Shown here: positions 1-64,000 of the stretch, piece by piece
How the letters are laid out: each line of letters opens with the position of its first letter
How positions within the stretch are numbered: position 1 is the first letter of the stretch
Assembly (NCBI GenBank): GCA_030428885.1
Contig: JAUIEJ010000001.1
Coordinates: 310,001 to 374,000 of the forward strand
Source of the DNA: Gemmatimonadota bacterium
GTDB taxonomy: Bacteria > Gemmatimonadota > Gemmatimonadetes > Longimicrobiales > Gaopeijiaceae
Direction of reading: 5' to 3'
DNA: 64,000 nucleotides
The notes under the pieces: generated by a model
The model's input: the letters and a program-made list of their open reading frames with translations, nothing else
Told to the model about the DNA's origin: nothing
Databases searched by the model: none
Translations under genes and position numbers: made by a program

Positions 1-19
1 CCGGGAGGCCCGACAGGAG

Positions 20-556
20 GTGGCCGACTGGCCCGGACTGGCCCCGGAGCTGAACCGGCTGCAGCGGCGGCACCGGCGGGTTCGGGCGCCCCATCGGCGG
101 GGACCCGGGGTGGGTCCGTGCTGCGCCACGCCGGCTCAACGGGTCTACCTCCGACGTCTCTACCGGTACCTGAACGCCACCCGCTTCGGAGGGCGCCTAC
201 CCCGCACGATTCCCGTGCGCCTGTCCAATCGGTTCTCGACCCGGTTGGGCCAGATGGTGCCGGGGGTGGTGGACGGTCGCCCGGCCGTGCTGGAGATCGC
301 CCTCAACGTCGATCTTCTCTTGAAAGGCAACGGGCGGCAGCGCCTGGATACGCTTCTCCACGAGATGGCCCACGCGGCGGACTATCTGTTCGACGGCGCG
401 GTGGGACACGGGGAGAGCTGGCGCCGCTGGGCCCGCAGGGTGGGGTGCGACGTGCGAGCGACCTGCGACGCGCCCATCCGGCGGCGGCGACGGGGCGCCC
501 GGACCGTGTTCCGGGTGCCGCCACTGCCCCGGGGGTGGCGAGCCCGGGCGGCGTGA
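20..556 (+). CDS. SprT-like zinc metalloprotease domain protein (5' end may lie outside the window)
   Basis: This is probably a small cytosolic zinc peptidase of the SprT-like fold. The sequence shows HEMAH at about residues 114-118, with a further conserved H at 130 in VGHGESWRRWARRVG. That matches the HExxH...GHG.W pattern of SprT/YgjP-type proteins, where the three histidines bind zinc and the Glu is catalytic. The first 35 residues are Arg-rich and low in complexity. The frame stays open to the window edge, and the AGGAGG next to the GTG at 20 has no spacer, so the true start may lie upstream of base 1. No zinc-ribbon cysteines follow the HExxH, unlike eukaryotic Spartan or E. coli SprT. 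The substrate is unknown. It is convergent with the transketolase gene, whose stop lies 20 nt away. Confidence 0.7.
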   Translation: MADWPGLAPELNRLQRRHRRVRAPHRRGPGVGPCCATPAQRVYLRRLYRYLNATRFGGRLPRTIPVRLSNRFSTRLGQMVPGVVDGRPAVLEIALNVDLLLKGNGRQRLDTLLHEMAHAADYLFDGAVGHGESWRRWARRVGCDVRATCDAPIRRRRRGARTVFRVPPLPRGWRARAA

Positions 557-575
557 GCCGGACCCGGGCGAGGGC

Positions 576-2579
576 TCAGGCTCGGCCCCGGAGCCGAAGC
601 ACGGCGCCCACGGCGGCTTCGGCGGTGATGCCGAAGCGACGATAGAGCTCGTCGTAGGGCGCCGACGCGCCGAAGTGGTCGATCCCCACCGAGACGCCCT
701 CCGCGCCCACCCAGCGGGCCCATCCCCCGGTGGCGCCGGCTTCCAGCGAAACCCGCACCGACACCGACGGCGGGAGTACCTGGTTGCGGTAGGCGCCGTC
801 CTGCCGCTGGAAGAGGAACCACGACGGGAGGCTCACGACCCGGGTGGGCACGCCCTGCTTCTGCAGCCGTCCCCGGGCCTCCAGGGCCAGCGCCACCTCG
901 GATCCGCTGGCCAGCAGGATCGCTTCGGGCTCGCCGCCGTCGGCTTCGGCCAGGACGTAGCCTCCCCGCTCCAGCCCCCGGGCCGAGGCGAGGGTGGATC
1001 GATCGAGGGCCGGCACCTTCTGCCGCGTGAGCGCCAGGAACGCCGGACCGTCGGTGCGCTTCACCGCCATGCGCCACGCCACGGCCACCTCTTCGGGGTC
1101 GGCGGGCCGGAGGTCCATGAGGTTGGGAATCAGGCGGAGCGCCATGAGCTGCTCCACCGGCTGGTGGGTGGGACCGTCTTCGCCCAGGCCGATGGAGTCG
1201 TGGGTGAAGACGTAGGTCACCGGCTGTTCCATGAGGGCCGCTAGCCGAATGGCGGGCCGCATGTAGTCGGAGAAGATCAGGAAGGTGCCGCCGAAGGGGC
1301 GAACGCCCCCGTGGAGGGCCATCCCGTTGAGGATCCCCCCCATGGCGTGTTCCCGGATCCCGAAGTGGACGACCCGGCCGTCGGGGCGCCCCGCCAGGAG
1401 GCTCCCGCCGTCGGCGATGTCGGTCTTGTTCGACCCGCCCAGGTCGGCCGATCCGCCCACGAGCTCGGGAATGCGTCGGGCCAGCCCGTTCAGCACCTTG
1501 CCCGAGCTGCTCCGGGTGGCGTCGTCCTTCCCCGCCAGGTCCGGGATCTCGGCGTCCCAGTCGTCGGGGAGGGCCCGGCGCACCACCGACCGCTCGAACT
1601 CGGCGGCCAGTTCGGGATGAGCCTCCCGGTACGCGGCGAAGCGGGTGGTCCATTCCGCCCGGAGGGCGCCGCCCCGCTCCCCGGCCACCTGCCAGCCGGC
1701 CCGGGCCTCGTCGGGCACGTGGAAGGGCTCCAGCGACGGGTAGCCCAGGTTCCGCTTCGTGGCCTCCACCTCGTCGGCGCCCAGGGGCGATCCGTGGGCG
1801 CCCGACGTGTCGGCCTTGTTGGGGCTGCCCCAGGCGATGACGGTCTTGAGGACGATGAGGGTGGGGCGTCCGGTCTCGGCCTTCGCCGCGTCCATGGCCC
1901 CATCGAACGCCGCCAGGTCGTTTCCGTCGTCCACCTCGAGCACGTGCCAGCCGTACGCGGCGAAGCGTGCGCCCTGGTCGGTGCTCGAGGCCAGATCGGT
2001 GCGGCCCTCGATGGTGATGGAGTTGTCGTCGAAGACCCAGATGAGCTTGCCCAGGCCCTGGTGTCCGGCCAGGGCGGCGGCCTCGTGGCTGATGCCCTCC
2101 ATGAGGTCGCCGTCGGAGCAGAATGCGATGGTGTGGTGGTCGACCACGGTGTGTCCCGGGCGATTGAACCGGGCGGCCAGCCAGCGCTCGGCCAGGGCCA
2201 TGCCGACGCTGTTGGACACGCCGGCGCCCAGGGGTCCCGTAGTGGTCTCCACGCCGGGGGTGTGGCCCACCTCCGGGTGTCCGGGCGTGGCCGATCCCCA
2301 CTGGCGGAAGTTGCGGATGTCGTCGAGGGACACCTCGTACCCCGAGAGGTGAAGCAGGGAGTACAGGAGCATGGAGGCGTGGCCCACGGAGAGCACGAAC
2401 CGGTCCCGGTCCGGCCACGAGGGGTCGGCGGGGTCGTGCTTCAGGTGACGGGTGAACAGGCTGTAGCCCGCCGGCGCCAGGGCCATGGGCGTGCCGGGGT
2501 GGCCGGAGTTCGCCGCCTGCACGGCGTCCATGGAGAGAACGCGAACGGCGTCGACGCAGAGCCGGTCCAGGTCGGTCAT
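576..2579 (-). CDS. tkt: Transketolase
   Basis: This is a thiamine-diphosphate enzyme that moves two-carbon ketol units between sugar phosphates in the non-oxidative pentose phosphate pathway, in the cytosol. The 667-residue length matches the family. The N-terminal TPP domain has SGHPGTPM near residue 25, the TPP/metal motif [13 protein letters not shown] at 155-167 with the paired Asn at about 186 in DDNSITIEG, and a later pyrimidine-binding segment [20 protein letters not shown]. The first motif residue is Ser rather than Gly (SDGD instead of GDG). The ATG is used; it lies 40 nt downstream of the leuS stop on the same strand, so the two genes are probably co-transcribed. Confidence 0.96.
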
Positions 2580-2619
2580 GTGGGCTTCCGTGGGGGGCGG
2601 GCCGGGACGGCGGAGGCCG

Positions 2620-5109
2620 TCAGCCGACCACGAAGTTCACGAGTCGGTTGGGAACGTGGATCACACGGCGCACCGTGGCGCCGTCCAGATGGCGGGCGAC
2701 GTTGTCTTCGGCCCGGGCGGCGGCCTCGGCGGTGTCGGCGTCGGCGTCGACCTCCAGCAGCACCGTGCCCCGGAGCTTGCCGTTGACCTGCACCGCCACC
2801 TCCACCCGGGTCTCCCGGGCCTTGTCGGCGTCGTAGGCCGGCCAGGGGGCCGCGTCGAAGAGGCTGCCCTCGTGGCCCAGTCGCTCCCAGAGCTCCTCGG
2901 CGATGTGGGGGCAGAACGGGGCCACCAGCACCACCAGGGGTTCCACCTCGCTCCGGGCCGCCGTGCGTCCGCCGGACCGCACCACGTTCAGGTACTCCAT
3001 GAGGGCCGCGATGGAGGTGTTGTACCCCAGCTCGGGCAACTGCTCGGAGACCTGACCGATGGTCTGGTGGAGTTTGCGCTCCACGTCGGGATCGGCGGGG
3101 CGGTCCTCGGCTCCCAGCACGGTGTCCCACAGGCGATGCAGGAATCCGTACGGGCCCTGGATGCCCTCGTCCCGGTAGTCGCCCCCCTCTTCGAAGGGTC
3201 CCAGGAACATGAGGTACAGCCGGAAGGTGTCGGCCCCGTACTCGTCGATGATGGGGTCGGGCACGATGACGTTGCCCTTGCTCTTCGACATCTTCGCGCC
3301 CTCCCGGATGATGAGCCCGTGGGCCCGGAAGCGCGTGAAGGGCTCCTCGAAATCCAGGTGTCCCAGGTCGTGGAGCACCATGGTCAGGAAGCGGCTGTAC
3401 ATCAGGTGCAGCACCGCGTGCTCGTTGCCGCCGATGTAGCAGTCCACGGGCAGCCACTTCTTCGTGATCTCGGCGTCGAAGGGCCGATCGTCGAAGTCGG
3501 TGGAGGGATAGCGCAGGAAGTACCAGCCCGAGTCCAGGAAGGTGTCCGACACGTCGGTTTCCCGGCGCGCGTCGCCGCCGCACGACGGGCACGTCGTCTC
3601 GTACCACTCCGACACCCGGGCCAGGGGCGAGATGCCCGAATCGTCGGGTTTGAAGTCCTCCACCCGGGGCAGCACCACGGGCAACTGGTCTTCCGGTACG
3701 GGCACCGCCCCGCAGGCGTCGCAGTGGATGATGGGGATCGGGGGTCCCCAGTACCGCTGCCGGCTGATGCACCAGTCGTGGAGGCGGTAGTTCACCCGCA
3801 GCTCGCCCATGTCCCGCTCGGCGAGCCAGGCGGTGACGGCCCGGATCGCCTCGGCCTTGGCCAGACCGTCGAACGACCCGGAGTTCACCAGGACTCCGTC
3901 GCCGGCGTAGGCCTCGGTCAGGGGGGTGTGGGCGTCGTCGTCGGGCCCCGCCACCACCCGGGGAATGGGCAGCCCGAACTCGGTGGCGAACTCGAAGTCC
4001 CGCTCGTCGTGGCCCGGGACCGCCATGATGGCGCCGGTTCCGTACTCCATGAGCACGTAGTCGGCGATCCACACCGGAATCGCCTCGCCGGTGGCGGGAT
4101 TGCGGCAGTACCCCCCGGTGAAGACCCCGGTCTTCGTCTTGTCGGCCTTCTGCCGCGACACCAGGTCGGTGCGCTGGGCTTCGGCCCGGTAGGCCTCCAC
4201 CGTGGCCCGGTGCTCGTCGCTCACCAACCGATCCACCAGGGGGTGCTCCGGGGCCAGCACCATGAAGGTGGCGCCGAAGACCGTGTCGGGCCGCGTGGTG
4301 AACACGCGGATCGCCGTGTCTTCGGGATCCCGCACCGTCGCGGGGTCCACCGCCCCCACGCCGACGCCCGACTCCAGGAGGGGGAACACCAGCTCGGCGC
4401 CCTCGCTCCGGCCGATCCAGTTGCGCTGGGCCTTGGTGGTGGTCTCGGACCAGTCGATGGTGTCCAGGTTGTCCAGCAGGCGCTGGGCGTACTTCGTGAT
4501 CTTGAAGAACCACTGGGCGATGCGCCGCTGCTCCACCGGCGTGTCACACCGCTCGCAGCGCCCTCCCACGACCTGCTCGTTGGCCAGCACGGTCTTGCAC
4601 GACGGACACCAGTTGACCGGGGCTTCCTTCCGCTCGGCCAGGCCGGCCTCGAACAGCTTCAGGAAGACCCACTGGGTCCACTTGTAGTAGGCCGGATCGG
4701 TGGTGTCGACGGTGTGATCCCAGTCGAACATGCCCCCGGTGCGCCGGAGCTGCCGGGTGAAGTTGGCCACGTTCTTCGGGATCAGGTCCATGGGGTGGAC
4801 CCCGACCTTCAGGGCGAAGTTCTCGCTGTGGATCCCGAAGGCGTCGAACCCGATGGGCTCGAAGACCTGGAGGCCCGTGAGGCGCCGGTAGCGGCCGTGG
4901 ACGTCGGCCCCGGTGAAGGCGTAGATGTTGCCCACGTGGAGCCCCTCGGCCGAGGGGTAGGGAAACATCATGAGGTTGTAGTAGGGCGAGGAGACCTCGC
5001 TCAGCTCGGCGGCCGAGCGCGTGTTGGTGCCTCGTGCGTCCCACGCCTCCTGCCACTTCCGCTCCACCTCGCGGGGAACGTAACCGGATCCGTCCTGATC
5101 GTGCGCCAT
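2620..5109 (-). CDS. leuS: Leucyl-tRNA synthetase
   Basis: This is a class Ia aminoacyl-tRNA synthetase that charges tRNA-Leu with leucine. The HIGH signature appears as HVGN at residues 58-61, inside MFPYPSAEGLHVGN. KMSKSKGN lies near residue 600. A zinc-binding-like CPSCKTVLANEQVVGGRCERC lies near 165-185. An editing (CP1) insertion contains the T-rich stretch RVFTTRPDTVFGATFMVLAPEHPLV. The C-terminal anticodon domain ends in VQVNGKLRGTVLLEVDADAD, typical of LeuS. The 829-residue length is normal. The start is the ATG at 5109. The gene is followed 40 nt later by tkt on the same strand. Confidence 0.97.
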   Translation of the reverse strand: MAHDQDGSGYVPREVERKWQEAWDARGTNTRSAAELSEVSSPYYNLMMFPYPSAEGLHVGNIYAFTGADVHGRYRRLTGLQVFEPIGFDAFGIHSENFALKVGVHPMDLIPKNVANFTRQLRRTGGMFDWDHTVDTTDPAYYKWTQWVFLKLFEAGLAERKEAPVNWCPSCKTVLANEQVVGGRCERCDTPVEQRRIAQWFFKITKYAQRLLDNLDTIDWSETTTKAQRNWIGRSEGAELVFPLLESGVGVGAVDPATVRDPEDTAIRVFTTRPDTVFGATFMVLAPEHPLVDRLVSDEHRATVEAYRAEAQRTDLVSRQKADKTKTGVFTGGYCRNPATGEAIPVWIADYVLMEYGTGAIMAVPGHDERDFEFATEFGLPIPRVVAGPDDDAHTPLTEAYAGDGVLVNSGSFDGLAKAEAIRAVTAWLAERDMGELRVNYRLHDWCISRQRYWGPPIPIIHCDACGAVPVPEDQLPVVLPRVEDFKPDDSGISPLARVSEWYETTCPSCGGDARRETDVSDTFLDSGWYFLRYPSTDFDDRPFDAEITKKWLPVDCYIGGNEHAVLHLMYSRFLTMVLHDLGHLDFEEPFTRFRAHGLIIREGAKMSKSKGNVIVPDPIIDEYGADTFRLYLMFLGPFEEGGDYRDEGIQGPYGFLHRLWDTVLGAEDRPADPDVERKLHQTIGQVSEQLPELGYNTSIAALMEYLNVVRSGGRTAARSEVEPLVVLVAPFCPHIAEELWERLGHEGSLFDAAPWPAYDADKARETRVEVAVQVNGKLRGTVLLEVDADADTAEAAARAEDNVARHLDGATVRRVIHVPNRLVNFVVG

Positions 5110-5254
5110 GGGGTCCAGGGGGTAACGACGACGGTCCCGGACCGGGTCGAACCCCGGAGGGTCCGGCCCTTCGCGGGACCGTCGAGGGAATGCTCGAACG
5201 CGACGTCGTGAGGCCTGAACCTATCGCGGCGGGGGGCCGCGTACAACGGACGCG

Positions 5255-6391
5255 TCAGGCGCCGGGGGTGCCTCCGGCGGAGGGCGGCTCGGGGGCCGGG
5301 GGAAGGGGCGAACCGGAGGGGAGGAGGGCGAAGGGGTCGTCGACCTCGCCCACCCCTTCGGCCAGGGCCGCCACGGCCCGGGCCACCGACCCGTGCTGGT
5401 CGAGAAACGCGGCGAAGTCGGCGATGCGGTGGTAGTAGCGCATCTGGCCCAGGAGGACCGCGTTGTTCAGGGGCCGTTGCATGAAGGAGCCGAAGCGCAG
5501 GCTCTCGAACGACGGGGCCACATCGGCCTCGAACACCTCCCGGTGGGCGGCGTACACCGCCTCCCGGCGCTCCAGCTTCTGGTCCCGGGTGGTGGCGGTG
5601 TCGGCGTAGACGCCCTGGAGCTCGGCGATGAGGCCGTCCAGGAAGCCGCTGTAGCGCTGGGCGTCGCGCCACCGGGCCCGGGCCCTCTCGCACTTCACCG
5701 TGTCCGGGCCGCCGCCCTCCCGGGTGCAGAAGAACTCCACGGCGCCGGCCCGGCCCACGAAAGTGGCGAAGCTCTCGTTGAACCGGACCCGCCCCGATAC
5801 GAACAGGTGGGCGTGGCTCATCTCGTGGATCAGCGTCTCGATCAGCTCCACGTCGTCGGAGCGCAGCAGGCTGCTGAGGATCGGGTCGGCGAACCACCCC
5901 AGGGTGCTGAAGGCCGCCGTGGGCCGGAGCAGGGTGTCGAAGCCCTCGGCGTCGAGCTCGGCCTGTTGCTCCAGGGCGTCGTCTTCGGAGAAGAACCCCC
6001 GGTAGGGCACGTGGCCCACGATGGGAAACCACCAGGTGCGGGGCACGAGGCGGTCGGGGTAGGCCGCCGAGAGGACCAGGGCCAGGGTGTCGCTGTCGAG
6101 CTGGGTGAAGCTCGTGTAGCTGTCGCCCACGTCCAGGCTCAGCTCCTCCTGGGCGAAGGTCCGGGCCTCCATGGCCAGGGTGAGCATGCCCCGGGTGCGC
6201 TCGTCGGTGGCCGGGTCGAGGATCACCTCGGGGAGGGGCCGCCGTCCCGCCAGGATCTTCGCTTCGGCGATGCCCGCCTTGATGACGTAGATGGGCGAGC
6301 AGGCCGTGAACGACATCCCGGCCCCCAGGGCCAGGACGAGGGCGGCGAACGGGGCCAGGAGACGGCGCAGGCGGCGGAGTCGGCGGGTCAT
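5255..6391 (-). CDS. Putative aminopeptidase lipoprotein (PF10023-like)
   Basis: This is a probable envelope-anchored zinc peptidase. The N-terminus is Arg-rich, then hydrophobic, and ends in the lipobox SFTAC with Cys31 as the lipidation site. HEMSH lies at 189-193 and a downstream Glu at about 206 in FNESFATFVG; HExxH plus NE.FA is the pattern of the putative aminopeptidase family PF10023. The rest is helical, with SFMQRPLNNAVLLGQMRYYHRIADFAAFL near the C-terminus, also characteristic of that family. The 378-residue length fits. Activity is inferred from the family and no substrate is known. A 12-bp inverted repeat lies just upstream, between this gene and the SPFH gene. Confidence 0.8.
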   Translation of the reverse strand: MTRRLRRLRRLLAPFAALVLALGAGMSFTACSPIYVIKAGIAEAKILAGRRPLPEVILDPATDERTRGMLTLAMEARTFAQEELSLDVGDSYTSFTQLDSDTLALVLSAAYPDRLVPRTWWFPIVGHVPYRGFFSEDDALEQQAELDAEGFDTLLRPTAAFSTLGWFADPILSSLLRSDDVELIETLIHEMSHAHLFVSGRVRFNESFATFVGRAGAVEFFCTREGGGPDTVKCERARARWRDAQRYSGFLDGLIAELQGVYADTATTRDQKLERREAVYAAHREVFEADVAPSFESLRFGSFMQRPLNNAVLLGQMRYYHRIADFAAFLDQHGSVARAVAALAEGVGEVDDPFALLPSGSPLPPAPEPPSAGGTPGA

Positions 6392-6393
6392 GG

Positions 6394-6450
6394 CCCCATG
6401 ATACCACGCCCCGGGGCCGAGGGTTCGGCGCCCGGGGCGTGGCGATGGGG
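6394..6450 (-). terminator. Long GC-rich hairpin between SPFH and aminopeptidase genes
   Basis: CCACGCCCCGGG at 6404-6415 is a perfect 12-bp inverted repeat with 6431-6442, and CCCCAT at 6394-6399 pairs with ATGGGG at 6445-6450 outside it. The hairpin sits between the SPFH stop (6462) and the aminopeptidase ATG (6391), both read leftwards. There is no U-tract, so it is either a factor-assisted terminator or a structured 5' leader that hides the aminopeptidase ribosome-binding region. Confidence 0.5.
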
Positions 6451-6461
6451 TGAGGGGCGGA

Positions 6462-7352
6462 TCAGTTCCCGATGTTGCGCATCAGGGGCACGCCGCCCTC
6501 GGTGGGCACGTAGATCACCGAACCCGCCGGGAGCTGCCCGAGCTGCTCGATGTAGAAGAAGGTCAGGTACTCGGGGGTGAGGCCCTCGGAGATGATCTGC
6601 TGGGCCTCGGCGATGCCCTTGGCCTCTTCGATCTGCTGTCGGGCCCGCTCCTGGATGATCTCGGTCTGGAACCGCTCGGCGGCCACGTTCTGCTCACGCT
6701 GGAGCTTTTCCTCGATGGCCTCCCGCACCCGGGGCGGCGCCTGGACGTCGCGCACGAACACCTCCAGCACCTCGATGCGGTCGCCGGCCTTGTCCTGGAT
6801 GGCCGCCTGCATGGCCCCGGCCACCTCCCGGCGGTTGGGCGAGAAGATCTCGTTGATGGACTTGGTGGCCACGGCGTCCCGCACGCCGTTTCTCACGGCG
6901 TTCAGGACGATGCGGTTCTTGATCTGGTCCTCGGTGCCGATGCGCTGGTAGAGGTCCGGGGCGTTGGCGCCGTCGATCCGATAGAGGAGCGAGACCTCCA
7001 GGGCCACGTTGAGCTGCTCCGAGGTCTGGGCCTCGATGCGCTCCACGCTTCCGTCGGAGGGGAAGGACTGCTCCCGGATGCTCATCTTCTCGATGGAGGC
7101 CAGGGGGTTCACCACGTGCATGCCCTGCTCCAGCGGCTCGGCGTCCACCCGGCCCAGGAAGTGCTTCACCCCCACCTCACCCACGCTCACGAAGGCCAGC
7201 GTGTTGAGGGCGAAGAGGAGCACGCCGGCGAACATGAAGCCGTAGCCGGCCAGCTTGGAGGCGCCGGTGCCGGCCTTGCCGAGCTGGGGGCCGGCGGTTC
7301 GGAGCACCGCTCCGACCAGGATGGCAAAGATGGAGACGATGAGGAGTCCCAT
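6462..7352 (-). CDS. SPFH/prohibitin-family membrane protein
   Basis: This is a membrane-anchored SPFH (stomatin/prohibitin/flotillin) domain protein, a family that forms large rings on the membrane and influences protease activity and lipid domains. From the chosen start it reads MGLLIVSIFAILVG, a hydrophobic anchor, with a second hydrophobic stretch GFMFAGVLLFALNTLAFV. The SPFH domain follows (VGEVGVKHFLGRVD...PLEQGMHVVNPLASIEKMSIREQSFP), then a charged helix (AIEEKLQREQNVAAERFQTEIIQERARQQIEEAKGIAEAQQI) typical of prohibitins. The longer in-frame start at 7457 would overlap the divergent kdtA gene and adds an unconvincing polar leader, so the ATG at 7352 is preferred (296 aa). About 100 bp separate it from divergent kdtA. 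The cellular partner is unknown. Confidence 0.88.
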   Translation of the reverse strand: MGLLIVSIFAILVGAVLRTAGPQLGKAGTGASKLAGYGFMFAGVLLFALNTLAFVSVGEVGVKHFLGRVDAEPLEQGMHVVNPLASIEKMSIREQSFPSDGSVERIEAQTSEQLNVALEVSLLYRIDGANAPDLYQRIGTEDQIKNRIVLNAVRNGVRDAVATKSINEIFSPNRREVAGAMQAAIQDKAGDRIEVLEVFVRDVQAPPRVREAIEEKLQREQNVAAERFQTEIIQERARQQIEEAKGIAEAQQIISEGLTPEYLTFFYIEQLGQLPAGSVIYVPTEGGVPLMRNIGN

Positions 7353-7455
7353 GGCGAAGCGTCCGGATGGGGTGGCGGAGATCCGTACTCGTTCAGGAGT
7401 ACGGCCGTGCGACGGGGCGTCTTCAATATCGCGACAAACCTCCCTACCGTTGGCC

Positions 7456-8763
7456 ATGCCCGTCTTCGAATCCCTCTATGCCGCGAGCATGGCCGCCGTG
7501 CGTCGCCTGGCGCCGTCGCTGGCCGGCGGATCGTCGAAGCTCGGGCGTGGAGTGCGCGGGCGCCAGACGGCGCTGACGTCGCTGGAGGCGTGGGCCGAGG
7601 ATCATCGCGATCCCCAGAGGTCGCTGGTGTGGATGCACGCCCCCTCGGTGGGAGAGGGACTCCAGGCCCGGGCCGTGATGGAGGCGGTGCAGGCCCGCCA
7701 TCCCGGGCGCTTCCAGTGGGTGTTCACCCATTTCTCGCCCTCGGCGGAACCGCTGGCCCGGCGCATGCCGGTGGATTGGGCCGGCTACCTGCCCTGGGAC
7801 GTGGAGGGCGACGCCACCCGGGCCCTGGCGGCGGCCCGGCCCCAGGTCGTGGCCTTCACCAAGACCGAGGTGTGGCCGGTGCTGAGCCGCACCGCGGCGT
7901 CGTGGGGCGTGCCCACGGCGCTGGTGGCCGCCACCCTCCCCGAATCGTCGTCCCGGGCCGGGTTTCCCACCCGCCCCGTCCTCCGTCCGTCCATGGAGCG
8001 CCTCGATCTGGTGGCGGCCATCGCCCCGGACGACGGCCGGCGCTTCCGGGCCCTGGGCGTACGGGACGACGCCGTCACCGTCACCGGCGATCCGGGCATC
8101 GACTCGGCCCTGACCCGGGCGGCGGCCGTGGACCGCGACGCCCCATGGCTGCGCCCGTTCCTGGCCGCGCCCCGCCCCACCCTGGTGGCCGGATCCACCT
8201 GGCCCGCCGACGAGGCCGTGCTCGTCCCGGCTCTGAGCCGCCTCCGGGCGCGGACCCCGGCGCTTCGGGTCATCGTGGCGCCCCACGAGCCCGACGACGC
8301 CCATCTCCCGCCCCTCGTTGCCGCTCTGGAGCGGGAGGGGTGGGCGCCCGTGCCCCTCTCCCAGGTGGAGTCGGGGGAGGTGGTGGATCCCGACGCGGTG
8401 GTGGTGGACCGGGTGGGGGTGCTCGCCGCCCTCTATTCGGCGGGAAGCTGGGCCTACGTGGGGGGTGGATTCCACGACGCGGGACTGCACTCGGTGCTGG
8501 AGCCGGCGGCGGTGGCCGTCCCCGTGGTCTTCGGTCCGGCCCACGCCAACGCCCGGGCCGCCGGCGCCCTCCTGGAGGCCGGAGGCGCGGTGGAGGTCGC
8601 CGACGTGGACGGCCTGGTCGCCGCCCTGGCCGCGTGGATCGACGATCCGTCGGCGGCGGAGGCCGCCGGCCGGGCGGCCCGGGGCTGGATCGACGGGCAC
8701 CGGGGCGCCGCCGATCGCACGGCCGCGGCCCTCCTTCGACTTCTTTCTCCGGAGGCTCCGTGA
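7456..8763 (+). CDS. kdtA: 3-deoxy-D-manno-octulosonic acid (Kdo) transferase
   Basis: This is the inner-membrane glycosyltransferase that adds Kdo from CMP-Kdo to lipid A precursor in LPS core synthesis. The 435-residue protein shows the N-terminal acceptor domain with VWMHAPSVGEGLQARAVMEAV (the WxHxxSVGE motif of WaaA/KdtA), FTKTEVWPVL, GDPGIDSAL, VAGSTWPADEAVLVPAL, and late VGGGFHDAGLHSVLEPAAVAVPVVFGP, the conserved GG....G.HN.LEPAA region with D in place of N. The ATG at 7456 follows the family start. Upstream in-frame sequence belongs to the divergent SPFH gene. Its stop overlaps the GTG of the MscS gene by GTGA, so the two are translationally coupled. Its presence argues for an LPS-bearing diderm. 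Confidence 0.93.
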   Translation: MPVFESLYAASMAAVRRLAPSLAGGSSKLGRGVRGRQTALTSLEAWAEDHRDPQRSLVWMHAPSVGEGLQARAVMEAVQARHPGRFQWVFTHFSPSAEPLARRMPVDWAGYLPWDVEGDATRALAAARPQVVAFTKTEVWPVLSRTAASWGVPTALVAATLPESSSRAGFPTRPVLRPSMERLDLVAAIAPDDGRRFRALGVRDDAVTVTGDPGIDSALTRAAAVDRDAPWLRPFLAAPRPTLVAGSTWPADEAVLVPALSRLRARTPALRVIVAPHEPDDAHLPPLVAALEREGWAPVPLSQVESGEVVDPDAVVVDRVGVLAALYSAGSWAYVGGGFHDAGLHSVLEPAAVAVPVVFGPAHANARAAGALLEAGGAVEVADVDGLVAALAAWIDDPSAAEAAGRAARGWIDGHRGAADRTAAALLRLLSPEAP

Positions 8764-10175
8764 GGGCGACGCGGTGGTGGGTCCCCGTCTTCCTGTTCGT
8801 TTCGGTGGGCCTGGCCCCTGGGCCCCTGTCGGCCACCCGGGGGCCCGCCGGCGCGGCCCAGGACACCACGGCGGTGGACGATTCCCTTCCGCCCGACCCG
8901 GCGGCCGTGGACTCGGCGGCGGTCGACCCCCCGGCCGACCCGGATCCGCCCCCCGAGGCCATCACCCAGGAACGCTCCGACGCCGACGAGACCGTCCGGA
9001 ATCGGCTTCAGGCCATCTTCGACCGGGTCCCGGCCCTGGCCGAGGTGACGGTGGAGGTGGAGGCGGGCATCGTCCGTCTCCGGGGCACCGTGGCCGACGG
9101 CACCGCCGGAGAGCGGGCCGTGGCCCTGGCCGAGGCCCAGGACGGCGTCCAGTGGGTGGACGACGGCATCCGCCTCACGGCGTCCCTCTCCGAACGTCTC
9201 GAGCCCACCTGGCAGCGCCTTCGGGACCTGGGGTACGGCACCGTGGCGCGCCTGCCCCTCCTGGCCGTGGCGCTGGCCATCGTCCTCCTGGCGCTCCTGG
9301 CGGGCACGGCGTTGGGGCGGTGGGGCGGCCCGTCGTTCCTCCGGTCCCGCAATCCGTTTCTCCAGAACATCGTGGGGCGGGCCATCCAGTCGGCGGTGGT
9401 GCTGGCGGGGATCCTGGTGGCCCTCGATCTCCTGGAGGCCACGGCCCTGGTGGGTGCGGTAGCGGGGACGGCGGGTCTGGCCGGATTGGCCCTGGGCTTC
9501 GCCTTCAAGGACATCGTGGAGAACTACCTGGCGGGGCTCCTGCTGGCCGTGCGGCGCCCCTTCGACCAGAACGACCACGTGGTGGTGGAGAACTTCGAGG
9601 GAAAGGTCGTGCGTCTCACCCCCCGGGAGACGATCCTCATGACCCTCGACGGCAACCACGTGCGTCTGCCCAACGCCACGGTGTTCCGCAGTCCCATGGT
9701 GAACTACACCCGCAATCCCCGCCGTCGCTTCCAGTTCGACGCGGGCATCGGACCCGTGGACGATCTGGCCGTGGCCCGGGAGACGGGCATCGAGGTGCTC
9801 CGGGAGATGGAGGGCGTCCTGGACGATCCCACTCCCGAGGCCCTGGTGGTGGAGTTGGGCGACTCCACGGTGACCGTGCGGTTCATGGGGTGGGTGGACC
9901 AGCGCCAGGCCGACTTCGGCCGGGTACGGAGCGAGGCCATCCGCCTGGTGAAGCTGCGGCTGGAGGCCGCCGGCGTCTCCCTCCCCTCGCCCGAGTACGT
10001 GGTGCGCATGGCCCGGGAATCCCCGGCTCCCGAACAGCCGGCGGCCGCGCCCCCGGCCCCACCCCCCGAGCCCGACGAGACCCAGGCCGACGTCTCGGTG
10101 GACGACGCCGTGGATCGCCAGATCGAGGAGGACCGACGGGTCAGCGGCGAGGAGAACCTGCTGGGCGGTGCCTGA
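8760..10175 (+). CDS. BON-domain mechanosensitive channel (MscS family)
   Basis: This is a predicted small-conductance mechanosensitive ion channel with a periplasmic BON domain. The 471-residue protein has a signal or anchor (WWVPVFLFVSVGLAP), a Pro/Asp-rich linker, a BON domain at about 75-140 (VRNRLQAIFDRVPALAEVTVEVEAGIVRLRGTVADG), two or three membrane helices at about 155-245, then the MscS core: GLALGFAFKDIVENYLAGLLLAVRRPFDQNDHVVV, the beta domain FEGKVVRLTPRETILMTLDGNHVRLPNATVF, and a C-terminal acidic/Pro-rich tail. The GTG at 8760 overlaps the kdtA stop by 4 nt and has GGAGG 5-9 nt upstream. The coupling suggests channel and LPS synthesis are expressed together. Confidence 0.9.
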   Translation: MRATRWWVPVFLFVSVGLAPGPLSATRGPAGAAQDTTAVDDSLPPDPAAVDSAAVDPPADPDPPPEAITQERSDADETVRNRLQAIFDRVPALAEVTVEVEAGIVRLRGTVADGTAGERAVALAEAQDGVQWVDDGIRLTASLSERLEPTWQRLRDLGYGTVARLPLLAVALAIVLLALLAGTALGRWGGPSFLRSRNPFLQNIVGRAIQSAVVLAGILVALDLLEATALVGAVAGTAGLAGLALGFAFKDIVENYLAGLLLAVRRPFDQNDHVVVENFEGKVVRLTPRETILMTLDGNHVRLPNATVFRSPMVNYTRNPRRRFQFDAGIGPVDDLAVARETGIEVLREMEGVLDDPTPEALVVELGDSTVTVRFMGWVDQRQADFGRVRSEAIRLVKLRLEAAGVSLPSPEYVVRMARESPAPEQPAAAPPAPPPEPDETQADVSVDDAVDRQIEEDRRVSGEENLLGGA

Positions 10176-10184
10176 GGGGCGCCC

Positions 10185-10619
10185 TCAGATGCGCTGGTGG
10201 TCGGGACGCCAGGTGACCACCGCGGCCTTGATGCTCTTCGTGTCGGCGAACTCGCCGTCCAGGACCCGATCCACCAGGTCGGCCAACTCGCCGTCGGAGG
10301 CGAAGCGGAGGGCGATGAGCTGAGGGGTGGTCAGTTCCCGGGCCCGCACCCGGAGGCCGTCGGGGAGCAGCCGCTCCATGCGAAGCCGTTCCTCCAGGCG
10401 GATCACCCGGTCCTGGACGCCCAGGGGGAAGAGGCGGGCGAAGAGGGCGATGATCACCACGCCCACCGCGAACAGCAGCCGCATGAGGGCCTCGACGGAG
10501 AAGTCCGAGACCAGGGACATCCCGAACCACGCCGTGGGAATCAGGAGCAGGGCGGTGGCCACGCGGTGGTAGAGGAACACCATCTTCGCGTGGTTTTCGT
10601 AGGACTGGGGGGCGGCCAT
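10185..10619 (-). CDS. DUF6526 family small membrane protein
   Basis: This is a 144-residue protein of unknown function. It begins AAPQSYENHAKMVFLYHRV, the short polar head with NH typical of DUF6526 proteins. Two membrane helices follow (VATALLLIPTAWFGMSLV and LMRLLFAVGVVIIALFARLF). A conserved soluble tail has RVIRLEERLRMERLLP and LTTPQLIALRFASDGELADLVDRVL. The family is seen in Gemmatimonadota, Acidobacteria and Bacteroidetes. It is convergent with the MscS gene, 9 nt apart, and stands alone. No catalytic residues are recognisable. Confidence 0.78.
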   Translation of the reverse strand: MAAPQSYENHAKMVFLYHRVATALLLIPTAWFGMSLVSDFSVEALMRLLFAVGVVIIALFARLFPLGVQDRVIRLEERLRMERLLPDGLRVRARELTTPQLIALRFASDGELADLVDRVLDGEFADTKSIKAAVVTWRPDHQRI

Positions 10620-10646
10620 GGCGGACGACTCGGTGAAGGGTTGAGG

Positions 10647-12074
10647 TCAACGGGGCGACGGCACCGGGGGACTCCCGGCGGCCGTGCCCGACCGGACGGC
10701 GATGTAGGAGAAGTTGAAGCACATCTCCTCCAGGGACCCGTACCCGCCGTAGACCACGTCGCCGGTGGGATTCTCGTAGGTGCACCGCACGGCCAATCGC
10801 ACGTCGTCCAGGACGTCCCGGCCCAGGACCTTGGGCTCGGTCAGGGTGAAGTCCCGTTGCCACGCCAGGTTCCAGCGAGGCACCGACAGAAGGGTCTCCA
10901 CCTGTCCGGTGTCCCAGGTCAGGGTCACCTCGCCCGAGTGGCCGAAGGAGTGCATGTGGAGGTTGGCGGAGTGGATCTCCAGGGCCTGGATGCGGTCCTG
11001 GGCCACGCCGGTGAGGGCCGAGACGTACCCCAGGAGCGACCCGAGGCGATCGCCCACTTCGAAGCTGCGCCGGGCGCCCGGGGGAATCACCATGGTGCCG
11101 GAGCGTTCCGACACCAGCCAATCGCCCCGGGTCTGGGCCAGGTGGATAGCAGGCCGCTCCACCTCGGGCGCCGTGATGAAGTCCAGCCGAGTGTTGCGAT
11201 CCCGCTCCCCGGGGGCGTTGGACGAGTAGTAGTGCATCTGGACCACCAGCCCCGATCCGGGATCCATGCGGATGCCCGTTCCCTCGGGAAACACGTGGCC
11301 GTCCATGCCCGGAGCCCAGTGGGCCAGCCAGAAGTTGGAGTTGCTCATCTGGCGCAGCCCGTCGGGGTAGCGGGCCTCGTAGGCCGCCCGTACGTCGCGC
11401 TGCCCCAGGCGGTCGGGAAGGGCGCCGCCGAAGCACTGGTATCCGGGGCCGTCCTCCTCGGCTTCGAGCTCCCGGTACCGGTCCATCATGCCCGGGGTCA
11501 CGGCGTACACCACCACGTGGTGGGCCACGTTGCGGTTTCCGGGATCGGCCCGGAACCCCGTCACGTAGGCGGGTTCGTCTCCGGTCCAGTCCACCAGGAA
11601 GCAGCGGTAGTCGTCCGACGCGTCCTGGTCGGGCAGGTACCCCTGGCCGGGGAGCACGTCCAGGGCGAGGTCCGGGGCGAAGGTGGGGTGGCCGTCGGGG
11701 GCCGGCGCGGGTCGGGGGTCGGGCCGGGGTTCGCCCCGGGGGTATCCCGCCTCGGCCCATCGACGCACCAGGGCCAGTTCGGCCTCGGCCAGGGAGCGGT
11801 CGCCCCGGTAGGTCTGGTGGCCCGGCTCGGCGAGCCAGGGGGGCATGCGCCGGTCGTCCACCATGCGGGCGATGAGGCGATGGCGCTCGTAGGCCGCCTC
11901 CGGATCGTCCATGGACCAGGCGATCCCCCCCTCGGTGTGGCAGCCCATGCAGGCGTCCACCAGGAGGGGCCGGACGTCGGCGTAGTAGTCCTGGGCGGCG
12001 CCCGGGAGAGGAAGGCCCGCGAGGGCGGCCAGGGCGAGCCCGACGAGGCGGGAGACGGCGGTGTGGGGAGGCAT
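10647..12074 (-). CDS. Secreted cytochrome c / copper type II monooxygenase-like protein
   Basis: This is an exported two-part protein related to ascorbate-dependent copper monooxygenases (dopamine beta-hydroxylase/PHM fold) with an N-terminal c-type haem motif. A signal peptide ends near LPGAAQD. CMGCH lies at residues 42-46, one CxxCH. All copper-ligand positions of the DBH/PHM fold are visible: His185-His186 (NVAHHVVVY) and His281 (VQMHYYSS) for the CuH site, and His373/His375 (LHMHSFGH) and Met451 (SLEEMCFNF) for the CuM site. Haem c could feed electrons to copper in place of ascorbate; that is inference. The substrate is unknown. The ATG at 12074 opens a 140-bp gap shared with the divergent rhodanese gene. 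Confidence 0.82.
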   Translation of the reverse strand: MPPHTAVSRLVGLALAALAGLPLPGAAQDYYADVRPLLVDACMGCHTEGGIAWSMDDPEAAYERHRLIARMVDDRRMPPWLAEPGHQTYRGDRSLAEAELALVRRWAEAGYPRGEPRPDPRPAPAPDGHPTFAPDLALDVLPGQGYLPDQDASDDYRCFLVDWTGDEPAYVTGFRADPGNRNVAHHVVVYAVTPGMMDRYRELEAEEDGPGYQCFGGALPDRLGQRDVRAAYEARYPDGLRQMSNSNFWLAHWAPGMDGHVFPEGTGIRMDPGSGLVVQMHYYSSNAPGERDRNTRLDFITAPEVERPAIHLAQTRGDWLVSERSGTMVIPPGARRSFEVGDRLGSLLGYVSALTGVAQDRIQALEIHSANLHMHSFGHSGEVTLTWDTGQVETLLSVPRWNLAWQRDFTLTEPKVLGRDVLDDVRLAVRCTYENPTGDVVYGGYGSLEEMCFNFSYIAVRSGTAAGSPPVPSPR

Positions 12075-12214
12075 GGGCCCAACCTAGGCGGGGGACCGGT
12101 GCCCGGGCCACACACCGGATCCCGCCCGAGCGCCGGTGGCTTGACGAAGGGACCTCGGGGGGCGAGGCTGGCTGCGGTCTGCCACCCACCCCCCTCGCTG
12201 CGACGGAGTGCCCC

Positions 12215-12550
12215 ATGAACCCGGGCGTCCCGGAGATCGAACCCCTGGAGCTGAAGGCCCGATTCGACGCCGACGACACCCCGGTGCTCGTGGACGTGCG
12301 GGAGGCCTTCGAACGGACCATCGCCGACCTTCCCGACGTGGGTCAGCGACACATCCCCCTGGGCGACATCGGCGCCCGGGTCCACGAGCTGCCGAAGGAC
12401 GGCGAGATCGTGGTCTACTGCCGGTCCGGGAGCCGCAGCGCTTCGGTGGTGCAGTTCATGCGCGCCCAGGGCTTCGAGCAGGTCCTGAACCTCCGGGGCG
12501 GCGTCCTCGCCTGGCAGGAAGACGTGGACCCCTCCCTGACCCGGTACTAG
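12215..12550 (+). CDS. Rhodanese-like domain protein
   Basis: This is a single-domain rhodanese of 111 residues, likely cytosolic, which carries persulfide sulfur on a cysteine. The active-site loop is CRSGSRSAS with Cys69, preceded by the strand EIVVYC and followed by FEQVLNLRGGVLAWQEDVDPSL, the classic C-terminal rhodanese signature of the GlpE/PspE/MoeB-linked class. The N-terminus reads EIEPLELKARFDADDTPVLVDVREAFE, the usual substrate-side motif. GGAG lies just upstream of the ATG. The downstream glycosidase-like lipoprotein starts 30 nt after its stop, so they may form a short operon, but no functional link is evident. Confidence 0.92.
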   Translation: MNPGVPEIEPLELKARFDADDTPVLVDVREAFERTIADLPDVGQRHIPLGDIGARVHELPKDGEIVVYCRSGSRSASVVQFMRAQGFEQVLNLRGGVLAWQEDVDPSLTRY

Positions 12551-12580
12551 CCGGCTCCCCCTCCCCGGGCCCCTCCCTTC

Positions 12581-14065
12581 ATGATGCTCTCCACGGCCTT
12601 CTCGGGCCGTCGTCCGTGGTGCGTCCGCGGCCCGGTCGCCGCGCTGCTCCTGGCGGTGGCGGCCTGCTCGGCCCCCGACCCCCGTCCCGAGGGCCCCCGC
12701 TTCGCGTCGCCCGGGCCGTTGGTGGAGCCGGCGCCGCCGGAAACGGTGAACGCGGCGCCGGCGGCAGCACCGCCCGCCGCCGTTGCGGCGCCCCGTCCCG
12801 CCCGACGGGCCGTGGTGGCCGAGTCCCCCGAGACCCCCGAGTCCCCGGGTCCCCTGCAGACGGTCCCGACGGCCTCCCCCGAGCCCGGGCCCGACCGGGC
12901 GGAGCCGCCGCCGGCCGCGCCTCGCCCTGTGCCGGTGTCGCCCCCGCCCCCGCCTCCCACGGGCCCCGTGGGGCCCTTCGTGCGCCCGGCGGCGCTCCGG
13001 GGGCTCTACGTCAACGCCTGGGCGGCGGGCTCCCGGGCCCGCATGGACACGTTGTTCGCCGTGGCCGACTCCACCGAGGTCAACGCCTTCATCATCGACA
13101 TCAAGGACGCCTCGGGCTACGTGAGCCACCCGTCGGGTGTGGCGGCGATTCGGGGGGCCGGAGCCACGGGCCAGATCCGGATTCGCGACCTTCCGGCGCT
13201 GCTGGAGCGGGTTCGGCGGGCCGGCCTCTACCCGGTGGCCCGCATCGTGGTGGCCAAGGACCCGGTCCTCACCGCGGCCCACCCCGAGTGGGCGGTGCGG
13301 GACACCGCCGGGACCACCTGGCGGGACGCCAAGGGCGACGCCTGGTTGAACCTCTTCGTGGACGAGGTGCGGGACTACCACGTGGCCCTGGCCCGGGAGG
13401 TGGCCGAGCTGGGCTTTCCCGAGATCCAGTGGGACTACATCCGGTTCCCCGACGCCCCGGCCGAAATCCGGGGCTCGGCCCGATTCCCCGGGGCGTCGGG
13501 CACACAAGTGCAGGCGGTGGAGCGGTTCCTGGCCCGGGCCCGGGACGAACTCGCCACCACGGGGGTGCGCTCCACGGCCGACGTCTTCGGGGTCACCACC
13601 TCGGCACGCCACGACGTGGGGGTGGGTCAGGTGTGGGACGCCTTCATCGACGAGGTCGACGCCGCCCTCCCCATGGTCTACCCGAGCCATTTCGTGTGGG
13701 GCAGCCACGGCGTCTCGGATCCGGACCGCCACCCCTACGAAATCGTCCGAGCCTCCCTGGAGGCCGCCGTGGCCCGGAACCGGACCATCGACGGGGCGGG
13801 GGCCGTGATTCCCTGGCTGCAGGACTTCACCCGGGGCGCGGGGGCTCACCCCTACGGCCCCGCCGAGGTGCGGGCCCAGATCCAGGCCGCCTACGACGCC
13901 GGGATCCGGGAGTGGGTGCTGTGGAACTCGGGGAGCCAGTACACCGTGGAGGCGCTGGAGCCGGCCCGGGGGTGGCCCCGGGAACCGGAGATCCGGATCG
14001 GCGGCCAGGTGCTGCCGGTCTCGCGACGGGGAGAGGTCCTGGGCGAGACCCCGCCGGGTCGCTGA
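12581..14065 (+). CDS. DUF4015 putative glycoside hydrolase lipoprotein
   Basis: This is a lipoprotein with lipobox AVAAC (Cys29), then a long Pro/Ala-rich linker to about residue 135, then a TIM-barrel-like domain of the PF13200 (DUF4015) family. Diagnostic segments are LRGLYVNAWAAGSRARMDTLFAVADSTEVNAFIIDIKDASGYVSH, LYPVARIVVAKDPVL, LGFPEIQWDYIRFPD (likely the acidic active-site strand), TADVFGVTTSARHDVGVGQ, and REWVLWNSGSQYTVEAL. The family is predicted to cleave glycans but has no well-established substrate. Two adjacent ATGs (12581, 12584) could start it. The linker suggests it reaches away from the membrane surface. Confidence 0.85.
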   Translation: MMLSTAFSGRRPWCVRGPVAALLLAVAACSAPDPRPEGPRFASPGPLVEPAPPETVNAAPAAAPPAAVAAPRPARRAVVAESPETPESPGPLQTVPTASPEPGPDRAEPPPAAPRPVPVSPPPPPPTGPVGPFVRPAALRGLYVNAWAAGSRARMDTLFAVADSTEVNAFIIDIKDASGYVSHPSGVAAIRGAGATGQIRIRDLPALLERVRRAGLYPVARIVVAKDPVLTAAHPEWAVRDTAGTTWRDAKGDAWLNLFVDEVRDYHVALAREVAELGFPEIQWDYIRFPDAPAEIRGSARFPGASGTQVQAVERFLARARDELATTGVRSTADVFGVTTSARHDVGVGQVWDAFIDEVDAALPMVYPSHFVWGSHGVSDPDRHPYEIVRASLEAAVARNRTIDGAGAVIPWLQDFTRGAGAHPYGPAEVRAQIQAAYDAGIREWVLWNSGSQYTVEALEPARGWPREPEIRIGGQVLPVSRRGEVLGETPPGR

Positions 14066-14074
14066 CCCGGCGCC

Positions 14075-15883
14075 TCAGGCCGCGGGGCGAGGCACGCCGG
14101 CGAACTGGAGTTCGTGGAGGCGGGCGTAGAGGCCGCCGTGATCCAGCAGCTCCTGGTGGGTGCCCTCTTCGGCGAGTTCGCCGTGGTGCAGCACGATGAT
14201 CCGGTCGGCGTGGATCACCGTGGACAGGCGGTGGGCGATCACCAACGACGTCCGTCCCGCCAGGAGCGCGTCGGTGGCCTCCTCGATGTGGGCCTCGATT
14301 TCCGAGTCCACCGACGAGGTGGCCTCGTCCAGCACCAGGATCGGCGGGTCGAAGGCCAGGGCCCGGGCGAACGACACGAGCTGCCGCTCTCCCACCGACA
14401 ACGAGGCGCCCCGCTCGCCCAGGGGCTGGTCGTACCCGCCCTCGAGCCGATGGATGAAGGGGGCCGCGCCGATGCGTTCGGCCGCCTCCCGCAAGCGGTC
14501 GTCGTGGATGTCCTCGGCGCCGAGGCGGATGTTGTAGGCCACGTCGCGACTGAAGAGGAACACGTCCTGGAGCACCAGCCCGATGCGTTCCCGGAGGTCC
14601 CGGATGGCCACGTCGGTCACCGGGACGCCGTCCAGCAGGATCGACCCCCGTTGCACGTCGTAGAAGCGCATGAGGAGGTTGATCACGGTGGACTTGCCGG
14701 CGCCGGTGTGGCCCACGATGGCCACCTTCTCGCCCGGGGCCACCCGGAAGCTCACCCCCTTCAGCACCCAGTCCCATTCGCCGTCGTCGCGCTTTCCGTA
14801 GGCGAACCAGACGTCCCGGAATTCGATCTCGCCCCGCACCGGATCGGGAAGGGGCACCGGGTGCTCCGGGTCCCGGACGTCGGAGCGCTCGTCCAGCAGC
14901 TTGAAGATCCGCTCCGACGAGGCCATGGCGCCCTGGAGCAGATTGTACTTCTCCGAGAGGTCCTGGATGGGCCGGAAGAAGCGGCGGGCGTACTGGAGGA
15001 AGGCCGCCACCACCCCCACCGTCACCGCCCCGTCCAGGGTGCGGAGCCCGCCGTACCAGAGGATCAGGGCCAGGGCGATGGCCGTGAACACCTCCATGAC
15101 GGGAAAGAAGAGGGCGTAGTAGGTGATGGAGCGGAGGTGGGCCTCCAGGTAGTCGTCCTCGATGGCCTGGTGGCCCGCCCGGTCGGCGTCTTCCCGGTTG
15201 AAGAGGTGCACCACCCGCATGCCCGTGAAGCGCTCGTGGAGGTACGCGTTGATGCGGGCCAGGCGCACCCGGATGTCGCGGTAGGCGTCCCGGATGCGGG
15301 AGCGGAAGAGGAAGACGGCGATCCAGACGAAGGGCAGGACCGTGAACGTCACCAGGGCCATGCGCCAATCCATGCGCAGCATGGCGGCCAGAATGAAGAC
15401 CAGGGTGAAGACGTCGCCGAACACCGACACCACCCCCGAGCTGAACAACTGGTTCAGCGTCTCCACATCGGAGGTGATGCGGGTCATGAGACGACCCACG
15501 GGGGTGCGGTCGAAGGTGCGCAGGTCGAGGCGCTGGAACGTGCGGAAGAGCTCCCGGCGCAGGTCGTACATCACCGTCTGGCCGAGCCAGGTGGTGAGGA
15601 GTCCCTGGAGATACTGGAGCCCGAAGCCCAGCACGAGGGCGGCGGCGTAGGCGGCCGTCAGCCGGCCCAGCAGCGAGACGTCGCCGTCGGGAATGGCCTC
15701 GTCCAGGGCCATCTGGGTGAGCCACGGACCCACGATCTCCACCGCCGATCCGGCCGCCAGCAGGACGATGGCCAGGGCCACCTGCCAGCCGTAGGGTCGA
15801 AGGTAGGTGAGGAGGCGCTTCATCAGGCGGGCGTCGTACGCCTTGCCCAGGGCCTCTTCTTCATGGATCAGGTCGGTATTCAC
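14075..15883 (-). CDS. ABC transporter, fused permease/ATPase (MsbA/ABCB type)
   Basis: This is a half-size ABC exporter of 602 residues with an N-terminal six-helix type I exporter domain and a C-terminal ATPase. It begins NTDLIHEEEALGKAYDARLMKRLLTYLRPYGWQVALAIVLL. The nucleotide-binding domain shows Walker A (GHTGAGKST), the Q-loop (LVLQDVFLFSRDVAYNI), the ABC signature (LSVGERQLVSFARAL), Walker B (PPILVLDEATSSVDSE) and the switch His (VIAHRLSTV). The GTG at 15883 is chosen because the extension to 16060 would overlap the divergent DUF2911 gene; no good Shine-Dalgarno sequence is seen. The cargo (lipid, drug or peptide) cannot be told from sequence. It stands alone on this strand. Confidence 0.92.
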   Translation of the reverse strand: MNTDLIHEEEALGKAYDARLMKRLLTYLRPYGWQVALAIVLLAAGSAVEIVGPWLTQMALDEAIPDGDVSLLGRLTAAYAAALVLGFGLQYLQGLLTTWLGQTVMYDLRRELFRTFQRLDLRTFDRTPVGRLMTRITSDVETLNQLFSSGVVSVFGDVFTLVFILAAMLRMDWRMALVTFTVLPFVWIAVFLFRSRIRDAYRDIRVRLARINAYLHERFTGMRVVHLFNREDADRAGHQAIEDDYLEAHLRSITYYALFFPVMEVFTAIALALILWYGGLRTLDGAVTVGVVAAFLQYARRFFRPIQDLSEKYNLLQGAMASSERIFKLLDERSDVRDPEHPVPLPDPVRGEIEFRDVWFAYGKRDDGEWDWVLKGVSFRVAPGEKVAIVGHTGAGKSTVINLLMRFYDVQRGSILLDGVPVTDVAIRDLRERIGLVLQDVFLFSRDVAYNIRLGAEDIHDDRLREAAERIGAAPFIHRLEGGYDQPLGERGASLSVGERQLVSFARALAFDPPILVLDEATSSVDSEIEAHIEEATDALLAGRTSLVIAHRLSTVIHADRIIVLHHGELAEEGTHQELLDHGGLYARLHELQFAGVPRPAA

Positions 15884-15962
15884 CGGGAGAAGGTAACCCC
15901 GGGAACGCCCGAGGCCATGCGCGGATTCGGACGGGTGAGTCCCCCTCCAGGAGATCCGCACC

Positions 15963-16502
15963 ATGTCCCGCTCCCTTCGCGCCCTGCCCTTCGTGGCCCT
16001 GGCCCTCACCACGGCGGCGGCCTGCTCGGGCCAGACCATCGCCCCCTCCCAGTCGGCCACCGTGACCCAGTGGATCGCCGACGCCCACTTCGAGCTCGCC
16101 TACGACCGCCCCGTGGCTCGGGACCGGGAGCTCTTCGGGGCGCTGGTGCCGTGGAACGAGATCTGGACGCCCAGCGCGAATCTGGCCCTCCGCCTCACCG
16201 TGAATCGCGACGTGGTCGTGGCGGGCCAGCCCCTGGCGGCCGGCGCCTACTCGGTGTGGCTCGAGCCCCGGGCCCAGGGGCCCTGGCGCTTTCTGGTGAA
16301 CCGGGAGGCTCAGGTGGCCCACGCCGCGGTGCCCGACGGCGGATGGGTGCTGGAGGCCGAGATCGAGCCCCGCCGGGGTGTGGACCCCATGGAGGCGCTG
16401 GCCGTCTACTTCTCCGACGCCGACTACCGGGAAGGCGCCCTGGACATTCACTGGGGCACGACGGCGCTCCGGATTCCCCTCCTGGTGCCCGAGGGCGGCT
16501 GA
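15963..16502 (+). CDS. DUF2911 lipoprotein
   Basis: This is a 179-residue predicted lipoprotein: hydrophobic N-terminus with lipobox TAAAC (Cys21). The mature domain contains ELAYDRPVARDRELFGALVPWNEIWTPSANLALRLTVNRDVVVAGQPLAAGAYSVWLEP, the core signature of DUF2911 (normally GRKIFGxLVPYxxVWRTGANxAT). The family is a beta-sandwich protein of unknown role common in Bacteroidetes and Gemmatimonadota. The start is the ATG with GGAG about 10 nt upstream. It lies divergent from the ABC exporter across 79 bp. Confidence 0.85.
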   Translation: MSRSLRALPFVALALTTAAACSGQTIAPSQSATVTQWIADAHFELAYDRPVARDRELFGALVPWNEIWTPSANLALRLTVNRDVVVAGQPLAAGAYSVWLEPRAQGPWRFLVNREAQVAHAAVPDGGWVLEAEIEPRRGVDPMEALAVYFSDADYREGALDIHWGTTALRIPLLVPEGG

Positions 16503-16508
16503 CGGGGG

Positions 16509-17438
16509 TCAGTAGCCCGCGGCGGCCAGCGCTTCGCCGGCCCGGGGGCGACCCATGTAGTCGGCCCACCCCCGGGGCGTGCTGCGGAACTGCCCGCAGC
16601 GAGCCGAGGGGTCGGCCCCGGCCTCCAGGAGCGCCGTCACCGCCCCGGGCGCGTCGCCCATGACGGCCCAGTGGAGGGGGGTGGCCCCGTGCTCGTAGGG
16701 CGGGCGGTGGTTGGGATCGGCGCCGGCCTCGAACAGGAGGCGCAGGGCGTCGACCCGGTCGTGGCGGGCCGCGTAGACCAGGGCCATGCCCTTCACGTGG
16801 GCCACCGTCTCGGCCGCGTCGAGATCGGCGGGCCACGGCACCCGGGCGTAGTGGGCGAGCCGCGGCGCGGCGGCCAGGTCGGCGTCGTCCCGGGCCAGGT
16901 GACCGGCCAGGAGGTCGGTGTCGCCGATCCCGGCGGCGGCGATGCAGTCGACCCGGGCGCCGTAGCGGGCCAGGCGCCGGGCCGCGTCGCCTTCGCCGTA
17001 GTAGAGCGCTCCCATGAGGGCGCCGCCGTTGCGGGCGTCGAGATCGGCGCCGGCCTCCACCAGGAGGTCCATGAGGCGCTCCTGGAGGCCCGCCTCCCGG
17101 GCGTCGCCGCTGGTGGCCGCGAGCCCCAGGGTGGTCCAGCCGATGTCGTGGGGCTGGGTCGGCCCGGCGGCGGTCACGGCGTCCACGTCGGCGCCGGCGT
17201 CCAGGAGCAGGCGTGCCGCGTCGGGGAGGGTCGGGGGGAGGGGGCGGATGCGGGGATTGCCCGCCACGTGATGGAGCAGCGTGGCCCGGTGGAAGTACCC
17301 GTCCCACGGCGGCACGCGCCACGGGGCTCGGGCCGACACCAGGGCCGGGTCGGCGGTGAGGGCGGCCTCGAGCACCGTCAGGTCGCCGTCCAGGAGGGCG
17401 TTCAGGGCCGTCTCGAACCCGTCGTGGGTCGTCGTCAT
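16509..17438 (-). CDS. Ankyrin-repeat protein
   Basis: This is a 309-residue protein made of ankyrin repeats, with no signal peptide, so it is likely a cytosolic protein-protein interaction module. Repeat signatures are LPDAARLLLDAGADVDAVTA, LMDLLVEAGADLDARNGGALMGALYYG, DALRLLFEAGADPNHRPPYEHGATPLHWAVMG and AVTALLEAGADPSARCGQFRSTPRGWADYMG. The first segment (FETALNALLDGDLTVLEAALTADPALVSAR) resembles the N-terminal cap of bacterial ankyrin proteins. The in-frame extension to 17897 would overlap the divergent secreted protein, so the ATG at 17438 is used. No partner is indicated by context. Confidence 0.88.
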   Translation of the reverse strand: MTTTHDGFETALNALLDGDLTVLEAALTADPALVSARAPWRVPPWDGYFHRATLLHHVAGNPRIRPLPPTLPDAARLLLDAGADVDAVTAAGPTQPHDIGWTTLGLAATSGDAREAGLQERLMDLLVEAGADLDARNGGALMGALYYGEGDAARRLARYGARVDCIAAAGIGDTDLLAGHLARDDADLAAAPRLAHYARVPWPADLDAAETVAHVKGMALVYAARHDRVDALRLLFEAGADPNHRPPYEHGATPLHWAVMGDAPGAVTALLEAGADPSARCGQFRSTPRGWADYMGRPRAGEALAAAGY

Positions 17439-17592
17439 GGTCGGGTTACCGCCTCCGGGGGGAACCAGGAAGCCCGAGAATACGGGGGTCGACCCGGAGA
17501 CTTCAACGGCGGCGTGATCCCCCACGGGCCCGTCCCCCGCGTGGCCGGGTGATGCCCTCCCCTGCGGAGTCCCCCTCGACGTGGAGTCCCCC

Positions 17593-18516
17593 ATGCGCCG
17601 CCGTTCCACTCTCCGCCCTCGCCTCCTCCGGACCGCACTCGCCTCCCTGTTGGGCCTGGCCCTGGCGGCACCGTGGGCCGGGCCGGCGGCCGCCCAGAAC
17701 GACCAGGCCCAGGAGTTCTTCCAGCGCTTCGGTTTCCAGGAAGCGGGGCAGGAGGCGCTGGAGAACGGGGGCACGGGAACCCGGTTCGCCCCGGGGGGCG
17801 TGTGGGCCTCGGAAGCCGAGCTTCGCCTCGATACGGACGCCGGGGGCGAGGTGACGGTGGTGGAACTCCTCATGAGTCGGGAACTCCTGTCCGGCAACCC
17901 CGCTGCGGCTCACGAACTGGTGGCGGCCTACCTGAAGACGGCGGTGCCCTACGAAGACGAGCAGGAGGTGGCGGGCCTCCAGGGCATGATTCTTTCCCCC
18001 GACGAGGACGTCCGCCGCGGGGAGACGGAGCCCACGTCCGACTGCTGCGCGTACCCGCCGATTCCCGCCCGGGATCGGGCGGCGGTGGCGGTGGTGGACG
18101 GTCGAGGGGACTACGCGCTGGTGCGGCTCTTCGAATCCTCGCTGCGGTTCGAATCGGTCCTGGCCCTGGGCGGTCGTCCGGCCCTCCGGGTCACCGTGCG
18201 GTCGACCGATGCACCGGAGCAGGTGGTGGAGGCGGTCTTCGACGCCGCCCGCCACGGCGACGCCTCGTGGCTCGCCGACCTCTGCCTTCCCGGGACCGAC
18301 ATCGACGGTGACGCCCAGGCCGTCTGCCGTCTGGACACCGGGTCCGCCGACTGGGCGGGCTTCGTGGACGCCTTCCGCACCGGCGAGATCACCGGGGCCG
18401 CCGAGATCGACGGCGACGAGGCCCGGGTGCCCTTCCGGTTCGGCCCCGAGGGCGATCGCGACGAGGTCATGACGTTGGTCCGGATCGACGGACGCTGGGG
18501 GTTGTCGGCCTTCTGA
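17593..18516 (+). CDS. Secreted protein of unknown function
   Basis: I do not recognise this family. The 307-residue product has an Arg-rich N-terminus, a hydrophobic core and a signal peptidase site near AAAQN, so it is exported. The mature part begins AQEFFQRFGFQEAGQEALENGGTGTRFAPGGVWASEAELRLDTDAGGEVTVVELLMSR. It contains a CC pair (DCCAYPP) plus other scattered cysteines (LCLPGTD, AVCRLDTG), which may form disulfides. The C-terminal half, ending in FRFGPEGDRDEVMTLVRIDGRWGLSAF, resembles the cone-shaped NTF2/DUF4878-type fold by eye only. GGAG sits 9 nt before the ATG at 17593, which favours it over the GTG at 17581. Confidence 0.7.
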   Translation: MRRRSTLRPRLLRTALASLLGLALAAPWAGPAAAQNDQAQEFFQRFGFQEAGQEALENGGTGTRFAPGGVWASEAELRLDTDAGGEVTVVELLMSRELLSGNPAAAHELVAAYLKTAVPYEDEQEVAGLQGMILSPDEDVRRGETEPTSDCCAYPPIPARDRAAVAVVDGRGDYALVRLFESSLRFESVLALGGRPALRVTVRSTDAPEQVVEAVFDAARHGDASWLADLCLPGTDIDGDAQAVCRLDTGSADWAGFVDAFRTGEITGAAEIDGDEARVPFRFGPEGDRDEVMTLVRIDGRWGLSAF

Positions 18517-18577
18517 TTGACGACGGGGCGGTCGTGGCCCGTAGGTAGGGGGAAGCCCACGCCCCCCGGAGCCCGCC

Positions 18578-19573
18578 ATGTACCGCACCTGCATGTTCTG
18601 CACGAAGTCCCTCGGCGCCAACGAGGTGGTGGAGGCGTTTCCCGTGGGACGCCGTCTCGCCTTCGACGCTCACCGGGGCCGGCTCTGGGTGGTGTGCCGC
18701 CACTGCGAGCGCTGGAACCTGAGCCCCCTGGAGGAGCGGTGGGAAGCGGTGGAGTCGTTGGAGCGGCTCTTCTCCGAGACCCGGCTCCGGGTGTCCACCG
18801 ACAACATCGGCCTGGCCCGCCACAAGGAGGGGCTGGAGCTGGTGCGCATCGGCCGACCCCAGCGCCCCGAATTCGCCGCCTGGCGCTACGGCGACCAGTT
18901 CGGCCGGCGCCGGAAGAAGGCGCTGATCGTCGGAGGCGTGGGGATCGCGGCCATCGTCGGCGTGACCTTCGCCGGGGCCGCGGTGGTGGGGGGCTCGGGC
19001 ATGGGCGGCTACTGGATGTGGCAGATGTTCGAGGGCATCCGCCAGAACCGCACCCAGGCCCGTCTGCACGTGGACGGCGGGGGCGTGATCAAACTCAACG
19101 GCCAGGACCTCAAGCAGGTGCGGGTGCGCCCGGCCCCGGAGAGCGACGGATTCCGGTTGGTGGTGAAGAAGAAGCGCCGCGAGTGGGAGTTCGACGGACC
19201 CCAGGCGCTGCACTTCGCCGGCCAGATCGTCCCGGCCATCAACCGGGACGGGGGCAAGCAGCGCACCGTGGAAGACGCCGTGCGCCAGATCGAGCACCAC
19301 GGCCATCCCGACGACTTCCTGGCCGACCTCTCCCGGGGCGACCGGTTCCGGAGCAAGAAGGGCGTGCCCGGCTACATCAACAAGATGCCCGCCCCCACGA
19401 AGCTGGCCCTGGAGATGGCCCTCCACGAAGAGGAGGAGAGCCGGGCCCTGGAGGGCGAGCTGTGGCGGCTGGAGCGGGCGTGGGAAGAGGCCGAGGAGAT
19501 CGCCGCCATCAGCGACGATCTGCTGCTGCCCGAGGGCGCGACCGAGTTCGTGGAGCGGAACCGGGAGGGGTGA
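18578..19573 (+). CDS. Zinc-ribbon and single-TM protein of unknown function
   Basis: This is a 331-residue protein I do not recognise. The N-terminus has two cysteine pairs, C5xxC8 (TCMFCTKSLG) and C40xxC43 (VCRHCERWN), typical of a zinc ribbon. One membrane segment lies at about 115-138 (ALIVGGVGIAAIVGVTFAGAAVVGG). A Glu/Arg-rich helical C-terminus ends in LEMALHEEEESRALEGELWRLERAWEEAEEIAAISDDLLLPEGA. The zinc ribbon would be cytosolic. The soluble domain contains KKKRREWEFDGPQALHFAGQIVPAINRDGGK. The downstream ADOP permease is convergent, with the two stops 3 nt apart. Function is unknown. Confidence 0.72.
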   Translation: MYRTCMFCTKSLGANEVVEAFPVGRRLAFDAHRGRLWVVCRHCERWNLSPLEERWEAVESLERLFSETRLRVSTDNIGLARHKEGLELVRIGRPQRPEFAAWRYGDQFGRRRKKALIVGGVGIAAIVGVTFAGAAVVGGSGMGGYWMWQMFEGIRQNRTQARLHVDGGGVIKLNGQDLKQVRVRPAPESDGFRLVVKKKRREWEFDGPQALHFAGQIVPAINRDGGKQRTVEDAVRQIEHHGHPDDFLADLSRGDRFRSKKGVPGYINKMPAPTKLALEMALHEEEESRALEGELWRLERAWEEAEEIAAISDDLLLPEGATEFVERNREG

Positions 19574-19576
19574 GGG

Positions 19577-22036
19577 TCAGGAGTCCCGCAGCACGTCCTG
19601 GGGGGACCCCCCGGCCGCGCGCCACGCCGGGAGGAGGGTGGCGGTGAGGCCCACGGCCGCCATGAGCAGGGCCACCAGGGCCAGAGCCCCCGCGTCCACC
19701 GAGGGCGCCGCCGTGAGGTTCACGCCCTCGGCCTCCCCCATGCTCGACACCATGCCCCCCAGGCTCCGGACCAGGAGCCAGGCCAGCCCCAGGCCCACGG
19801 CCAGAGACGCGGACATCATTCCCACCACGTCCCGGGAGAGGGTCCGGAGCACCGTGCCCCGGCGGGCGCCCAGCGCCGTGCGGATGCCGATCTCCCGCCG
19901 CCGCCGGGACACGGCGAAGGCCATGACGGCGTAGAGGCCGAGACTCGCCAGGACCAGTCCCAACACACCCAGGGCCCCCACCAGGGCCACCACCGAACGC
20001 TGGGCGGCCATGTCGGCGGCGAGGCGGCCGCGCAGGGTGGCGGCTTCCACGATGGGCACGGCCGGATCGAGCTCCCGTACGGCCTGGCGGAGGGGGCCCA
20101 CCAGGGCCGCCGGGTCGCCGGAGGTGCGCACCACCACGGTGGAGAGGGGCGCCGTGCCCTGGGCCCGGGCCCGGTAGACCAGGGGTTCGGGGGCGTCCTG
20201 GAGCGAGAGGCGCACGTCGGCCACGACGCCCACCACCTCGAAGGTCGGGGCGCCGGGGTCGGCGGACAGCCGCAGGCGGCGGCCCAGGGGCTCGGCGTCG
20301 CCGAAGTAGCGCCGGACGAACCGTTCGTTGACCACCACCACCGGGGGCGCGTCAGCGCCGTCGGCGTCGGCGAATCCCCGGCCCCGCACCAGGGGAATGC
20401 CCAGCACCCGGAAGTCGTCGGGCCCCGCCCAGACCCAGGGCAGGTAGAGGGACTCGCCCTCCACGGGCTCGTAGCCGTCGATGATGGCGGCCGATCCGCC
20501 GTGGGTGCCGGGAGGCGGCGCCACCAGCGAGGTGGCCGCCTCCACCCCGGGAAGGGCCGCGACCCGTGCCACCAGCCGGTCGTGGAGGGCCTGGAGTTCG
20601 TCGCCCCCGTAGCCCGCGAACGCCCCATCGGTCTCGACGAAGGCCAGAGCGTCGACGTCGAAGCCCAGGCTCCGGTCCTGCGACGCCAGGAACGCCCGCA
20701 CGTAGACGCCTTCCACCCCCAACAACACGCACGACAGCACGATCTGGGCGCCCACCAGGGCATGCTTCAGCCCGAACCGCCGGCCGCCCGCCGACCCGTC
20801 GCCGCCGCCGCGGAGGGCGGGGGCCGGCGCGCCCCGGGTCGCGCGCAGGGCGGGCACCAGGCCGAAGGCCACGCCCGTGACCAGGGAGAGGGCCACGGTC
20901 AGCCCCAGCACCCGGAGGTCCAGTCCGCCGCGCAGGTCCACCGGGAGATCGAGACGTGCCGCCACACCCAGCGTCCAGTGGGCCAGGAGCGCCCCCGCCG
21001 CGCCCCCGAGGGCCGCCAGGACCGTGCTCTCCACCACCAGGAGTCCCACGACCCGCGAACGCGAGGCCCCCAGGGCCAGGCGCACCGACACCTCCTTGCC
21101 CCGCTCCAGGCCCCGGACCAGGAGCCAGGTGGCGAGGTTGGTGCAGACGATGGCCAGGAGCATGGCCACCACCACCAGGAGGAGGGAGGCGCCGGCGTTG
21201 ACCATGCGGTCGAGCTGGGGGTGGACCAGCACGTCCTGGGCCGGGATCACCGAGATGCCCCGGCCGGGGTCGGCCTCGGGGTACTCGTCCGCCAGGTGGG
21301 TGCCCAGGGCCGTCATGGCGGCCTGGGCCTGGGTGGGCGTGACCCCCTCCCGGAGGCGGGCCCGGACCATGAATTCGTTCCCCTGCCGTCGCTCCAGGAG
21401 GCCCTCGTCGCCCAGGATCCGTCCCGCCGCCGACACGGGCACCCAGAAGTCGGTGACCAGTCCCGAATGCAGGCTGCTGCTGTACCCCTCGGGCGCGACC
21501 CCCACCACCGTCGCGGGTGCGCCGGCGATGCGGATCGTGGCGCCCAGCACCGACGGATCGCCGTCGAAGCGGCTCGTCCAGGTGTGGTGGTTGAGCACCA
21601 CCACCGGCTCGGCACCGGGCCGCGCCTCCTCGGCGCCGAACCAGCGTCCCAGGGCCGGGCTCAGTCCGTGGACCTCGCCGTAGCCGGGGGCCGCGAACTC
21701 CACGAGTCCCTCGGCGAGTCCCCCCTCCCCCTGATACCGGACGGGCAGGGGCCAGGTGAAGGCCGTCACCCCCGAGAAGATGTCGGTGTAGCCCGCCATG
21801 TCCCGGTAGGCCGGATAGGAGCTTCCCACCGGCTCGGCCGCCCGGCCCTGGTTCTGGTAGAGGTTGACCAGCTCCTCGGGGTGTTCGTAGGCCAGGGGCC
21901 TGAACAGGGTGCGGTCGACGACGCTGAACGTCACGGCGTTGGCGCCGATGCCCAGGGCCAGCACCAGGAGAGCCGGGACGGTGAAGGGCCAGTCCCGCAC
22001 GAGCCTCCGCACGGCGTGGCGAACGTCGAGCATCAT
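19577..22036 (-). CDS. ADOP-type ABC transporter permease (MacB/FtsX fold)
   Basis: This is an integral membrane permease of the acidobacterial-duplicated-orphan-permease type: two tandem MacB periplasmic core/FtsX units in one 819-residue chain, with no ATPase gene beside it. It opens directly with MMLDVRHAVRRLVRDWPFTVPALLVLALGIGANAVTFSVVD, a MacB-like first helix, and lacks the short N-terminal segment seen in many ADOPs. The first FtsX block includes NLATWLLVRGLERGKEVSVRLALGASRSRVV, and the second SRRRREIGIRTALGARRGTVLRTLSRDVVG. The C-terminus is LLPAWRAAGGSPQDVLRDS. Unlike the other two ADOPs here it has no adjacent PadR gene. Cargo is unknown. Confidence 0.9.
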   Translation of the reverse strand: MMLDVRHAVRRLVRDWPFTVPALLVLALGIGANAVTFSVVDRTLFRPLAYEHPEELVNLYQNQGRAAEPVGSSYPAYRDMAGYTDIFSGVTAFTWPLPVRYQGEGGLAEGLVEFAAPGYGEVHGLSPALGRWFGAEEARPGAEPVVVLNHHTWTSRFDGDPSVLGATIRIAGAPATVVGVAPEGYSSSLHSGLVTDFWVPVSAAGRILGDEGLLERRQGNEFMVRARLREGVTPTQAQAAMTALGTHLADEYPEADPGRGISVIPAQDVLVHPQLDRMVNAGASLLLVVVAMLLAIVCTNLATWLLVRGLERGKEVSVRLALGASRSRVVGLLVVESTVLAALGGAAGALLAHWTLGVAARLDLPVDLRGGLDLRVLGLTVALSLVTGVAFGLVPALRATRGAPAPALRGGGDGSAGGRRFGLKHALVGAQIVLSCVLLGVEGVYVRAFLASQDRSLGFDVDALAFVETDGAFAGYGGDELQALHDRLVARVAALPGVEAATSLVAPPPGTHGGSAAIIDGYEPVEGESLYLPWVWAGPDDFRVLGIPLVRGRGFADADGADAPPVVVVNERFVRRYFGDAEPLGRRLRLSADPGAPTFEVVGVVADVRLSLQDAPEPLVYRARAQGTAPLSTVVVRTSGDPAALVGPLRQAVRELDPAVPIVEAATLRGRLAADMAAQRSVVALVGALGVLGLVLASLGLYAVMAFAVSRRRREIGIRTALGARRGTVLRTLSRDVVGMMSASLAVGLGLAWLLVRSLGGMVSSMGEAEGVNLTAAPSVDAGALALVALLMAAVGLTATLLPAWRAAGGSPQDVLRDS

Positions 22037-22148
22037 GCCTCCCGGGGGCCGGCGCGTTCCCGCGGTAACGCGGGGCGCCGACTCGATGGAATGGGAACCT
22101 GCGCCGAACCCGACGGGTCCCGGCCGCCCGTGGTTTCCGACGCCGCAC

Positions 22149-23144
22149 TCACCCGCACACGCCGCCGGTCCGCATCTCCGGCACCGGCAGCGAGTCGGAG
22201 CGGGCCATGAGGGTCCGGAAGTACGACCGGGTGTAGACCCGGACCATGAACATCCGGCCGGGACCCGGGAACTCCAGCAGCTCCACCCGTTGGAGCTCCC
22301 GGGCCGCCAGGGTCTGGAGCCAGAAGGTGCGCTCGCTCCGGTCCCAGATCTCCCGCTCGTCCAGGAAGAAGCAGCCCACCCGCTCCAGCACGTGGCGTGG
22401 GTAGTTCATCTCCATGACCGACTGGAGCGTGCCCGCGTCGAAGTGGGACTGCATGTCACGGCGGTCCACCACGGCGCCGAAGTCGTAGAGGTGGTCGCCG
22501 GCCCTCGCCGCCAGCCGCCGGTTCTGCCCCTGGATCATGGCGTCCACCAGGGGATCGGGGGTCACGGCCACCACGTGGCGCTCCTCGTCTTCGGGGAGGG
22601 GCACGAAGCTGGTGTCCACGGGCAGGTATCCGAACGCCTGCACCACCAGCCGGAGTCGGGCGCCCTCCACCACGTCGTCGAGGTCGAAGCGGCCGTGGGT
22701 GTCGGTGACGACGGAGTGGCCCTGGTCGGAGAGCACCACGGCGTCGCCGATGTTCACGCCCAGCTCCGGGTCCCGCACCCGCCCGTCGGCGTTCATCAGG
22801 GTCGGGGTGACCACCAGCGCCTCGAGCTCCATGGGCCGGGGGTCCAGGGGAAGGAACAGCCGGGTGTCGCCGTCCACCGTGACCGTGGCCGACGACGACA
22901 CGTAGCCGAAGGCCTCCACCGTGACGGTCCAACGTCCGGCGGGCACCTCGTGGAGCACGAAGGTGCCGTCGTCGCCGGTGACCACGGTGGGGCGACCCTC
23001 CAGGACGATGAAGGCGTTGCCGATGCCCCGGCCGAGCCCCGCGTCGTAGACCCGGCCCTCCACGGTGTAGACGGTCTGGGCGGCGCCCCTGCCCGGAAGA
23101 ACCGGAAGCATCAGGAGCGCCGCCACCCACCGCCGGGCGTTCAC
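22149..23144 (-). CDS. Secreted protein with two carboxypeptidase-regulatory-like domains
   Basis: This is an exported 331-residue protein; the signal peptide ends near GRGAAQT. Two tandem CarboxypepD_reg-like beta-sandwiches are visible. The first is TVEGRVYDAGLGRGIGNAFIVLEGRPTVVTGDDGTFVLHEVPAGRWTVTVEAFGYVSSS. The second is VNIGDAVVLSDQGHSVVTDTHGRFDLDDVVEGARLRLVVQAFGYLP. Unlike SusC/TonB receptors there is no barrel. The C-terminal helical part (LQSVMEMNYPRHVLERVGCFFLDEREIWDRSERTFWLQTLAARELQRVELLEFPGPGRMFMVRVYTRSYF) resembles the plug-like tail seen in many Gemmatimonadota proteins of this kind. It is probably periplasmic or outer-membrane associated. Its start overlaps nothing; the Ig-like lipoprotein ends 1 nt upstream, so they are co-transcribed. 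Confidence 0.78.
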   Translation of the reverse strand: MNARRWVAALLMLPVLPGRGAAQTVYTVEGRVYDAGLGRGIGNAFIVLEGRPTVVTGDDGTFVLHEVPAGRWTVTVEAFGYVSSSATVTVDGDTRLFLPLDPRPMELEALVVTPTLMNADGRVRDPELGVNIGDAVVLSDQGHSVVTDTHGRFDLDDVVEGARLRLVVQAFGYLPVDTSFVPLPEDEERHVVAVTPDPLVDAMIQGQNRRLAARAGDHLYDFGAVVDRRDMQSHFDAGTLQSVMEMNYPRHVLERVGCFFLDEREIWDRSERTFWLQTLAARELQRVELLEFPGPGRMFMVRVYTRSYFRTLMARSDSLPVPEMRTGGVCG

Positions 23145-23145
23145 A

Positions 23146-25038
23146 CTACGGGACGATGGTCCCGAAGCGGATGCCCGAGCGCACCTCGAGGCCGTCCACG
23201 AAGCTGTCGGGACCGATGATGCCCGGCAGCCCGTCCCATCCGTTGGCGTTCACCACCCAGGTGGCCGAGACGCCGGCCTGGGGTCCCCAGAGATCCAACC
23301 ACCCGGCCACGCTGCTGAAGTCGGGGAAGGTGATGTCCAGATCCGACGCGGCGCCCAGCCAATCGTCGGTGAGCCACATGGAGACGTCGCGGGTGGGCTG
23401 GCCGAACGACATGAGCACGTGGCCCATGTACTCGGCCTGACGGGCGTACTGAATCCGGAACCGGGCGTAGGGCGCCGTGGTGGGGGCCGTCACCGTCACG
23501 GTCCCCAGGAACGGTCCCAGCGTGAGGTTCTGATCCGCCACGGTGGAGAAGTACTTCACGGTGGCCCGGCTCCGGGTCGGATCCGAGACCGACGCCACGG
23601 CCGTCACGGCCACGGACATGAGGTCGCCGGCCCGGAGGCGGCCCTGGGGTACGACGGGCACACTCCACGTGGGACCCCCGGTGGGCAGTGCCCCCGTGAT
23701 GATGCTGGCCCCCATGGTGGGGGTCAGGAGCGACGCCGCGGTGGCGGCCACGTCGGTGCCCAGGTTCGAGGCCGAGACGTTGATGGTGGTGGGGGCGAAG
23801 GCGTCGGGGCCCGTGAAGTCCACGGTGACCGACCCGCCGGGGCCGGGATCCACGTCGCGCTGGAAGAACATGGTCTGGAGGGTGGGCACGCCCCCCGAGG
23901 CGTCCACGAGGGACGCGAAGAAGTCGGTGGCGCCCGCCACCACCCGATCGAAGGTGAAGGTCGTGCCGGTGCCGCCCACCAGCGTCGTGGCGTCCTGGCT
24001 CAGGGTGATGTTGGCCAACTGCCCGAGGCCGAGTCCCACCACCGTTCCGTTCACGGTCTGGTACGAGGGGCAGGTGCCGATGTACAGCGACGCTTCGGCC
24101 CGGCCCAGGTACCACACGGTGGTCTCGAACTCGCCGCCGCCCGCGTCCCAGACGGCGGCCACACCGACCCGGTCCGACGTCACCGTGAACGAGAACTGGC
24201 CGCCCACGCCCACCACCTGGGTCCAGTCGCCGTCGCCGTCCTTCACGGCGAGCCAGATGGGCACGTCGTCGCAGAAGCCCCAGGTGAAGTCCGATCCCGC
24301 CGGGGCCGCCGTCACCGTGAGGTCGAGGGTGGTCGCGGCGTCGGCCACACCGCTGGCCGACCCGGTGAAGGTGATGGAGTACGACCCCGGCGCCACGCCG
24401 CTGTCCACCGACACCCCCACGGCGGCGTCGTCGCCGGCGATGGCCGAGGCGAGCCCGGTCACCGTCACGCCCGAGGGCGCGGCGGCGCCCACCTGCACGG
24501 CGCCGGTGAAGGGGGCGGTGCGGGCCACCGAGAGGGTGGTCTGGCCCGACGAGCCCTGCTGGATCGTCAGCGCCGCGGGAGCGGTGGACAACGAGAAGCC
24601 GCCGGTAGGAGCCGGCGTGATCTGGAGGCCCACGCTGGCCGTGGCCGCAGCCACGCCCGATGCCGTCGCCCGGATGGTCGCCGTGGCCGAGCCCACCGTG
24701 GCGCCGGCGGCGGCGGCGATGGAGACGGTGCCCGACGAGGCCCCGGCGCCGATGGATCCTCCGGTGGCCGTCACGCCCGACGGAAGGCCCTCCACGGCGA
24801 GGTTCACGGCGCCGCTGAAGCCGCCGGCCCGGGTCAGGTTGACCGTCACGGTGCCGTCGGCCCCCTGCTGGAGCGTGAGGACCGTCGACCCCAGGGTGAT
24901 GGAGATGGACGGGGTGTCGCCTCCCCCGTCGCCGGGGTCGGAGGGGCTGTCGCTGGAGCAGGCCGCGGCGAGAGCCGCCACGACGGCGATGCCCACGGCG
25001 GCGGGACGGCGGAGGACGGCGAACGAAGGTCGGGCCAC
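23146..25038 (-). CDS. Large lipoprotein with Ig-like repeats
   Basis: This is a 630-residue predicted lipoprotein: lipobox LAAAC (Cys27) followed by SSDSPSDPGDGGGD, a short acidic/Gly linker. At least two related beta-sandwich repeats follow, each built around the pattern LTIQQGSSGQTTLSVARTAPFTGAVQVGAAAPSGVTVTG (compare LTLQQGADGTVTVNLTRAGGFSGAVNLAVEGLPSGVTATG), then a larger beta-rich C-terminal region. The GTG at 25038 has GGAG about 10 nt upstream; the longer frame to 26073 overlaps the next gene. It is probably a surface or periplasmic structural or binding protein. It lies 1 nt before the CarboxypepD_reg gene and downstream of another lipoprotein, so the three form an envelope-protein operon. 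Confidence 0.8.
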   Translation of the reverse strand: MARPSFAVLRRPAAVGIAVVAALAAACSSDSPSDPGDGGGDTPSISITLGSTVLTLQQGADGTVTVNLTRAGGFSGAVNLAVEGLPSGVTATGGSIGAGASSGTVSIAAAAGATVGSATATIRATASGVAAATASVGLQITPAPTGGFSLSTAPAALTIQQGSSGQTTLSVARTAPFTGAVQVGAAAPSGVTVTGLASAIAGDDAAVGVSVDSGVAPGSYSITFTGSASGVADAATTLDLTVTAAPAGSDFTWGFCDDVPIWLAVKDGDGDWTQVVGVGGQFSFTVTSDRVGVAAVWDAGGGEFETTVWYLGRAEASLYIGTCPSYQTVNGTVVGLGLGQLANITLSQDATTLVGGTGTTFTFDRVVAGATDFFASLVDASGGVPTLQTMFFQRDVDPGPGGSVTVDFTGPDAFAPTTINVSASNLGTDVAATAASLLTPTMGASIITGALPTGGPTWSVPVVPQGRLRAGDLMSVAVTAVASVSDPTRSRATVKYFSTVADQNLTLGPFLGTVTVTAPTTAPYARFRIQYARQAEYMGHVLMSFGQPTRDVSMWLTDDWLGAASDLDITFPDFSSVAGWLDLWGPQAGVSATWVVNANGWDGLPGIIGPDSFVDGLEVRSGIRFGTIVP

Positions 25039-25130
25039 GGTGGGAAGACTCCGGATGGGTGGGTCGGTCCGAGCCTCCAAGGTGCGATCCGCCGCCGGGA
25101 CGGAGCAAGGCGTATGCGCCGAACCGGCGA

Positions 25131-26042
25131 TCAGCCGCGGCAGAGCCCGTCCACCACCTCCAGGGGCGTGCGCCAGAGGTCGCCCGGGGGCCGGATCGAA
25201 TCGGCCACCGCACCCACCACGCCGGGCCGCTCGCTGGTGAAGTAGAAGTGGTCCGGGCCGAAGGCCGGGGCGAAGTCGGCCCAGGGCGAATTCACCGGCT
25301 CGGGCAGGCGCTGCGGGGCGCCCCAGCCCGTAGCGGTCCGGCACGCCACCCAGAGGTCCGGGTCGCCGGCGTCGCTGCGGCGCACGAATACCAGGAGGGA
25401 GCCGTCCCGGCGGATCGCCGGGTTCGATGCCGGGTCCTCGCCGCCGAGGTCGAGCACCACCGGGTCGCTCCACCCCGCCCCCGACCGTCGACTCGACCAG
25501 ACTCGCCGGGTGCCTCCCCGGGTCGACCCCACCACCAGCAGACCGTCGTCGGTGACGGAGTTGAAGGCCTCGCTGGAGTCGCTGCGCACGGGGCGGGGGA
25601 GGGGGCGGGGCGCAGCGGGCCAGGCCCCGTCGGTGCGGGTGAGGGTGAAGAGGTTGAAGTCGCCGGGGGGCGCCGAATCCAGCGGTGCGCCGGACGACAC
25701 CCAGAGCGTGCGCCCATCCGACGACACGAAAGGATCCACGGCGCCCCACCCCACGGTGGGGCCGAAGGGTTCGGCCGGGGCCCACCCGTCGCCGTCCCGC
25801 ACCGCGGTCCACAGCTCCAGCCGCGACCGGTCCGGCGGCGTACGATTGAAGAAGACGGTGTCGCCCGAGGGGGAGAACGCCACGGCGAACTCGGGATCGG
25901 GCGACGACACCACGCCGGGGGCGAAGAGCTCCACCGTGGGGGCGTCCCCCGGGTCGGCACCGCACGCCCCCACCCCGGCGGCCACCGCCCCCAACGCCCC
26001 CACCGCCGTTCCCGCCTTCCATCCTCGCCCCGCTCGCCGCAT
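25131..26042 (-). CDS. PD40/WD40-like beta-propeller lipoprotein
   Basis: This is a 303-residue lipoprotein (lipobox VGAC, Cys27) of the TolB/WD40-like PD40 repeat class. Repeat blades are seen as FAVAFSPSGDTVFFNRTPP, DPFVSSDGRTLWVSSG, AFNSVTDDGLLVVGSTRGGTRRVW, NPAIRRDGSLLVFVRRSDAGDPDLWVA and FAPAFGPDHFYFTSERPGVVG, each with the S.DG..L.F.S pattern. These propellers usually bind partners in the periplasm; no enzyme residues are visible. The ATG at 26042 opens a 186-bp gap containing a 12-bp palindrome, facing the divergent DUF2237 gene. It is followed by the Ig-like lipoprotein. Confidence 0.82.
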   Translation of the reverse strand: MRRAGRGWKAGTAVGALGAVAAGVGACGADPGDAPTVELFAPGVVSSPDPEFAVAFSPSGDTVFFNRTPPDRSRLELWTAVRDGDGWAPAEPFGPTVGWGAVDPFVSSDGRTLWVSSGAPLDSAPPGDFNLFTLTRTDGAWPAAPRPLPRPVRSDSSEAFNSVTDDGLLVVGSTRGGTRRVWSSRRSGAGWSDPVVLDLGGEDPASNPAIRRDGSLLVFVRRSDAGDPDLWVACRTATGWGAPQRLPEPVNSPWADFAPAFGPDHFYFTSERPGVVGAVADSIRPPGDLWRTPLEVVDGLCRG

Positions 26043-26113
26043 CCGCCCCTCCCGAAAGGTGTCGGGGCCCCACCGCCGCGGCGTCCGCCCCCTCGCCGCG
26101 GTACTATCATCGA

Positions 26114-26125
26114 ATTACCGGTAAT
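26114..26125. promoter_or_regulatory. Perfect palindrome ATTACCGGTAAT
   Basis: A 12-bp perfect palindrome stands out in an AT-richer pocket of the otherwise very GC-rich divergent region between the propeller lipoprotein (start 26042) and the DUF2237 gene (start 26229). It has the form of a dimeric regulator operator. The cognate regulator is not identifiable from this window. Nothing else clear is seen in this 186-bp gap. Confidence 0.4.
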
Positions 26126-26228
26126 GTTCCCCCGAGGGGCCTCGGTGCCCGGGGCCAAGGGTGGAATCCGCCCGCCCGCGCTTCTAGGATCAGGAGCCGC
26201 CGCCCCTCCCCCGCCGAGAGACCCTCCC

Positions 26229-26600
26229 GTGGCCCACAACGTGCTCGGATTCGAGCTCCAGGACTGCTCCCGGAATCCCCTCACGGGATTCTATCGGGAC
26301 GGCTGTTGTCACACGGGTCGGGAAGACCGGGGCGTCCACGTGGTGTGCGTCCGGGTCACGGCCGCCTTCCTGGAATACTCCCGGTCGGTGGGCAACGATC
26401 TCAGCACGCCCCGCCCCACCCTCGGCTTCCCGGGACTCCAGCCCGGCGATCAGTGGTGCCTGTGCGCGGCCCGCTGGGCCCAGGCGTTCCGGGCCGGGGC
26501 CGCGCCTCCGGTGGTCCTGGAAGCCACCCACATGTCGGCGCTGGAATACGCCGACCTCCGGGACCTTCGGGCCCACGCCGTCTCCCCCGACACCGAGTAG
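26229..26600 (+). CDS. DUF2237 family protein
   Basis: This is a small cytosolic protein of the DUF2237 (PF09996) family: NVLGFELQDCSRNPLTGFYRDGCCHTGREDRGVHVVCVRVTAAFLEYSRSVGNDLSTPRPTLGFPGLQPGDQWCLCAARW, then GAAPPVVLEATHMSALEYADL, an almost complete match to the family consensus. The conserved Cys/His positions (C..D, DGCC, C.C) suggest metal binding, but function is not established. The GTG at 26229 with GAGAG upstream is chosen, giving 123 aa; the longer frame is a GC artefact. The fused kinase begins 7 nt after its stop, so this gene probably heads the same transcript. Confidence 0.92.
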   Translation: MAHNVLGFELQDCSRNPLTGFYRDGCCHTGREDRGVHVVCVRVTAAFLEYSRSVGNDLSTPRPTLGFPGLQPGDQWCLCAARWAQAFRAGAAPPVVLEATHMSALEYADLRDLRAHAVSPDTE

Positions 26601-26607
26601 TCCCCTC

Positions 26608-28065
26608 GTGTACGCTGCCCTGCTTCGTCTCTTCCGGGAGGCGTTCGGATCCGAGCCCGTGGAGGTCCGCGGCGTCGCCGCCGACGGATCGGCCCGCTCG
26701 TATCACCGCCTCGTCCACGCCGACGGCCGCACCGTGGTGGGGGGCGTGGGGCCCGAGCCCGAGGAGAACCGGGCCTTCTGGGCGTACTCCCGGGCGTTCC
26801 GGGGCATCGGCCTCCACGTGCCCGAGCTGTACGCCACCGACGACGAAGCCGGGGTCTGGCTCATGGAGGACCTGGGCGACACCACCCTCTTCTCGGCGCT
26901 GGACGGAGCCCGGAAGGCCGCGGGCGGCGGCTTCCCCGAGACCATGGTGGACACCTACCGACGGGTGCTGACGGCGTTGCCCGGCTTCCAGGTCGACGGG
27001 CACCGGGTGGTGGACTACGACCTGGCCTACCCCCGAGCCGCCTTCGATCGGCAGTCCATCCACTGGGACTTGAGCTACTTCAAATACCACTTCCTGAAGC
27101 TGGCCCACGTGCCCTTCCGGGAGGCGCCCCTGGAGCGGGACTTCCAGGCCCTCATGGACTTCCTGCTGGAGGCCGACACCGACTTCTTCCTGTACCGCGA
27201 CTTCCAGTCCCGCAACATCATGCTCCGGGACGACGAACCGTGGTTCATCGACTATCAGGGAGGCCGCAGGGGGGCCCTCCAGTACGACGTGGCGTCCCTG
27301 CTCTACGACGCCAAGGCCGACCTCCCCGAGGCAGTGCGGGACGAGCTGCTCGAACACTATCTCGACGCCCTGGCCGAGCACACGTCGGTGGATCGGAACG
27401 AGCTCCGTGCCCGCTATCCGGGGTACGTGCTGGTGCGGATTCTCCAGGCCATGGGCGCCTACGGGTACCGGGGCTTCTTCGAACAGAAGGCCCGCTTTCT
27501 CCAGAGCGTGCCCTACGCGGCCCGCAACATCGCCGGGATCCTGGATCGGGGACTCCCCCTGGAGCTTCCCGAGCTGGAGGCCGTCTTCCGACGCATCGTG
27601 GAGCGGTGGACCGACGACGGGGGCGAGGGGGACTCCCGGGAAGGGCTCCAGGTGCAGGTGTACAGCTTCAGCTACCGCCGGGGCTACCCCGACGACGAGT
27701 CGGGCCACGGGGGCGGGTTCGTCTTCGACTGCCGGGCCCTGACCAACCCCGGGCGCCAGGCGCGCTACGAAACCCGCACGGGACTCGACGCCGACGTGGC
27801 CCGCTTCCTGGAAGATCTCCCCGAGACGGGGCGGTTCTGGGACTCGGTGCGGGCCCTGGTGGACGCCCAGGTGGATCGCTACCGGGAGCGGGATTTCACC
27901 GATCTCACCGTGGCCTTCGGGTGCACCGGCGGCCAACATCGATCGGTCTATCTGGCCGAGCGCATGGCGTCCCACCTACGGGAGCGCTACCCCGACGTCC
28001 GGGTGGGGGTGGTCCACCGGGAGTCGACCCGCTGGCCCTCGACGCCCCCGGCCTCGGGGTCGTGA
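26608..28065 (+). CDS. AmgK-like sugar kinase fused to RapZ C-terminal domain
   Basis: This is a 485-residue fusion. Residues 1-330 are an aminoglycoside-phosphotransferase fold like AmgK, the anomeric kinase that turns MurNAc or GlcNAc into the 1-phosphate in peptidoglycan recycling. The catalytic loop is YRDFQSRNIM (196-205, Asp198) and the metal-binding segment FIDYQGGRRGALQYDVASLL (Asp215). Residues 349-472 match the RapZ C-terminal domain: VYSFSYRRGYPDDESGHGGGFVFDCRALTNPG and GCTGGQHRSVYLAERM at 438-453, the region that binds glucosamine-6-phosphate in E. coli RapZ. The RapZ nucleotide-binding domain is absent. The GTG at 26608 is used. It ends 4 nt before a MurU-like nucleotidyltransferase, so the pair reads as a MurNAc-1-P/UDP-sugar salvage step with a built-in amino-sugar sensor (inference). 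Confidence 0.85.
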   Translation: MYAALLRLFREAFGSEPVEVRGVAADGSARSYHRLVHADGRTVVGGVGPEPEENRAFWAYSRAFRGIGLHVPELYATDDEAGVWLMEDLGDTTLFSALDGARKAAGGGFPETMVDTYRRVLTALPGFQVDGHRVVDYDLAYPRAAFDRQSIHWDLSYFKYHFLKLAHVPFREAPLERDFQALMDFLLEADTDFFLYRDFQSRNIMLRDDEPWFIDYQGGRRGALQYDVASLLYDAKADLPEAVRDELLEHYLDALAEHTSVDRNELRARYPGYVLVRILQAMGAYGYRGFFEQKARFLQSVPYAARNIAGILDRGLPLELPELEAVFRRIVERWTDDGGEGDSREGLQVQVYSFSYRRGYPDDESGHGGGFVFDCRALTNPGRQARYETRTGLDADVARFLEDLPETGRFWDSVRALVDAQVDRYRERDFTDLTVAFGCTGGQHRSVYLAERMASHLRERYPDVRVGVVHRESTRWPSTPPASGS

Positions 28066-28069
28066 GCCC

Positions 28070-28801
28070 GTGGACGCCATGATCCTGGCGGCCGGCTACG
28101 GCAGCCGGCTGCGCCCCCTCACGGACCACACCCCCAAGCCCCTGGTGGAGGTGGCGGGGGCCACGATCCTGGAACACGTGGCCCGCCGTCTGATCCGGGC
28201 CGGGGCCGACCGCATCATCATCAACGTGTCGCACCTGGCCGAGAAGCTCGAGGCGTTCGCCCGGGAGCGGTGGACCCTGGACGCCGAGCTCGTCCTCTCG
28301 CCCGAGCCCCACGGGCCCCTGGGCACGGGTGGGGGGCTGCAGCGTGCCGCGCCCCTGATCCGCCGGGACCGGCCGTTCCTGCTCCACGTGGGTGACGTGG
28401 TGTCGGAGCTCGACCTCGGGGCCGTGGTGGAGTCCCACGAAACCTCGGGCGCCCTGGCCACCCTGGTGGTCCACGATCGGGACGCCGCCCGCTGCCTCCT
28501 CTTCGACGACCGGGGCCTCTACGGGCGGGACAACCGCACCGAGGGGTGGAGCCGGGGGGTTCGGGATCCGGTGGGCGTGTCGCGGCGCTGGTCGTTCGCC
28601 GGGATCCACGCCCTGTCGCCCGAGATCCTGGACCGCCTGACCGAGGCTCCGCCCTTCGACATCATCGACGCGTACCTCCGCCTGGTGGCCGAGGGCGCGG
28701 TGCTCGGGTCGTACGACATGACCGGCGTGCGCTGGCTCGAGATGGGGACTCCGGAGCGCCTGGCCGCGGCCCGGGCGGTGTTGGAGAGCGAGGCGGGCTG
28801 A
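28070..28801 (+). CDS. MurU-like sugar nucleotidyltransferase
   Basis: This is a 243-residue nucleotidyltransferase with the signature MILAAGYGSRLRPLTDHTPKPLVEVAGATILEHVARRL (LAAGxGxRxxPxTxxxPKPL, binding NTP and metal). It continues RIIINVSHLAEKLEAFA and the substrate loop ELVLSPEPHGPLGTGGGLQRAAPLI. The order and size match MurU (MurNAc-1-P uridylyltransferase) and RmlA-type enzymes; the AmgK-like neighbour favours MurU. RWSFAGIHALSPEIL and FDIIDAYLRLVAEG fit the same family. The GTG at 28070 or the ATG at 28079 could start it. It belongs to a 26.2-28.8 kb operon with DUF2237 and the fused kinase. UTP specificity is inferred. Confidence 0.85.
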   Translation: MDAMILAAGYGSRLRPLTDHTPKPLVEVAGATILEHVARRLIRAGADRIIINVSHLAEKLEAFARERWTLDAELVLSPEPHGPLGTGGGLQRAAPLIRRDRPFLLHVGDVVSELDLGAVVESHETSGALATLVVHDRDAARCLLFDDRGLYGRDNRTEGWSRGVRDPVGVSRRWSFAGIHALSPEILDRLTEAPPFDIIDAYLRLVAEGAVLGSYDMTGVRWLEMGTPERLAAARAVLESEAG

Positions 28802-28808
28802 CCCGCCC

Positions 28809-30392
28809 TCAGGCCCCGTCCACGAGTCGGAACAGGTGGCCGTGCTCTTCCGGGACGGGCTCCAGGAAGTCGGGAAGCCCCGACGGATCGCGCCACTCCG
28901 GGTGCCACGACTCCAGCTCCTCGTCGGTGAGAGCCACGTAGCGGGCGCCGTACTTCTCCATGTACGACCGCAGGTAGGCGTCGTCGGCGTAGGGTATGGA
29001 GAGGGAGCTTCGCAGGGTCATCTGGGTGAAGTAGTAGGGCTTGTCACCCACCACCACGGGCCCGTCCCCCTCGGCCAGGGCGTCCACCGAGCGGTAGAAG
29101 GCCTCGTGCTCCAGCAACTCGGTGTTGGGTGAGAAGAGGGAGACCGTGCTCCGCACCGTGGGGACCAGGAGCGCCACGGCCGTCCCTGCTGCCAGCACCG
29201 CCGGTCCCGCCGACGGCCAGCGGCTGCGGCGCAGTCGCCCCGCGAGATCCACGAAGCCGGCGCAGCAGATCACGGCGAACAGGATCGCCAGGATCGAGAA
29301 GTACCGGGTCTCGTAGGTCAGGGAACGAATGGCCCAGATGGCCGTGTGGGTGGCCCCCAGCACGGCGAAGACCATGAGGGCCCACCGGTGCTTCCGCCAC
29401 AGCACCAGGACGCCGGCGCCCCCGAGGACGGCCAGGACCAGGGCCACGAACGGACTCAACACCGCCCAGTCCGACAGGGTGTGGAGGATCACCCGGGGCA
29501 CGCCCTCCAGGGTGTGGAGGGTGAATCCCACGGGATCGCCGGTGACGGCGCTCCCGAGTCCCTCGGGGACGATGGGGGAGTGCCAGTACTGCCAGACCGT
29601 GATGCCCCGCACCTTGATGGCCAGATAGTCCTGGACCAGGTAGTAGGAGGAATCGCTCCGCATGGGGTTGCCCCAGACCGACCACTGGTGCACCAGCCAG
29701 GGCGAGGCCGCCACCGCCGCCGCCGCGCCCACCACCACCAGGCGCTTCACGGCGTCCAGGAGGCCGTGGCGAACCCAGAGGGCCAGGCCCAGCGCCGGGA
29801 GGATCAGGATCGCATCCCCCCGGGAGAGCCACGCCAGGCCGAAGAAGAGGCCGGCCCATGCGGCGGAAAACCGCACCTCGCTCAACGCCGCCGCGAAGCA
29901 GAGCGTGGCGAAGAGCATGGTCAGGGCGTTGGTGCCGTAGATGAAGGTGAGGCTGCCCACGGGCTGGAACAGCGACACCACCAGGCCCACCGCCAGGGCC
30001 GGCGCCCACGCCACCGCGAACGCCCGCAGCAGCCAGGCTACGGCGAAGACCAGGGCCACACCGCCCGCGGCGTTGATCAGGTAACCCGCGGTGGTCACGT
30101 CCAACCCGGTCCGGGCCAGGGTGGCCGTGAGGAACGAGAAGAGGGGCTGGGCGTTGTGGTACGGAATGGGGAGGGTGTCGGGGTCGAGGAAGACGAGCCA
30201 GTGGGCGTCGTTCACGAACCCGTTTCCCAGGAGCACGTTGCGGGCGACGATCCAGAGGTACGAGGGATCGTGCCCGAAGGCGTTGTCGCGGTCGGTCTGG
30301 AAGAAGGCGGCGACGATGCGAACGACCCCCAGAACGGCGATGAGGGCCAGCGTGGGCCGCAGCCGCAGCCGGGTGGTGTCGTTCGCGTTCAT
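28809..30392 (-). CDS. Multi-pass membrane glycosyltransferase-like protein
   Basis: This is a 527-residue integral membrane protein with 10 or more hydrophobic segments and a long periplasmic C-terminal region, the layout of GT-C (family 39/87-like, PMT/ArnT) glycosyltransferases using polyprenyl-phosphate sugars. The first loop contains FGHDPSYLWIVARNVLLGNGFVNDAHWLVF, with the acidic residue (FGHD) in the position of the catalytic Asp of PMT proteins. The C-terminal part includes VGDKPYYFTQMTLRSSLSIPYADDAYLRSYMEKYGARYVALTDEELESW, a soluble domain. The ATG at 30392 is preferred to the longer frame. No other glycosylation genes are adjacent. It is convergent with the MurU-like gene, 7 nt apart. 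Confidence 0.75.
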   Translation of the reverse strand: MNANDTTRLRLRPTLALIAVLGVVRIVAAFFQTDRDNAFGHDPSYLWIVARNVLLGNGFVNDAHWLVFLDPDTLPIPYHNAQPLFSFLTATLARTGLDVTTAGYLINAAGGVALVFAVAWLLRAFAVAWAPALAVGLVVSLFQPVGSLTFIYGTNALTMLFATLCFAAALSEVRFSAAWAGLFFGLAWLSRGDAILILPALGLALWVRHGLLDAVKRLVVVGAAAAVAASPWLVHQWSVWGNPMRSDSSYYLVQDYLAIKVRGITVWQYWHSPIVPEGLGSAVTGDPVGFTLHTLEGVPRVILHTLSDWAVLSPFVALVLAVLGGAGVLVLWRKHRWALMVFAVLGATHTAIWAIRSLTYETRYFSILAILFAVICCAGFVDLAGRLRRSRWPSAGPAVLAAGTAVALLVPTVRSTVSLFSPNTELLEHEAFYRSVDALAEGDGPVVVGDKPYYFTQMTLRSSLSIPYADDAYLRSYMEKYGARYVALTDEELESWHPEWRDPSGLPDFLEPVPEEHGHLFRLVDGA

Positions 30393-30435
30393 GGCCCCAA
30401 GATCGTCGGGAATCGGGGCGACCTTGAGCCCTGGG

Positions 30436-30469
30436 GTCACCCCCGGGGGACGGCGCCCCCGGGGGTGAC
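30436..30469. terminator. 14-bp perfect inverted repeat downstream of LolA-like gene
   Basis: GTCACCCCCGGGGG at 30436-30449 pairs with CCCCCGGGGGTGAC at 30456-30469 around a 6-nt loop. It lies between the LolA-like stop (30475) and the start of the membrane glycosyltransferase (30392), both minus-strand, so it is likely a terminator hairpin after the LolA-like gene. There is no U-tract on the minus strand, so it may need Rho or simply block the RNA 3' end. Confidence 0.5.
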
Positions 30470-30474
30470 GGGGT

Positions 30475-31242
30475 TCAGCCGCCCGCCTGCACCAACGTCA
30501 TGATGGCGGCCGGGGGCTCGATGAGCGAGAGGTCCACGTTGCCCGTCTCGATGTTCACCAGGGTCATGACCTGCTGCTGGCCCATGGCCTCCTGCTGGAT
30601 CACGGTGGGGTAGAGCAGGTCGCCGAACTGCTCGTAGTTCAGCAGTCGCGACACCACGGGCACCTCGCCCATGGGGCTCTCCTGGGTCGCCGTCACGGCG
30701 AGCACCAGCCCCGAGTCCTTGGAGTAGCACTCGGTGGTCTCCCGGCCGCTGGTCCAGGTGTACTGCACCTCCCAGCACTCCTCGCCGTCGAAGGCGTTTT
30801 CGCCCACGGTCTCGAAGCTCTCGAAGAGGGCCGGGTCCCGGACCTGGTACCGGGGGTCGGACTGCTCCCGCATGGCGGCGAGCTCGCCGCCGTCCAGCAG
30901 GCGCGGGCCCTGCATGGGATCCATGGACCACCCCACCTCACCGGTGAAGCCCGAGAGCATCTCGCCCATGCCCGGGATCGTGACCTTCATGGCCATGGCA
31001 CCGTCGGGGCGATTCACGGTGACGAGTTCGCCCGACACGCCCATGGCGGGCATCTCGAAGGTGCCCGTGGCCCGGGTGGCAATGGAGGCGGTGGCGGCGG
31101 CCCGCCCGCCGATGGCCTCGACGTAGCGGTCGATGAGGTCCTGGGCCGGGGGCAGGTCCTGGCCCGCGGCGGCGGCGGGAAGCACGGCCGCCAGGGCCAC
31201 GGCGAAGGCGCCGAGGCGGGTGGCGCGAGAGGTCGGATTCAT
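30475..31242 (-). CDS. Exported LolA-like protein of unknown function
   Basis: This is a 255-residue exported protein with a signal peptide ending near AAAGQD. The mature part opens DLPPAQDLIDRYVEAIGGRAAATASIATRATGTFEMPAMGVSGELVTVNRPDGAMAMKVTIPGMGEMLSGFTGEVGWSMDPMQGPRLLDGGELAAMRE, a half-barrel pattern like LolA/outer-membrane lipoprotein sorting proteins and DUF4292/zinc-protease-associated proteins of this phylum. Similar proteins in Gemmatimonadota are annotated as hypothetical. The ATG at 31242 has GGAG about 6 nt upstream; the long frame beyond it is an artefact. It lies 68 nt downstream of the S41 peptidase on the same strand. Confidence 0.72.
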   Translation of the reverse strand: MNPTSRATRLGAFAVALAAVLPAAAAGQDLPPAQDLIDRYVEAIGGRAAATASIATRATGTFEMPAMGVSGELVTVNRPDGAMAMKVTIPGMGEMLSGFTGEVGWSMDPMQGPRLLDGGELAAMREQSDPRYQVRDPALFESFETVGENAFDGEECWEVQYTWTSGRETTECYSKDSGLVLAVTATQESPMGEVPVVSRLLNYEQFGDLLYPTVIQQEAMGQQQVMTLVNIETGNVDLSLIEPPAAIMTLVQAGG

Positions 31243-31310
31243 GGAGGACTCCGTTTCGGAGGGATCGTTCGGGAATCGGTGGAGACGACAGCGGTCTCGT
31301 GAAGTGTCGG

Positions 31311-32717
31311 TCAGTTTCCGCCGGAGGCCCAGCGTACGGCGGCCTCCCGGGCGGCGTCGCGGCCGGCGAGGAGTTCCTCGCGGCGCAGGGGCAGGACTTC
31401 GTCGGGGGCGACCCCCCGACCCTCGATCCGTTGCCCCTCCGGATCGGTGAGATTGGAAATCACGTGGTAGAGCACGTCCTGGCTCGGCAGCCGGATGGTC
31501 ATGGCGGGAAGGGCGTAGCCCGGTGTGGGGGTGCCGAAGAGGCGCGCCCGGCCCGTGGCCTTGAGGCCCGCGGCGAAGAGCTCCGACGTGCTCATGCTCA
31601 TCTCGTCGACCAGGAGGGCGAGGCGGCCCTCGAAGGCGTCTCGGAGTCGGCCCTCGGTGTCCACGCCCCGGGGCATGGCCACGAACCGGATCTCGCCGGC
31701 CCGGGACTGGATGACCCCCAGGTCGGCGCGCTCGGAGAAGAACGACCCCGCCGTGGACATGACCATGCCCCCCACGCCGCCGGTGTTGCCCCGGAGGTCC
31801 ACCACCACGCCGGCGCAGTCGGCGGCATGGTCCACGGCCTCGTTGAACTCGGCCACCAGGGGAACCATCCAGACGTTGAAGGCGATGACGCCCACGCACC
31901 CGTCGTCGGTGGTCACCCGCTCGAACGAGAGGTAGGCGGCCATGGCGGGCAATTGTCCGAACTTCACGAACTCCCCCCGCACCGGCGTGCGGCGGAGGGT
32001 CACGGTGCGGGTGTCGCCGTCGCCGTCCCGGATCCGGAGGGCGACCTCGGTGCCCACCCCCCCCTGGAGCAGGGAACGGGCCCCCACCAGGGTCTCGATC
32101 TCCAGCCCCTTCCGGGCCGTGGGCGTCTCGGCCTCGGCGATCACCTCCCGCCACCGATCGAGCTCGCGGTCGCCCACGGCTTCCACGACCCAGCCGGGCT
32201 GGACGCCCGCCGCCGCGGCAGCGCCCCCGTCCTGGACCCGGAACACCGTCATCTCGCCGTCCACCCAGCGCAGCTCGAGCCCCGCGTCGCCGGGGCCGGC
32301 GTCGCCGTCCTCGCCGTCGTCGGTGTCGCCCACGTCGATCTGATCGACGCTCTCTTCCGGGAGAATGGCGAAGTGGCTCTCCCCCAGCCGCGAGAGCATG
32401 TCCCGGAGCACGGAGCGGAGTTCGCCCCGGGTCTCGACCTCGGCGGCGGCGGGCCGCAGCTCGTCGCGGATGCCGGGCCAGTCGAGCCCCCGGAAATCGG
32501 GGTCGTAGTAGCTGGAGTTGATGCGGCTCCACGCCGAATCGAAGGTGGCCAGGGCCAACTCCCGGCTCATGGGCTCGCCGTCGAGGGACGGAGTCTCCGG
32601 TTCGGACGGGGCCGCCGAGGCCGACGGGCCGGGACCGCCGGCACAGGCGGAGAGGGCCAGGGCGACCGGGAGGGCCGCGACCCAGGAGAGGCCGCGAGGG
32701 AGGGTTGGACGGGTCAT
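31311..32717 (-). CDS. S41-family peptidase lipoprotein (tricorn-like)
   Basis: This is a 468-residue lipoprotein (lipobox LSAC, Cys25) of the C-terminal-processing/tricorn peptidase family. The N-terminal helical part contains LGESHFAIL, in which Ser114-His115 match the tricorn Ser-His pair. A central PDZ-like domain (VFRVQDGGAAAAAGVQPGWVVEAVGDRELDRW) follows. The core has CAGVVVDLRGNTGGVGGMV and DEMSMSTSELFAAGLKATGRARLFGTPTPGY, where Ser376 aligns with the catalytic Ser. The Lys that follows 25 residues later in Tsp/CtpA is a Tyr here, so a tricorn-type tetrad is more likely than a Ser-Lys dyad. It is probably a periplasmic peptidase. It is divergent from the propeller lipoprotein across 120 bp. 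Confidence 0.83.
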   Translation of the reverse strand: MTRPTLPRGLSWVAALPVALALSACAGGPGPSASAAPSEPETPSLDGEPMSRELALATFDSAWSRINSSYYDPDFRGLDWPGIRDELRPAAAEVETRGELRSVLRDMLSRLGESHFAILPEESVDQIDVGDTDDGEDGDAGPGDAGLELRWVDGEMTVFRVQDGGAAAAAGVQPGWVVEAVGDRELDRWREVIAEAETPTARKGLEIETLVGARSLLQGGVGTEVALRIRDGDGDTRTVTLRRTPVRGEFVKFGQLPAMAAYLSFERVTTDDGCVGVIAFNVWMVPLVAEFNEAVDHAADCAGVVVDLRGNTGGVGGMVMSTAGSFFSERADLGVIQSRAGEIRFVAMPRGVDTEGRLRDAFEGRLALLVDEMSMSTSELFAAGLKATGRARLFGTPTPGYALPAMTIRLPSQDVLYHVISNLTDPEGQRIEGRGVAPDEVLPLRREELLAGRDAAREAAVRWASGGN

Positions 32718-32837
32718 GACACGGGAGCGGGGGGACGAAGCGTACGCCGAGATGATACCACCGCTACGGGGGGAGTTCCCCGTTTCTTCAGGGGAGGCGG
32801 GAATCGCCCTGGCGCAGCGCAGCCGATCCGCATCATC

Positions 32838-34040
32838 ATGGGACCCATGCGCTCCTTCTTCGCCCGCCCCGGCCTCGTGGTGTTCGCACCCCTCCTCCTC
32901 GCCACCGGCTGCGGGGCCGGGGCGGGGGACGCTGGGGGAACGGTGGTGGACAGCGCCGGGGTGGCCGTGGTGACGACGTCGTCGGACGCCGGGAACCTCC
33001 CACGCTGGCAGGTGGGCGAGTCCCTCCTGACCGTGGGGACCGAAGACACGCCGCTGGTCCGGGTGGTAGGCGCCGCCCGCACGCCCGACGGGGGCGTCGC
33101 CGTGGGAACGGCGGACACCCACGAGATCCTGTGGTTCGATGCCCGGGGCGCCCTGACGGCTCGGGCCGGCGGCGAAGGGGGCGGGCCCGAGGAGTATCAG
33201 TGGCTCCAGACGGTCATCGGGCTGCCGGGAGACACGGTGGCGGCTTTCGACCTGATGTCCGGGAGGGCGAATCTCCACGGCTCCGACGGCAGCATCCTCC
33301 GCACATACAGCATCGAGGCTCCGAGCCGGGGATTCGGGCGTCAGCCGCCCTTCGCCCGCCTCGACGACGGGACCTTCGTGGTGCGAACCGAACACACCGA
33401 CGACCCCTATCCCGGCCACCAGGCCTACACGGTGCACCTCGTGCGCCGGGCCGACGGACAGACCCTGGACACCCTCGCCTCGGTCCCGGGGAGGGAGGGC
33501 TACACCGTCGCCTGCGGCCCCGACGACTCGGCGGTCTGCACCGTGGGGATCGCGTACGGGCCCGCCACGTCGGTGGCCGCCCGGGGCTCCCGGGTGGCGG
33601 TGAGCGGGCGGGGCGACGAGATCCGGGTCCTGGACGACGGCGTCCTCACCCGGATCCTCCGCCTCGGCGAGCCCGCGGTGGCGGTGGGCCCTGACGAGGT
33701 TCAGGCGTACGTGGACAGCCTGGCGGCGTCGGCCGAGGCGGCGGGGTTCGACCCGGCCCGGGTCCGGCTGCTCCGGGAGCGCCAGAGCGGGGCCCCCAGC
33801 GGAACCCGGATGCCCCGCTTCGTCGACCTGGCCATCGATGGCGCAGGCCGCATCTGGGCCGCCCGGGGCGACGTCGCCGGCCCCCGCTGGGACGTCTTCT
33901 CGGCCGAGGGATTCCGCGTCGCCACCGTGGCCCTGCCGCCCCGATCCCGGATCCACCAGATCGACGACGATCGGATCCTCATCTCCCGGACCGACGCCCT
34001 GGACGTGGAGACCGTGGAACTGCGGCCCATCATCCGGTAG
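32838..34040 (+). CDS. 6-bladed beta-propeller lipoprotein
   Basis: This is a 400-residue lipoprotein with lipobox ATGC (Cys25) and a beta-propeller of the 6-bladed type common in Gemmatimonadota and Bacteroidetes. Recognisable blades are RVVGAARTPDGGVAVGTADTHEILWFDARGALTARAGGEGGGPEEYQWLQTVIGLPGDTVAAFDLMSGRANLHGSDG and FVDLAIDGAGRIWAARGDVAGPRWDVFSAEGFRVATVALPPRSRIHQIDDDRILISRTDALDVETVEL. The G.EG.GP.EF motif that marks this family is present. ATGs at 32838 and 32847 are candidates; no strong ribosome-binding site favours either. It is probably exported and anchored, binding an unknown partner. A second paralogue follows 31 nt later. Confidence 0.82.
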   Translation: MGPMRSFFARPGLVVFAPLLLATGCGAGAGDAGGTVVDSAGVAVVTTSSDAGNLPRWQVGESLLTVGTEDTPLVRVVGAARTPDGGVAVGTADTHEILWFDARGALTARAGGEGGGPEEYQWLQTVIGLPGDTVAAFDLMSGRANLHGSDGSILRTYSIEAPSRGFGRQPPFARLDDGTFVVRTEHTDDPYPGHQAYTVHLVRRADGQTLDTLASVPGREGYTVACGPDDSAVCTVGIAYGPATSVAARGSRVAVSGRGDEIRVLDDGVLTRILRLGEPAVAVGPDEVQAYVDSLAASAEAAGFDPARVRLLRERQSGAPSGTRMPRFVDLAIDGAGRIWAARGDVAGPRWDVFSAEGFRVATVALPPRSRIHQIDDDRILISRTDALDVETVELRPIIR

Positions 34041-34071
34041 CGGGCACCGGGGATCGGGGCCATTGTCCCCC

Positions 34072-35292
34072 ATGCGATTCCCCACCGTGTTCGTCGTCCT
34101 GCTCTGGACGACCGCCGCCTGCCGAGAGGCTCCCCCGGCCGCCGACGTCTCCGGGCGTTCGACCGTGATCGATGCGTCCCGCGTGACCGTGGTGGGCACC
34201 AGCGAGTCCCTCGCCTCGGTGCGGGACCTGAGCGTGATGGAAGACGGGTCGATCTGGGTGCTGAACTCCACCTCTCCCTTCTTCCTGCATTTCGCGCCCG
34301 ACGGGACGGTGCTCGCGGCCTACGGCACCGAGGGCGGGGGGCCCGAGGAGTTCGGGTCGCCCGTGGGGTTCGTGGACGGTGGAGTTCAGGGCGAGGCCTG
34401 GACCTTCGATTCCCGGCGCCATCTCCTGGTCGCTCTGGCCGGGCCGGAAGCGCCCCGGCGGGAGGTGGCGATTCCCCGCATCGCGGTCCCCCCGGGCAGC
34501 ATCGTGTCGGGGGGCGACCTGCTGGACCCCACCATCCGGGTCGGCCGGCTGGGCGACGAAATCGTGCTTCCCCGCTCCGGCGCTGCGTTCGAACCCGGCC
34601 GCCTGGTCGAGTTCCGGCTCTCGGTCCTGGGCGCCGACCTGGTGGCGCTGGATCCGGCCACCGGAACGACCCGCGTCGTCGTCTCCCTCGCCGAGGCGCT
34701 GGACGATCCCGCCGGGGACTTCGAGCCCGTGGTGAGCGGGTTTCCCCTCTGGTTCCGACTCTGGTCGGTCTGCGGCGACGGGATCGCCGTCTACGACCGG
34801 GGCGCCCATCGGGTGCGGCGATTCGGGTCCGACGGCGCGGAGGCGACGAGCCTCGCCCCTCCCCCGGTGCCCTTCGAGGACGCCACGCCCCTCCAGTTCG
34901 CTCGGGCGGTCTTCCCCCTGCGGATGGCGGAGGTCACCGGGGGCGTGGACGGCACCCTCACCGCCGCCGACAGTGTGCGGCTCCTGAACCAGATGGCCGG
35001 AGCCCTGAGCGCGTCCCCTGCCGAGCTGGGGGCCTATCTCCCCCGGTACGTGGATCTGCGGTGCGACGACGGGGGCGCGGTCTGGCTGCGCCCTCTCGAT
35101 CTCGACGGAGGCGCCCTCGAGGGGGCGCGGACCTGGATCGCCCTGGATCCCGACGGCAGCCGGACCGAGGTGACTTTCCCGGAGCGGTTCGACCCGTTCG
35201 TGTTTTCGGGCGACCGGGTGTGGGGGGTGCAGCGCGACGCCCTGGATGTGGCCTCGCCTGCCTGGGTCGACCTGCCGCCCGCAGGCCCCTGA
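34072..35292 (+). CDS. 6-bladed beta-propeller lipoprotein, second paralogue
   Basis: This is a 406-residue lipoprotein with lipobox TAAC (Cys17), in tandem with and clearly related to the gene before it. Blades read VRDLSVMEDGSIWVLNSTSPFFLHFAPDGTVLAAYGTEGGGPEEFGSPVGFVDGG and YVDLRCDDGGAVWLRPLDLDGGALEGARTWIALDPDGSRTEVTFPERFDPFVFSGDRVWGVQRDALDVASPAWVDL. The GTEGGGPEEF signature is shared with the first. The 31-nt spacing suggests one transcript; the tandem looks like a local duplication that has diverged. It is convergent with hipA, the two stops 20 nt apart. Confidence 0.82.
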   Translation: MRFPTVFVVLLWTTAACREAPPAADVSGRSTVIDASRVTVVGTSESLASVRDLSVMEDGSIWVLNSTSPFFLHFAPDGTVLAAYGTEGGGPEEFGSPVGFVDGGVQGEAWTFDSRRHLLVALAGPEAPRREVAIPRIAVPPGSIVSGGDLLDPTIRVGRLGDEIVLPRSGAAFEPGRLVEFRLSVLGADLVALDPATGTTRVVVSLAEALDDPAGDFEPVVSGFPLWFRLWSVCGDGIAVYDRGAHRVRRFGSDGAEATSLAPPPVPFEDATPLQFARAVFPLRMAEVTGGVDGTLTAADSVRLLNQMAGALSASPAELGAYLPRYVDLRCDDGGAVWLRPLDLDGGALEGARTWIALDPDGSRTEVTFPERFDPFVFSGDRVWGVQRDALDVASPAWVDLPPAGP

Positions 35293-35312
35293 CCCGCCAT
35301 CGGCGCCCCCTG

Positions 35313-36428
35313 CTACAACCCCAGTTCCTCCCGAAGCCGATCCCAGTGCCGTGGCCCGATCGCGTGGCGGTGGTACTCGCCCCCGATCTTCATCGACATC
35401 CGCAGCTCGCGTTCGCCGATGTGGTCTCCGTACGGGAGCATCGACGCCATGTCGTAGAAGGGGGCCAGCCGGACCTGTCCCTCGGGTTCGATGAGAAGGG
35501 ACAGGTTCTTGCCGTGCCCGTCGGTGCAGGCGTACTCGACCGAGAAGCGCAGCCATCGATGGACCGCCCGCACGTCCTCTTCCGGACGCACCGAGTAGTC
35601 TCGCAGGACCCGCGCGACCTCGGCGGGCGAAGGACCCCCCTCGTTCTGGTACTTGCGGTCCGGTGGGACCCCGAGGGCCTGACAGAAGTCCTCCTGATGG
35701 ACTCGCGCGAGTGTACCGTCCGCCCGTCGACGTCGGTCATATCGTTCCACCACGAGGGCTCGGCGTTCTCCCCACTCCACGATCTCGGCCGGTGCAGTCG
35801 TGAGCCCGGCATCCCGGGCGGCGCGCAGGGTATCGCGCTCATTCTCGAGGATTCCGGGCAGTCCGGGGATCGCCGGCTTCACGATGTGGCTCGTGGGGAT
35901 CCGGCCCTGGGGGATCCCCCACCGGCCATCCTCCCCGCGCAGCAGGGCGAACTTCGCCTGCGCTCCGGCCAGGCTGAAGTAGCCCCGGTGTCGTGGGGGG
36001 TACCATCGGGAGCGGTCCGCTTCGATCTCGGCGACTCGTTCTTCCAGTGCCGACTCGGCGAGCCAGTCGATGCGGTCGTCGTCTCCGAGCGTGGCGGCGT
36101 CCAGCCGGTCCTCCCGCACGAAGCGACACGCGCCGGGGCAATCCTCTCCGACGTGTGCGAGGAGTGCGAAGGCATTGTTGCCGGAGACCCCGAAGTCTCG
36201 GCCCCACCGGCGGCGGACCTCGGGGTCGTCCGGAAGTAGCCCCTGCAGGAAGGGGCGGAGCGCGTCGTCGCCATGCTCGGGGAGTACGAGGGGCATGCGG
36301 GTCGAGAGCGGGTAGGCTCGGGGGTTCCGACGCCACCCCTCGTCGTAGATCAGCCGAACTCGGCCGTTCTGCTGCTCGATCCGTCCCCCGTAGTCGTCTC
36401 CGAAGAGAAGGTGCAGGACCTCAGCCAT
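35313..36428 (-). CDS. hipA: HipA-like serine/threonine kinase toxin
   Basis: This is a 371-residue HipA-family kinase; E. coli HipA phosphorylates GltX and arrests growth. The ejection-loop serine region is SLAGAQAKFALL (Ser152, equivalent to Ser150). The phosphate-delivery motif is CTDGHGKNLSLL (Asp303, equivalent to Asp309), and the metal-binding segment LAPFYDMASMLPYG (Asp326). GVPPDRKYQNEGGPS and PTSHIVKP are also typical. The protein stops just after GPRHW, about 60 residues earlier than E. coli HipA, so the C-terminal helical subdomain is missing or reduced. Its start overlaps the hipB stop by 8 nt. GC around this pair is visibly lower than in the neighbours, consistent with a mobile module. 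Confidence 0.92.
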   Translation of the reverse strand: MAEVLHLLFGDDYGGRIEQQNGRVRLIYDEGWRRNPRAYPLSTRMPLVLPEHGDDALRPFLQGLLPDDPEVRRRWGRDFGVSGNNAFALLAHVGEDCPGACRFVREDRLDAATLGDDDRIDWLAESALEERVAEIEADRSRWYPPRHRGYFSLAGAQAKFALLRGEDGRWGIPQGRIPTSHIVKPAIPGLPGILENERDTLRAARDAGLTTAPAEIVEWGERRALVVERYDRRRRADGTLARVHQEDFCQALGVPPDRKYQNEGGPSPAEVARVLRDYSVRPEEDVRAVHRWLRFSVEYACTDGHGKNLSLLIEPEGQVRLAPFYDMASMLPYGDHIGERELRMSMKIGGEYHRHAIGPRHWDRLREELGL

Positions 36429-36648
36429 CGGCCGGCTCCGAAACCGGGGCCACGTCGGTGCGCAGCCGAAGGACCCGGAGCAGCCGCATGACCCGGTCCA
36501 ACTCCGCCGTCCCCTTCCCCTGCTCGACCTGGATGAGCCATTGACGGGACATGCCCGCGCGCCGACTGACCTCGACCTGGGTGAGGCCGAGTTCCTGGCG
36601 CCGGTTGCGGATCAGAAGCCCGAGGTCGCGGGAGTTGGAGACGATCAT
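36421..36648 (-). CDS. hipB: HipB-like Xre antitoxin
   Basis: This is a 75-residue helix-turn-helix protein: LGLLIRNRRQELGLTQVEVSRRAGMSRQWLIQVEQGKGTAELDRVMRLLRVLRLRTDV, a canonical Xre domain as in HipB, which binds operator DNA and neutralises HipA. The ATG at 36648 is preferred over in-frame starts at 36699 and 36714 because three operator-like repeats then lie upstream rather than inside the gene; there is no strong Shine-Dalgarno for any choice. The stop overlaps hipA by 8 nt, giving the usual antitoxin-first order and translational coupling. Confidence 0.88.
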   Translation of the reverse strand: MIVSNSRDLGLLIRNRRQELGLTQVEVSRRAGMSRQWLIQVEQGKGTAELDRVMRLLRVLRLRTDVAPVSEPADG

Positions 36649-36651
36649 GGA

Positions 36652-36720
36652 ATGTAAGCGAACGATGACATTGAGTCTCGTGTCCACGTTCGCGTACATC
36701 GGGAGAAATGTCAATGAACG
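36652..36720 (-). promoter_or_regulatory. Three operator-like repeats upstream of hipBA
   Basis: Three copies of a 13-bp element lie upstream of hipB: ATGTAAGCGAACG at 36652-36664 on the plus strand, ATGTACGCGAACG at 36699-36687 on the minus strand (12 of 13 matching) and ATGTCAATGAACG at 36708-36720 on the plus strand (10 of 13). The first two form an inverted pair 22 nt apart and the second and third another. The arrangement resembles the multi-operator region through which HipB represses its own operon. Confidence 0.6.
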
Positions 36721-36770
36721 CTGACGCCGAGGCAGTCATGGCACCCAGGGATCGGGACGAGTCGGTCGAT

Positions 36771-36992
36771 TCAGTCCGCGACGTCCCCTCCGCGACGGCG
36801 ATGCCACCAGGGGAGCACGAGCAAGTACACGCCGCTGGCCATCAGGAGCAGGAGGGGCGGCAGGGGCAGGTAGTACAGCATGCTCTCCTCGCTCCGGCCG
36901 GTGAAGGCGGCCCAGGCGGCGAAACCGACGGCAATGAGAAACACCATCGAGACCCATCGGTGCGCCTGTCGAACGAATCGATTCCAGCTCAT
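36771..36992 (-). CDS. Small two-helix membrane protein
   Basis: This is a 73-residue protein of unknown function. It begins MSWNRFVRQAHRWVSMVFLIAVGFAAWAAFTG, with a basic head then a membrane helix; a second helix is YYLPLPPLLLLMASGVYLLVLPWW, followed by a basic RRRGGD tail. The HRW...F pattern recalls the PepSY-associated membrane segment, but it is too short for that family. It is the third gene of the ArsR/SRPBCC operon and its ATG overlaps the SRPBCC stop by 4 nt (ATGA). This gene is shorter than the main gene set and rests on its coupling and clear topology. Confidence 0.7.
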   Translation of the reverse strand: MSWNRFVRQAHRWVSMVFLIAVGFAAWAAFTGRSEESMLYYLPLPPLLLLMASGVYLLVLPWWHRRRGGDVAD

Positions 36993-37429
36993 GGGGACTC
37001 CTCTTCGGGCAGGCGTGCGAGCAGCTGCTCGAGGGCGTCGAAGAACTCCGGCCAACCGGCGCGAGCGCCACCGTAGGCCTGCTTCTGATCGTGGCGGAAG
37101 CCTTCCTGCTCCATCCGGAGGCGAGTGCCCCCCTCGGTGGGGATGAGGGTGAAGGTGACGACACTCTTGAGGGCGAACGCCGCCTGATCGGATTCGAAGT
37201 TCCAGCTGTAGGCCAGTCGGTGGTGTGGTTCGACCGCCAGGACTTCGCAGTCGAGATCTCCGCCCCACTCGCCGTTCAGGGTGAATGTGTGGCCGACCTC
37301 TGGGCGGAAGTCGTTCTTCATCAGCCATGCGGCGACCAGGTCGGGGTCGGTGAGGGCCCGCCACAGCTTTTCCGGGGGGTGGTCGAACTCGCGTTCGACC
37401 ACTACGGCGCGTGTTCCAGCGTCGGTCAT
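36989..37429 (-). CDS. SRPBCC (AHSA1-like) domain protein
   Basis: This is a 146-residue START/Bet v1-fold protein of the activator-of-Hsp90-ATPase (AHSA1) type: VVVEREFDHPPEKLWRALTDPDLVAAWLMKNDFRPEVGHTFTLNGEWGGDLDCEVLAVEPHHRLAYSWNF, ending VVTFTLIPTEGGTRLRMEQEGF....WPEFFDALEQLLARL. In bacteria this gene is typically paired with an ArsR regulator, as here, and may bind small hydrophobic ligands. It is the middle gene of a three-gene operon, with ATGA overlaps on both sides. The ligand is unknown. Confidence 0.93.
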   Translation of the reverse strand: MTDAGTRAVVVEREFDHPPEKLWRALTDPDLVAAWLMKNDFRPEVGHTFTLNGEWGGDLDCEVLAVEPHHRLAYSWNFESDQAAFALKSVVTFTLIPTEGGTRLRMEQEGFRHDQKQAYGGARAGWPEFFDALEQLLARLPEEESP

Positions 37430-37746
37430 GGGTCCATCCTGTCGAGCAGGTGTTCGAGGTCGTCGAACCGCGCCTCCCAGAACTCCCGCATCTCCCGTGT
37501 CCAGTCGGCGAGCGGCTCGAGTGCTCGCAGGTTGGCGCTGTAGACGGTGACACGACCGTCACGCACCCCCTCGACGAGGCCCGCCTCGCGGAGCACTCGC
37601 AGGTGCTTGGAGACCGCGGGCTGAGACACGCCGGCCTGGGCCGTGAGGGCGGTCACCGTCTGGCCACCGGCGCGACAGAGCCGCTCGAACAGCGCGCGGC
37701 GCGTGGGATCGGCGAGGGTGCGAAAGAGGGTGTCCGGGTTCGGCAC
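37426..37746 (-). CDS. ArsR-family transcriptional regulator
   Basis: This is a 106-residue winged-helix regulator: LFRTLADPTRRALFERLCRAGGQTVTALTAQAGVSQPAVSKHLRVLREAGLVEGVRDGRVTVYSANLRALEPLADWTREMREFWEARFDDLEHLLD. The HTH is VTALTAQAGVSQPAVSKHLRVL. No metal-binding Cys pair is present, so it fits the subgroup paired with SRPBCC proteins rather than metal sensors. The GTG at 37746 has AGGAG about 9 nt upstream. Upstream are two inverted-repeat operators, one of which overlaps this ribosome-binding site, so the operon is almost certainly autorepressed. Confidence 0.94.
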   Translation of the reverse strand: MPNPDTLFRTLADPTRRALFERLCRAGGQTVTALTAQAGVSQPAVSKHLRVLREAGLVEGVRDGRVTVYSANLRALEPLADWTREMREFWEARFDDLEHLLDRMDP

Positions 37747-37748
37747 GA

Positions 37749-37802
37749 TTCATAACTCCTTGGTTATGAAAGAGACATAACCGTGCGGTTATGAATTGAC
37801 AA
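37749..37802 (-). promoter_or_regulatory. ArsR operon promoter with two operator palindromes
   Basis: Two inverted repeats flank each other: CATAAC-N6-GTTATG at 37751-37768 (flanked by TT/AA) and CATAACCGTGCGGTTATG at 37776-37793, a seven-base-arm palindrome. Their centres are 25 bp apart. On the minus strand a candidate -35 TTGTCA (37802-37797) and -10 TATGTC (37779-37774) are separated by 17 bp, so the second palindrome fills the spacer and the first covers the ribosome-binding site. This is the layout of an ArsR-repressed promoter. Confidence 0.72.
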
Positions 37803-37870
37803 CCTCGGTCGGGCTGCTCGGGCGTCGGCCGAGTCCCGGCGGGCGGTACACCGGCGAGGGGAGTCGGTCG

Positions 37871-40375
37871 TCAGGCCCGGGTCGAGCGCCCGCCCTCACC
37901 GCCTGCCGGATCCACGTCGGCGCCCAGCCCCGAACACAGCCGCAGCAGATCGGCGAAGACGCCCGCCGCCGTCACCGCGGGACCGGCGCCAGGACCCCGG
38001 ACCACCAGGGCGTTGTCGGCGTATCGATCGGAGACGAAGCGCACCACGTTGTCGGTGAGGTCCATGGAGGCGAAGGGATGCTCGGCCGGCAGCGCCTCGA
38101 TGCGGGCGGCGGCCCGTCCCTCGGCGTCGACCCGGCCCACGAACCGGAGCACCCGGCCCTGACTCGCCGCGTTGGCGCGGCGGCGTTCCATGGCCTCGTC
38201 GACGCGACCGAGTCCCTGGAGGAACCCGTCCACGTCGACCCCTTCGAGTTCGGACGGCACAAGGGACTCCACCTCCACGTCCTGGAGTTGGAGATCCAGT
38301 CCCATCTCCCGCCCCAGGATCACCAGCTTCCGGGCCACGTCGGTGCCCGACAGGTCGTCCCGGGGATCGGGCTCGGTGAAGCCCTTTTTCCGGGCCTCGG
38401 CCACCAGGGCCGAGAAGGGTCGGGAGCCGTCGAAGACGTTGAACAGATAGGCCAGGGTGCCCGAGAGGATGCCCTCTACGAAGTGCACCCGATCGCCGGT
38501 GGTGCGCAGGTCCCGGAGCGTCGTCAGGATGGGGAGCCCGGCCCCCACCGTGGACTCCTGGAGGAACCGGGCGCCCCCCGACCGCCGGCGTCGGTGCATG
38601 TCGTGGTACGCCTTCAGGGGGGCGGCGCCGGCGAGCTTGTTGGCGGTGATGACGTGGATGCCCCGCTCCATCCAGGCGCCGTACCGTTCGGCGGGGGCCG
38701 ACGCCGCGGAGCAGTCGATGATCACGGCGTGGGGCAGGTGGTCGGCGCGGATGTGGCGCGCGAAGGCGTCGAGGTCGGCGGGCTCGGAGGCCTCGCCGAG
38801 GGCGTCGCGCCACGCCGTCCAGGGAATTCCCCCGTCGGAGCGGACCATGCGGGTGGAGCGGGTGATGCCCCGGAGCCTCAGGTCCAGGCGGGCGTCCCGG
38901 GCGATGCGCTCCAGGGCGGCCGTGACCTGGTCCAGGAACTGGGCCCCCACGTTGCCCGGACCCACCAGGCCCACCGACACCGTCCGGGGCGAGAGGTAGA
39001 AGGCGGTGTGCACGGTGCGGAGCGCCCGCCGGGCGTCGGCGCCGTCGATGACCGCCGAGATGTTGCGCTCCGACGATCCCTGGGCGATGGCCCGGACGTT
39101 GACGCCGGCCCGGCCCAGGGCGCCGAAGAGGCGGCCCGCCACCCCGGGCACGCCCCGCATGCCGTCGCCCACCACGGCCAGGATGGCGCATCCCTCCTGG
39201 ACGTCCACGGCCTGGATCTGCCCCCGGGCCAACTCCCGGGCGAAGGCCTCTTCCACCACCCGGGCCGCGTCGGCGGCCACTTCGTCGCGCACCGCCACGC
39301 AGATGGAGTGCTCCGAGCTGCCCTGGGAGATCACCACCACCGAGATGTGGGCCTCCCGGAGGGCATCGAAGAGGCGGGCGGCGGTGCCGGGCACGCCGAT
39401 GAGGCCGGCGCCCCGGAGGTTCACCAGCGCCATGCCGTCGATGACCGTGATGCCCTTCACCCGGTGCTCGTCGTCGCCCACGGCGCCGATGCGGGTGCCG
39501 GGGGCGTCGGGGGCGAAGGAGTTGCGGATCACCAGGGGGATCCCGGCGTCGATGAGGGGCGCCATGGTGGAGGGGTGGATCACCCGGGCGCCGAAGTAGG
39601 CCAGCTCCATGGCCTCGTCGTAGGTGAGGCGCGGCACCACCGACGCCTCGGTCTCGATGCGGGGATCGCCGCTGAGCACGCCGTCCACGTCGGTCCAGAT
39701 GACGGCCCGCTCGGCCTCGAGGAGCTTCGCCACGATGGAGGCTGAATGGTCGCTGCCGTTGCGCCCCAGGGTCGTGGGACTCCCGGCCGCCGTCCGGGCC
39801 ACGTAGCCCGTGATCACCACCACGTCGGCGTCCACGTCGACCAGCGCGTCGGCCAGGAGGGAGGACGAGGCGGACCAGTCCACCGCCGGCCCCAGTTCGC
39901 CCGGGCCCACCACCAGGAACCGGCGGGCGTCGAGCCAGGTCGCCGACGCGGCGGCGTCGGCTGCCACCCGGGCGGCCAGGAGCCGCGCCGACCAGAACTC
40001 GCCGAATCCAGACACCAGCCCGGCGGCTTCCGGCGGCACGGCCCGGAGCAGGCGGGTGGAGGCCACCACGGCCCGGATGGTGTCCAGGTCCTCATCCAGC
40101 GCCGCCACCCAACGATCCCGGGCGGCGCCGTCCACGAGCCCGTCCGCCAGGGCGGTCAGGTCGCGGCTGAGGGCGGCCACGCCGGCGTCGACCTCGGCGT
40201 CGTCGAGGGCCAGGTCCAGGAGGGCCAGGAGGCGGTCGGTGACCCCGGCCGGGGCCGACACCACCACGGCCCGGCGCGACGGGCCGGCGTCGGCCACGAT
40301 GCGGGCCACCCGGGCGAACTCGTCGATGCCGGCCAGGCTCGAGCCGCCGAACTTGTGGACGGTCCAGCGGTTCAT
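37871..40375 (-). CDS. thrA: Bifunctional aspartokinase / homoserine dehydrogenase
   Basis: This is an 834-residue fused enzyme that phosphorylates aspartate and reduces aspartate semialdehyde to homoserine, feeding threonine and methionine synthesis. The aspartokinase half has VHKFGGSSLAG (residues 7-17), TLGRNGSDHSASIVAKLLEAERAVIWTDVDGV and two ACT-type segments (VNLRGAGLIGVPGTAARLFDALREAHISVVVISQGSSEHSICVAV; AILAVVGDGMRGVPGVAGRLFGALGRAGVNVRAIAQGSSERNISAVI), which usually bind an amino-acid effector. The homoserine dehydrogenase half starts near 468 with VGLVGPGNVGAQ (NAD(P)-binding) and contains TANKLAGAAPLK and VEGILSGTLAYLFN. Its ATG overlaps the hisIE stop by 4 nt (ATGA), so it is the last gene of the histidine operon. 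Confidence 0.95.
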   Translation of the reverse strand: MNRWTVHKFGGSSLAGIDEFARVARIVADAGPSRRAVVVSAPAGVTDRLLALLDLALDDAEVDAGVAALSRDLTALADGLVDGAARDRWVAALDEDLDTIRAVVASTRLLRAVPPEAAGLVSGFGEFWSARLLAARVAADAAASATWLDARRFLVVGPGELGPAVDWSASSSLLADALVDVDADVVVITGYVARTAAGSPTTLGRNGSDHSASIVAKLLEAERAVIWTDVDGVLSGDPRIETEASVVPRLTYDEAMELAYFGARVIHPSTMAPLIDAGIPLVIRNSFAPDAPGTRIGAVGDDEHRVKGITVIDGMALVNLRGAGLIGVPGTAARLFDALREAHISVVVISQGSSEHSICVAVRDEVAADAARVVEEAFARELARGQIQAVDVQEGCAILAVVGDGMRGVPGVAGRLFGALGRAGVNVRAIAQGSSERNISAVIDGADARRALRTVHTAFYLSPRTVSVGLVGPGNVGAQFLDQVTAALERIARDARLDLRLRGITRSTRMVRSDGGIPWTAWRDALGEASEPADLDAFARHIRADHLPHAVIIDCSAASAPAERYGAWMERGIHVITANKLAGAAPLKAYHDMHRRRRSGGARFLQESTVGAGLPILTTLRDLRTTGDRVHFVEGILSGTLAYLFNVFDGSRPFSALVAEARKKGFTEPDPRDDLSGTDVARKLVILGREMGLDLQLQDVEVESLVPSELEGVDVDGFLQGLGRVDEAMERRRANAASQGRVLRFVGRVDAEGRAAARIEALPAEHPFASMDLTDNVVRFVSDRYADNALVVRGPGAGPAVTAAGVFADLLRLCSGLGADVDPAGGEGGRSTRA

Positions 40376-40995
40376 CGTCGGGACTCCAGTTCGGCCAGGA
40401 GGTCGTCCAGCGTGGCGCCGGCGGCCAGGAGGCCGGCCAGGGCGTGGTAGAGCAGGTCGGCGGCCTCCTCGGTGGCCCGGGGGGCGTGGCCCTGGACCAG
40501 GGCCTGGATGAGCTCGGCGGTTTCCTCGCCGAGCTTCTTCACCCGGAGGTTGGGGTCGTCCAGGAGGCGCACCGTGTAGCTGTCCGGGGGGCGGGTGGCG
40601 GCCCGGTCCCGGAGGGTGGCCCACACGGCGGGGAGGGTGTCTTCGGCCCGGGGGTCGGCGTGGTCGCCGAAACAGGTGGCCTCGCCGGTGTGGCAGGCGG
40701 GGCCTGCCGGCCGCACCCGGGCCAGGAGGGTGTCGCCGTCGCAGTCGCCGTGGAGCGAGACGACCTCCAGCACGTGCCCGCTGGTTTCGCCCTTCATCCA
40801 GAGGGACTCCCGGGAGCGGGACCAGAAGTGGAGGCGCCCCGTCTCCAGGGTGCGCTCCAGGGCGTCGCGGTTGGCCCAGGCCACCATGAGCACCCGGCCG
40901 TCGTGGGCGTCCTGGGCCACCACGGGAAGCAGCCCCCGGTCGTCGAAGACCAGGGCGTCGATCTGGTCGGGTGTCGCCACGCGTCGGTCGGTCAT
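40372..40995 (-). CDS. hisIE: Bifunctional phosphoribosyl-AMP cyclohydrolase / phosphoribosyl-ATP pyrophosphatase
   Basis: This is a 207-residue fusion for histidine steps 2 and 3. The N-terminal cyclohydrolase part has [79 protein letters not shown], with the zinc-binding CDGD...C...C residues visible. The C-terminal pyrophosphatase part (from about 120) has [42 protein letters not shown]...[14 protein letters not shown], the MazG-like EE.E...A motif. It overlaps hisF upstream and thrA downstream by 4 nt each. Confidence 0.95.
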
Positions 40996-41756
40996 GCCGC
41001 CTCCCGCACGTCCAGGCCCCACCCCCGCAACGCCGACTTCAGGGCGCCCACCGTGGTGAGTCCATCGTGGAGGATGCCCGCCAGCAGGGCCGCCGACGCG
41101 TGCCCCTCCACGAAGGCGTCCCGGAGGTGGGCGGCCTCGCCGGCCCCCCCCGAGGCCACCACCGGGACGGCCACGCGGTCGGCCACCGCCCGGGTCAGCT
41201 CCAGGTCGTAGCCCGTGCGGACCCCGTCGCGGTCGATGGAGGTGAGGAGGATCTCGCCGGCCCCCAGTTCGGCGCACCGGCGGGCCCAGGCCACGGCGTC
41301 CAGGTCGGTGCGGGTCTTCCCGCCGTGGGTGTAGTGGCGCCACCCGCCGCCGTCCTCCCGGGCCGCGTCGATGCTGGCCACGATGCACTGGCTGCCGTAG
41401 CGCCGGGCGCCCTCGGTGAGGAGTCCCGGATCCCGGACCGCCGCCGAGTTGACGCTGATCTTGTCGGCACCCGCCCGGAGGAGGGGACCGATGTCGTCGA
41501 CGCTCCGCACCCCGCCTCCCACCGTGAGGGGCACGAAGAGCACCTCGGCCGTGCGCTGCACCGTCTCCAGGAGGGTGCCCCGGTTCTCCCGGGTGGCGGA
41601 GATGTCCAGAAACACCACCTCGTCGGCGCCCTCGGCCTCGTAGCGGGCGGCGAGCTCCACCGGGTCTCCCACGTCCCGGAGTCCCTCGAAATTCGTGCCT
41701 TTCACGACCCGTCCGTCCTTCACGTCGAGACAGACCACGACCCGGGGCTTCAGCAT
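40992..41756 (-). CDS. hisF: Imidazole glycerol phosphate synthase subunit HisF
   Basis: This is a 254-residue TIM barrel that, with HisH, makes imidazole-glycerol phosphate and AICAR from PRFAR and glutamine. Signatures are [35 protein letters not shown] (the first catalytic Asp in CLD), [69 protein letters not shown] (the second catalytic Asp in SIDRDG), [15 protein letters not shown]. The start overlaps nothing; its stop overlaps the hisIE start by 4 nt. It follows the usual his order with HisH further upstream in this operon. Confidence 0.96.
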
Positions 41757-41760
41757 GGCG

Positions 41761-42306
41761 TCACTCCTCGTCGTCCCACGTGAGAGCCACCGACCCCTTG
41801 GTGCTGAACACCCGTTCGCCCTCCCTCAGGGCCTGGCGCAGGGCGAGGCCCGTGGCCTTCACCGCCGCCTCCACCACGTGGTGTTTGTCCCGCCCCCGGT
41901 CCACCACCACATGGAGGGTGGCGCCGAGGTTCACCGCCAGGCTCTGGAGGAAGTGCTCGTAGAGGTTCGAGGGCAGACGTCCGTCGTACCAGGCCCGCCC
42001 CCCCAGGTCCACGGCGGCCCGCACCAGGGCGTCGTCCATGGGCACCGTGGCCCACCCGTAGCGCTCGGCCCGCTCGGGCACCTCCCGGGCCAGGGCCAGC
42101 CCCAGGGTGATGGCCACGTCTTCCACCAGGTGGTGCTTCAGGTCGCCCGTGGCCTGGAGCGAGAGGCCCAGGCCCGCGTATCGGGCCAGGGTCTCCACCA
42201 TGTGGGTCAGGAAGGGCTCGTCGGTGGTGACGTCGATGTCGCCTCCCGACGCCGAGAGTTGCAGGCGGATGTTGGTTTCGCGGGTCTCGCGGCGAAGCGT
42301 GGTCAT
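41761..42306 (-). CDS. hisB: Imidazoleglycerol-phosphate dehydratase
   Basis: This is a 181-residue, monofunctional HisB with no phosphatase domain, catalysing the sixth step of histidine synthesis with bound manganese. The metal-binding histidine motifs are seen as [35 protein letters not shown] and [21 protein letters not shown], with [20 protein letters not shown] between them. It normally begins with R..R.T.ET.I....D, here [29 protein letters not shown]. Its ATG overlaps the hisA stop by 4 nt and it ends 4 nt before hisF. Confidence 0.96.
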
Positions 42307-43037
42307 GGGGTGTCTCGGTTCGGGGAACCGCCCCACCGTTCGGCCACGTCGGTGGGGCGGAGGGTTCCGGTGTAGAGGGCCATGCCCAGCACGGCCCCGT
42401 GGGCGCCGGCGGCGTCCAGCGCCGCCAGGTCGTCGAGGGTGGTGATGCCGCCGGAGATCCAGACCGGGTGGGCCGACGCGTCGATGACCGCGGCCATGGC
42501 GCCCACGTCGATCCCCTCCATGCGGCCCTCCCGCCCCACGTCGGTGCAGAGCACCCCGGCCAGGGGCGTGTCGGCGAGGGAGCCGACGAAGTCCCGGACC
42601 TCGAGCCCGGACCCCTCCGTCCACCCCTTCCGGAGCACCCTCCCGTCGCGGACGTCGGCGGCCACCACCACCCTCCCGGGGTGGCGGAGGGCCAGGGCCT
42701 CGAGCCACGGTCGGTCGTCCACGGCCCGGGTGCCTACCACGATGCGGTCCGGGCCGTCGGCCAGAAGGGCGTCGGCCCGGGCGTCGTCCCGGATGCCCCC
42801 GCCCACCTGCACCTCGGCCTCGGTGGCCTCCACCACCTCGGCGATGCGTCGGGCGTTGTCGCCGGTGCCCAGGGCGGCGTCCAGGTCCACCACGTGGAGG
42901 TGCCGGAAGCCCAGGTTCCACCAGCGGCGGGCCGCGGCCACCGGCGAAGGGAGCGACACCCGCTCGGCGTCGGGGCGCCCTCCCACGAGCTGCACGCAGC
43001 GGCCGCCCTTCAGATCCACCGCCGGGACCGCGATCAC
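42303..43037 (-). CDS. hisA: Phosphoribosylformimino-AICAR ribotide isomerase HisA
   Basis: This is a 244-residue TIM-barrel isomerase acting just before HisF. It opens VIAVPAVDLKGGRCVQLVGGRP with the first catalytic Asp in AVD. It continues GFRHLHVVDLDAALGTGDNARRIAEV, EVQVGGGIRDDARADALLADGPDRIVVGTRAV and GVLCTDVGREGRMEGIDVGAMAAVIDASAHPVWISGGITTLDDLAALDAAGAHGAVLGMALYTG, where the second catalytic Asp is in CTDVGREG. The GTG at 43037 overlaps the hisH stop as GTGA, and its stop overlaps hisB by 4 nt. Confidence 0.95.
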   Translation of the reverse strand: MIAVPAVDLKGGRCVQLVGGRPDAERVSLPSPVAAARRWWNLGFRHLHVVDLDAALGTGDNARRIAEVVEATEAEVQVGGGIRDDARADALLADGPDRIVVGTRAVDDRPWLEALALRHPGRVVVAADVRDGRVLRKGWTEGSGLEVRDFVGSLADTPLAGVLCTDVGREGRMEGIDVGAMAAVIDASAHPVWISGGITTLDDLAALDAAGAHGAVLGMALYTGTLRPTDVAERWGGSPNRDTP

Positions 43038-43648
43038 GACGCCTCCCCGGCCGGGAGAGCCGCGGCGGCGATGAAGTTGGCGATGAGGCGGCGTCCGGGC
43101 CCGCTGCTCTTCTCCGGGTGGAACTGGACGCCCCAGGTCCGGTGGCGCCGCACGGCGGCGGCGAAGGTGTCGTCTTCGTAGCGGGTGCGGGCCACGACGT
43201 CCTGCTCCTCTTCGGGTTCGCAGACGAAGGAGTTGGCGTAGTATGCGGTGAGTCGGGGGAGGCCGGCGAAGAGGGGATCGTCGGCGGGCTCCACGTCGTT
43301 CCACCCCATCTGGGGCACGATGGAGGTCCGGAGGCGCCGCACCCGTCCGGGCACCACGCCCAGACCCCGTCCCTCGCCCTCGGCGCTCTCGTCGAAGAGC
43401 AGTTGCATGCCCAGACAGATGCCCAGGCAGGGCAACCCCCGGGCCAGGGCGTCCCGCACCGGTGCCGGATCGGTGGGGAGGGCGGCCACGGCGGCGGCGA
43501 AGGCCCCCACGCCGGGAAGCACCAGGGCGTCCAGGGCCAGGGCCCGGGACCAGTCCCGGGTCACCTCCACCCGGGCACCGGCCCCTTCCAGCGCCTTGCC
43601 CAGGGAGTGGAGGTTGCCCACCCCGTAGTCGAAGAGGGCCACGTTCAT
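43034..43648 (-). CDS. hisH: Imidazole glycerol phosphate synthase subunit HisH
   Basis: This is a 204-residue class I glutamine amidotransferase that supplies ammonia to HisF. The nucleophile Cys lies in LPCLGICLGMQLLFDES, and the catalytic His-Glu pair in WGVQFHPEKSS. It opens NVALFDYGVGNLHSLGKALEGAGARVEV, and has LVLPGVGAFAAAV and YYANSFVCEPEEE, all typical. It overlaps hisC upstream by 4 nt and hisA downstream by GTGA. Confidence 0.96.
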   Translation of the reverse strand: MNVALFDYGVGNLHSLGKALEGAGARVEVTRDWSRALALDALVLPGVGAFAAAVAALPTDPAPVRDALARGLPCLGICLGMQLLFDESAEGEGRGLGVVPGRVRRLRTSIVPQMGWNDVEPADDPLFAGLPRLTAYYANSFVCEPEEEQDVVARTRYEDDTFAAAVRRHRTWGVQFHPEKSSGPGRRLIANFIAAAALPAGEAS

Positions 43649-44730
43649 GGGGCGCCCTCCGCCACCATGGAGTCCCATGCCTCGAGAAAACGCTCCAGGA
43701 GCGGCCACGGCGCCACGGTGATGCGCACGGCGTCGCCCACGTCGGGACAGGCGGGAAACGGACGGACGGCCACGTCTCTCGAGCGCAGGGCCAGGGCCGT
43801 GTCCCGGGCCGTGCCCTCGGCCACGGGCACCAGCACGAAGTTGGTGGACGAGGGGAGGGGACCGGCCCCCCGGGCCCGGAGTTCGGCCGCGAGCCGCTCC
43901 CGGTTCGCCCGGCATTCGGCCACGGTCCGGGCCACCCACCCGTCGTCGTCGGCCAGGGCAGCGCAGGCCGCGGCTTCGGCGAGACGGCTCACCTTGTACG
44001 GGCCCCGGCTCTTCTCCACCTCGGCCACCAGATCGGCGCGGCCCACGCCGTAGCCGACCCGCAGTCCCGCGAGACCGTAGGCCTTGGAGAGGGTGCGCAC
44101 CACGAGGGTGCGGGGGTGGGTCACGGCCCGGGGAATCCAGCTCTCCTCGGCGAAGTCGGCGTAGGCCTCGTCCACGAGGATCACGGGTCCGTCGGGGCCC
44201 GCCGCATGCACGAGGGACTCCATCCACTCCACGGGGGCCACGTGCCCGGTGGGGTTGTTGGGACGGCAGACGTACACCATGACGGGATCGCCCTCGAGGA
44301 GGGTCGCGGGGTCGTCCAGCGCCCGGGACCACGGCACGCCCCGGGCGAGGCGTCCGTTCATGCGGGAGAGGGGCTCCACCATGCTGAAGGTGGGGGCGGC
44401 GTAGGCCACCGTGCCGCCGTCTTCGGCCAGGGCCCGCCACAGGGAGTCCAGGATGTCGTCGGAGCCGCACCCGGTGGCCACCTGCTTGGGGTCGATCCCA
44501 TGCCGCCGGGCCACCGCCTCCCGCAGATCGTCGGCGTAGAGGTGGGGGTAGCGGGCCAGGGCATCGGGCGCGGCGCCCCGGACGGCGGCGAGAGCGCCGG
44601 GAGGCGTGCCCCACAGGTTGGTGTTGTCGCTCAGATCCACCGCCACCGGACGCCGGTCGGGGGTGTAGCGGGTGAGGGTCCGGTAGTCGGGGCGGGGCAG
44701 GGCGCCCCGGGGCGTGTCGGCGGGGCTCAC
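43645..44730 (-). CDS. hisC: Histidinol-phosphate aminotransferase
   Basis: This is a 361-residue PLP-dependent class II aminotransferase for the seventh step of histidine synthesis. Visible are VDLSDNTNLWGTPPGAL and ARYPHLYADDLREAVARRHGIDPKQVATGCGSDDILDSLWRALAEDGGTVAYAAPTFSMV, VCRPNNPTGHV (substrate Asn), VILVDEAYADFAEESW (PLP-binding Asp), and TLSKAYGLAGLRVGYGVG with the PLP Lys near residue 215. The GTG at 44730 overlaps hisD as GTGA; the stop overlaps hisH by 4 nt. Confidence 0.94.
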   Translation of the reverse strand: MSPADTPRGALPRPDYRTLTRYTPDRRPVAVDLSDNTNLWGTPPGALAAVRGAAPDALARYPHLYADDLREAVARRHGIDPKQVATGCGSDDILDSLWRALAEDGGTVAYAAPTFSMVEPLSRMNGRLARGVPWSRALDDPATLLEGDPVMVYVCRPNNPTGHVAPVEWMESLVHAAGPDGPVILVDEAYADFAEESWIPRAVTHPRTLVVRTLSKAYGLAGLRVGYGVGRADLVAEVEKSRGPYKVSRLAEAAACAALADDDGWVARTVAECRANRERLAAELRARGAGPLPSSTNFVLVPVAEGTARDTALALRSRDVAVRPFPACPDVGDAVRITVAPWPLLERFLEAWDSMVAEGAP

Positions 44731-46064
44731 GGGGCCGGTTCCGGGTCGGAGGAGGGAGCGCCGCGGAGCCGGACGGCGGCGGCGTGGCCCGGAAGCCCTT
44801 CGGCCTCGGCCAGGGCCGCCACGGGCCCCGCCATGTCGGCGGCGGCGTCGGGCGACAGCTCCTGCCAGGTGTACGAGCGGAGGAAGTCCAGCACGCCCAG
44901 GCCGCTGAAGCTCCGGGCGGTGCCCGCCGTGGGGAGCACGTGATTGGCGCCGGTCATGTAGTCGCCGTAGGCCACCGACGAGGGCCCTCCGAGGAAGACC
45001 GTGCCCGCCGTGGTGATGCGGGCGCGGTCGGCGTGGGGATCCCGGGTGCAGAGGGAGAGATGTTCGGCGGCGTAGGCCTGGGTGAAGGCCAGCATCTCGG
45101 CGTGGTCCCGGGCCAGGAGGAGGGCCCCGCAGGTGGCCAGGGCCTCCCGCACCACGTCGGCCCGGGGAGTCCGGGCCACCAGCCCGGCCAGCTCCCGCCG
45201 CACCGCCTCCAGGAGCGAAGGAGAGGTGGTGACGAAGGCCACGGCGGCGTCGGGATCGTGCTCCGCCTGGGCCACCAGTTCCGCGGCGAGCCACCGGGGC
45301 GGGGCGCGTCCCTCGTCGGCCACCACCAGCACCTCGGAGGGGCCCGCCGGCGAGTCGATGATGACCTCTCCCGCCACCTGGCGTTTGGCCTCCAGCACCC
45401 AGCGGTTGCCCGGACCCACCACGGCGGCGCAGCGAGGGACCGACGCCGTACCGAAGGCCATGGCCCCCACCGCGCCGGCGCCCCCCACGGCGAAGAGGCG
45501 GGTGGCGCCGCCGATGGCGGCGGCGGCCTGGACCACCGCCGAGGGCAGTCCGTCGGGGCCGGGAGGCGAGCAGACCACGATCTCGCCCACCCCCGCAGCC
45601 CGGGCGGGCACCACCCCCATGAGCACCGACGACGGGTAGGCGGCCCGGCCTCCGGGAGCGTAGACCCCCACGGCCTCCAGGGGCACGAACACCCGTCCCA
45701 GGCGCACGCCGGGCTCGACCTCCAGTTCCACGTCGGCGGGGATCTGGGCCCGGTGGAAGGCCTCGATGTTGCGCGCCGCCCGGGAGAGGGCCGCCGTCAC
45801 GTCGGCGTCCAGCGACTCCAGCGCTTCGCCCCAGCGCTCCCGGGGCACCTCCAGGGCCGACAGGGTCACGCCGTCGAAGCGACGGGCGAAGTCGAACAGG
45901 GCGGCGTCGCCGTCTCGCCGCACCCGGCTCAGGAGGTCCCGGGTGGCGGACTGGACGTCGCTCTCGTCCGACGGCCGCCGCTCGAAGAGCAGACGGCGCT
46001 GGGCGTCGGATAGCCCGGCCACGTCGCCTTCCACGGCCACGGTGAGCATGGATGGATCGGTCAT
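44727..46064 (-). CDS. hisD: Histidinol dehydrogenase
   Basis: This is a 445-residue, zinc-dependent enzyme converting histidinol to histidine (the last two oxidations). Signatures are GVYAPGGRAAYPSSVLMGVVPARAAGV, VAVVG-type AAVVGPGNRWVLEAKRQVAGEVIIDSPAGPSEVLVVADEG, AELVAQAEHDPDAAVAFVTTS (with catalytic EH) and GDYMTGANHVLPTAGTARSFSGLGVLDFLR (metal-binding His). It begins at the ATG at 46064, overlapping the hisG stop by 4 nt. Its C-terminus overlaps hisC as GTGA. Confidence 0.96.
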   Translation of the reverse strand: MTDPSMLTVAVEGDVAGLSDAQRRLLFERRPSDESDVQSATRDLLSRVRRDGDAALFDFARRFDGVTLSALEVPRERWGEALESLDADVTAALSRAARNIEAFHRAQIPADVELEVEPGVRLGRVFVPLEAVGVYAPGGRAAYPSSVLMGVVPARAAGVGEIVVCSPPGPDGLPSAVVQAAAAIGGATRLFAVGGAGAVGAMAFGTASVPRCAAVVGPGNRWVLEAKRQVAGEVIIDSPAGPSEVLVVADEGRAPPRWLAAELVAQAEHDPDAAVAFVTTSPSLLEAVRRELAGLVARTPRADVVREALATCGALLLARDHAEMLAFTQAYAAEHLSLCTRDPHADRARITTAGTVFLGGPSSVAYGDYMTGANHVLPTAGTARSFSGLGVLDFLRSYTWQELSPDAAADMAGPVAALAEAEGLPGHAAAVRLRGAPSSDPEPAP

Positions 46065-46924
46065 GGCATGAGCCGTTCGATCTTGGTGACCAGGATGCCT
46101 TCGGCGCCCAGCGCCTTGAGGCGGGCGATGGTCTGGTAGACCCGGTCGGCGTCCACCACGGCGTGGGCCGCCACCCACGCCCCGGCGTCGGCCACCTCCA
46201 CGATGGTGGGACCGTTGATGCCCGGTAGCACGGCCCGCACCTCGTCCAGCCGGCTCCGGGGCACGTTGGCCATGAGGTACCGCTTCGCCCGGGCCCGCAG
46301 CACCGACTCCAGGGCCGTCACCACCTCGTCGAGAAACTCGCGCTTGGCCGGGTCGGCCAGGGCGGCGGGATCGGCCACCACCCGGGCGGTGGACTCCAGG
46401 ATCGTGGCCACCTCCCGCAGGCGGTTCACCCGGAGCGTCGAGCCGGTGGAGACCAGATCGACGATGACGTCGGCCACGCCCAGATGGGGGGCGATCTCCG
46501 TGGCTCCCGATACCGGGGCGATCTCGATGGAGACGTCCATGGCCTCGAAGAACGACCGGGTGATCTGGGGAAACGAGGTGGCGATGCGCGACCCCGCCGG
46601 GATGTCGGCCGGATGGCGGATGGCGCTCTCTTCGGGCACGGCCACGGCGAGACGGCAGCGCCCGAAGCCCAGATCCAGGAGCTCCTCCACGGTGCGGCCG
46701 CTCTCGGCCACCAGGTCGGCGCCCGTGACCCCCAGGTCGGCGGCGCCGTCGGCCACGTATTCGGGAATGTCGGCGGCCCGGACGAAGATGGCCTGGAAGT
46801 CGGGCCCGAGTTGGGCCAGAAGCGCCCGGGAGGAGCTGAACTCGGCCTTGAGGCCGGCGGTTTCGAAGAGATCCAGGGCCTTCTCGGAGAGGCGGCCCTT
46901 GTTGGGCAGGGCGATGCGGAGCAC
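46061..46924 (-). CDS. hisG: ATP phosphoribosyltransferase (long form)
   Basis: This is the first and committed enzyme of histidine synthesis, joining ATP and PRPP; it is normally feedback-inhibited by histidine. It has LRIALPNKGRLSEKALDLFETAGL, DIPEYVADGAADLGVTGADLVAESG, IATSFPQITRSFFEAMDVSIEIAPVSGATEIAPHLGVADVIVDLVSTGSTLRVNRL and a C-terminal regulatory domain (PGINGPTIVEVADAGAWVAAHAVVDADRVYQTIARLKALGAEGILVTKIERL), so it is the long, HisZ-independent type. The GTG at 46924 is chosen (287 aa): the upstream in-frame GTG at 46987 lies at the end of the attenuator U-tract. No strong Shine-Dalgarno is seen. It follows the leader/attenuator by about 60 nt. Confidence 0.93.
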   Translation of the reverse strand: MLRIALPNKGRLSEKALDLFETAGLKAEFSSSRALLAQLGPDFQAIFVRAADIPEYVADGAADLGVTGADLVAESGRTVEELLDLGFGRCRLAVAVPEESAIRHPADIPAGSRIATSFPQITRSFFEAMDVSIEIAPVSGATEIAPHLGVADVIVDLVSTGSTLRVNRLREVATILESTARVVADPAALADPAKREFLDEVVTALESVLRARAKRYLMANVPRSRLDEVRAVLPGINGPTIVEVADAGAWVAAHAVVDADRVYQTIARLKALGAEGILVTKIERLMP

Positions 46925-46987
46925 GGGAGCGATGGGGTTCGGGATTCCAGGGGACCGCAGGCGGCTCGGGACTACCCGGGGGACCAC

Positions 46988-47033
46988 AAAAAGCGCCGCG
47001 GCCCGTCCGGAACGATCCGGCGGGCCGCGGCGC
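46988..47033 (-). terminator. his attenuator terminator hairpin
   Basis: On the minus strand GCGCCGCGGCCCG (47033-47021) and CGGGCCGCGGCGC (47005-46993) form a perfect 13-bp stem, extended by CCGG/CCGG after a 1-nt bulge, closed by a 6-nt loop (ATCGTT). It is immediately followed by TTTTT (46992-46988). This is a textbook intrinsic terminator, lying 21 nt after the leader-peptide stop and before hisG. Confidence 0.9.
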
Positions 47034-47103
47034 GGAGAGGGGAGGACGGTGCGACTACCGGGCGCACACCCCCATCTCCACGGTGCCCGTCGGGACGCCG
47101 TGG
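47021..47103 (-). promoter_or_regulatory. his attenuator: pause hairpin and antiterminator pairing
   Basis: Segment 1 (47103-47091, CCACGGCGTCCCG on the minus strand, from the last His codon) pairs with segment 2 (47089-47078, CGGGCACCGTGG) as CCACGG/CCGTGG plus CCC/GGG around GAC. Segment 2 can instead pair with segment 3 (CCGCGGCCCG, 47030-47021, the 5' arm of the terminator): CGGGC with GCCCG, a 2-nt bulge, then CGUGG with CCGCG including one G-U pair. The 1:2, 2:3 and 3:4 alternatives are mutually exclusive, as in enterobacterial his/trp attenuation. Stalling at the His codons would free segment 2 and favour read-through. Confidence 0.8.
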
Positions 47104-47141
47104 TGGTGGTGATGATGCCGGTGGAGCCGCTTCGTCGTCAT
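47055..47141 (-). CDS. hisL: his operon leader peptide
   Basis: This is a 28-codon reading frame, ATG at 47141, TAG at 47057-47055. Its product has seven His in eight residues (KRLHRHHHHHHG, residues 4-15); codons 9-14 are CAT CAT CAC CAC CAC CAC. Its only plausible role is to sense charged tRNA-His: the ribosome stalls at these codons when histidine is short and the downstream RNA folds into the antiterminator. Its last codons and stop precede the terminator. No Shine-Dalgarno precedes the ATG, and the predicted transcription start lies 1 or 2 nt upstream, so translation may be leaderless. Confidence 0.85.
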   Translation of the reverse strand: MTTKRLHRHHHHHHGVPTGTVEMGVCAR

Positions 47142-47148
47142 GACTGGC

Positions 47149-47177
47149 AATCAACACCGCCCCCCGGACCGGGTCAA
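47149..47177 (-). promoter_or_regulatory. Candidate sigma70-type promoter of the his operon
   Basis: On the minus strand TTGACC (47177-47172) and TTGATT (47154-47149) are separated by exactly 17 bp, a good -35 and a weak -10. A start 6-7 nt past the -10 would be near 47142, adjacent to the leader ATG at 47141. The rest of the gap up to 47296 holds the Shine-Dalgarno of the divergent lipoprotein gene; no other clear element is seen. Confidence 0.55.
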
Positions 47178-47296
47178 GACCCGGGTGTCACGGCGTTCGC
47201 CCCTCCGTCGTTCCCCCTTCCGACGATGAACCGACGGGTCTCCCGGCGCTTCCGGGCCCGGGGCCGACCCTCGAACACATAGAAGGAGGATCCATC

Positions 47297-47713
47297 ATGA
47301 CGACCCCTGCCACGACCCCCCTGGGCATTCTACTCCTGGCCGCGACGGTGGGACTCGGAGCCTGCTCCGACGACGACCCGGCGGCCCCCACCGCACCCCG
47401 GCGGTACGCGGTGGAGGTGAGCGGCGAGACGTTCGTGGTGGAAGTGGCCTCGGCGGCCCAGATCGACGCCCTGGAGGCGCGCCTGGCCTCGGGAGTGCGC
47501 GGGGTGCTGGCCGGCGAGATCGAGGCGGGAGACGGGGGCTACAACGGCCAGTGGAGCTGGCACATGACGCCCGAAACGGTCCACGCCCCCGACCTGGCCG
47601 TGGAGGTGTGCGACGGCCGACCCAGCTTCGTGGAAGGCGATCTGGCCTACTGGCTCGACACCGTGGGGAGCTTCTGCCCGTGGGGGGCGAAGGTGGTGGC
47701 CCGGGTGGAGTGA
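47297..47713 (+). CDS. BP74-like lipoprotein
   Basis: This is a 138-residue lipoprotein (lipobox GAC, Cys23, then SDDDP). The mature part is FVVEVASAAQIDALEARLASGVRGVLAGEIEAGDGGYNGQWSWHMTPETVHAPDLAVEVCDGRPSFVEGDLAYWLDTVGSFCPWGAKVVARV, which resembles the BP74-related domain of Dictyostelium calmodulin-binding/adhesion proteins and its bacterial relatives (GY..GWS.HLDP......AIEVCD......V......FCPW). The conserved Cys pair (VCD, FCPW) probably forms a disulfide. The ATG is preceded by a near-perfect AAGGAGGA at 47283-47290. It lies divergent from hisL. Function in bacteria is not established, and the family call is by eye. Confidence 0.72.
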   Translation: MTTPATTPLGILLLAATVGLGACSDDDPAAPTAPRRYAVEVSGETFVVEVASAAQIDALEARLASGVRGVLAGEIEAGDGGYNGQWSWHMTPETVHAPDLAVEVCDGRPSFVEGDLAYWLDTVGSFCPWGAKVVARVE

Positions 47714-47737
47714 GGCCGGCCACCGCCGGTGGGGGCG

Positions 47738-50428
47738 CTACGCGCTGCGCAGCGCCTCCACCGGGTCGGTGTCGGCGGCCCGCCGGGCCGGGAGCCAGGC
47801 GGCCAGGCCCGCCACCACGGCGATGAACGCCACCGAGCCCGCGAACGCCACCGGGTCGAGTCCCCCCACTCCGTAGAGGAGATCGGCGATGCGGGGGCCC
47901 ACCAGCACGGCGAGCACCAGCCCCACCGCCAGCCCGAGGACCACGGTGCCTGCCACGTCCCGGACCACCATGCCCACGACCCGCTCCCGGCGGGCGCCCA
48001 GGGCCATGCGGATCCCCAGCTCTCCGGCCCGCCCCGCCACGCTGAACGAGACCACGGCGTAGATCCCCAGGCCCGCCAGGACGGCGGCCAGGAGGGAGAA
48101 GGCCCCCAGGAGCGTGGCGGCCAGTCGGGGTGCGGCGAGGGTCGAGCCGAAGTGATCCGCCAGGGTCCCCTGGGCCGCCACCGTCAGCGACGACCGCACG
48201 TCGGTGAGGGCGCCCCGCACCGCCGGAAGCAGCGCCGCCGGATCGCCGTCGGTGCGCACCACCAGGTAGGGGGTGCCCAGGCCGCCGATCTGGGACTCGG
48301 CGTAGTAGAAGGCAGGGCGGATGTCTTCGGCCAGGGACGAGACCGGGGCGTCGCTCACCACGCCCACCACGGTCCGCCAGCGATCCGATCCCTGCCCCCG
48401 CATGCGGCGTCCCACCACGTCGGTGTCGCCCCAGAACGTCCGGGCGGCGGTCTCGTTGACCACGACGGCCGTGGGGCCGTCGGGCACGTCGTCGTCGTTG
48501 AAGGTGCGTCCCGCCACCACGTCCAGACCCACGGTGGCGAAGTACGCCTCGTCCACGGCCAGGAAGTCCAGCTCCACGGCCTCGGTCCCCGACGGTGGCG
48601 TGTAGTCCTCCACCACCGTCGTGGTGCTGCCCCCCGACTGGGCCGGGAGTCGGTGGGTCGCCCCCACGGCCGTCACCCCGGGAAGGGCCGCGATCCGCTC
48701 CTGCACCTCGTCCAGGAGCGGCCGGAGTTCTTCCGGGGACTCCACCACGGCGCCCAGGTCGGTCCGCACCCAGGCGATGCGGTCGACGTCCACGCCGGGA
48801 TCGGCGGTCTGGACCGCCGTGAGGCTGCGCACCAGGAGGCCCGTGCCCACCACCAGCAGGAGGGAGGCCGCCACCTGGACCGCCACCAGGGCGCCCCGGA
48901 GCCGGGCGGTGCCCCGGCCCATGGATGACGTTCGACGGTCGTCCCGCAAGCTGCCGGCCACGTCGGTGCGGGCGGCTCGCACCGCCGGGGCCAGACCGAA
49001 GAGGACGCCCGTGACGGCCACGAGTCCCAGGGAGTAGGTGAGGACCCGGGCGTCGAGGTGGAGGTCCAGCAACCCGGGCAGGACGTCGGGGAGCGGAAGG
49101 GTGGGGATCACCTTCACGGCCCAGGCGGTGAAGAGCACGCCCAGCCCCCCGCCCACCACCGCCAGGGTCAGGGCTTCCAGGAAGAAGAGGCGGGCCACCC
49201 GCCCGCTTCCGGCGCCCATGGCCCGCCGGACCGCCATTTCGCCCGAGCGGCCCAGGCCCCGCACCAGCAGGAGATTGGCCAGGTTGGCGCAGGCCAGGAG
49301 GAGCACCACCGCCACCACGGCGCTCAGGAGCGTGCCCGCGGCGAAGAGGTCGCCGTCGGCCGACGGGTGGGCCCGCACGTCGGCGGCCCGGAACACCGTG
49401 ATGTCCCGCCCCTGGTTGAACTCGGGGAAGTCGGTGGCCAGTCGGGCCGCCAGTGCGTCCATGGCCGCCGACGCCTGTTCCGGCGTCACCCCCTCGGCCA
49501 GCCGCGCCCGCACGTCGTACCAGTGGTCGGCGCGCCGGTCCAGGTTCGCCACCATGAAGTCCCCCCCGAGGGGGGTCGACGAGATGGACAGCCAGAAGTC
49601 GTTGAGGAACGGGGGGAAGCTGCTGGGGAGGGTGCGGGGCCCGACGCCCACGACGGTCACGGGCTGGCCGTTGAGCCGCACCGTGCTGCCCACCAGATCG
49701 GGATCGGCTCCGAAGCGCGACACCCAGGTGGGCCAACTCACCACGGCGGCGTACGCGTTGCCCACCACGTCGTGTTCGGGGCCGAACCACCGCCCCCGGG
49801 CCGGGGCCAGGCCCAGCACGTCCAGGAGGCTCGCGGTGGCGTACTCGATGTCCACGGCCACGGGCCCGTCGGACCCGTCCAGGGTCGCCGAGTTGGGGGT
49901 GACCGCCGCCACCGACGCGAAGACGTCGATCTCGGTCATGTCCCGGTAGGCGGGAAACGACGTGGAGTTGGGCTCCCCGTCGTCCGAGTCCTGGTAGACG
50001 TGGACCACCTGGTCGGCGTCGCCCCACGGCGGAGGCCGGAACAGCAGACCGTCCACCACCGTGAAGACCGTTGCGTTGGCCCCGATCCCCACGGCCAGGA
50101 GGAGCACGGCGCCCACGGTGAAGACCGGGGCCCGGGCCAGGTGCCGGAGGGTCTGGCGGAAGTCCTGCAGCAGCGTGTCCATGGTCGATGCTCCTCCTCG
50201 TCGTCGTCCCGTGATGTCGTCCGTTCCCCACCGCACCGCCCACGCCGCCCGCGCCACGTCGTCCAGTCCCCGGGCCCAGACCTTCAGGCGCCTCCAGGGG
50301 CCCCGGGCCCGGGCCAGCCGGGTCTCGAACAGCTCCTGCATGCCCCCGCCGTGTTCGTCCCGGAATCGTCGGGGAAAGAGGCGGAGCAGGAGCCGGAAGA
50401 GAGGTGCGGGGCGGCGCTCGGGCGTCAT
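47738..50428 (-). CDS. ADOP-type ABC transporter permease, PadR-linked
   Basis: This is an 896-residue duplicated MacB/FtsX permease with no ATPase gene nearby. It carries the ADOP N-terminal segment (APLFRLLLRLFPRRFRDEHGGGMQELFETRLARARGPWRRLKVWARGLDDVARAAW) before the first MacB unit (LLQDFRQTLRHLARAPVFTVGAVLLLAVGIGANATVFTVVDGLLFRP). The FtsX blocks include NLANLLLVRGLGRSGEMAVRRAMGAGSGRVARLFF and AGRAGELGIRMALGARRERVVGMVV, ending LPARRAADTDPVEALRSA. The ATG at 50428 overlaps the PadR stop by 4 nt, so permease expression depends on the PadR gene. Cargo is unknown. Confidence 0.92.
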   Translation of the reverse strand: MTPERRPAPLFRLLLRLFPRRFRDEHGGGMQELFETRLARARGPWRRLKVWARGLDDVARAAWAVRWGTDDITGRRRGGASTMDTLLQDFRQTLRHLARAPVFTVGAVLLLAVGIGANATVFTVVDGLLFRPPPWGDADQVVHVYQDSDDGEPNSTSFPAYRDMTEIDVFASVAAVTPNSATLDGSDGPVAVDIEYATASLLDVLGLAPARGRWFGPEHDVVGNAYAAVVSWPTWVSRFGADPDLVGSTVRLNGQPVTVVGVGPRTLPSSFPPFLNDFWLSISSTPLGGDFMVANLDRRADHWYDVRARLAEGVTPEQASAAMDALAARLATDFPEFNQGRDITVFRAADVRAHPSADGDLFAAGTLLSAVVAVVLLLACANLANLLLVRGLGRSGEMAVRRAMGAGSGRVARLFFLEALTLAVVGGGLGVLFTAWAVKVIPTLPLPDVLPGLLDLHLDARVLTYSLGLVAVTGVLFGLAPAVRAARTDVAGSLRDDRRTSSMGRGTARLRGALVAVQVAASLLLVVGTGLLVRSLTAVQTADPGVDVDRIAWVRTDLGAVVESPEELRPLLDEVQERIAALPGVTAVGATHRLPAQSGGSTTTVVEDYTPPSGTEAVELDFLAVDEAYFATVGLDVVAGRTFNDDDVPDGPTAVVVNETAARTFWGDTDVVGRRMRGQGSDRWRTVVGVVSDAPVSSLAEDIRPAFYYAESQIGGLGTPYLVVRTDGDPAALLPAVRGALTDVRSSLTVAAQGTLADHFGSTLAAPRLAATLLGAFSLLAAVLAGLGIYAVVSFSVAGRAGELGIRMALGARRERVVGMVVRDVAGTVVLGLAVGLVLAVLVGPRIADLLYGVGGLDPVAFAGSVAFIAVVAGLAAWLPARRAADTDPVEALRSA

Positions 50429-50778
50429 CCCGCGGTCCGGGGCAGCACGTTCCGGGCGCGGGCCTCGGCCAGGACGTCGGCCAGTCGCCGAGCCTCGGCG
50501 GCCACCAGTCCCCGGCCCTCGTCGGTGATCCGGTAGTACTTCCGCCGGGGGTCGGCGCCCTCGGGATGCTTCGGGAGCACCTCCACCAGCCCGTGCTCCG
50601 CCAGTTCGGCCAGGGAGCGGTAGAGGGTGCCCGGCCCCAATTCCAGGGCGCCTCCCGAAGCCCGCTCCACCTCGTCGGCGATCCCGAGGCCGTGGAGGTG
50701 ATCCCCCGACAGGGCCAGCAGGATGTGGAAGATCGCGGGCCGGAGCGGCTGCGTGCGGGGGTCGGAAGCGGGGGCCAT
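50425..50778 (-). CDS. PadR-family regulator of an ADOP permease
   Basis: This is a 117-residue PadR winged-helix regulator: LRPAIFHILLALSGDHLHGLGIADEVERASGGALELGPGTLYRSLAELAEHGLVEVLPKHPEGADPRRKYYRITDEGRGLVAAEARRLADVL, with the recognition helix around LGPGTLYRSLAELAEHGLV. No effector-binding residues can be read. It precedes and overlaps its permease, and a 22-bp inverted repeat lies upstream. PadR/ADOP pairs of this kind are common in Acidobacteria and Gemmatimonadota, where the regulator probably represses the permease until a ligand binds. Confidence 0.92.
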   Translation of the reverse strand: MAPASDPRTQPLRPAIFHILLALSGDHLHGLGIADEVERASGGALELGPGTLYRSLAELAEHGLVEVLPKHPEGADPRRKYYRITDEGRGLVAAEARRLADVLAEARARNVLPRTAG

Positions 50779-50813
50779 GGGGCACCGGGGGCGCTGGAGG
50801 GGGATGTTGTGTC

Positions 50814-50835
50814 CACGATAGATATATCCATCGTG
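50814..50835 (-). promoter_or_regulatory. Inverted repeat upstream of leftward PadR gene
   Basis: CACGAT at 50814-50819 and ATCGTG at 50830-50835 form an inverted repeat with a 10-nt AT-rich spacer containing ATATAT. On the minus strand, a possible -35 TTGTGA lies just upstream and the spacer could hold a -10 (TATATC), so bound PadR would cover the promoter. Confidence 0.6.
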
Positions 50836-50874
50836 AATAAATCACAAGGCCGAAACCGCCGGCTCCGGGGTCCC

Positions 50875-50894
50875 GTAGTACACGATTGTACTAC
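50875..50894 (+). promoter_or_regulatory. Inverted repeat upstream of rightward PadR gene
   Basis: GTAGTAC (50875-50881) and GTACTAC (50888-50894) form a perfect 7-bp inverted repeat with a 6-nt spacer, 26 nt before the PadR TTG start. The centre contains CACGAT, also seen in the other operator. It is a strong candidate operator for autoregulation. Confidence 0.65.
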
Positions 50895-50920
50895 TCGTCC
50901 CATGCCGTAGGAGAACTCCG

Positions 50921-51265
50921 TTGTCCGACGATCCGTCCCGGTTCCTGCCGCTGAAGCCCGCCCACTATCTGATCCTCCTCTCCCTCGCCGAGGCCGATCT
51001 CCACGGGTACGGAATCAAGAAGGAGGTGGAGCGACGCACCGACGGAAGGGTGCGGCTCGGCGCCGGCTCCCTCTACCGGAGTCTGGGGCAACTGGAGGAA
51101 TGGGGTCTGGTGGCCGAGTCGACCTGGCGCCCCCCCGAGACCCTGGACGACGACCGGCGGCGCTACCTCGCCCTGACGACCCGGGGGCGCGCCGTGGCCG
51201 CGGCCGAGACCGAACGGCTCGCGCGCCTGGTGGCCGGGGCCCGGGCGTCGGGGCTGACCCCGTGA
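50921..51265 (+). CDS. PadR-family regulator of an ADOP permease
   Basis: This is a 114-residue PadR regulator: LKPAHYLILLSLAEADLHGYGIKKEVERRTDGRVRLGAGSLYRSLGQLEEWGLVAESTWRPPETLDDDRRRYLALTTRGRAVAAAETERLARLV. It diverges from the leftward PadR (about 45% similar by eye) but shares the HGYGI and GSLYRSL blocks. It starts at TTG 50921, with GGAG 8-12 nt upstream. Its stop overlaps the permease GTG as GTGA. The 140-bp gap to the other PadR gene contains both operators. Confidence 0.9.
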   Translation: MSDDPSRFLPLKPAHYLILLSLAEADLHGYGIKKEVERRTDGRVRLGAGSLYRSLGQLEEWGLVAESTWRPPETLDDDRRRYLALTTRGRAVAAAETERLARLVAGARASGLTP

Positions 51266-53934
51266 CGGGGGCGTGGTGGGCTCGGACGCTCCTGCGGCTG
51301 TACTCCCCCTCCTTCCGTCGGCGGTACGGCGCCGAGGCGGTGGAGGTGGTGGCCGCCGACCTGGAGGCGATTCGGGGAGCGAGCCCCTGGATCCGCCCGC
51401 TCCGCACCCTCGCGGTGCTGGCGGCCTTCGGGGCCCACGGCGTCGTGGACCGGGTGTCGGGAGGGGTCGGTGGAGGTGCGCTCGGGGGATGGGCCGGTCC
51501 GGGGTGGCGACACGACCTGCGCTCGGCCGTGCGGGGGGTGGTGCGGCGGCCCGTCTTCGCCGTCGTCGCCGTGGTGTCCCTGGCGGTGGGCATCGCCGCC
51601 AACACCACCGCCTTCGCCCTGGTGGACGCCCTCATGCTGCAGGAGATCGCCGGGGCCACCGGCCACGACCGCATCGTGGAACTGTCCCTCACCCGACGAG
51701 GGTCCGACGCGGGACAATGGGACTGGCCCACCTTCACCGAGACCCGCGACGCCACGCCCTCCCTCGCCGCCATGGCCCTGGCCCAACCGGGTGCGGTGAG
51801 CCTGGTCGACGACGCCGCGGCGTCGGACCGACTCATGGCCCTCTACGTCACCTCGGCGTACTTCGAGACCCTGGGGGTCGCCCTGGCCCGGGGCCGATCG
51901 TTCGATGACGCGGTCGACGTGCCGGGACGGGAGGCGGCGGTGGTGGTCCTGTCCCACGGCGTGTGGCAGACCCGGTTCGCCGGAGACCCCGACATCCTGG
52001 GTCGGACGGTGCGGATCAATCGGGAGCCCCACACGGTGGTGGGGGTCGCGCCCCCCGCGTTCCGGGGGCACCAGTTCGGGGCCCAGCCGGCGTTGTACCT
52101 TCCCCTGACCCGGTACCCTCCGGCCCGGGCCGATCCCCAGCGCTTCTTCGGAACCCGCTCCACCGGGTGGGCGAACGCCCTGGGTCGCCTCACCCCCGGT
52201 GCCACGGTGGAGGGACTCCAGGCCGCCCTGGGGGCCGTCACGGAGCGGGTGGCCCGAGCGGCCCCCGACGACCCGGATCCCCCGGTGGCTCGCGCCGCAC
52301 CGGCCCGGCCCGTTCCCGCCGAGGCCCGGGCGCCCATGGCCGCCGCCTTCGCCCTCCTCACGGGCCTCATGTTGCTGGTCCTGGCGGCCACCGCGGCCAA
52401 CGTCGCCGGAATGCTCCTGGCCCGCGCCGCCGAGCGCACGCGGGAAATGGCCCTTCGCCTGGCCCTGGGATCGGGGCGGGGCCGACTGGTTCGTCACCTG
52501 GTGGCCGAAGCCTTCGTGGTCTTCGCCCTGGGCGGTGTCCTGGGCTTCCGGGCCGCCTCGTGGGCCGTCCCGTGGGTCGATGTCGATCGTTGGGTCCCCA
52601 CACCGTTTCCCGTGGACCTGGGGCTGGCGGTGGACACCCGGGCGTTCGCGTTCACCTTCCTCCTCACCATGGGTGGGGGACTTCTGTTCGGCCTTCTGCC
52701 CGCGCTGCAGGTCGTCCGGGGCGATCTGGCCTCGAACCTCCGGGACACGGCGGCCCCGGGCCACCGCTCGGGCCGGCTCCGGACGTTCTTCGTGGGAGCC
52801 CAGGTGGGGGTGGCCGCACTGCTGCTCGTGTCGGCGGGGTTGTTCGTCCGATCCCTGGCGGCGGGCGCCGCGGTGGAGCCGGGCTTCGAGCCCGCCGGGG
52901 TCTACACGACCCGCATCGACCTCGCCCTGGAGGGCCGGGACGATCCGGCCGAAGCCGCCGTGTTCGTGAGCACGCTTCTCCGGGGACTGCGGTCGGATCC
53001 GGCGATCGAGGCGGCGACGGTGGCCACCGACGTCCCCCTGGACGGCGGGTCCAGCAGCGCCCCCTTCCGCTTCGACGACGCCGACGACGGCGCCGTCCTC
53101 CAGTCCCACTGGGCCCAGGTGTCCGACGGCTACTTCGAGACCCTGGACATCCCGGTGGTTCTGGGGAGGGGCGTCACCGAACTCGACGGGCCGGAGAACC
53201 GTCGTGTGGCGGTGGTGAACGAAACCTTCGCCCGCACGGCCTGGCCCGAGGGCGGTGCCCTGGGCCACACTCTGCGCCTGGGGCTGGAGCCCCATCCCTA
53301 CGAGGTGGTGGGGGTGGTGGGCGACACCGGCGCCGATCTGGTCACCGACGCCCCCTCGCCCCAGGTCTTCACGGCGCTGGCCCAGGCGCCGGCCGTGAAC
53401 CTCCACGTGGTGGCCCGGGCCCGTACCGACGATCCGGCCTTCGCGGCCCGGTTCCGGGAGGCCGTGCTGGACGTGGACCCGGCCCTGGCCCTGGGGCCGG
53501 TGCGGGCCCTGGACGATCTCACCGACCTGGGACTGCTTCCCCAGCGGATCGTGGTGGCCCTGGCCGGGGGATTGGGGCTCCTGGCCCTCTTCCTGGCGGC
53601 CCTGGGCGTCTACGGCGTGGTGGCCCACGGCGTGGCTCGCCGCACCCGGGAGATCGGCGTGCGCATGGCGCTGGGCGCCCGGCGTCGCCGGGTGGTGATG
53701 GGGGTGCTGGGACAGGGCATCCGCCTGGTCCTCCCGGGGCTGGCGGCGGGCGCGCTGCTGGCGCTGGCCCTCACCGGTGTCCTGCGGTCGCTTCTGGTGG
53801 GGATCGGTCCCGCCGATCCCGTGGCCTGGGGCGGTGCGGTGGGACTGCTTCTGGGGGTGGTGGTGGTCGCCTGCATTCTGCCGGCGCGGCGGGCGTCGGC
53901 GGTGGCCCCCGCCGACGCCCTGCGCAGCGAGTGA
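51262..53934 (+). CDS. ADOP-type ABC transporter permease, PadR-linked
   Basis: This is an 890-residue duplicated MacB/FtsX permease. The ADOP N-terminal segment is WWARTLLRLYSPSFRRRYGAEAVEVVAADLEAIRGASPWIRPLRTLAVLAAFGAHGVVD, followed by the first MacB unit WRHDLRSAVRGVVRRPVFAVVAVVSLAVGIAANTTAFALVDALML. FtsX blocks include NVAGMLLARAAERTREMALRLALGSGRGRLVRHLV and ARRTREIGVRMALGARRRRVVMGVL, ending LPARRASAVAPADALRSE. It lacks an ATPase partner. The GTG at 51262 overlaps its PadR regulator by 4 nt. It faces the leftward ADOP/PadR pair, forming a divergent double module. Confidence 0.92.
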   Translation: MTGAWWARTLLRLYSPSFRRRYGAEAVEVVAADLEAIRGASPWIRPLRTLAVLAAFGAHGVVDRVSGGVGGGALGGWAGPGWRHDLRSAVRGVVRRPVFAVVAVVSLAVGIAANTTAFALVDALMLQEIAGATGHDRIVELSLTRRGSDAGQWDWPTFTETRDATPSLAAMALAQPGAVSLVDDAAASDRLMALYVTSAYFETLGVALARGRSFDDAVDVPGREAAVVVLSHGVWQTRFAGDPDILGRTVRINREPHTVVGVAPPAFRGHQFGAQPALYLPLTRYPPARADPQRFFGTRSTGWANALGRLTPGATVEGLQAALGAVTERVARAAPDDPDPPVARAAPARPVPAEARAPMAAAFALLTGLMLLVLAATAANVAGMLLARAAERTREMALRLALGSGRGRLVRHLVAEAFVVFALGGVLGFRAASWAVPWVDVDRWVPTPFPVDLGLAVDTRAFAFTFLLTMGGGLLFGLLPALQVVRGDLASNLRDTAAPGHRSGRLRTFFVGAQVGVAALLLVSAGLFVRSLAAGAAVEPGFEPAGVYTTRIDLALEGRDDPAEAAVFVSTLLRGLRSDPAIEAATVATDVPLDGGSSSAPFRFDDADDGAVLQSHWAQVSDGYFETLDIPVVLGRGVTELDGPENRRVAVVNETFARTAWPEGGALGHTLRLGLEPHPYEVVGVVGDTGADLVTDAPSPQVFTALAQAPAVNLHVVARARTDDPAFAARFREAVLDVDPALALGPVRALDDLTDLGLLPQRIVVALAGGLGLLALFLAALGVYGVVAHGVARRTREIGVRMALGARRRRVVMGVLGQGIRLVLPGLAAGALLALALTGVLRSLLVGIGPADPVAWGGAVGLLLGVVVVACILPARRASAVAPADALRSE

Positions 53935-53944
53935 GGCCCCCCGG

Positions 53945-55093
53945 TCAGCGGGCTCGGAGGTGGGCCTCGAAGATCTCGGCTACCTGATTCACCATGGCGC
54001 CGGCGCTCCCCGACACGTTCACCACGCCGGCCACCACCATGTCGTGGGCCGGAATGGTGAGGAAGAGCGTCGTGCCCCCCACCGAGCCGCCGCTGTGGCC
54101 CACGGCCACGTCGCCGTCGTCCTGGGGGTAGGTGCGCCAGGCCATGCCGTAGCCGGTGGATTCGCCGTCGGCCAGGATCATGGGCGTCTTGAGCTCGTCC
54201 AGCGTTTCGGCCCGGAGGAACCCGGCCTCCATGTGGGCCCGACCGAAGCGGATCAGATCTTCCGGGGTGGAGAGGAATCCGCCCCCGGCCCACTTGTAGC
54301 TGTTGTCCACGTAGGGGGCCGGCACCACGGCCCCGCCGGCGCCGTTCTCATAAAACGAGACCCGGTGGGGAATGATGGAATCGGTGTGGTCGGGTACGGT
54401 GTGGAGCATGTTGAGGGGCTCGAACACCTCGTCCCGCATGAAGGGCAGGAACTCCTCTCCCGAGGCCGATTCGATGACGGCACTGAGGAGATTCCACCCG
54501 TAGCTGGAATACGAGTACCCCGTGCCGGGTTCGAAGAGGAGGGAGTCGTCGGCGAAGATCGCCAGACCCGACGTCACGTCGGGGTAGCGCTCCATGGACC
54601 AGTTCTCCCGACCCCGATAGTGCCGGATGCCGGCGATGTGCCCCGCCACCTGGCGCACGGTGACGGGCCAGCGCTTCTCGGGGAACGACGGGACGTACTG
54701 CTGGATCGGAGCGTCCAGATCGAGCTGCCCCCGCTCCACCAGGAGTCCCATGGCCGTGGCCGTCACGGTCTTGGACACGCTCCCGATGCGGAACTTGGTG
54801 AGGGTGGTCACGGGGACCCCCTGTTCGATGTCGGCCCACCCGAATCCCTCGGACCACACCAGGGCGTCGCCCACGCTCACCGCGAACGAGGCGCCGGGCA
54901 CGTTGTTCTCCACCATGATCCGTCGCACGGCGGCTCGGGCCTCGGTGATGGCGTCGGTCCAGTCGTCGGCGGCGTGGACCTCGGCCAGGGGCAGAGCCTG
55001 GGCCGCCCCGAGCCCGGGAACGACGAGGGCGAGTCCGAGGGCGGCGGCCAGGAGGCCACGGCGGGAAAAGAACGGTGTGGTCGGGGATCGCAT
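53945..55093 (-). CDS. Class C beta-lactamase-like serine hydrolase
   Basis: This is a 382-residue exported hydrolase of the beta-lactamase/D-alanyl-D-alanine carboxypeptidase S12 family, close to LACTB. The N-terminus MRSPTTPFFSRRGLLAAALGLALVVPGLGAAQA has a twin-arginine-like SRRGLL before a hydrophobic core, so Tat export is possible. The catalytic SxxK is SVSK (Ser105, Lys108), preceded by VWSEGFGWADIEQGVPVTTLTKFRIG. The Tyr-motif region is YSYSSYGWNLL (about 193-202), and the third motif is GHSGGSVGG near 340. Such proteins may cleave D-amino-acid peptides; beta-lactam resistance is not implied. It is convergent with the ADOP permease and divergent from the DUF5916 gene. Confidence 0.9.
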   Translation of the reverse strand: MRSPTTPFFSRRGLLAAALGLALVVPGLGAAQALPLAEVHAADDWTDAITEARAAVRRIMVENNVPGASFAVSVGDALVWSEGFGWADIEQGVPVTTLTKFRIGSVSKTVTATAMGLLVERGQLDLDAPIQQYVPSFPEKRWPVTVRQVAGHIAGIRHYRGRENWSMERYPDVTSGLAIFADDSLLFEPGTGYSYSSYGWNLLSAVIESASGEEFLPFMRDEVFEPLNMLHTVPDHTDSIIPHRVSFYENGAGGAVVPAPYVDNSYKWAGGGFLSTPEDLIRFGRAHMEAGFLRAETLDELKTPMILADGESTGYGMAWRTYPQDDGDVAVGHSGGSVGGTTLFLTIPAHDMVVAGVVNVSGSAGAMVNQVAEIFEAHLRAR

Positions 55094-55217
55094 GGCGCAC
55101 TCGATGCGGTGGAGAGCGAAGGAGGAAACGTCCGGGGCCACCATAGGCGGTTCTTCCGCCTTCGCGCTACGCGCCGGGGGCTGGCGAAGGGCCCCGGTGC
55201 ACCCGACGTTGGCGTCC

Positions 55218-57485
55218 ATGACCCCACGCCGCCTCGCTTCCGCCATCGCTTTCTCGTGGGCTGCCGCGCTGCCGGTGGCGGCCCAGGAGTCCCCCGCCGA
55301 ACCCCTCGCTCCGGTGGATGCCCTGGTGCTTCCGCGCCCGGATCTCCGGGCGTCGAGGATCGACTCGCCCCCGACCCTGGACGGCGTGTTGGACGAGGCG
55401 GTCTGGCGGGGAGCCGACGCCACCGAGCCGTCGTGGATCCAGATCGGACCCGACGAGGGAATGCCGGGGAGCGAGTCCACCGTGGTCCGGATCCTCTACG
55501 ACGACGACGCGCTCTACGTCGGGGCGGAACTCTACGATCCCGAACCCGAGGCCCTCATCTCTCCGGGGCTGGAGCAGGACTTCGACACGTCGAGCTCGGA
55601 CATCTTCGGCATCGCCCTGGACACGTTCCACGATCGGGCCAACGGGTTCATCTTCGCGGTGAATCCCGCCGGCGCCCTCTTCGACGCCCAGACCTTCGAC
55701 GATCAGCGGGCCGTGAACCGGTCGTGGGAAGGGATCGTGGACGTGGAGACCACGGTCCTGGCCGATCGGTGGGTGGTGGAGATGCGGATTCCCTTCACCA
55801 CGCTGCGGTACACGCCGTCCCAGGGGTCCCAGACCTGGGGGCTCAACCTCTCCCGACGGATCCGCCGACGGAACGAAGACACGTTCTGGGCGCCCCTCTC
55901 CCGCCAGTACCGCATCTACAAGTTCAGCCTCGCCGGGACCCTGAGCGGCCTCGAGGGACTCCAGGGGGGGCGCAACCTCTGGGTGAAACCGTCGGCCCTG
56001 GCCGCCGACCGGAGCGGTTCCCAGGCCGCCGATCCGGGGCGGGACGGGGATCTGGGGGTGGACGTGAAGTGGGGGGTGACCCCGGGGCTCACCCTCGACC
56101 TCACCGTGAATACCGACTTCAGCCAGGTGGAAGTGGACCAGGAACAGGTGAACCTCGACCGGTTCAGCCTCTTCTTTCCGGAGAAGCGGGACTTCTTCCT
56201 GGAAAACGACGGCATCTTCGCGTTCGAGGACGTGCAGATGCGCAACTACCGCACGGGGAGCTCCCCTCGGAGCTTCAAGCTCTTCAACTCCCGTCGCATC
56301 GGGCTGGGCCCGGATCGCCGGCCCGTTCCGATCCTCGCCGGAGCCCGCCTTTCCGGACGGGTCGGGGGCCTCGAAGTGGGCCTGCTCGAGATGCAGACCC
56401 GCAGCACCGATCCCCGGGACGAGGTCACGCCGGGACTGCCCGGCGAGAACTTCGCCGCGGCCCGGCTCAAGGCTCCGGTGGGCGCGGTGGGAACCGTGGG
56501 GGCGATGGTCGTGAATCGGCAGGCCACCTCTGCCGGGTTCACGGGGGAGAACCGGGCCTACGGGGTGGACACCAATCTCCAGTTGTTCGGAAACCTGGTG
56601 GTCAGCGCCTACGGGGCCCGGACCGGCGGCGACGACGGAACGGGGCAGGTCGAGGGCGACCGCAACGTGGGCATGCTCCAGCTCGCCTGGCGCGATCCCC
56701 TCTGGAACGTGTCGGTCCTGGCGAAACACGTGGGCGACGCCTTCGACCCCCAGGTGGGGTTCGTCGACCGGCGGGGGGTGCGGCGCTGGTTCGCCACCGT
56801 GGGGGCCCACCCGCGCCCTCAGGGGCTGCCCGGGATCCTGGAGGTCAATCCGTACCTGGACGCGGATCTGTACACCACCCTGGGCGGGGCCACCGAGAGT
56901 CGCACCCTGACGCCGGGCCTGCAGCTCACCACCAGCGATGGCGGCAGCATCGTGCTGGAGGTTCGGGACCGCTTCGAACGGGTGTTCGAGCCGTTTCCCA
57001 TCGCCGGGGTCGAGGTGCCCGTGGGGTCGTTCGACTTCTCGGAGGTGTCGCTGGCCTGGACCGTTCCGGCGAGCCATCGCGTGTCGGGCCGGCTCTCCGT
57101 CACCCGGGGTGGATTCTACGACGGAGATCGCACCTCGGTGGGGGTCGACCTGGCGTTCCGCCCCAGCCCCCACTGGCAGCTTTCCGCCGGCGTGCAGCGC
57201 AACGAACTGGACTTCGGCGGGCGGGCGTTCACCGCCGACCTGTACGACGCCCGGGTCCGGTACGGCCACGACACGCGCACGTTTCTTTCGGCCTTCACCC
57301 AGTACAACCAGTCCAGCGACGAGTTGGTGACCAACGTGCGCTTCAACCTGATCCACGCGCCCCTCTCCGACCTCTTCGTGGTGTTCACCGAGCGGCGAGG
57401 GTTCTCCGGCGACGAGTTCGACGACGGGCCCGGCGTCCGGGAGCGGGGAATCACCCTGAAGGTGACTCGACTGGTGGCCTTCTGA
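55218..57485 (+). CDS. DUF5916 outer-membrane protein with CBM9-like domain
   Basis: This is a 755-residue exported protein of the DUF5916 type. The signal peptide ends near LPVAAQES. The N-terminal part (about 40-230) is a CBM9-like carbohydrate-binding domain: DSPPTLDGVLDEAVWRGADA..WIQIGPDEGMPGSESTVVRILYDDDALYVGAELYDPEP and VVEMRIPFTTLRYTPSQGSQTWGLNLSRRIRRRNEDTFWAPL. The C-terminal part is a long run of alternating beta strands, likely an outer-membrane beta-barrel, with DLTVNTDFSQVEVDQEQVNLDRFSLFFPEKRDFFLEN, the hallmark motif, and a final KVTRLVAF strand ending in Phe. It is thought to act in outer-membrane glycan handling but is not characterised. Its last 35 bp overlap the convergent nucleotidyltransferase gene. 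Confidence 0.9.
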   Translation: MTPRRLASAIAFSWAAALPVAAQESPAEPLAPVDALVLPRPDLRASRIDSPPTLDGVLDEAVWRGADATEPSWIQIGPDEGMPGSESTVVRILYDDDALYVGAELYDPEPEALISPGLEQDFDTSSSDIFGIALDTFHDRANGFIFAVNPAGALFDAQTFDDQRAVNRSWEGIVDVETTVLADRWVVEMRIPFTTLRYTPSQGSQTWGLNLSRRIRRRNEDTFWAPLSRQYRIYKFSLAGTLSGLEGLQGGRNLWVKPSALAADRSGSQAADPGRDGDLGVDVKWGVTPGLTLDLTVNTDFSQVEVDQEQVNLDRFSLFFPEKRDFFLENDGIFAFEDVQMRNYRTGSSPRSFKLFNSRRIGLGPDRRPVPILAGARLSGRVGGLEVGLLEMQTRSTDPRDEVTPGLPGENFAAARLKAPVGAVGTVGAMVVNRQATSAGFTGENRAYGVDTNLQLFGNLVVSAYGARTGGDDGTGQVEGDRNVGMLQLAWRDPLWNVSVLAKHVGDAFDPQVGFVDRRGVRRWFATVGAHPRPQGLPGILEVNPYLDADLYTTLGGATESRTLTPGLQLTTSDGGSIVLEVRDRFERVFEPFPIAGVEVPVGSFDFSEVSLAWTVPASHRVSGRLSVTRGGFYDGDRTSVGVDLAFRPSPHWQLSAGVQRNELDFGGRAFTADLYDARVRYGHDTRTFLSAFTQYNQSSDELVTNVRFNLIHAPLSDLFVVFTERRGFSGDEFDDGPGVRERGITLKVTRLVAF

Positions 57486-58683
57486 ACCACCGGTTCCGGA
57501 GCCGGGCCAGGCGCCATCGGATCCGCTCCAGCGCCGCCGAAAAGGGGCGGACCAGGTAGAGCAGGGGGAGAAGGGCCGCGGGAGGGTCGTCGTAGACCCA
57601 TGAGACGTAGGCCCTCGACGGCCACAACTCCCAGCGCAGGAGGGTGAGGCGTTGGGCCGGGGTGAGAGGAGGGCGCCCCGACAACTCCGGGTGGGCGCCC
57701 CCGGATTGGCGCGCGCCGAAGAGGGCCACGTCGCGGCGCAGCCCGCCGTCGGCGCCGGATCCCTCGTGGGCGGCCCCGAGTTCGGTGAGGATCGGCGGCG
57801 GCACCGGGGCGCCCAGGTCCCGGGCCAGGTATCCCAGCAGCACGGAGAGGGGAAGCTCCACCCGCATGTCCCGGGCCCGGGCCGGCACGGCCGACCACTC
57901 CAGCGCCGGCGTCCCGTGGATCAGCATCCACGCATCCACCGCCCACAGGAGGTTTGACCGGGTCGGGCTGTACGAGGCGTGGCCCAGGGCGTGGACGAGG
58001 GCGTCCACCGGATCGAGCACCGTCATGGCCCCGGTCCCGGGTCCTTCCACCCGGCGGGTGCGCAGACCCCCGTCGCCCAGGTGTCCCCGGTAGAAGGGCA
58101 GCCGATGGAGCCGGGAGAGCAGGAGCACCGGAAGCTCCGTCCCGTGGCGCAGGTCCACTCCCTGGGCCCGGTCCAGGGGTGGGGCGTCGGCGAAGCCCAA
58201 CTCCCGGACCACGGCGGCGGCGTCCCGGATCCGCTCCGGCATCAGGACGACGTCGATGTCGTGAGCATGGCGCAGGAAGGGGGCGGCGTAGGCCGTCTCG
58301 GCCAGGGCGGCGCCCCGGATCACCACGAACTCGAACCCCCGGCGCCCCAGGGCATCGAACACGTCGCCGCCGATGCGCCGGTAGATGTCCGACCTCAGTT
58401 GCTCCCGGAGCGTGGCCGTCTTGATGACGGTGCGGAGAGGCGCGTCGGCGTCCAGCCCGTTCTCCCGGATGCTCTCCAGGAGGAGGGGCGAGAGCCGCTT
58501 CCGGTTGCCCGTGTCGGTGCGGAAGAGGGACGGCAGGTCGGGAAGCCTGCCCTGGAAGTCCTCCCACGCCTCCCGGGCCTCGTCGCCCCGGTGCAGGATG
58601 GCCCGGAGCAGGAGGGTTTCGTCCCGCCCCGGGAGAATCCGCTCCAGGGCGCGCTCCAGGGTCGCCCGATCAGCCGGGCCCAC
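57451..58683 (-). CDS. PF14907-family nucleotidyltransferase
   Basis: This is a 410-residue protein of the uncharacterised nucleotidyltransferase family PF14907 (NTP_transf_5). The active-site region is FVVIRGAALAETAYAAPFLRHAHDIDVVL, with RGAAL at 123-127 and the paired aspartates D142/D144 in HDIDVV, which would bind metal. Later VDALVHALGHASYSPTRSNLLWAVDAWMLI matches the helical part. The C-terminus is Arg-rich. It is the last gene of a minus-strand operon; its start lies inside the preceding GT2 gene by 14 nt. Its final 35 bp overlap the convergent DUF5916 gene. The nucleotide and acceptor are unknown. Confidence 0.82.
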   Translation of the reverse strand: MGPADRATLERALERILPGRDETLLLRAILHRGDEAREAWEDFQGRLPDLPSLFRTDTGNRKRLSPLLLESIRENGLDADAPLRTVIKTATLREQLRSDIYRRIGGDVFDALGRRGFEFVVIRGAALAETAYAAPFLRHAHDIDVVLMPERIRDAAAVVRELGFADAPPLDRAQGVDLRHGTELPVLLLSRLHRLPFYRGHLGDGGLRTRRVEGPGTGAMTVLDPVDALVHALGHASYSPTRSNLLWAVDAWMLIHGTPALEWSAVPARARDMRVELPLSVLLGYLARDLGAPVPPPILTELGAAHEGSGADGGLRRDVALFGARQSGGAHPELSGRPPLTPAQRLTLLRWELWPSRAYVSWVYDDPPAALLPLLYLVRPFSAALERIRWRLARLRNRWFRRPPVESPSG

Positions 58684-59356
58684 CCGATCGTCTCCGATCC
58701 AGCGACGCCTTCATGTTGCGCAGGATCGCCTCGCGGCTCGCCAGGTCCGACCGGGTGAGGTTGCCCGTGTGGAGGCGGCGCCGGACCAGCACCTCCTCGA
58801 TCCGGTGCTCCCGGACGCCGGCGTCCCGGGCCCGGAGGAACCAGTCGTTGTCCTCGCCGACCCGGAGCGACGCCTCGAAGCGGCCGATGCGATCGAAGAC
58901 GGTCCGTCGCACGAGGATGCACTGGAGGAGATACCCCGGGGCCTCGGCGGCGAAGCGACTTCCTCGGTAGGCCGCCTCCTCGTGGGCGAGCTCGTCCATC
59001 CAGAAGTTCTGGACCAGGCCCACGGCCATCTCCAACTCGGGGTCCCGGCCGAAGGCGTGGAGCTGCCGGCGGAGTTTGCCCGGCATCCAGAGGTCGTCGG
59101 CGTCCTGAAACGCCACGAACTCGGTGTCCACCGCCTCCAGGCCCCGGTTCCGGGCGGCGGCCACACCGGCGTTGTCCTGACGGATGACCCGAATGCGGTC
59201 GCCGAAGGCCGCCAACACCTCGGGGGTGCCGTCGGTGGATCCGTCGTCCACCACCACGACCTGGAGGCCCTCCACCTCCTGGTCCAGGACGCTGCCCAGC
59301 GCCTCCTCCAGGAACCGTTCCCCGTTGTGGACGGGAAGCACACAGGTGACGCTCAC
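58670..59356 (-). CDS. Family 2 glycosyltransferase
   Basis: This is a 228-residue GT-A fold glycosyltransferase without membrane segments. It opens VSVTCVLPVHNGERFLEEALGSVLDQEVEGLQVVVVDDGSTDGTPEVLAAFGDRIRVIRQDNAGVAAARNRGLEAVDTEFVAFQDADDLWMPGKL, where DDGSTDGT and QDADD bind the nucleotide and metal. It ends with VRRRLHTGNLTRSDLASREAILRNMKASLDRRRSGG. It is one of three tandem paralogues; the GTG at 59356 overlaps the previous one as GTGA. The sugar and acceptor are unknown. Confidence 0.92.
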   Translation of the reverse strand: MSVTCVLPVHNGERFLEEALGSVLDQEVEGLQVVVVDDGSTDGTPEVLAAFGDRIRVIRQDNAGVAAARNRGLEAVDTEFVAFQDADDLWMPGKLRRQLHAFGRDPELEMAVGLVQNFWMDELAHEEAAYRGSRFAAEAPGYLLQCILVRRTVFDRIGRFEASLRVGEDNDWFLRARDAGVREHRIEEVLVRRRLHTGNLTRSDLASREAILRNMKASLDRRRSGGPG

Positions 59357-60084
59357 GCCTTCCGCTCCCGGTCCAGGGCCCGCTTGATCAGCTCGAGCAC
59401 GCCGTCGTAGCCCGGGCGCGCCTCCCGGGTGAGGTTGGCCGTGTGCTGACGACGGTGCAGCAACAGGCGGGGAAGGGTCTCGATGCGGTAGCCGGCCCGC
59501 ATGAACCGAATGAACCAATCCGTGTCCTCGCCGGTGCGGAGGGCCGGGTCGAATCCCCCCAGCGCCTCGAACACGCTGCGACGGGTCAGGAGGGTGCACG
59601 GCGACAACATGGGCTGTTCCCGGTGGTAGGGGTGGTCCTGGAAGCGCGCCCGTTCGTGGTCCAGTTCGGGAATCCAGAAACTCTGCAGGTGGCCGGAACA
59701 GAGGTCCACCTCGGGCCGGTCCCGGAGTAGCGCGAGCTGCGCCTCGAGCTTGTCGTCGACCCAGATGTCGTCGGCGTCGAGAAAGGCCACGAACTCGCCC
59801 CGGGACTCCTCCAGGCCGTGGTTGCGGGCGGCGCCGGGGCCGGCGTTGTCCTGGCGGATCACCCGGACGCGGGCCTCGAAGGGGGCCAGCGCCTGGACCG
59901 TGTCGTCGGTGGAGCCGTCGTCCACCACGATGACGTCGAGGGCGTCCCAGCTCTGCCGGAGAATGCTGTCCACGGCTTCGGTCACGTACCGCTCGCCGTT
60001 GTAGACCGGCACGATGCAGCTCACCACCCCCGTTTCCGGGGAGTGGCGGAAGGTCAGCGGGGCGACGGGTGCCGCGTCGGTCAC
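59353..60084 (-). CDS. Family 2 glycosyltransferase, second of three
   Basis: This is a 243-residue GT2 enzyme: VVSCIVPVYNGERYVTEAVDSILRQSWDALDVIVVDDGSTDDTVQALAPFEARVRVIRQDNAGPGAARNHGLEESRGEFVAFLDADDIWVDDKLEAQLALL. It carries a 19-residue N-terminal extension (TDAAPVAPLTFRHSPETG) absent from the other two. It ends RRQHTANLTREARPGYDGVLELIKRALDRERKA. It overlaps both neighbouring paralogues (ATGA/GTGA). The RQDNAG.G.ARN stretch is common to all three, so they are recent paralogues. Confidence 0.92.
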   Translation of the reverse strand: MTDAAPVAPLTFRHSPETGVVSCIVPVYNGERYVTEAVDSILRQSWDALDVIVVDDGSTDDTVQALAPFEARVRVIRQDNAGPGAARNHGLEESRGEFVAFLDADDIWVDDKLEAQLALLRDRPEVDLCSGHLQSFWIPELDHERARFQDHPYHREQPMLSPCTLLTRRSVFEALGGFDPALRTGEDTDWFIRFMRAGYRIETLPRLLLHRRQHTANLTREARPGYDGVLELIKRALDRERKA

Positions 60085-60785
60085 GACGTGCGCCCCCGCT
60101 CCCGATCGATCTTCTTCTTGAGCATGGCGAAGAACTCGTCGCGGCTCTGGGTCGCCATGGTTCGACTGCGGTTGTCCCGGTGGAGCCGGCGGCGGGTGAG
60201 GACCTCCTGGACCAGTTCACCCGAGGCCCCGGCGGCATCGGCCCGCTGGAACCAGTCGGCGGCGTCGCCGTGACCGAGGCTCGCGTCGAACCCGCCCGTC
60301 GTCTCCATCCATTCCCGTCGGACCAGGAGCGACTGGGTGACGTAGCCGGCCATGGGCTTCGCCCGGGCGTGGTCGGCCAGGCGCTCCCGTTCGTCGGCGA
60401 CCTCATCTTCCCAGAAGTTCTCCACCAGCGCCACGCAGTACGCCAGATCCGGTCGGGCGTCGAAGCGAGCGAGCTGGCGCTCGATCTTGTGGGGCAGCCA
60501 GAGGTCGTCGGCATCCTGGAACGACAGGAACCGGCCCCGGGCCCGGGACACGCCCGTGTTTCGGGCGGTGGCGGGGCCGGCGTTGTCCTGCCGCACGTAG
60601 GTGACGCGAGCACCGAAGCTTCGGGCCACCTCGGGGGTGCCGTCGGTGGAGCCGTCGTCCACGACGATCACCTCGTCCACCGGGACCGTCTGGGCGAACA
60701 CGCTCTCCAGACTCTCGGCCAGGAACCGCTCTCCGTTGTAGACCGGCACGATGCACGAGACCCGGGGGGGCGTCTCGCCGCTCAC
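60081..60785 (-). CDS. Family 2 glycosyltransferase, first of three
   Basis: This is a 234-residue GT2 enzyme: RVSCIVPVYNGERFLAESLESVFAQTVPVDEVIVVDDGSTDGTPEVARSFGARVTYVRQDNAGPATARNTGVSRARGRFLSFQDADDLWLPHKIERQLARFD. The C-terminal end is RRRLHRDNRSRTMATQSRDEFFAMLKKKIDRERGRTS. The GTG at 60785 overlaps the HprK-like stop as GTGA. It is first in the run of three paralogues within the PqqD/HprK operon, so it is likely to act on the same unknown product as that operon. Confidence 0.92.
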   Translation of the reverse strand: MSGETPPRVSCIVPVYNGERFLAESLESVFAQTVPVDEVIVVDDGSTDGTPEVARSFGARVTYVRQDNAGPATARNTGVSRARGRFLSFQDADDLWLPHKIERQLARFDARPDLAYCVALVENFWEDEVADERERLADHARAKPMAGYVTQSLLVRREWMETTGGFDASLGHGDAADWFQRADAAGASGELVQEVLTRRRLHRDNRSRTMATQSRDEFFAMLKKKIDRERGRTS

Positions 60786-61864
60786 GTGTGTTTCTCCAGG
60801 ATCTCGCCGATGCGAAGGGGAATCTCGTCCATGCTGCGCCCGAGTTCGAGCCAGTAGGTGGGGGTCGACTCCAGGAACGTGCTGAGCTTCTCGAACTCCC
60901 CGGCGGCCACGCCGGCGTAGGGCAGGAGGATCAAGGAGCTGGGGGCGAGACGGAGGAGGGCCTCGATGGTGGTGGCGGGGCGGATGCGGGGCGTGGGCGC
61001 GTCCACCACCACCGGCAGGGCCACGGCCCGGATCCGGGCCTTGCGGCTGAGGCCGTCGGGAAGGACGTCGGAGAGCAGGACCAGGCTCTTGTCCTCCCGG
61101 GGCAGGCGGCCCGGAATGGCGTGGGGCCGGAGGTAGGGAAACTTCTCCAGGTGCCCGGGCTCCAGGTGGGTCGAGCAGAACAGGCTGTGCCCGTCGTACC
61201 CGCCGTCGGGAAGGGCCTGGAGCCCTACGTAGTCGTCGGCCATGTACTCGAACCCGGCCTTGAGGCAGGTCAGGGCCGTGGTGGACTTCCCCGAGCCTCC
61301 GGGCCCCCCGAAGAGCACGCCCTGGCCGTCCCGGGCCACGAGGCCCGCGTGGATGGCCTGAACGTCCCGGTCCTTGTGCCAGAGCATGAGCTCGGAGTGG
61401 AGCGGGCGGCCGAGCTCGTACTGGGTGAGCTTGCCGTGGTCGGCGACCCATCCCACCAGGTCGCGGTCCACGCGGTGGAGGGCGGTGCGGGTCTGGGGGC
61501 GAGCGGTGAGGACGACGAAGCCATCGTCCGAGGCGTAGGTCTCGCCGTGTTCGTTGAGGTCGTCGGAGGGCTCGAGCCCGGGCAGCCCCACGCCGGTCTC
61601 GCCCTCGTCGAAGAGGGCGATGGTGAGGGCCGGCTCCGGAGCCGGGTCCCGCTGGAGGTGGCTGAAGGCCCGGAAGATGTCCCGGGCCAGCCCGTGGCCC
61701 ACGACCCGGATCCGGATGGGACGATCCGCGAAGGTGAACCACCGTTCGTGGCGCTGTTCGGGATGGGACTCCCACGCCTTGCCGAAGGCCCGGTCGAGTT
61801 GGACGTATTCGTCGGCGGGCGCCAACTCCGGGCGCGCGAAGCGGCCCTGGGGTGCCTCGGTCAT
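60782..61864 (-). CDS. HprK-like kinase (HPr-rel-A system type)
   Basis: This is a 360-residue protein with a single P-loop kinase core: HSELMLWHKDRDVQAIHAGLVARDGQGVLFGGPGGSGKSTTALTCLKAGFEYMADDYVGLQAL, with Walker A at 186-195 and the acidic pair at Asp210-Asp211. This matches HPr kinase/phosphorylase-like proteins encoded beside PqqD and PF14907 nucleotidyltransferases, and the HprK-like kinases of lasso-peptide clusters. An N-terminal region (1-170) is family-specific, and no HprK-type HPr substrate gene is present. It overlaps PqqD upstream and GT2 downstream by 4 nt. It probably phosphorylates a small molecule, peptide or protein made by this operon (inference). Confidence 0.85.
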   Translation of the reverse strand: MTEAPQGRFARPELAPADEYVQLDRAFGKAWESHPEQRHERWFTFADRPIRIRVVGHGLARDIFRAFSHLQRDPAPEPALTIALFDEGETGVGLPGLEPSDDLNEHGETYASDDGFVVLTARPQTRTALHRVDRDLVGWVADHGKLTQYELGRPLHSELMLWHKDRDVQAIHAGLVARDGQGVLFGGPGGSGKSTTALTCLKAGFEYMADDYVGLQALPDGGYDGHSLFCSTHLEPGHLEKFPYLRPHAIPGRLPREDKSLVLLSDVLPDGLSRKARIRAVALPVVVDAPTPRIRPATTIEALLRLAPSSLILLPYAGVAAGEFEKLSTFLESTPTYWLELGRSMDEIPLRIGEILEKHT

Positions 61865-62283
61865 TCGGCGGGCACGGTGCCCAGCCCGGGCATGGGGGGA
61901 TCCAGCGCCAGGAGGTCGGCCATGTCGTCGTACCGGTTCAGGGTGGGCGCGGCGTAGGCGGCCGACCCGGCGGGCTCGTGGGCAGCCGGAGCGTCGGGGA
62001 TCTCTTCCGTCGTCACCACCAGCCCTTCGTCCAGCAGCTCACCCACCAGTCGCTGCACGTCGGCCTCCACGGTGGCCCGTTCGACGTCGTAGCGCGCTTC
62101 CAGGGTGCCGGCCATCTCGGCCACGCTCCGGGATTGCTCCACCATCTCCCAGATGGCCGAACCCACCTCGTCCATGCTGTAGTACAGGCCGTTGGCGAGG
62201 TTCATGATGATGGCTTCGCCGTCGATGACCTTGGCGGCGACGTCGCCCGTGTTCGGGTGGACGCGCAGTGCGGAATCCGACAT
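61861..62283 (-). CDS. PqqD-family protein with leader-like C-terminal tail
   Basis: This is a 140-residue PqqD-like RRE (RiPP recognition element) protein. The winged-helix core runs from about 5 to 92: VHPNTGDVAAKVIDGEAIIMNLANGLYYSMDEVGSAIWEMVEQSRSVAEMAGTLEARYDVERATVEADVQRLVGELLDEGLVV, with the GLYYSMDEVGSAIWEMV block typical of PqqD/LasB1. A tail follows (100-140) containing YAAPTLNRYDDMADLLALDPP, with Tyr110, Pro113, Leu115, Tyr118 and Asp119-Asp120 spaced like the YxxPxLxxYGD leader motif of lasso-peptide precursors. SD AAAGGAG lies 10 nt before the ATG. The operon has no room for a separate precursor peptide next to it. Confidence 0.86.
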   Translation of the reverse strand: MSDSALRVHPNTGDVAAKVIDGEAIIMNLANGLYYSMDEVGSAIWEMVEQSRSVAEMAGTLEARYDVERATVEADVQRLVGELLDEGLVVTTEEIPDAPAAHEPAGSAAYAAPTLNRYDDMADLLALDPPMPGLGTVPAE

Positions 62284-62302
62284 GGAAGGCAGTCTCCTTT
62301 GG

Positions 62303-63520
62303 CTAGTACTCGAGGGTCCAGAAGTCGGGCACCCGACGGGTGATCCGCTTCCAGTCCAGTATCGTCTGCAGGACCAACAGCTTCAGGCCGAAACCCAGCC
62401 CGGAACTCGGCTCCGGAGCCGCGTCCTCGGGACCCTCCTCCCCGGCCCACACCCAGTGGAGGGAATCGCCCCGACCCGTGATCCGCTCCCGGAAGGCGCG
62501 CTTGCGATGATCGGTCCGTGCGCCCCAGAGCCGGAAGAGGTGTCGGTCCACCACCGCCCCCCGTCCCGGCTCGTCCAGGACACGCCCCACGGGGCCGAAT
62601 GCGCTGATGAGGCCCCGGGCCCGGGGGGGCAACGCCCGCCCATCCAGGAGAGGCGCGGGGGCCTCGGTGCCCAGGAGCACGTGGGCCAGACGGAGCGACA
62701 CGCACAGGAACCCGTGGAGGCCCGCCTCCCGGGCCTCCCGGGTGACGAGTGCCCAGTCCAGCTCCGGCTCGGCGGCCAGCCGATCGAGATCGACGAGGCG
62801 CCGAAGTCCACGCACCGATTCCTGCTCGATCTGGCTCACCGTGTGGATCAGGGTGTCTTCCGTGGCGGGCACCCGGAGGGGAGGCGCCCCGGGCGGCTCC
62901 AGGGTGACGGCCCGGGCCTGGAAGCCGGCGGGGTCGAGCCGGATGGCGTCCTGGGGCCGGGTGAGCTGCCAGTGGACCTCCACCAGGAAGCCCCGGGGGT
63001 GGGCCACCCGGTCGTGCTGATGGTGTTGGCGGAACTCCGCGCGGGCGTGCTCCGGATACTCGCTGCGGTAGCCGAGACCGGTGAGGGCGTCCAGCACCGG
63101 ATCGACCTCGGACCGCTCCACGAGGATGTCCAGGTCACCCATGACCCGTTCCACCGGGCTGAAGGTCCCTCGCCGCAGGGCCCCGCCCTTGAGCACCAGC
63201 GGGTGGAACCCCGCTCGGGCCAGCCCGGCCAGGACCCGGTCCTGCTCCATGTCCCAGAAGGCCGCCTGGCGGCGGAGGATCGCCAGGGTCTCGTCGATCT
63301 CGGCGTCGGTCCCGGGCAGGGAGACCCCTCGGTTCCGCAGCTCCCGCAGGCGGCTCAGGACGAGGCCGTGGACGCCATGGCGCATGGCCAGAGCCGAGAG
63401 GGCGGGAAAGGCGTCGACTCCCGACGCGGCGCTCGCTTCGGCGGCGACGTCCCCCCGAGGCTGCCGCCGGCAGAGTTCCAGGAGCAGGCGCTCCTCGGGG
63501 GTCGGGGAGGGAGGGGTCAT
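62303..63520 (-). CDS. PF14907-family nucleotidyltransferase, first gene of operon
   Basis: This is a 405-residue PF14907 protein, distinct from but related to the one at 57451. Active-site residues are visible as [87 protein letters not shown] at 111-115, GDLDIL with Asp129/Asp131, and a later FLVEVHW strand. The ATG at 63520 is chosen over the long frame to 63676, which would run into the divergent uvrA leader. It begins the operon, 19 nt before PqqD. The reaction is unknown; nucleotidylation of a small molecule is suggested by the fold. Confidence 0.83.
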
Positions 63521-63681
63521 GGGGGCGGATGGAAATGCCACGGATCGGTAACGCCCGGACGGTAGAGGTACCCCGGAGTCGGGGCAAGCGTATATCGGCT
63601 GGGGCATCGGAACTCCGGTGCGGGCCGGGGGTTGGCTCCGAATTGACCCTTGCAGCCGCATTCGACCCTGGGACACCCTCC

Positions 63682-64000
63682 ATGGACGACTTCATCCGGA
63701 TCCGCGGTGCGCGCCAGCACAACCTCAAGGATCTGGACCTCGACCTTCCCCGGCGCGCCCTCACGGTGGTGACGGGCCCGTCGGGGTCGGGGAAGTCGTC
63801 TCTCGCCCTGGACACCCTCTTCGCCGAGGGCCAGCGGCGCTACGTGGAGTCTCTCTCGACCTACGCCAAGCAGTTCCTCGACCGGATGGAGAAGCCGCTG
63901 GTCGACGCCATCGAGGGGATCTGTCCGGCGGTGGCCATCGAGCAGAAGAACCCCACCAAGTCCAGCCGGTCCACCGTGGGCACGGCCACCGAGGTCTACG
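63682..64000 (+). CDS. uvrA: Excinuclease ABC subunit A, N-terminal part (cut by window edge)
   Basis: This is the first 106 codons of UvrA, the damage-recognition ATPase of nucleotide excision repair. The frame reads [105 protein letters not shown], with Walker [10 protein letters not shown], the [18 protein letters not shown] signature (here AKQFL) and the [10 protein letters not shown] segment. All are diagnostic. No stop codon appears before base 64000. It is divergent from the PF14907 gene across about 160 bp. Confidence 0.96.

Follow-up and report, generated by a model that had tools for sequence, protein, structure and literature searches.

A predicted ribosome-mediated his attenuator with a leaderless leader mRNA in Gemmatimonadota

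The his operon of a Gemmatimonadota bacterium is very probably controlled by a ribosome-mediated transcription attenuator with a leaderless leader mRNA. The prediction is based on sequence elements, their conservation, the promoter-to-ATG spacing and a modelled pairing switch; from these we infer the start site, translation, stalling, termination and histidine response of the attenuator. The element lies in a 64,000-nt stretch of contig JAUIEJ010000001.1 (positions 310,001 to 374,000), hereafter the window, in which all coordinates are given. Ribosome-mediated attenuation of his operons is classical.

Results

Organization of the his leader region in the window

A complete set of elements from promoter to terminator had been proposed on the minus strand upstream of hisG, and the coordinates of its elements were confirmed in the sequence. 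The leader peptide ORF (47055-47141, minus strand) encodes MTTKRLHRHHHHHHGVPTGTVEMGVCAR in 28 codons, from ATG at 47141 to the stop codon TAG at 47057-47055, and carries no Shine-Dalgarno (SD) sequence. Its regulatory codons, identified by translation and conservation, read HRHHHHHH, with seven His in eight codons (47100-47123, minus strand). Both the coordinates and the peptide agreed base for base with the original prediction. A run of at least six His in eight residues was found in any frame nowhere else in the window, and windows randomised by an order-1 Markov model gave a mean of 0.0 such runs (0 of 20). Occurrence of the His run by chance is excluded.

The −35 element TTGACC (47172-47177, minus strand) is separated by a 17-nt spacer from the −10-like element TTGATT (47149-47154, minus strand), and the latter by 7 nt from the leader ATG. 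TTGATT is a poor match to a −10 element; at this position in the aligned upstream regions, relatives carry TAGCTT/TACCTT-like sequences. A generic promoter and terminator scan of the window picked up neither the his promoter nor the his terminator. The −10 element lacks the A at position 2 that the scanner requires.

The terminator stem-loop (46993-47033, minus strand), with a folding energy of −43 kcal/mol, starts 21 nt past the leader stop codon. Region 3, its 5′ arm, covers 47033-47016, and region 4 is its 3′ arm. By folding, the stem consists of 13 contiguous pairs plus 5 past a bulge, and is followed by the U-tract TTTTT (46988-46992, minus strand), just as a 13-bp GC stem ending in five U had been described. 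Assignment of this terminator to the upstream neighbour gene (47297-47713) was considered and rejected, because that gene lies on the opposite strand and is divergent.

Downstream, the hisG ORF (46061-46987, minus strand; NCBIfam TIGR00070, E 2.7e-66) comprises the core and a probable GTG start at 46924. The remaining his operon, hisD, hisC, hisH, hisA, hisB, hisF and hisIE, extends over 40372-46178 (minus strand, NCBIfam). Directly past hisIE is thrA (37871-40624, minus strand, NCBIfam), encoding a bifunctional aspartate kinase/homoserine dehydrogenase; as it is on the same strand as the his genes, the his transcription unit may include thrA.

Control at the level of translation, in which the hairpin would hide the hisG start, is documented for some attenuators (PMC9413887). 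Here, however, the hairpin ends in a U-tract about 64 nt ahead of the probable hisG GTG, and U-tracts past the hairpin were found in almost all relatives, so that translational control is extremely improbable.

Conservation of the His-run leader

The search for hisG covered 58 relatives and 394 phylum genomes, and the loci it gave directly were supplemented with about 100 upstream regions. Counts refer to 138 distinct regions upstream of long-form hisG, each at least 200 nt long and nearly all from Gemmatimonadota; those outside the phylum were three Archangium loci, one archaeal locus and one actinomycete locus. The His-run leader was detected in 128 of the 138 regions, in line with the expectation that the same leader would precede other Gemmatimonadota his operons, and in 122 it was accompanied by a recognised terminator. 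This association of leader ORF and terminator, together with the conserved 1:2 hairpin and antiterminator arm described below, leaves a ribosome-mediated his attenuator, as first proposed, the best reading of the element. The nearest named relatives by HisG belong to Longimicrobiales, Gemmatimonadales and other Gemmatimonadota metagenome-assembled genomes (MAGs), the closest with 78-85% identity, and agree with the suggested origin of the window from a Gemmatimonadota genome.

Regions without the His leader are exemplified by one genus-level lineage, g11 (L021, L133, L145, L150, L152, L155). In this lineage hisG lies directly behind another ORF, which by eye resembles a STAS-domain protein. 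No leader was found in the region examined for the short-form HisG genes of family f3. A covariance model built on the His leaders (R1) matched 126 of 249 phylum genomes at E <= 0.001, and some of the weaker matches were due to chance.

Several individual loci are of separate note. In L218 (G031), a second full His attenuator is located about 9.5 kb from the first on the same contig, before a gene judged by eye to be hisC-like; the his operon here appears to be split, with the switch present twice. The contig of L064 comes from a MAG labelled Planctomycetota, its HisG groups tightly with those of Gemmatimonadota, and the contig is probably mis-binned. In the actinomycete locus (L085:2919-3060, a Jiangellales MAG), the short His leader MTCSVVRRHHHSPWAAGARA precedes a terminator with the 5′ arm AGGCCCAC, which could pair with GTGGGCT right past the His codons; the layout is alike and the sequence different. 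The Archangium (Myxococcota) his loci L075, L076 and L083 carry the leader, and the HisG of these three, the sole Myxococcota covered, falls in the Gemmatimonadaceae-type branch of the tree. The grouping suggests that operon and switch were likely transferred together.

The 1:2 hairpin

As in the original proposal, a 1:2 hairpin is predicted at the end of the His run (47103-47078, minus strand; CCACGG/CCGTGG plus GTCC/GGGC, by folding and covariation), its exact start being the last base of the penultimate His codon. The hairpin overlaps the last His codons, sequesters the antiterminator arm and excludes the 2:3 pairing. It was folded by 81 of 98 leaders, and the number of double-changed cells, 16, was reached by 1 of 500 shuffles. 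The typical form in the phylum is CGGCCC-GAC-GGGTCG, and the hairpin is longer in the family of the window. Within its genus the stem differs by species, with CACGG:CCGUG, CACGA:UCGUG (L061) and CACAG:CUGUG (L012). The 1:2 hairpin is thus conserved with compensatory changes.

The antiterminator

Region 2, GACGGGCACCGTGGAG (47076-47091, minus strand), repeats the terminator 3′ arm and, by pairing and covariation tests, pairs with the terminator 5′ arm. It encodes the conserved Thr-Gly of P-T-G, and its GACGGG is located at 47091-47086. For the anatomy of the phylum we used 120 unique leaders, with a median of 27 codons and a median of 6 His in the best 9 residues. In these leaders GACGGG with a following YCG comes directly past the His run, typically 5 or 8 nt downstream of the last His codon, and is read as Pro-Thr-Gly-Arg or similar. 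This segment duplicates the terminator 3′ arm and is complementary to the 5′ arm, GGCCCGTC. Pairing between region 2 and the terminator 5′ arm amounted to 98-99% at core positions, and compensated changes were observed, such as GACAGG with CCTGTC (L024) and GGCGGG with CCCGCC (L157).

The pairing energy was −21.6 kcal/mol for own partners against −20.5 ± 0.21 kcal/mol for swapped ones, and none of 2000 permutations was as good. In register the pairing was 86%, as compared with 49% at most in slid registers, and 3 pairs differed on both sides. Relatedness was retained in both comparisons. The covariation between region 2 and the terminator arm is modest, because the conserved core hardly varies, and we take it as supportive and not decisive. 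RNAalifold on a 48-sequence alignment returned the terminator as the only structure, which is expected, since the 1:2 and 2:3 pairings vary or exclude 3:4. A rigid region 2/3/4 pattern matched 5 of 41 genomes and was too strict.

The original prediction placed the antiterminator in a 2:3 stem that shares the terminator 5′ arm (47081-47063 with 47053-47032; 47032-47081 overall, minus strand). Such a stem, GTGGAGATGGGGGTGTGCG with CGCACCGTCCTCCCCTCTCCGC in the window, does exist by folding, is stable and is kept in the genus by compensating changes. Its overlap with the terminator 5′ arm is, however, only about 2-3 nt, and in the minimum-energy fold both structures coexist; the basal extension that covers the arm had been missed. 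In the minimum-energy fold of the window with the ribosome on the His codons and the 3′ arm not yet made, the apical stem and a basal helix form one hairpin of −47 kcal/mol. The basal helix consists of GACGGGCACCGTGG paired with the terminator 5′ arm (GACGGG...:...CCCGYC). According to this model, the terminator-blocking part is the basal helix, which is found phylum-wide; by comparison of the leaders, the apical stem is a genus-level addition that is absent as such elsewhere in the phylum. The apical stem alone was thus rejected as antiterminator, and the exact model first put forward is quite improbable.

Folding model of the switch

The attenuator with its basal antiterminator was analysed in a stalled-ribosome folding model, in which pairing of the terminator 5′ arm with the ORF is followed while the 3′ arm is still missing. 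Stalling of the ribosome at the first His led to pairing of the terminator arm with the ORF in 119 of the 120 leaders, at a mean of 0.79; the mean was 0.43 without ribosome and 0.40 with the ribosome at the stop codon. Controls under stalling gave 0.26 for dinucleotide-shuffled and 0.65 for synonymously recoded leaders. For the window the corresponding values were 0.68 (stalled), 0.00 (no ribosome) and 0.16 (ribosome at stop).

With the ribosome parked at the stop codon, pairing between region 2 and the terminator arm stayed above 0.4 in half of the leaders (60/120), and therefore folding by itself gives no clean account of the histidine-replete state. Timing, steric separation of the regions by the ribosome or the 1:2 hairpin would have to contribute. 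At equilibrium the terminator was the favoured structure of the complete RNA also in the presence of a stalled ribosome (mean 0.82); therefore, the switch must be kinetic. The antiterminator and the terminator are mutually exclusive, as region 2 covers the terminator 5′ arm.

A probable leaderless leader mRNA

In 99 of 118 leaders TTGAC was present 30-42 nt ahead of the leader ATG, as compared with 2 of 590 control windows, and an SD-like motif preceded the leader ATG in 3 of the 118. Given this spacing and the near-absence of SD-like motifs, the start site probably coincides with the leader ATG or lies within 1-2 nt of it, which would give a leaderless leader mRNA.

The same blueprint with other amino acids

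Several of the weaker matches to R1 turned out to be attenuators that share the layout of the His leader and carry other codon runs. Leaders with Tyr/Phe runs (L220, L223, L224, L227-L230, L232, L235, L242-L271) are located, where the gene was tested, ahead of genes for phenylalanine 4-monooxygenase (phenylalanine hydroxylase) and DAHP synthase. In these leaders CACGGG serves as the repeated arm and CCCGTG as the terminator arm, both sides differing from those of the His set. The covariance model built on the Tyr/Phe leaders (R2) matched 66 of 200 genomes; it gave no match in the genome of the window. In L221 (match 1450-1596, minus strand), a Thr/Ile leader, MRFCPITTTMTIITRLSRRGGVLAFVR, which starts MRFCPITTTMTIITRLSRRGG, lies with its terminator directly ahead of the homoserine kinase gene thrB. 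A search of the window's own genome for a Trp-leader pattern gave 4 matches, no more than the reversed control.

It is possible, at somewhat less than an even chance, that a single ancestral leaderless module gave rise, by exchange of its codon run, to the switches of his, aromatic and threonine genes throughout Gemmatimonadota, and that it entered Archangium together with the his operon. The parts of such a module would be a promoter directly at the ATG, a codon run, an arm repeated from the terminator right after the run, and the terminator.

These paralogous leaders also bear on a reading in which the ORF encodes a functional small His-rich peptide, for example one that binds metal, and the terminator is unrelated. 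A His-rich peptide kept across a phylum would suit this reading. Yet conservation is confined to the His run and to those residues that the pairing segment encodes, in 109 of 120 cases the observed pairing was higher than after synonymous recoding of the leader, the element adjoins his genes, and the paralogous leaders exchange His for Tyr/Phe or Thr/Ile to suit the downstream enzyme. A small functional peptide is thus very improbable.

Search for known regulatory RNAs

The Rfam His_leader family (RF00514) gave no match in the window and exceeded its cut-off in 0 of 28 genomes (the window's own and 27 relatives), the control exceeding it in 1 of 14 genomes; one sub-threshold match was found, in another genome of the family. 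For six homologous loci, a search of Rfam at E <= 1 gave two sub-threshold matches only, s2m and anti-hemB, which are unrelated to his control and were treated as chance. T-boxes and the repressor HisR govern his genes in other phyla (PMC9413887), and control by one of these or by another ligand-binding RNA would make the His run incidental. Against this, no Rfam family reached gathering level in the window, no T-box appeared at E <= 1 in the six loci, and the whole leader is short, at about 150 nt, and contains a translatable His run; other modes of his control rank among the least probable readings.

Discussion

For the ribosome-mediated attenuator, the following mechanism is proposed. Transcription would start at the leader ATG or a few nt from it, and the ribosome would initiate on the bare 5′ AUG. 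When charged His-tRNA is low, the ribosome would stall on the His run and prevent or outcompete the 1:2 hairpin, the start of which falls within the last His codons. Region 2 (GACGGG...) could then pair with the terminator 5′ arm (...CCCGCC) once this is transcribed, and the polymerase would enter hisG. With ample histidine, the ribosome would pass region 2 to the stop codon, and either 1:2 would re-form behind it or the ribosome would separate region 2 from region 3; the −43 kcal/mol terminator would then form and transcription would end at about 46988.

No paper on attenuators in Gemmatimonadota and no description of a his regulator of this phylum was found in the literature searched, most subscription journals lying outside it. 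The element described here is a probable regulator of his genes for most of a poorly studied, mostly uncultured phylum. It also provides a large natural set of predicted leaderless attenuators, with initiation on a bare 5′ AUG built into the switch, in which transcription-translation coupling without SD sequences becomes testable. The conserved GPTGRG-type tail of the peptide indicates that RNA pairing can shape a peptide sequence. The class of mechanism is known; the phylum-wide, leaderless set for several amino acids is the more interesting part, its common origin being only putative.

The element resembles hisL of E. coli and Salmonella (RF00514) in its His codon run within a short ORF, the 1:2, 2:3 and 3:4 hairpins and the terminator before hisG. 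In contrast to hisL, the Gemmatimonadota leader lacks an SD sequence, is apparently leaderless, and has its antiterminator arm within the ORF, immediately downstream of the His codons. His leaders had been considered best documented in Proteobacteria; outside that group, his leader peptides are already published for Firmicutes, including the B. cereus group, Erysipelotrichales and others (PMC2965389, PMC9413887). The Firmicutes leaders likewise place His runs, a terminator and an antiterminator before his genes, a likeness in the described elements; the phylum differs, as does the leaderless start predicted here. The trp attenuators of Corynebacterium and Streptomyces share with the present element short GC triples common to antiterminator and terminator (gGCC-rGCy-GGCC), and differ from it in the amino acid and in where the shared segment lies and how it reads (PMC1262725).

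The phylum-wide set has its closest parallels among leaderless leader peptides. Canestrari and co-workers reportedly described mycobacterial poly-Cys ORFs as leaderless leader peptides in 2020. In Streptomyces lividans, trpL1, leuL and ilvL are documented as such (PMC8079986), and trpL is leaderless in Sinorhizobium meliloti (PMC7298713). Common to the leaders of S. lividans, S. meliloti, mycobacteria and, by prediction, Gemmatimonadota are an ORF at the 5′ end of the transcript and runs of regulatory codons, and several of the former have intrinsic terminators as in Gemmatimonadota. No His example appears among the leaderless leaders of the latter two papers (PMC8079986, PMC7298713). The Gemmatimonadota elements differ from them in following one phylum-wide blueprint for His, Tyr/Phe and Thr/Ile.

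Follow-up and report, generated by a model that had tools for sequence, protein, structure and literature searches.

The closest described systems are lasso peptide clusters and the LPP clusters. A lasso cluster has a separate precursor, an RRE (B1), a leader peptidase (B2) and a macrolactam cyclase (C), and the clusters of the paeninodin/pseudomycoidin type also have K and N genes, which encode an HprK-like kinase and a PF14907-type nucleotidyltransferase. According to the excerpted text of PMC9266682, PsmK phosphorylates the C-terminal serine of pseudomycoidin, and the nucleotidyltransferase homologue PsmN then attaches one or two hexoses to the phosphoserine, possibly helped by a host enzyme; the same text states that the lasso kinases require conserved His-Lys-Asp-Asp residues.

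The LPP clusters (e.g., Paenibacillus lpp), as presented in the accessible portion of PMC13381572, combine a discrete RRE with an HprK-like kinase and an NTP transferase, without cyclisation and without a macrolactam cyclase, and they often lie in glycan loci. LppK is strictly Ser-specific and LppN was inactive in its test. The RRE pairs with the leader via the motif YxxPx[LV], and in the crystal structures of PbaB1-PbaA and LppB-LppA the residues that follow this motif extend the sheet of the RRE. The authors consider LPP to be restricted to Bacillota (all from the same portion of PMC13381572). A further type, HPr-rel-A, has an HprK-related kinase beside a PqqD-type protein.

The window, a stretch of 64,000 nucleotides from a Gemmatimonadota bacterium (G000:C2:310001-374000), contains a tightly packed seven-gene operon on the minus strand (57451-63520), which encodes in order a PF14907 protein, a PqqD-type RRE, an HprK-like kinase, three GT2 glycosyltransferases and a second PF14907 protein (Table 1).

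Table 1. Genes of the operon and the leader-like tail, in window positions.
Feature	Positions	Strand	Description	Basis
A	62303..63520	-	PF14907 nucleotidyltransferase-like protein, 405 aa	Pfam NTP_transf_5
B	61861..62283	-	PqqD-type RRE + linker + leader-like tail, 140 aa	Pfam PqqD
Leader-like tail of B	61861..61956	-	YAAPTLNRYDDMADLLALDPPMPGLGTVPAE, residues 110-140 + stop codon	
C	60782..61864	-	HprK-like kinase, 360 aa	sub-cut-off Pfam match + motif
D	60081..60785	-	GT2 glycosyltransferase, 234 aa	Pfam Glycos_transf_2
E	59353..60084	-	GT2 glycosyltransferase, 243 aa	Pfam Glycos_transf_2
F	58670..59356	-	GT2 glycosyltransferase, 228 aa	Pfam Glycos_transf_2
G	57451..58683	-	second PF14907 protein, 410 aa	Pfam NTP_transf_5

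These gene assignments and limits, proposed in the initial annotation, are borne out by the open reading frames and by Pfam. Protein A, whose gene starts with an ATG at 63520 (an alternative GTG at 63541 is possible), matches NTP_transf_5 with 138 bits (cut-off 31.2) and has an intact nucleotidyltransferase signature, KGGAL...MGDLD. G is divergent from A, with 30% identity confined to 100 aa; it matches the same family with 82 bits and carries RGAAL...HDID. B matches PqqD (PF05402) with 67 bits (cut-off 23.4). The match of C to the HPr kinase C-terminal domain is 26.5 bits, under the curated cut-off of 33.3, and its H...GxxGxGK...DD motif is intact (IHAGLV...GPGGSGKS...ADDYV), with the histidine, the P-loop lysine and the pair of aspartates kept. 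Pairwise identity among D, E and F is 45-49%; all three match Glycos_transf_2 with 106-124 bits (cut-off 23.3) and keep DDGST and DADD.

The only gap in the operon, between A and B, is 19 nt long; the genes overlap by 4 nt at B/C, C/D, D/E and E/F, and by 14 nt at F/G, which agrees with the single transcription unit that had been proposed. No promoter-like site was found in a scan of the operon, and a terminator scan returned one site, on the plus strand, which is below the shuffle mean of 1.7. The operon is flanked by a convergent gene on the left and a divergent gene on the right, the latter taken from its sequence to be uvrA. Nothing points to a chance assembly of the seven genes.

Kinase matches at 1e-10 occur in seven of the 154 genomes of the order, including that of the window. 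The congener Gemmatimonadetes MAG IDS-52 (G043; locus L053, same sequence as L072) has an orthologous operon whose kinase is 83% identical, in the order A-B-C-D-E followed by the start of F and the end of the contig. The initial annotation had named a lack of synteny in relatives as a possible refutation; the operon holds, and is syntenic in this congener as far as the contig reaches. A second, distant congener (G042, locus L058) has the same seven kinds of genes in a different order, B-C-GT2x3-NTP-NTP.

The operon shares the RRE with lasso clusters (67 bits to PF05402; Z 12.9 to 5v1u), and the HprK-like kinase and the PF14907-type nucleotidyltransferase with those of the paeninodin/pseudomycoidin type, from which it differs by the extra PF14907 protein and the three GT2s. 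The kinship with lasso-associated kinase/nucleotidyltransferase modules that had been put forward therefore stands, as does the observation that the operon has no precursor, cyclase or protease. It is not a lasso cluster, since it has no B2, no cyclase C and no separate precursor. Like the LPP clusters, in the portion of their description cited above, it has the RRE, kinase and NTP transferase and no macrolactam cyclase, but its leader motif sits on the RRE itself and the three GT2s are core genes. A full LPP cluster is ruled out, as no separate precursor, SpI-like (SipW-type) peptidase or MsbA-like transporter was found. The suggested likeness to the HPr-rel-A type goes no further than the pairing of kinase and PqqD-type protein: C reaches 28 bits with TIGR04352, whose cut-off is 200, and TIGR04353 does not match B at E 0.1. 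None of the seven proteins exceeds the cut-off of any NCBIfam family; the best NCBIfam match of E (114 bits) and F (98 bits) is the mycofactocin protein MftF (TIGR03965), far below its cut-off of 280.

Protein B extends beyond a discrete RRE: the RRE spans residues 7-92 approximately, and is followed by a linker and, from Y110, by a tail. The C-terminal end of B is the lasso-leader-like YAAPTLNRYDDMADLLALDPPMPG, which has the pattern aromatic-x-x-P-x-L-x-x-aromatic ... L of a lasso leader and lacks the cleavage threonine. The tail is collinear, position by position, with true lasso leaders of the same phyla (YAAPTLREYGTVAAVTATR; WTAPVLRTLGDLSALTQ), the sole exception being the penultimate threonine of the leaders, which is replaced by leucine in the tails. 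The window tail reads YAAPTLNRY where a lasso leader of the same phylum reads YAAPTLREY, and WTAPVLEVF (tail) and WTAPVLRTL (lasso leader) form a second close pair. The resemblance continues beyond the RRE-binding motif: only 6 of 5000 joint column permutations matched the real score (25 tails, 10 leaders), in a test where the leaders were picked by a motif that itself demands hydrophobic residues at the compared positions.

The consensus [YFW]xxPxLxx[FY]xDMxDLLxLDP is shared by the tails of 25 distinct RREs. After LDP, the sequence continues as I/V-H-D/E-V...GWP in 20 tails and with PPMP in the other five, which are the group of the window. No serine is conserved after LDP across the 25 tails; the window tail has none, nor do 12 of the 25 (one of which ends at a contig end). 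The RRE of B resembles lasso RREs by sequence (72 bits to 5v1u, 57 bits to 9x90), and a hand alignment to the residue numbers of PMC13381572 indicates that the hydrophobic groove positions are kept. A co-variation between the tyrosine of the tail and Asp75 of the RRE was also considered: Asp75 occurs with all six Tyr tails and with none of the 15 Phe/Trp tails (Fisher p 0.0012). It was discounted as support, because it is confounded by descent, with just one independent pair on supported branches, and is unremarkable at about the third rank among 189 column tests.

In the AlphaFold2 model of B, obtained with six sequences, the strands and helices of the RRE (7-92) are followed by a weak linker (blocks with pLDDT 60-62), then by residues 111-120 with a mean pLDDT of 92, including a strand at 115-118 and a helix at 121-125. 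The Chloroflexota homologue of locus L056 is predicted similarly (tail pLDDT 88, strand 119-122, linker 50-55), and in both models the strand starts at the leucine of YxxPxL. A strand assigned by DSSP within a monomer requires a partner in the same chain. Thus, in the models, the tail pairs with the RRE of its own chain. The nearest solved folds are TbiB1-leader complexes (5v1u, rmsd 1.3, 84 residues aligned); the Foldseek/VIA search gave no match covering the tail alone. The tail is therefore predicted to fold back on its own RRE like a leader, so that B would be an RRE with a built-in ligand.

Scanning the surroundings of the operon for the motif, on either strand, gave only the tail of B and no separate precursor. 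The same scan applied to the tail loci (the window operon and loci as far as L075, short of L086 and the later Chloroflexota stretches) gave no convincing separate precursor either: its matches were the tails, the lasso precursor already known from locus L006 and short frames judged spurious by eye. The initial annotation had envisaged short peptides with the tail motif elsewhere; none was found in the organism's own genome, where a 34-aa tail query gave no second copy and, from E 0.09 on, only long frames or weak matches. An LPP-type precursor, YxxPxVLxHQxIxFETxxS, was found neither around the operon by the motif scan nor in the genome by the tail query. Both searches address this type of leader, and neither would rule out a precursor with a different one.

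The genome contains a canonical lasso cluster (G000:C2:302062-308951), about 58 kb to the left of the operon, with a precursor, B1, B2, C, a kinase, an ABC pair and a PF14907 protein. Its precursor has the leader YQKPRLERFGTLRELT and a C-terminal serine. The only matches to B2 (Transglut_core3) in the genome are the one at C2:302705 and one under the cut-off on contig C11. The presence of this separate canonical cluster indicates that the operon is not a broken piece of it.

Tail-bearing RREs were sought by profile, followed by inspection, in 395 genomes of the phylum, 400 genomes of the phylum of the Chloroflexota member, named genomes and plasmids. The 25 distinct ones come from Gemmatimonadota, Chloroflexota and one cyanobacterium, and none of the homologues exceeds the cut-off of an NCBIfam family. 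The cyanobacterial one is on the plasmid NC_019735 of Crinalium epipsammum, in the order PqqD - nucleotidyltransferase - HPr kinase - FkbM - GT; it was the one tail-bearing record of two returned by a tblastn of plasmids with a Chloroflexota RRE. In a tree of the RRE only (67 rows, 86 columns, from matches covering the RRE, those with a profile start above 25 or an end below 84 being left out), the tail-bearing RREs form one clade (support 80/85, in 80% of bootstrap trees), while shuffled tail labels need about 20 changes. Support for a single clade is moderate, and the columns of the alignment are few.

The neighbourhoods of the tail-bearing RREs (26 rows from 24 stretches) were compared with those of other RREs (48 rows from 46 stretches) within 6 kb. 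A GT2 is present at 19 of 26 tail loci and 3 of 48 others (Fisher p 3e-9), B2 at none of 26 and 28 of 48 (p 1e-7), and lasso C at none of 26 and 34 of 48 (p 4e-10), the loci being non-independent in all three tests. PF14907 proteins occur at 20/26 and 25/48 loci, and HprK at 14/26 and 35/48. ABC proteins do not differ (13 tail loci, one of which, L072, probably owes its match to uvrA, and 20 others). It therefore appears that the fusion of the leader accompanies the loss of the peptidase and the cyclase and the gain of GT2s. Many of the stretches are truncated where a contig stops, and the tail stretches include close relatives (L108, L109, L110); L062 was omitted as a near-copy of L063, and L053, L054 and L055 were counted once, as L072, L060 and L059. 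The other set takes in L070, L071 and three rows of L117, and tailless RREs are under-sampled, because all search profiles were built from tail-bearing RREs. Genes of the related loci were called with a home-made ORF scorer and checked by profile only; the kinase motif pattern matched 36 of 50 kinase frames and missed some homologues, including the kinases of L006 and L058.

Several tail loci have an exporter, Wzm/Wzt-like or MsbA-like in some; near the window RRE there is no ABC transporter match within 6 kb. The SpI-like peptidase is absent from the 24 tail stretches: a phmmer search with the L070 peptidase among 70 stretches, including that of the window, matched in L070 and L071 only. The RREs of these two loci end in ..FGELEQLILSGE and lie beside the SpI-like peptidase, a kinase and a nucleotidyltransferase, which has the look of an RRE fused to a leader within an LPP-like locus.

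The reading that we favour, with a probability of roughly 0.55, is that the operon is a kinase-nucleotidyltransferase module of the lasso/LPP type whose leader is fused to the RRE, giving a self-liganded scaffold that serves an acceptor, probably a glycan or glycoconjugate. It is favoured because the end of the tail offers no serine, the tail query gave no other tail carrier in the genome and the motif scan no convincing separate precursor. The operon would derive from the module, kinase plus nucleotidyltransferase, that tailors lasso peptides and LPPs. The tail would occupy the RRE of B as a leader does, making B a permanently liganded scaffold, and the helix and the conserved end that follow the tail strand (DMxDLLxLDP...) would be left available to bind enzymes, so that B may gather the kinase C, the PF14907 enzymes and the GT2s. 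C would phosphorylate the acceptor, A and/or G would add a sugar or a nucleotidyl group to the phosphate, by analogy with what PsmN appears to do in pseudomycoidin, and D-F would lengthen the sugar. The acceptor would be neither a linked precursor peptide nor, in this clade, a serine at the end of B. It most likely lies outside the operon and would be a glycan or glycoconjugate, an option favoured by the GT2s and, in some relatives, by the Wzm/Wzt-like or MsbA-like exporters. Two observations count against this reading: the window operon lacks the exporter of several tail loci, and HprK is near only about half of the tail RREs. The tail could also act as a lid that an unlinked precursor pushes aside.

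B could also be the substrate rather than the scaffold, i.e., an RRE-precursor fusion with a RiPP core as its conserved end, behind the leader motif. C, A/G and D-F would modify this core in cis, and B would serve as a carrier protein or yield a conserved small product like PQQ or mycofactocin. The collinearity of tail and leader fits this proposal, since what follows the leader would be a core, and so do the conserved GWP and PPMP ends, the MftF matches of E and F (below the cut-off) and the L070/L071 loci with their SpI-like peptidase. But the window tail, like 12 of the 25 tails, offers no serine at its end, so that B is unlikely to be the phosphate acceptor: related kinases need a serine, in the accessible portion of PMC13381572. 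In addition, B2 does not occur at any of the 26 tail loci, nor an SpI-like peptidase in the stretches around them, so nothing is seen that would release a product from B. We regard B as an unlikely substrate, even if this is the strongest of the alternatives.

Another explanation is that the target of the operon is a ribosomal peptide encoded elsewhere, either the lasso peptide encoded 58 kb away, which has a leader of the right type and a C-terminal serine, or the product of an undetected precursor, and that the tail is only an autoinhibitory lid, which the true leader displaces. The lasso cluster already includes a kinase and a PF14907 protein, however, none of the 26 tail neighbourhoods has B2 or C, and neither the motif scan nor the own-genome search gave a convincing precursor; this explanation seems improbable. 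The GT2s and the glycan-type exporters near several tail loci could finally suggest an ordinary polysaccharide locus, with a PqqD protein that is a non-RRE helix-turn-helix remnant and does not bind peptides. This is hard to reconcile with the match of B to lasso RREs in sequence and fold and with the kept groove positions, nor would there be a reason for a leader motif to persist across three phyla, which makes it very improbable.

The self-liganded scaffold can be placed in a broader scenario, which is tentative and rather doubtful as a whole: an RRE would have fused once to its own leader, cleavage, core and cyclase would have been lost, and the scaffold would direct a non-ribosomal glycoconjugate line in at least three phyla. 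A search of open-licence papers in PubMed Central gave no account of an RRE fused to a leader, and the excerpted texts of two RRE surveys (PMC12710340 and PMC7470986) do not mention a fused leader. The excerpt of PMC12710340 reports that 21% of PF05402 proteins exceed the length of a discrete RRE without another Pfam domain.

If the proposal is true, RiPP machinery can leave ribosomal peptides altogether: once the adaptor has captured the leader, the enzymes would be freed for other targets, and the machinery would have turned into a glycan pathway made of an HprK-like kinase, PF14907 transferases, GT2s and often an exporter. It would open the uncharacterised PF14907 family to testing, along with the part that HprK-like kinases play in glycan loci, and it would caution genome miners that an RRE with no precursor nearby need not mark a RiPP cluster.

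Features of related gene sets (L, numbered genome stretches around RRE or kinase loci; G000, the genome of the window; C, its contigs)
Feature	Position	Content or placement
Canonical lasso cluster, kinase/nucleotidyltransferase type	L006 4063-10952	G000:C2:302062-308951, left of window
Third set in G000	L008 6989-11042	contig C20; PqqD-like protein, short divergent gene, PF14907 protein
Tail RRE and PF14907	L114 5272-12704	adjoining ABC-2 permease/ATPase pairs; GTs in the locus
Tail RRE and PF14907	L065 5178-12938	adjoining ABC-2 permease/ATPase pairs; GTs in the locus
LPP-like locus, outside Bacillota	L070 9339-14956	RRE, S24/S26-like peptidase, HprK-like kinase, PF14907
LPP-like locus, outside Bacillota	L071 2097-5436	RRE, S24/S26-like peptidase, HprK-like kinase, PF14907
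Kinase and GT2 in a single frame	L063 3287-5146	HprK-like kinase, GT2; both domains by Pfam

The lasso precursor of L006 is a 50 aa peptide (MYQKPRLERFGTLRELTLIG...NRS) whose last residue, a serine, is the expected phosphorylation site. The PqqD-like protein of the third set has a C-terminal hydrophobic stretch and a Lys-rich end; the short divergent gene may be an HprK remnant, judging by eye.

The RREs of L070 and L071 terminate in [YW]xxP...FGELEQLILSGE-stop, and look like the product of a separate, independent fusion of leader to RRE.

The ABC-2 pairs of L114 and L065 are of the polysaccharide-export type. Two Chloroflexota stretches (L108 and L110) each carry two tail RREs per contig, about 11-15 kb apart, one accompanied by PF14907 and the other by GT genes.

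Frames of 594-604 aa resembling that of L063 occur in L064, L065 and L066 (profile or phmmer matches only). Because kinase and GT2 share one frame, these proteins support the idea that the two act as partners.
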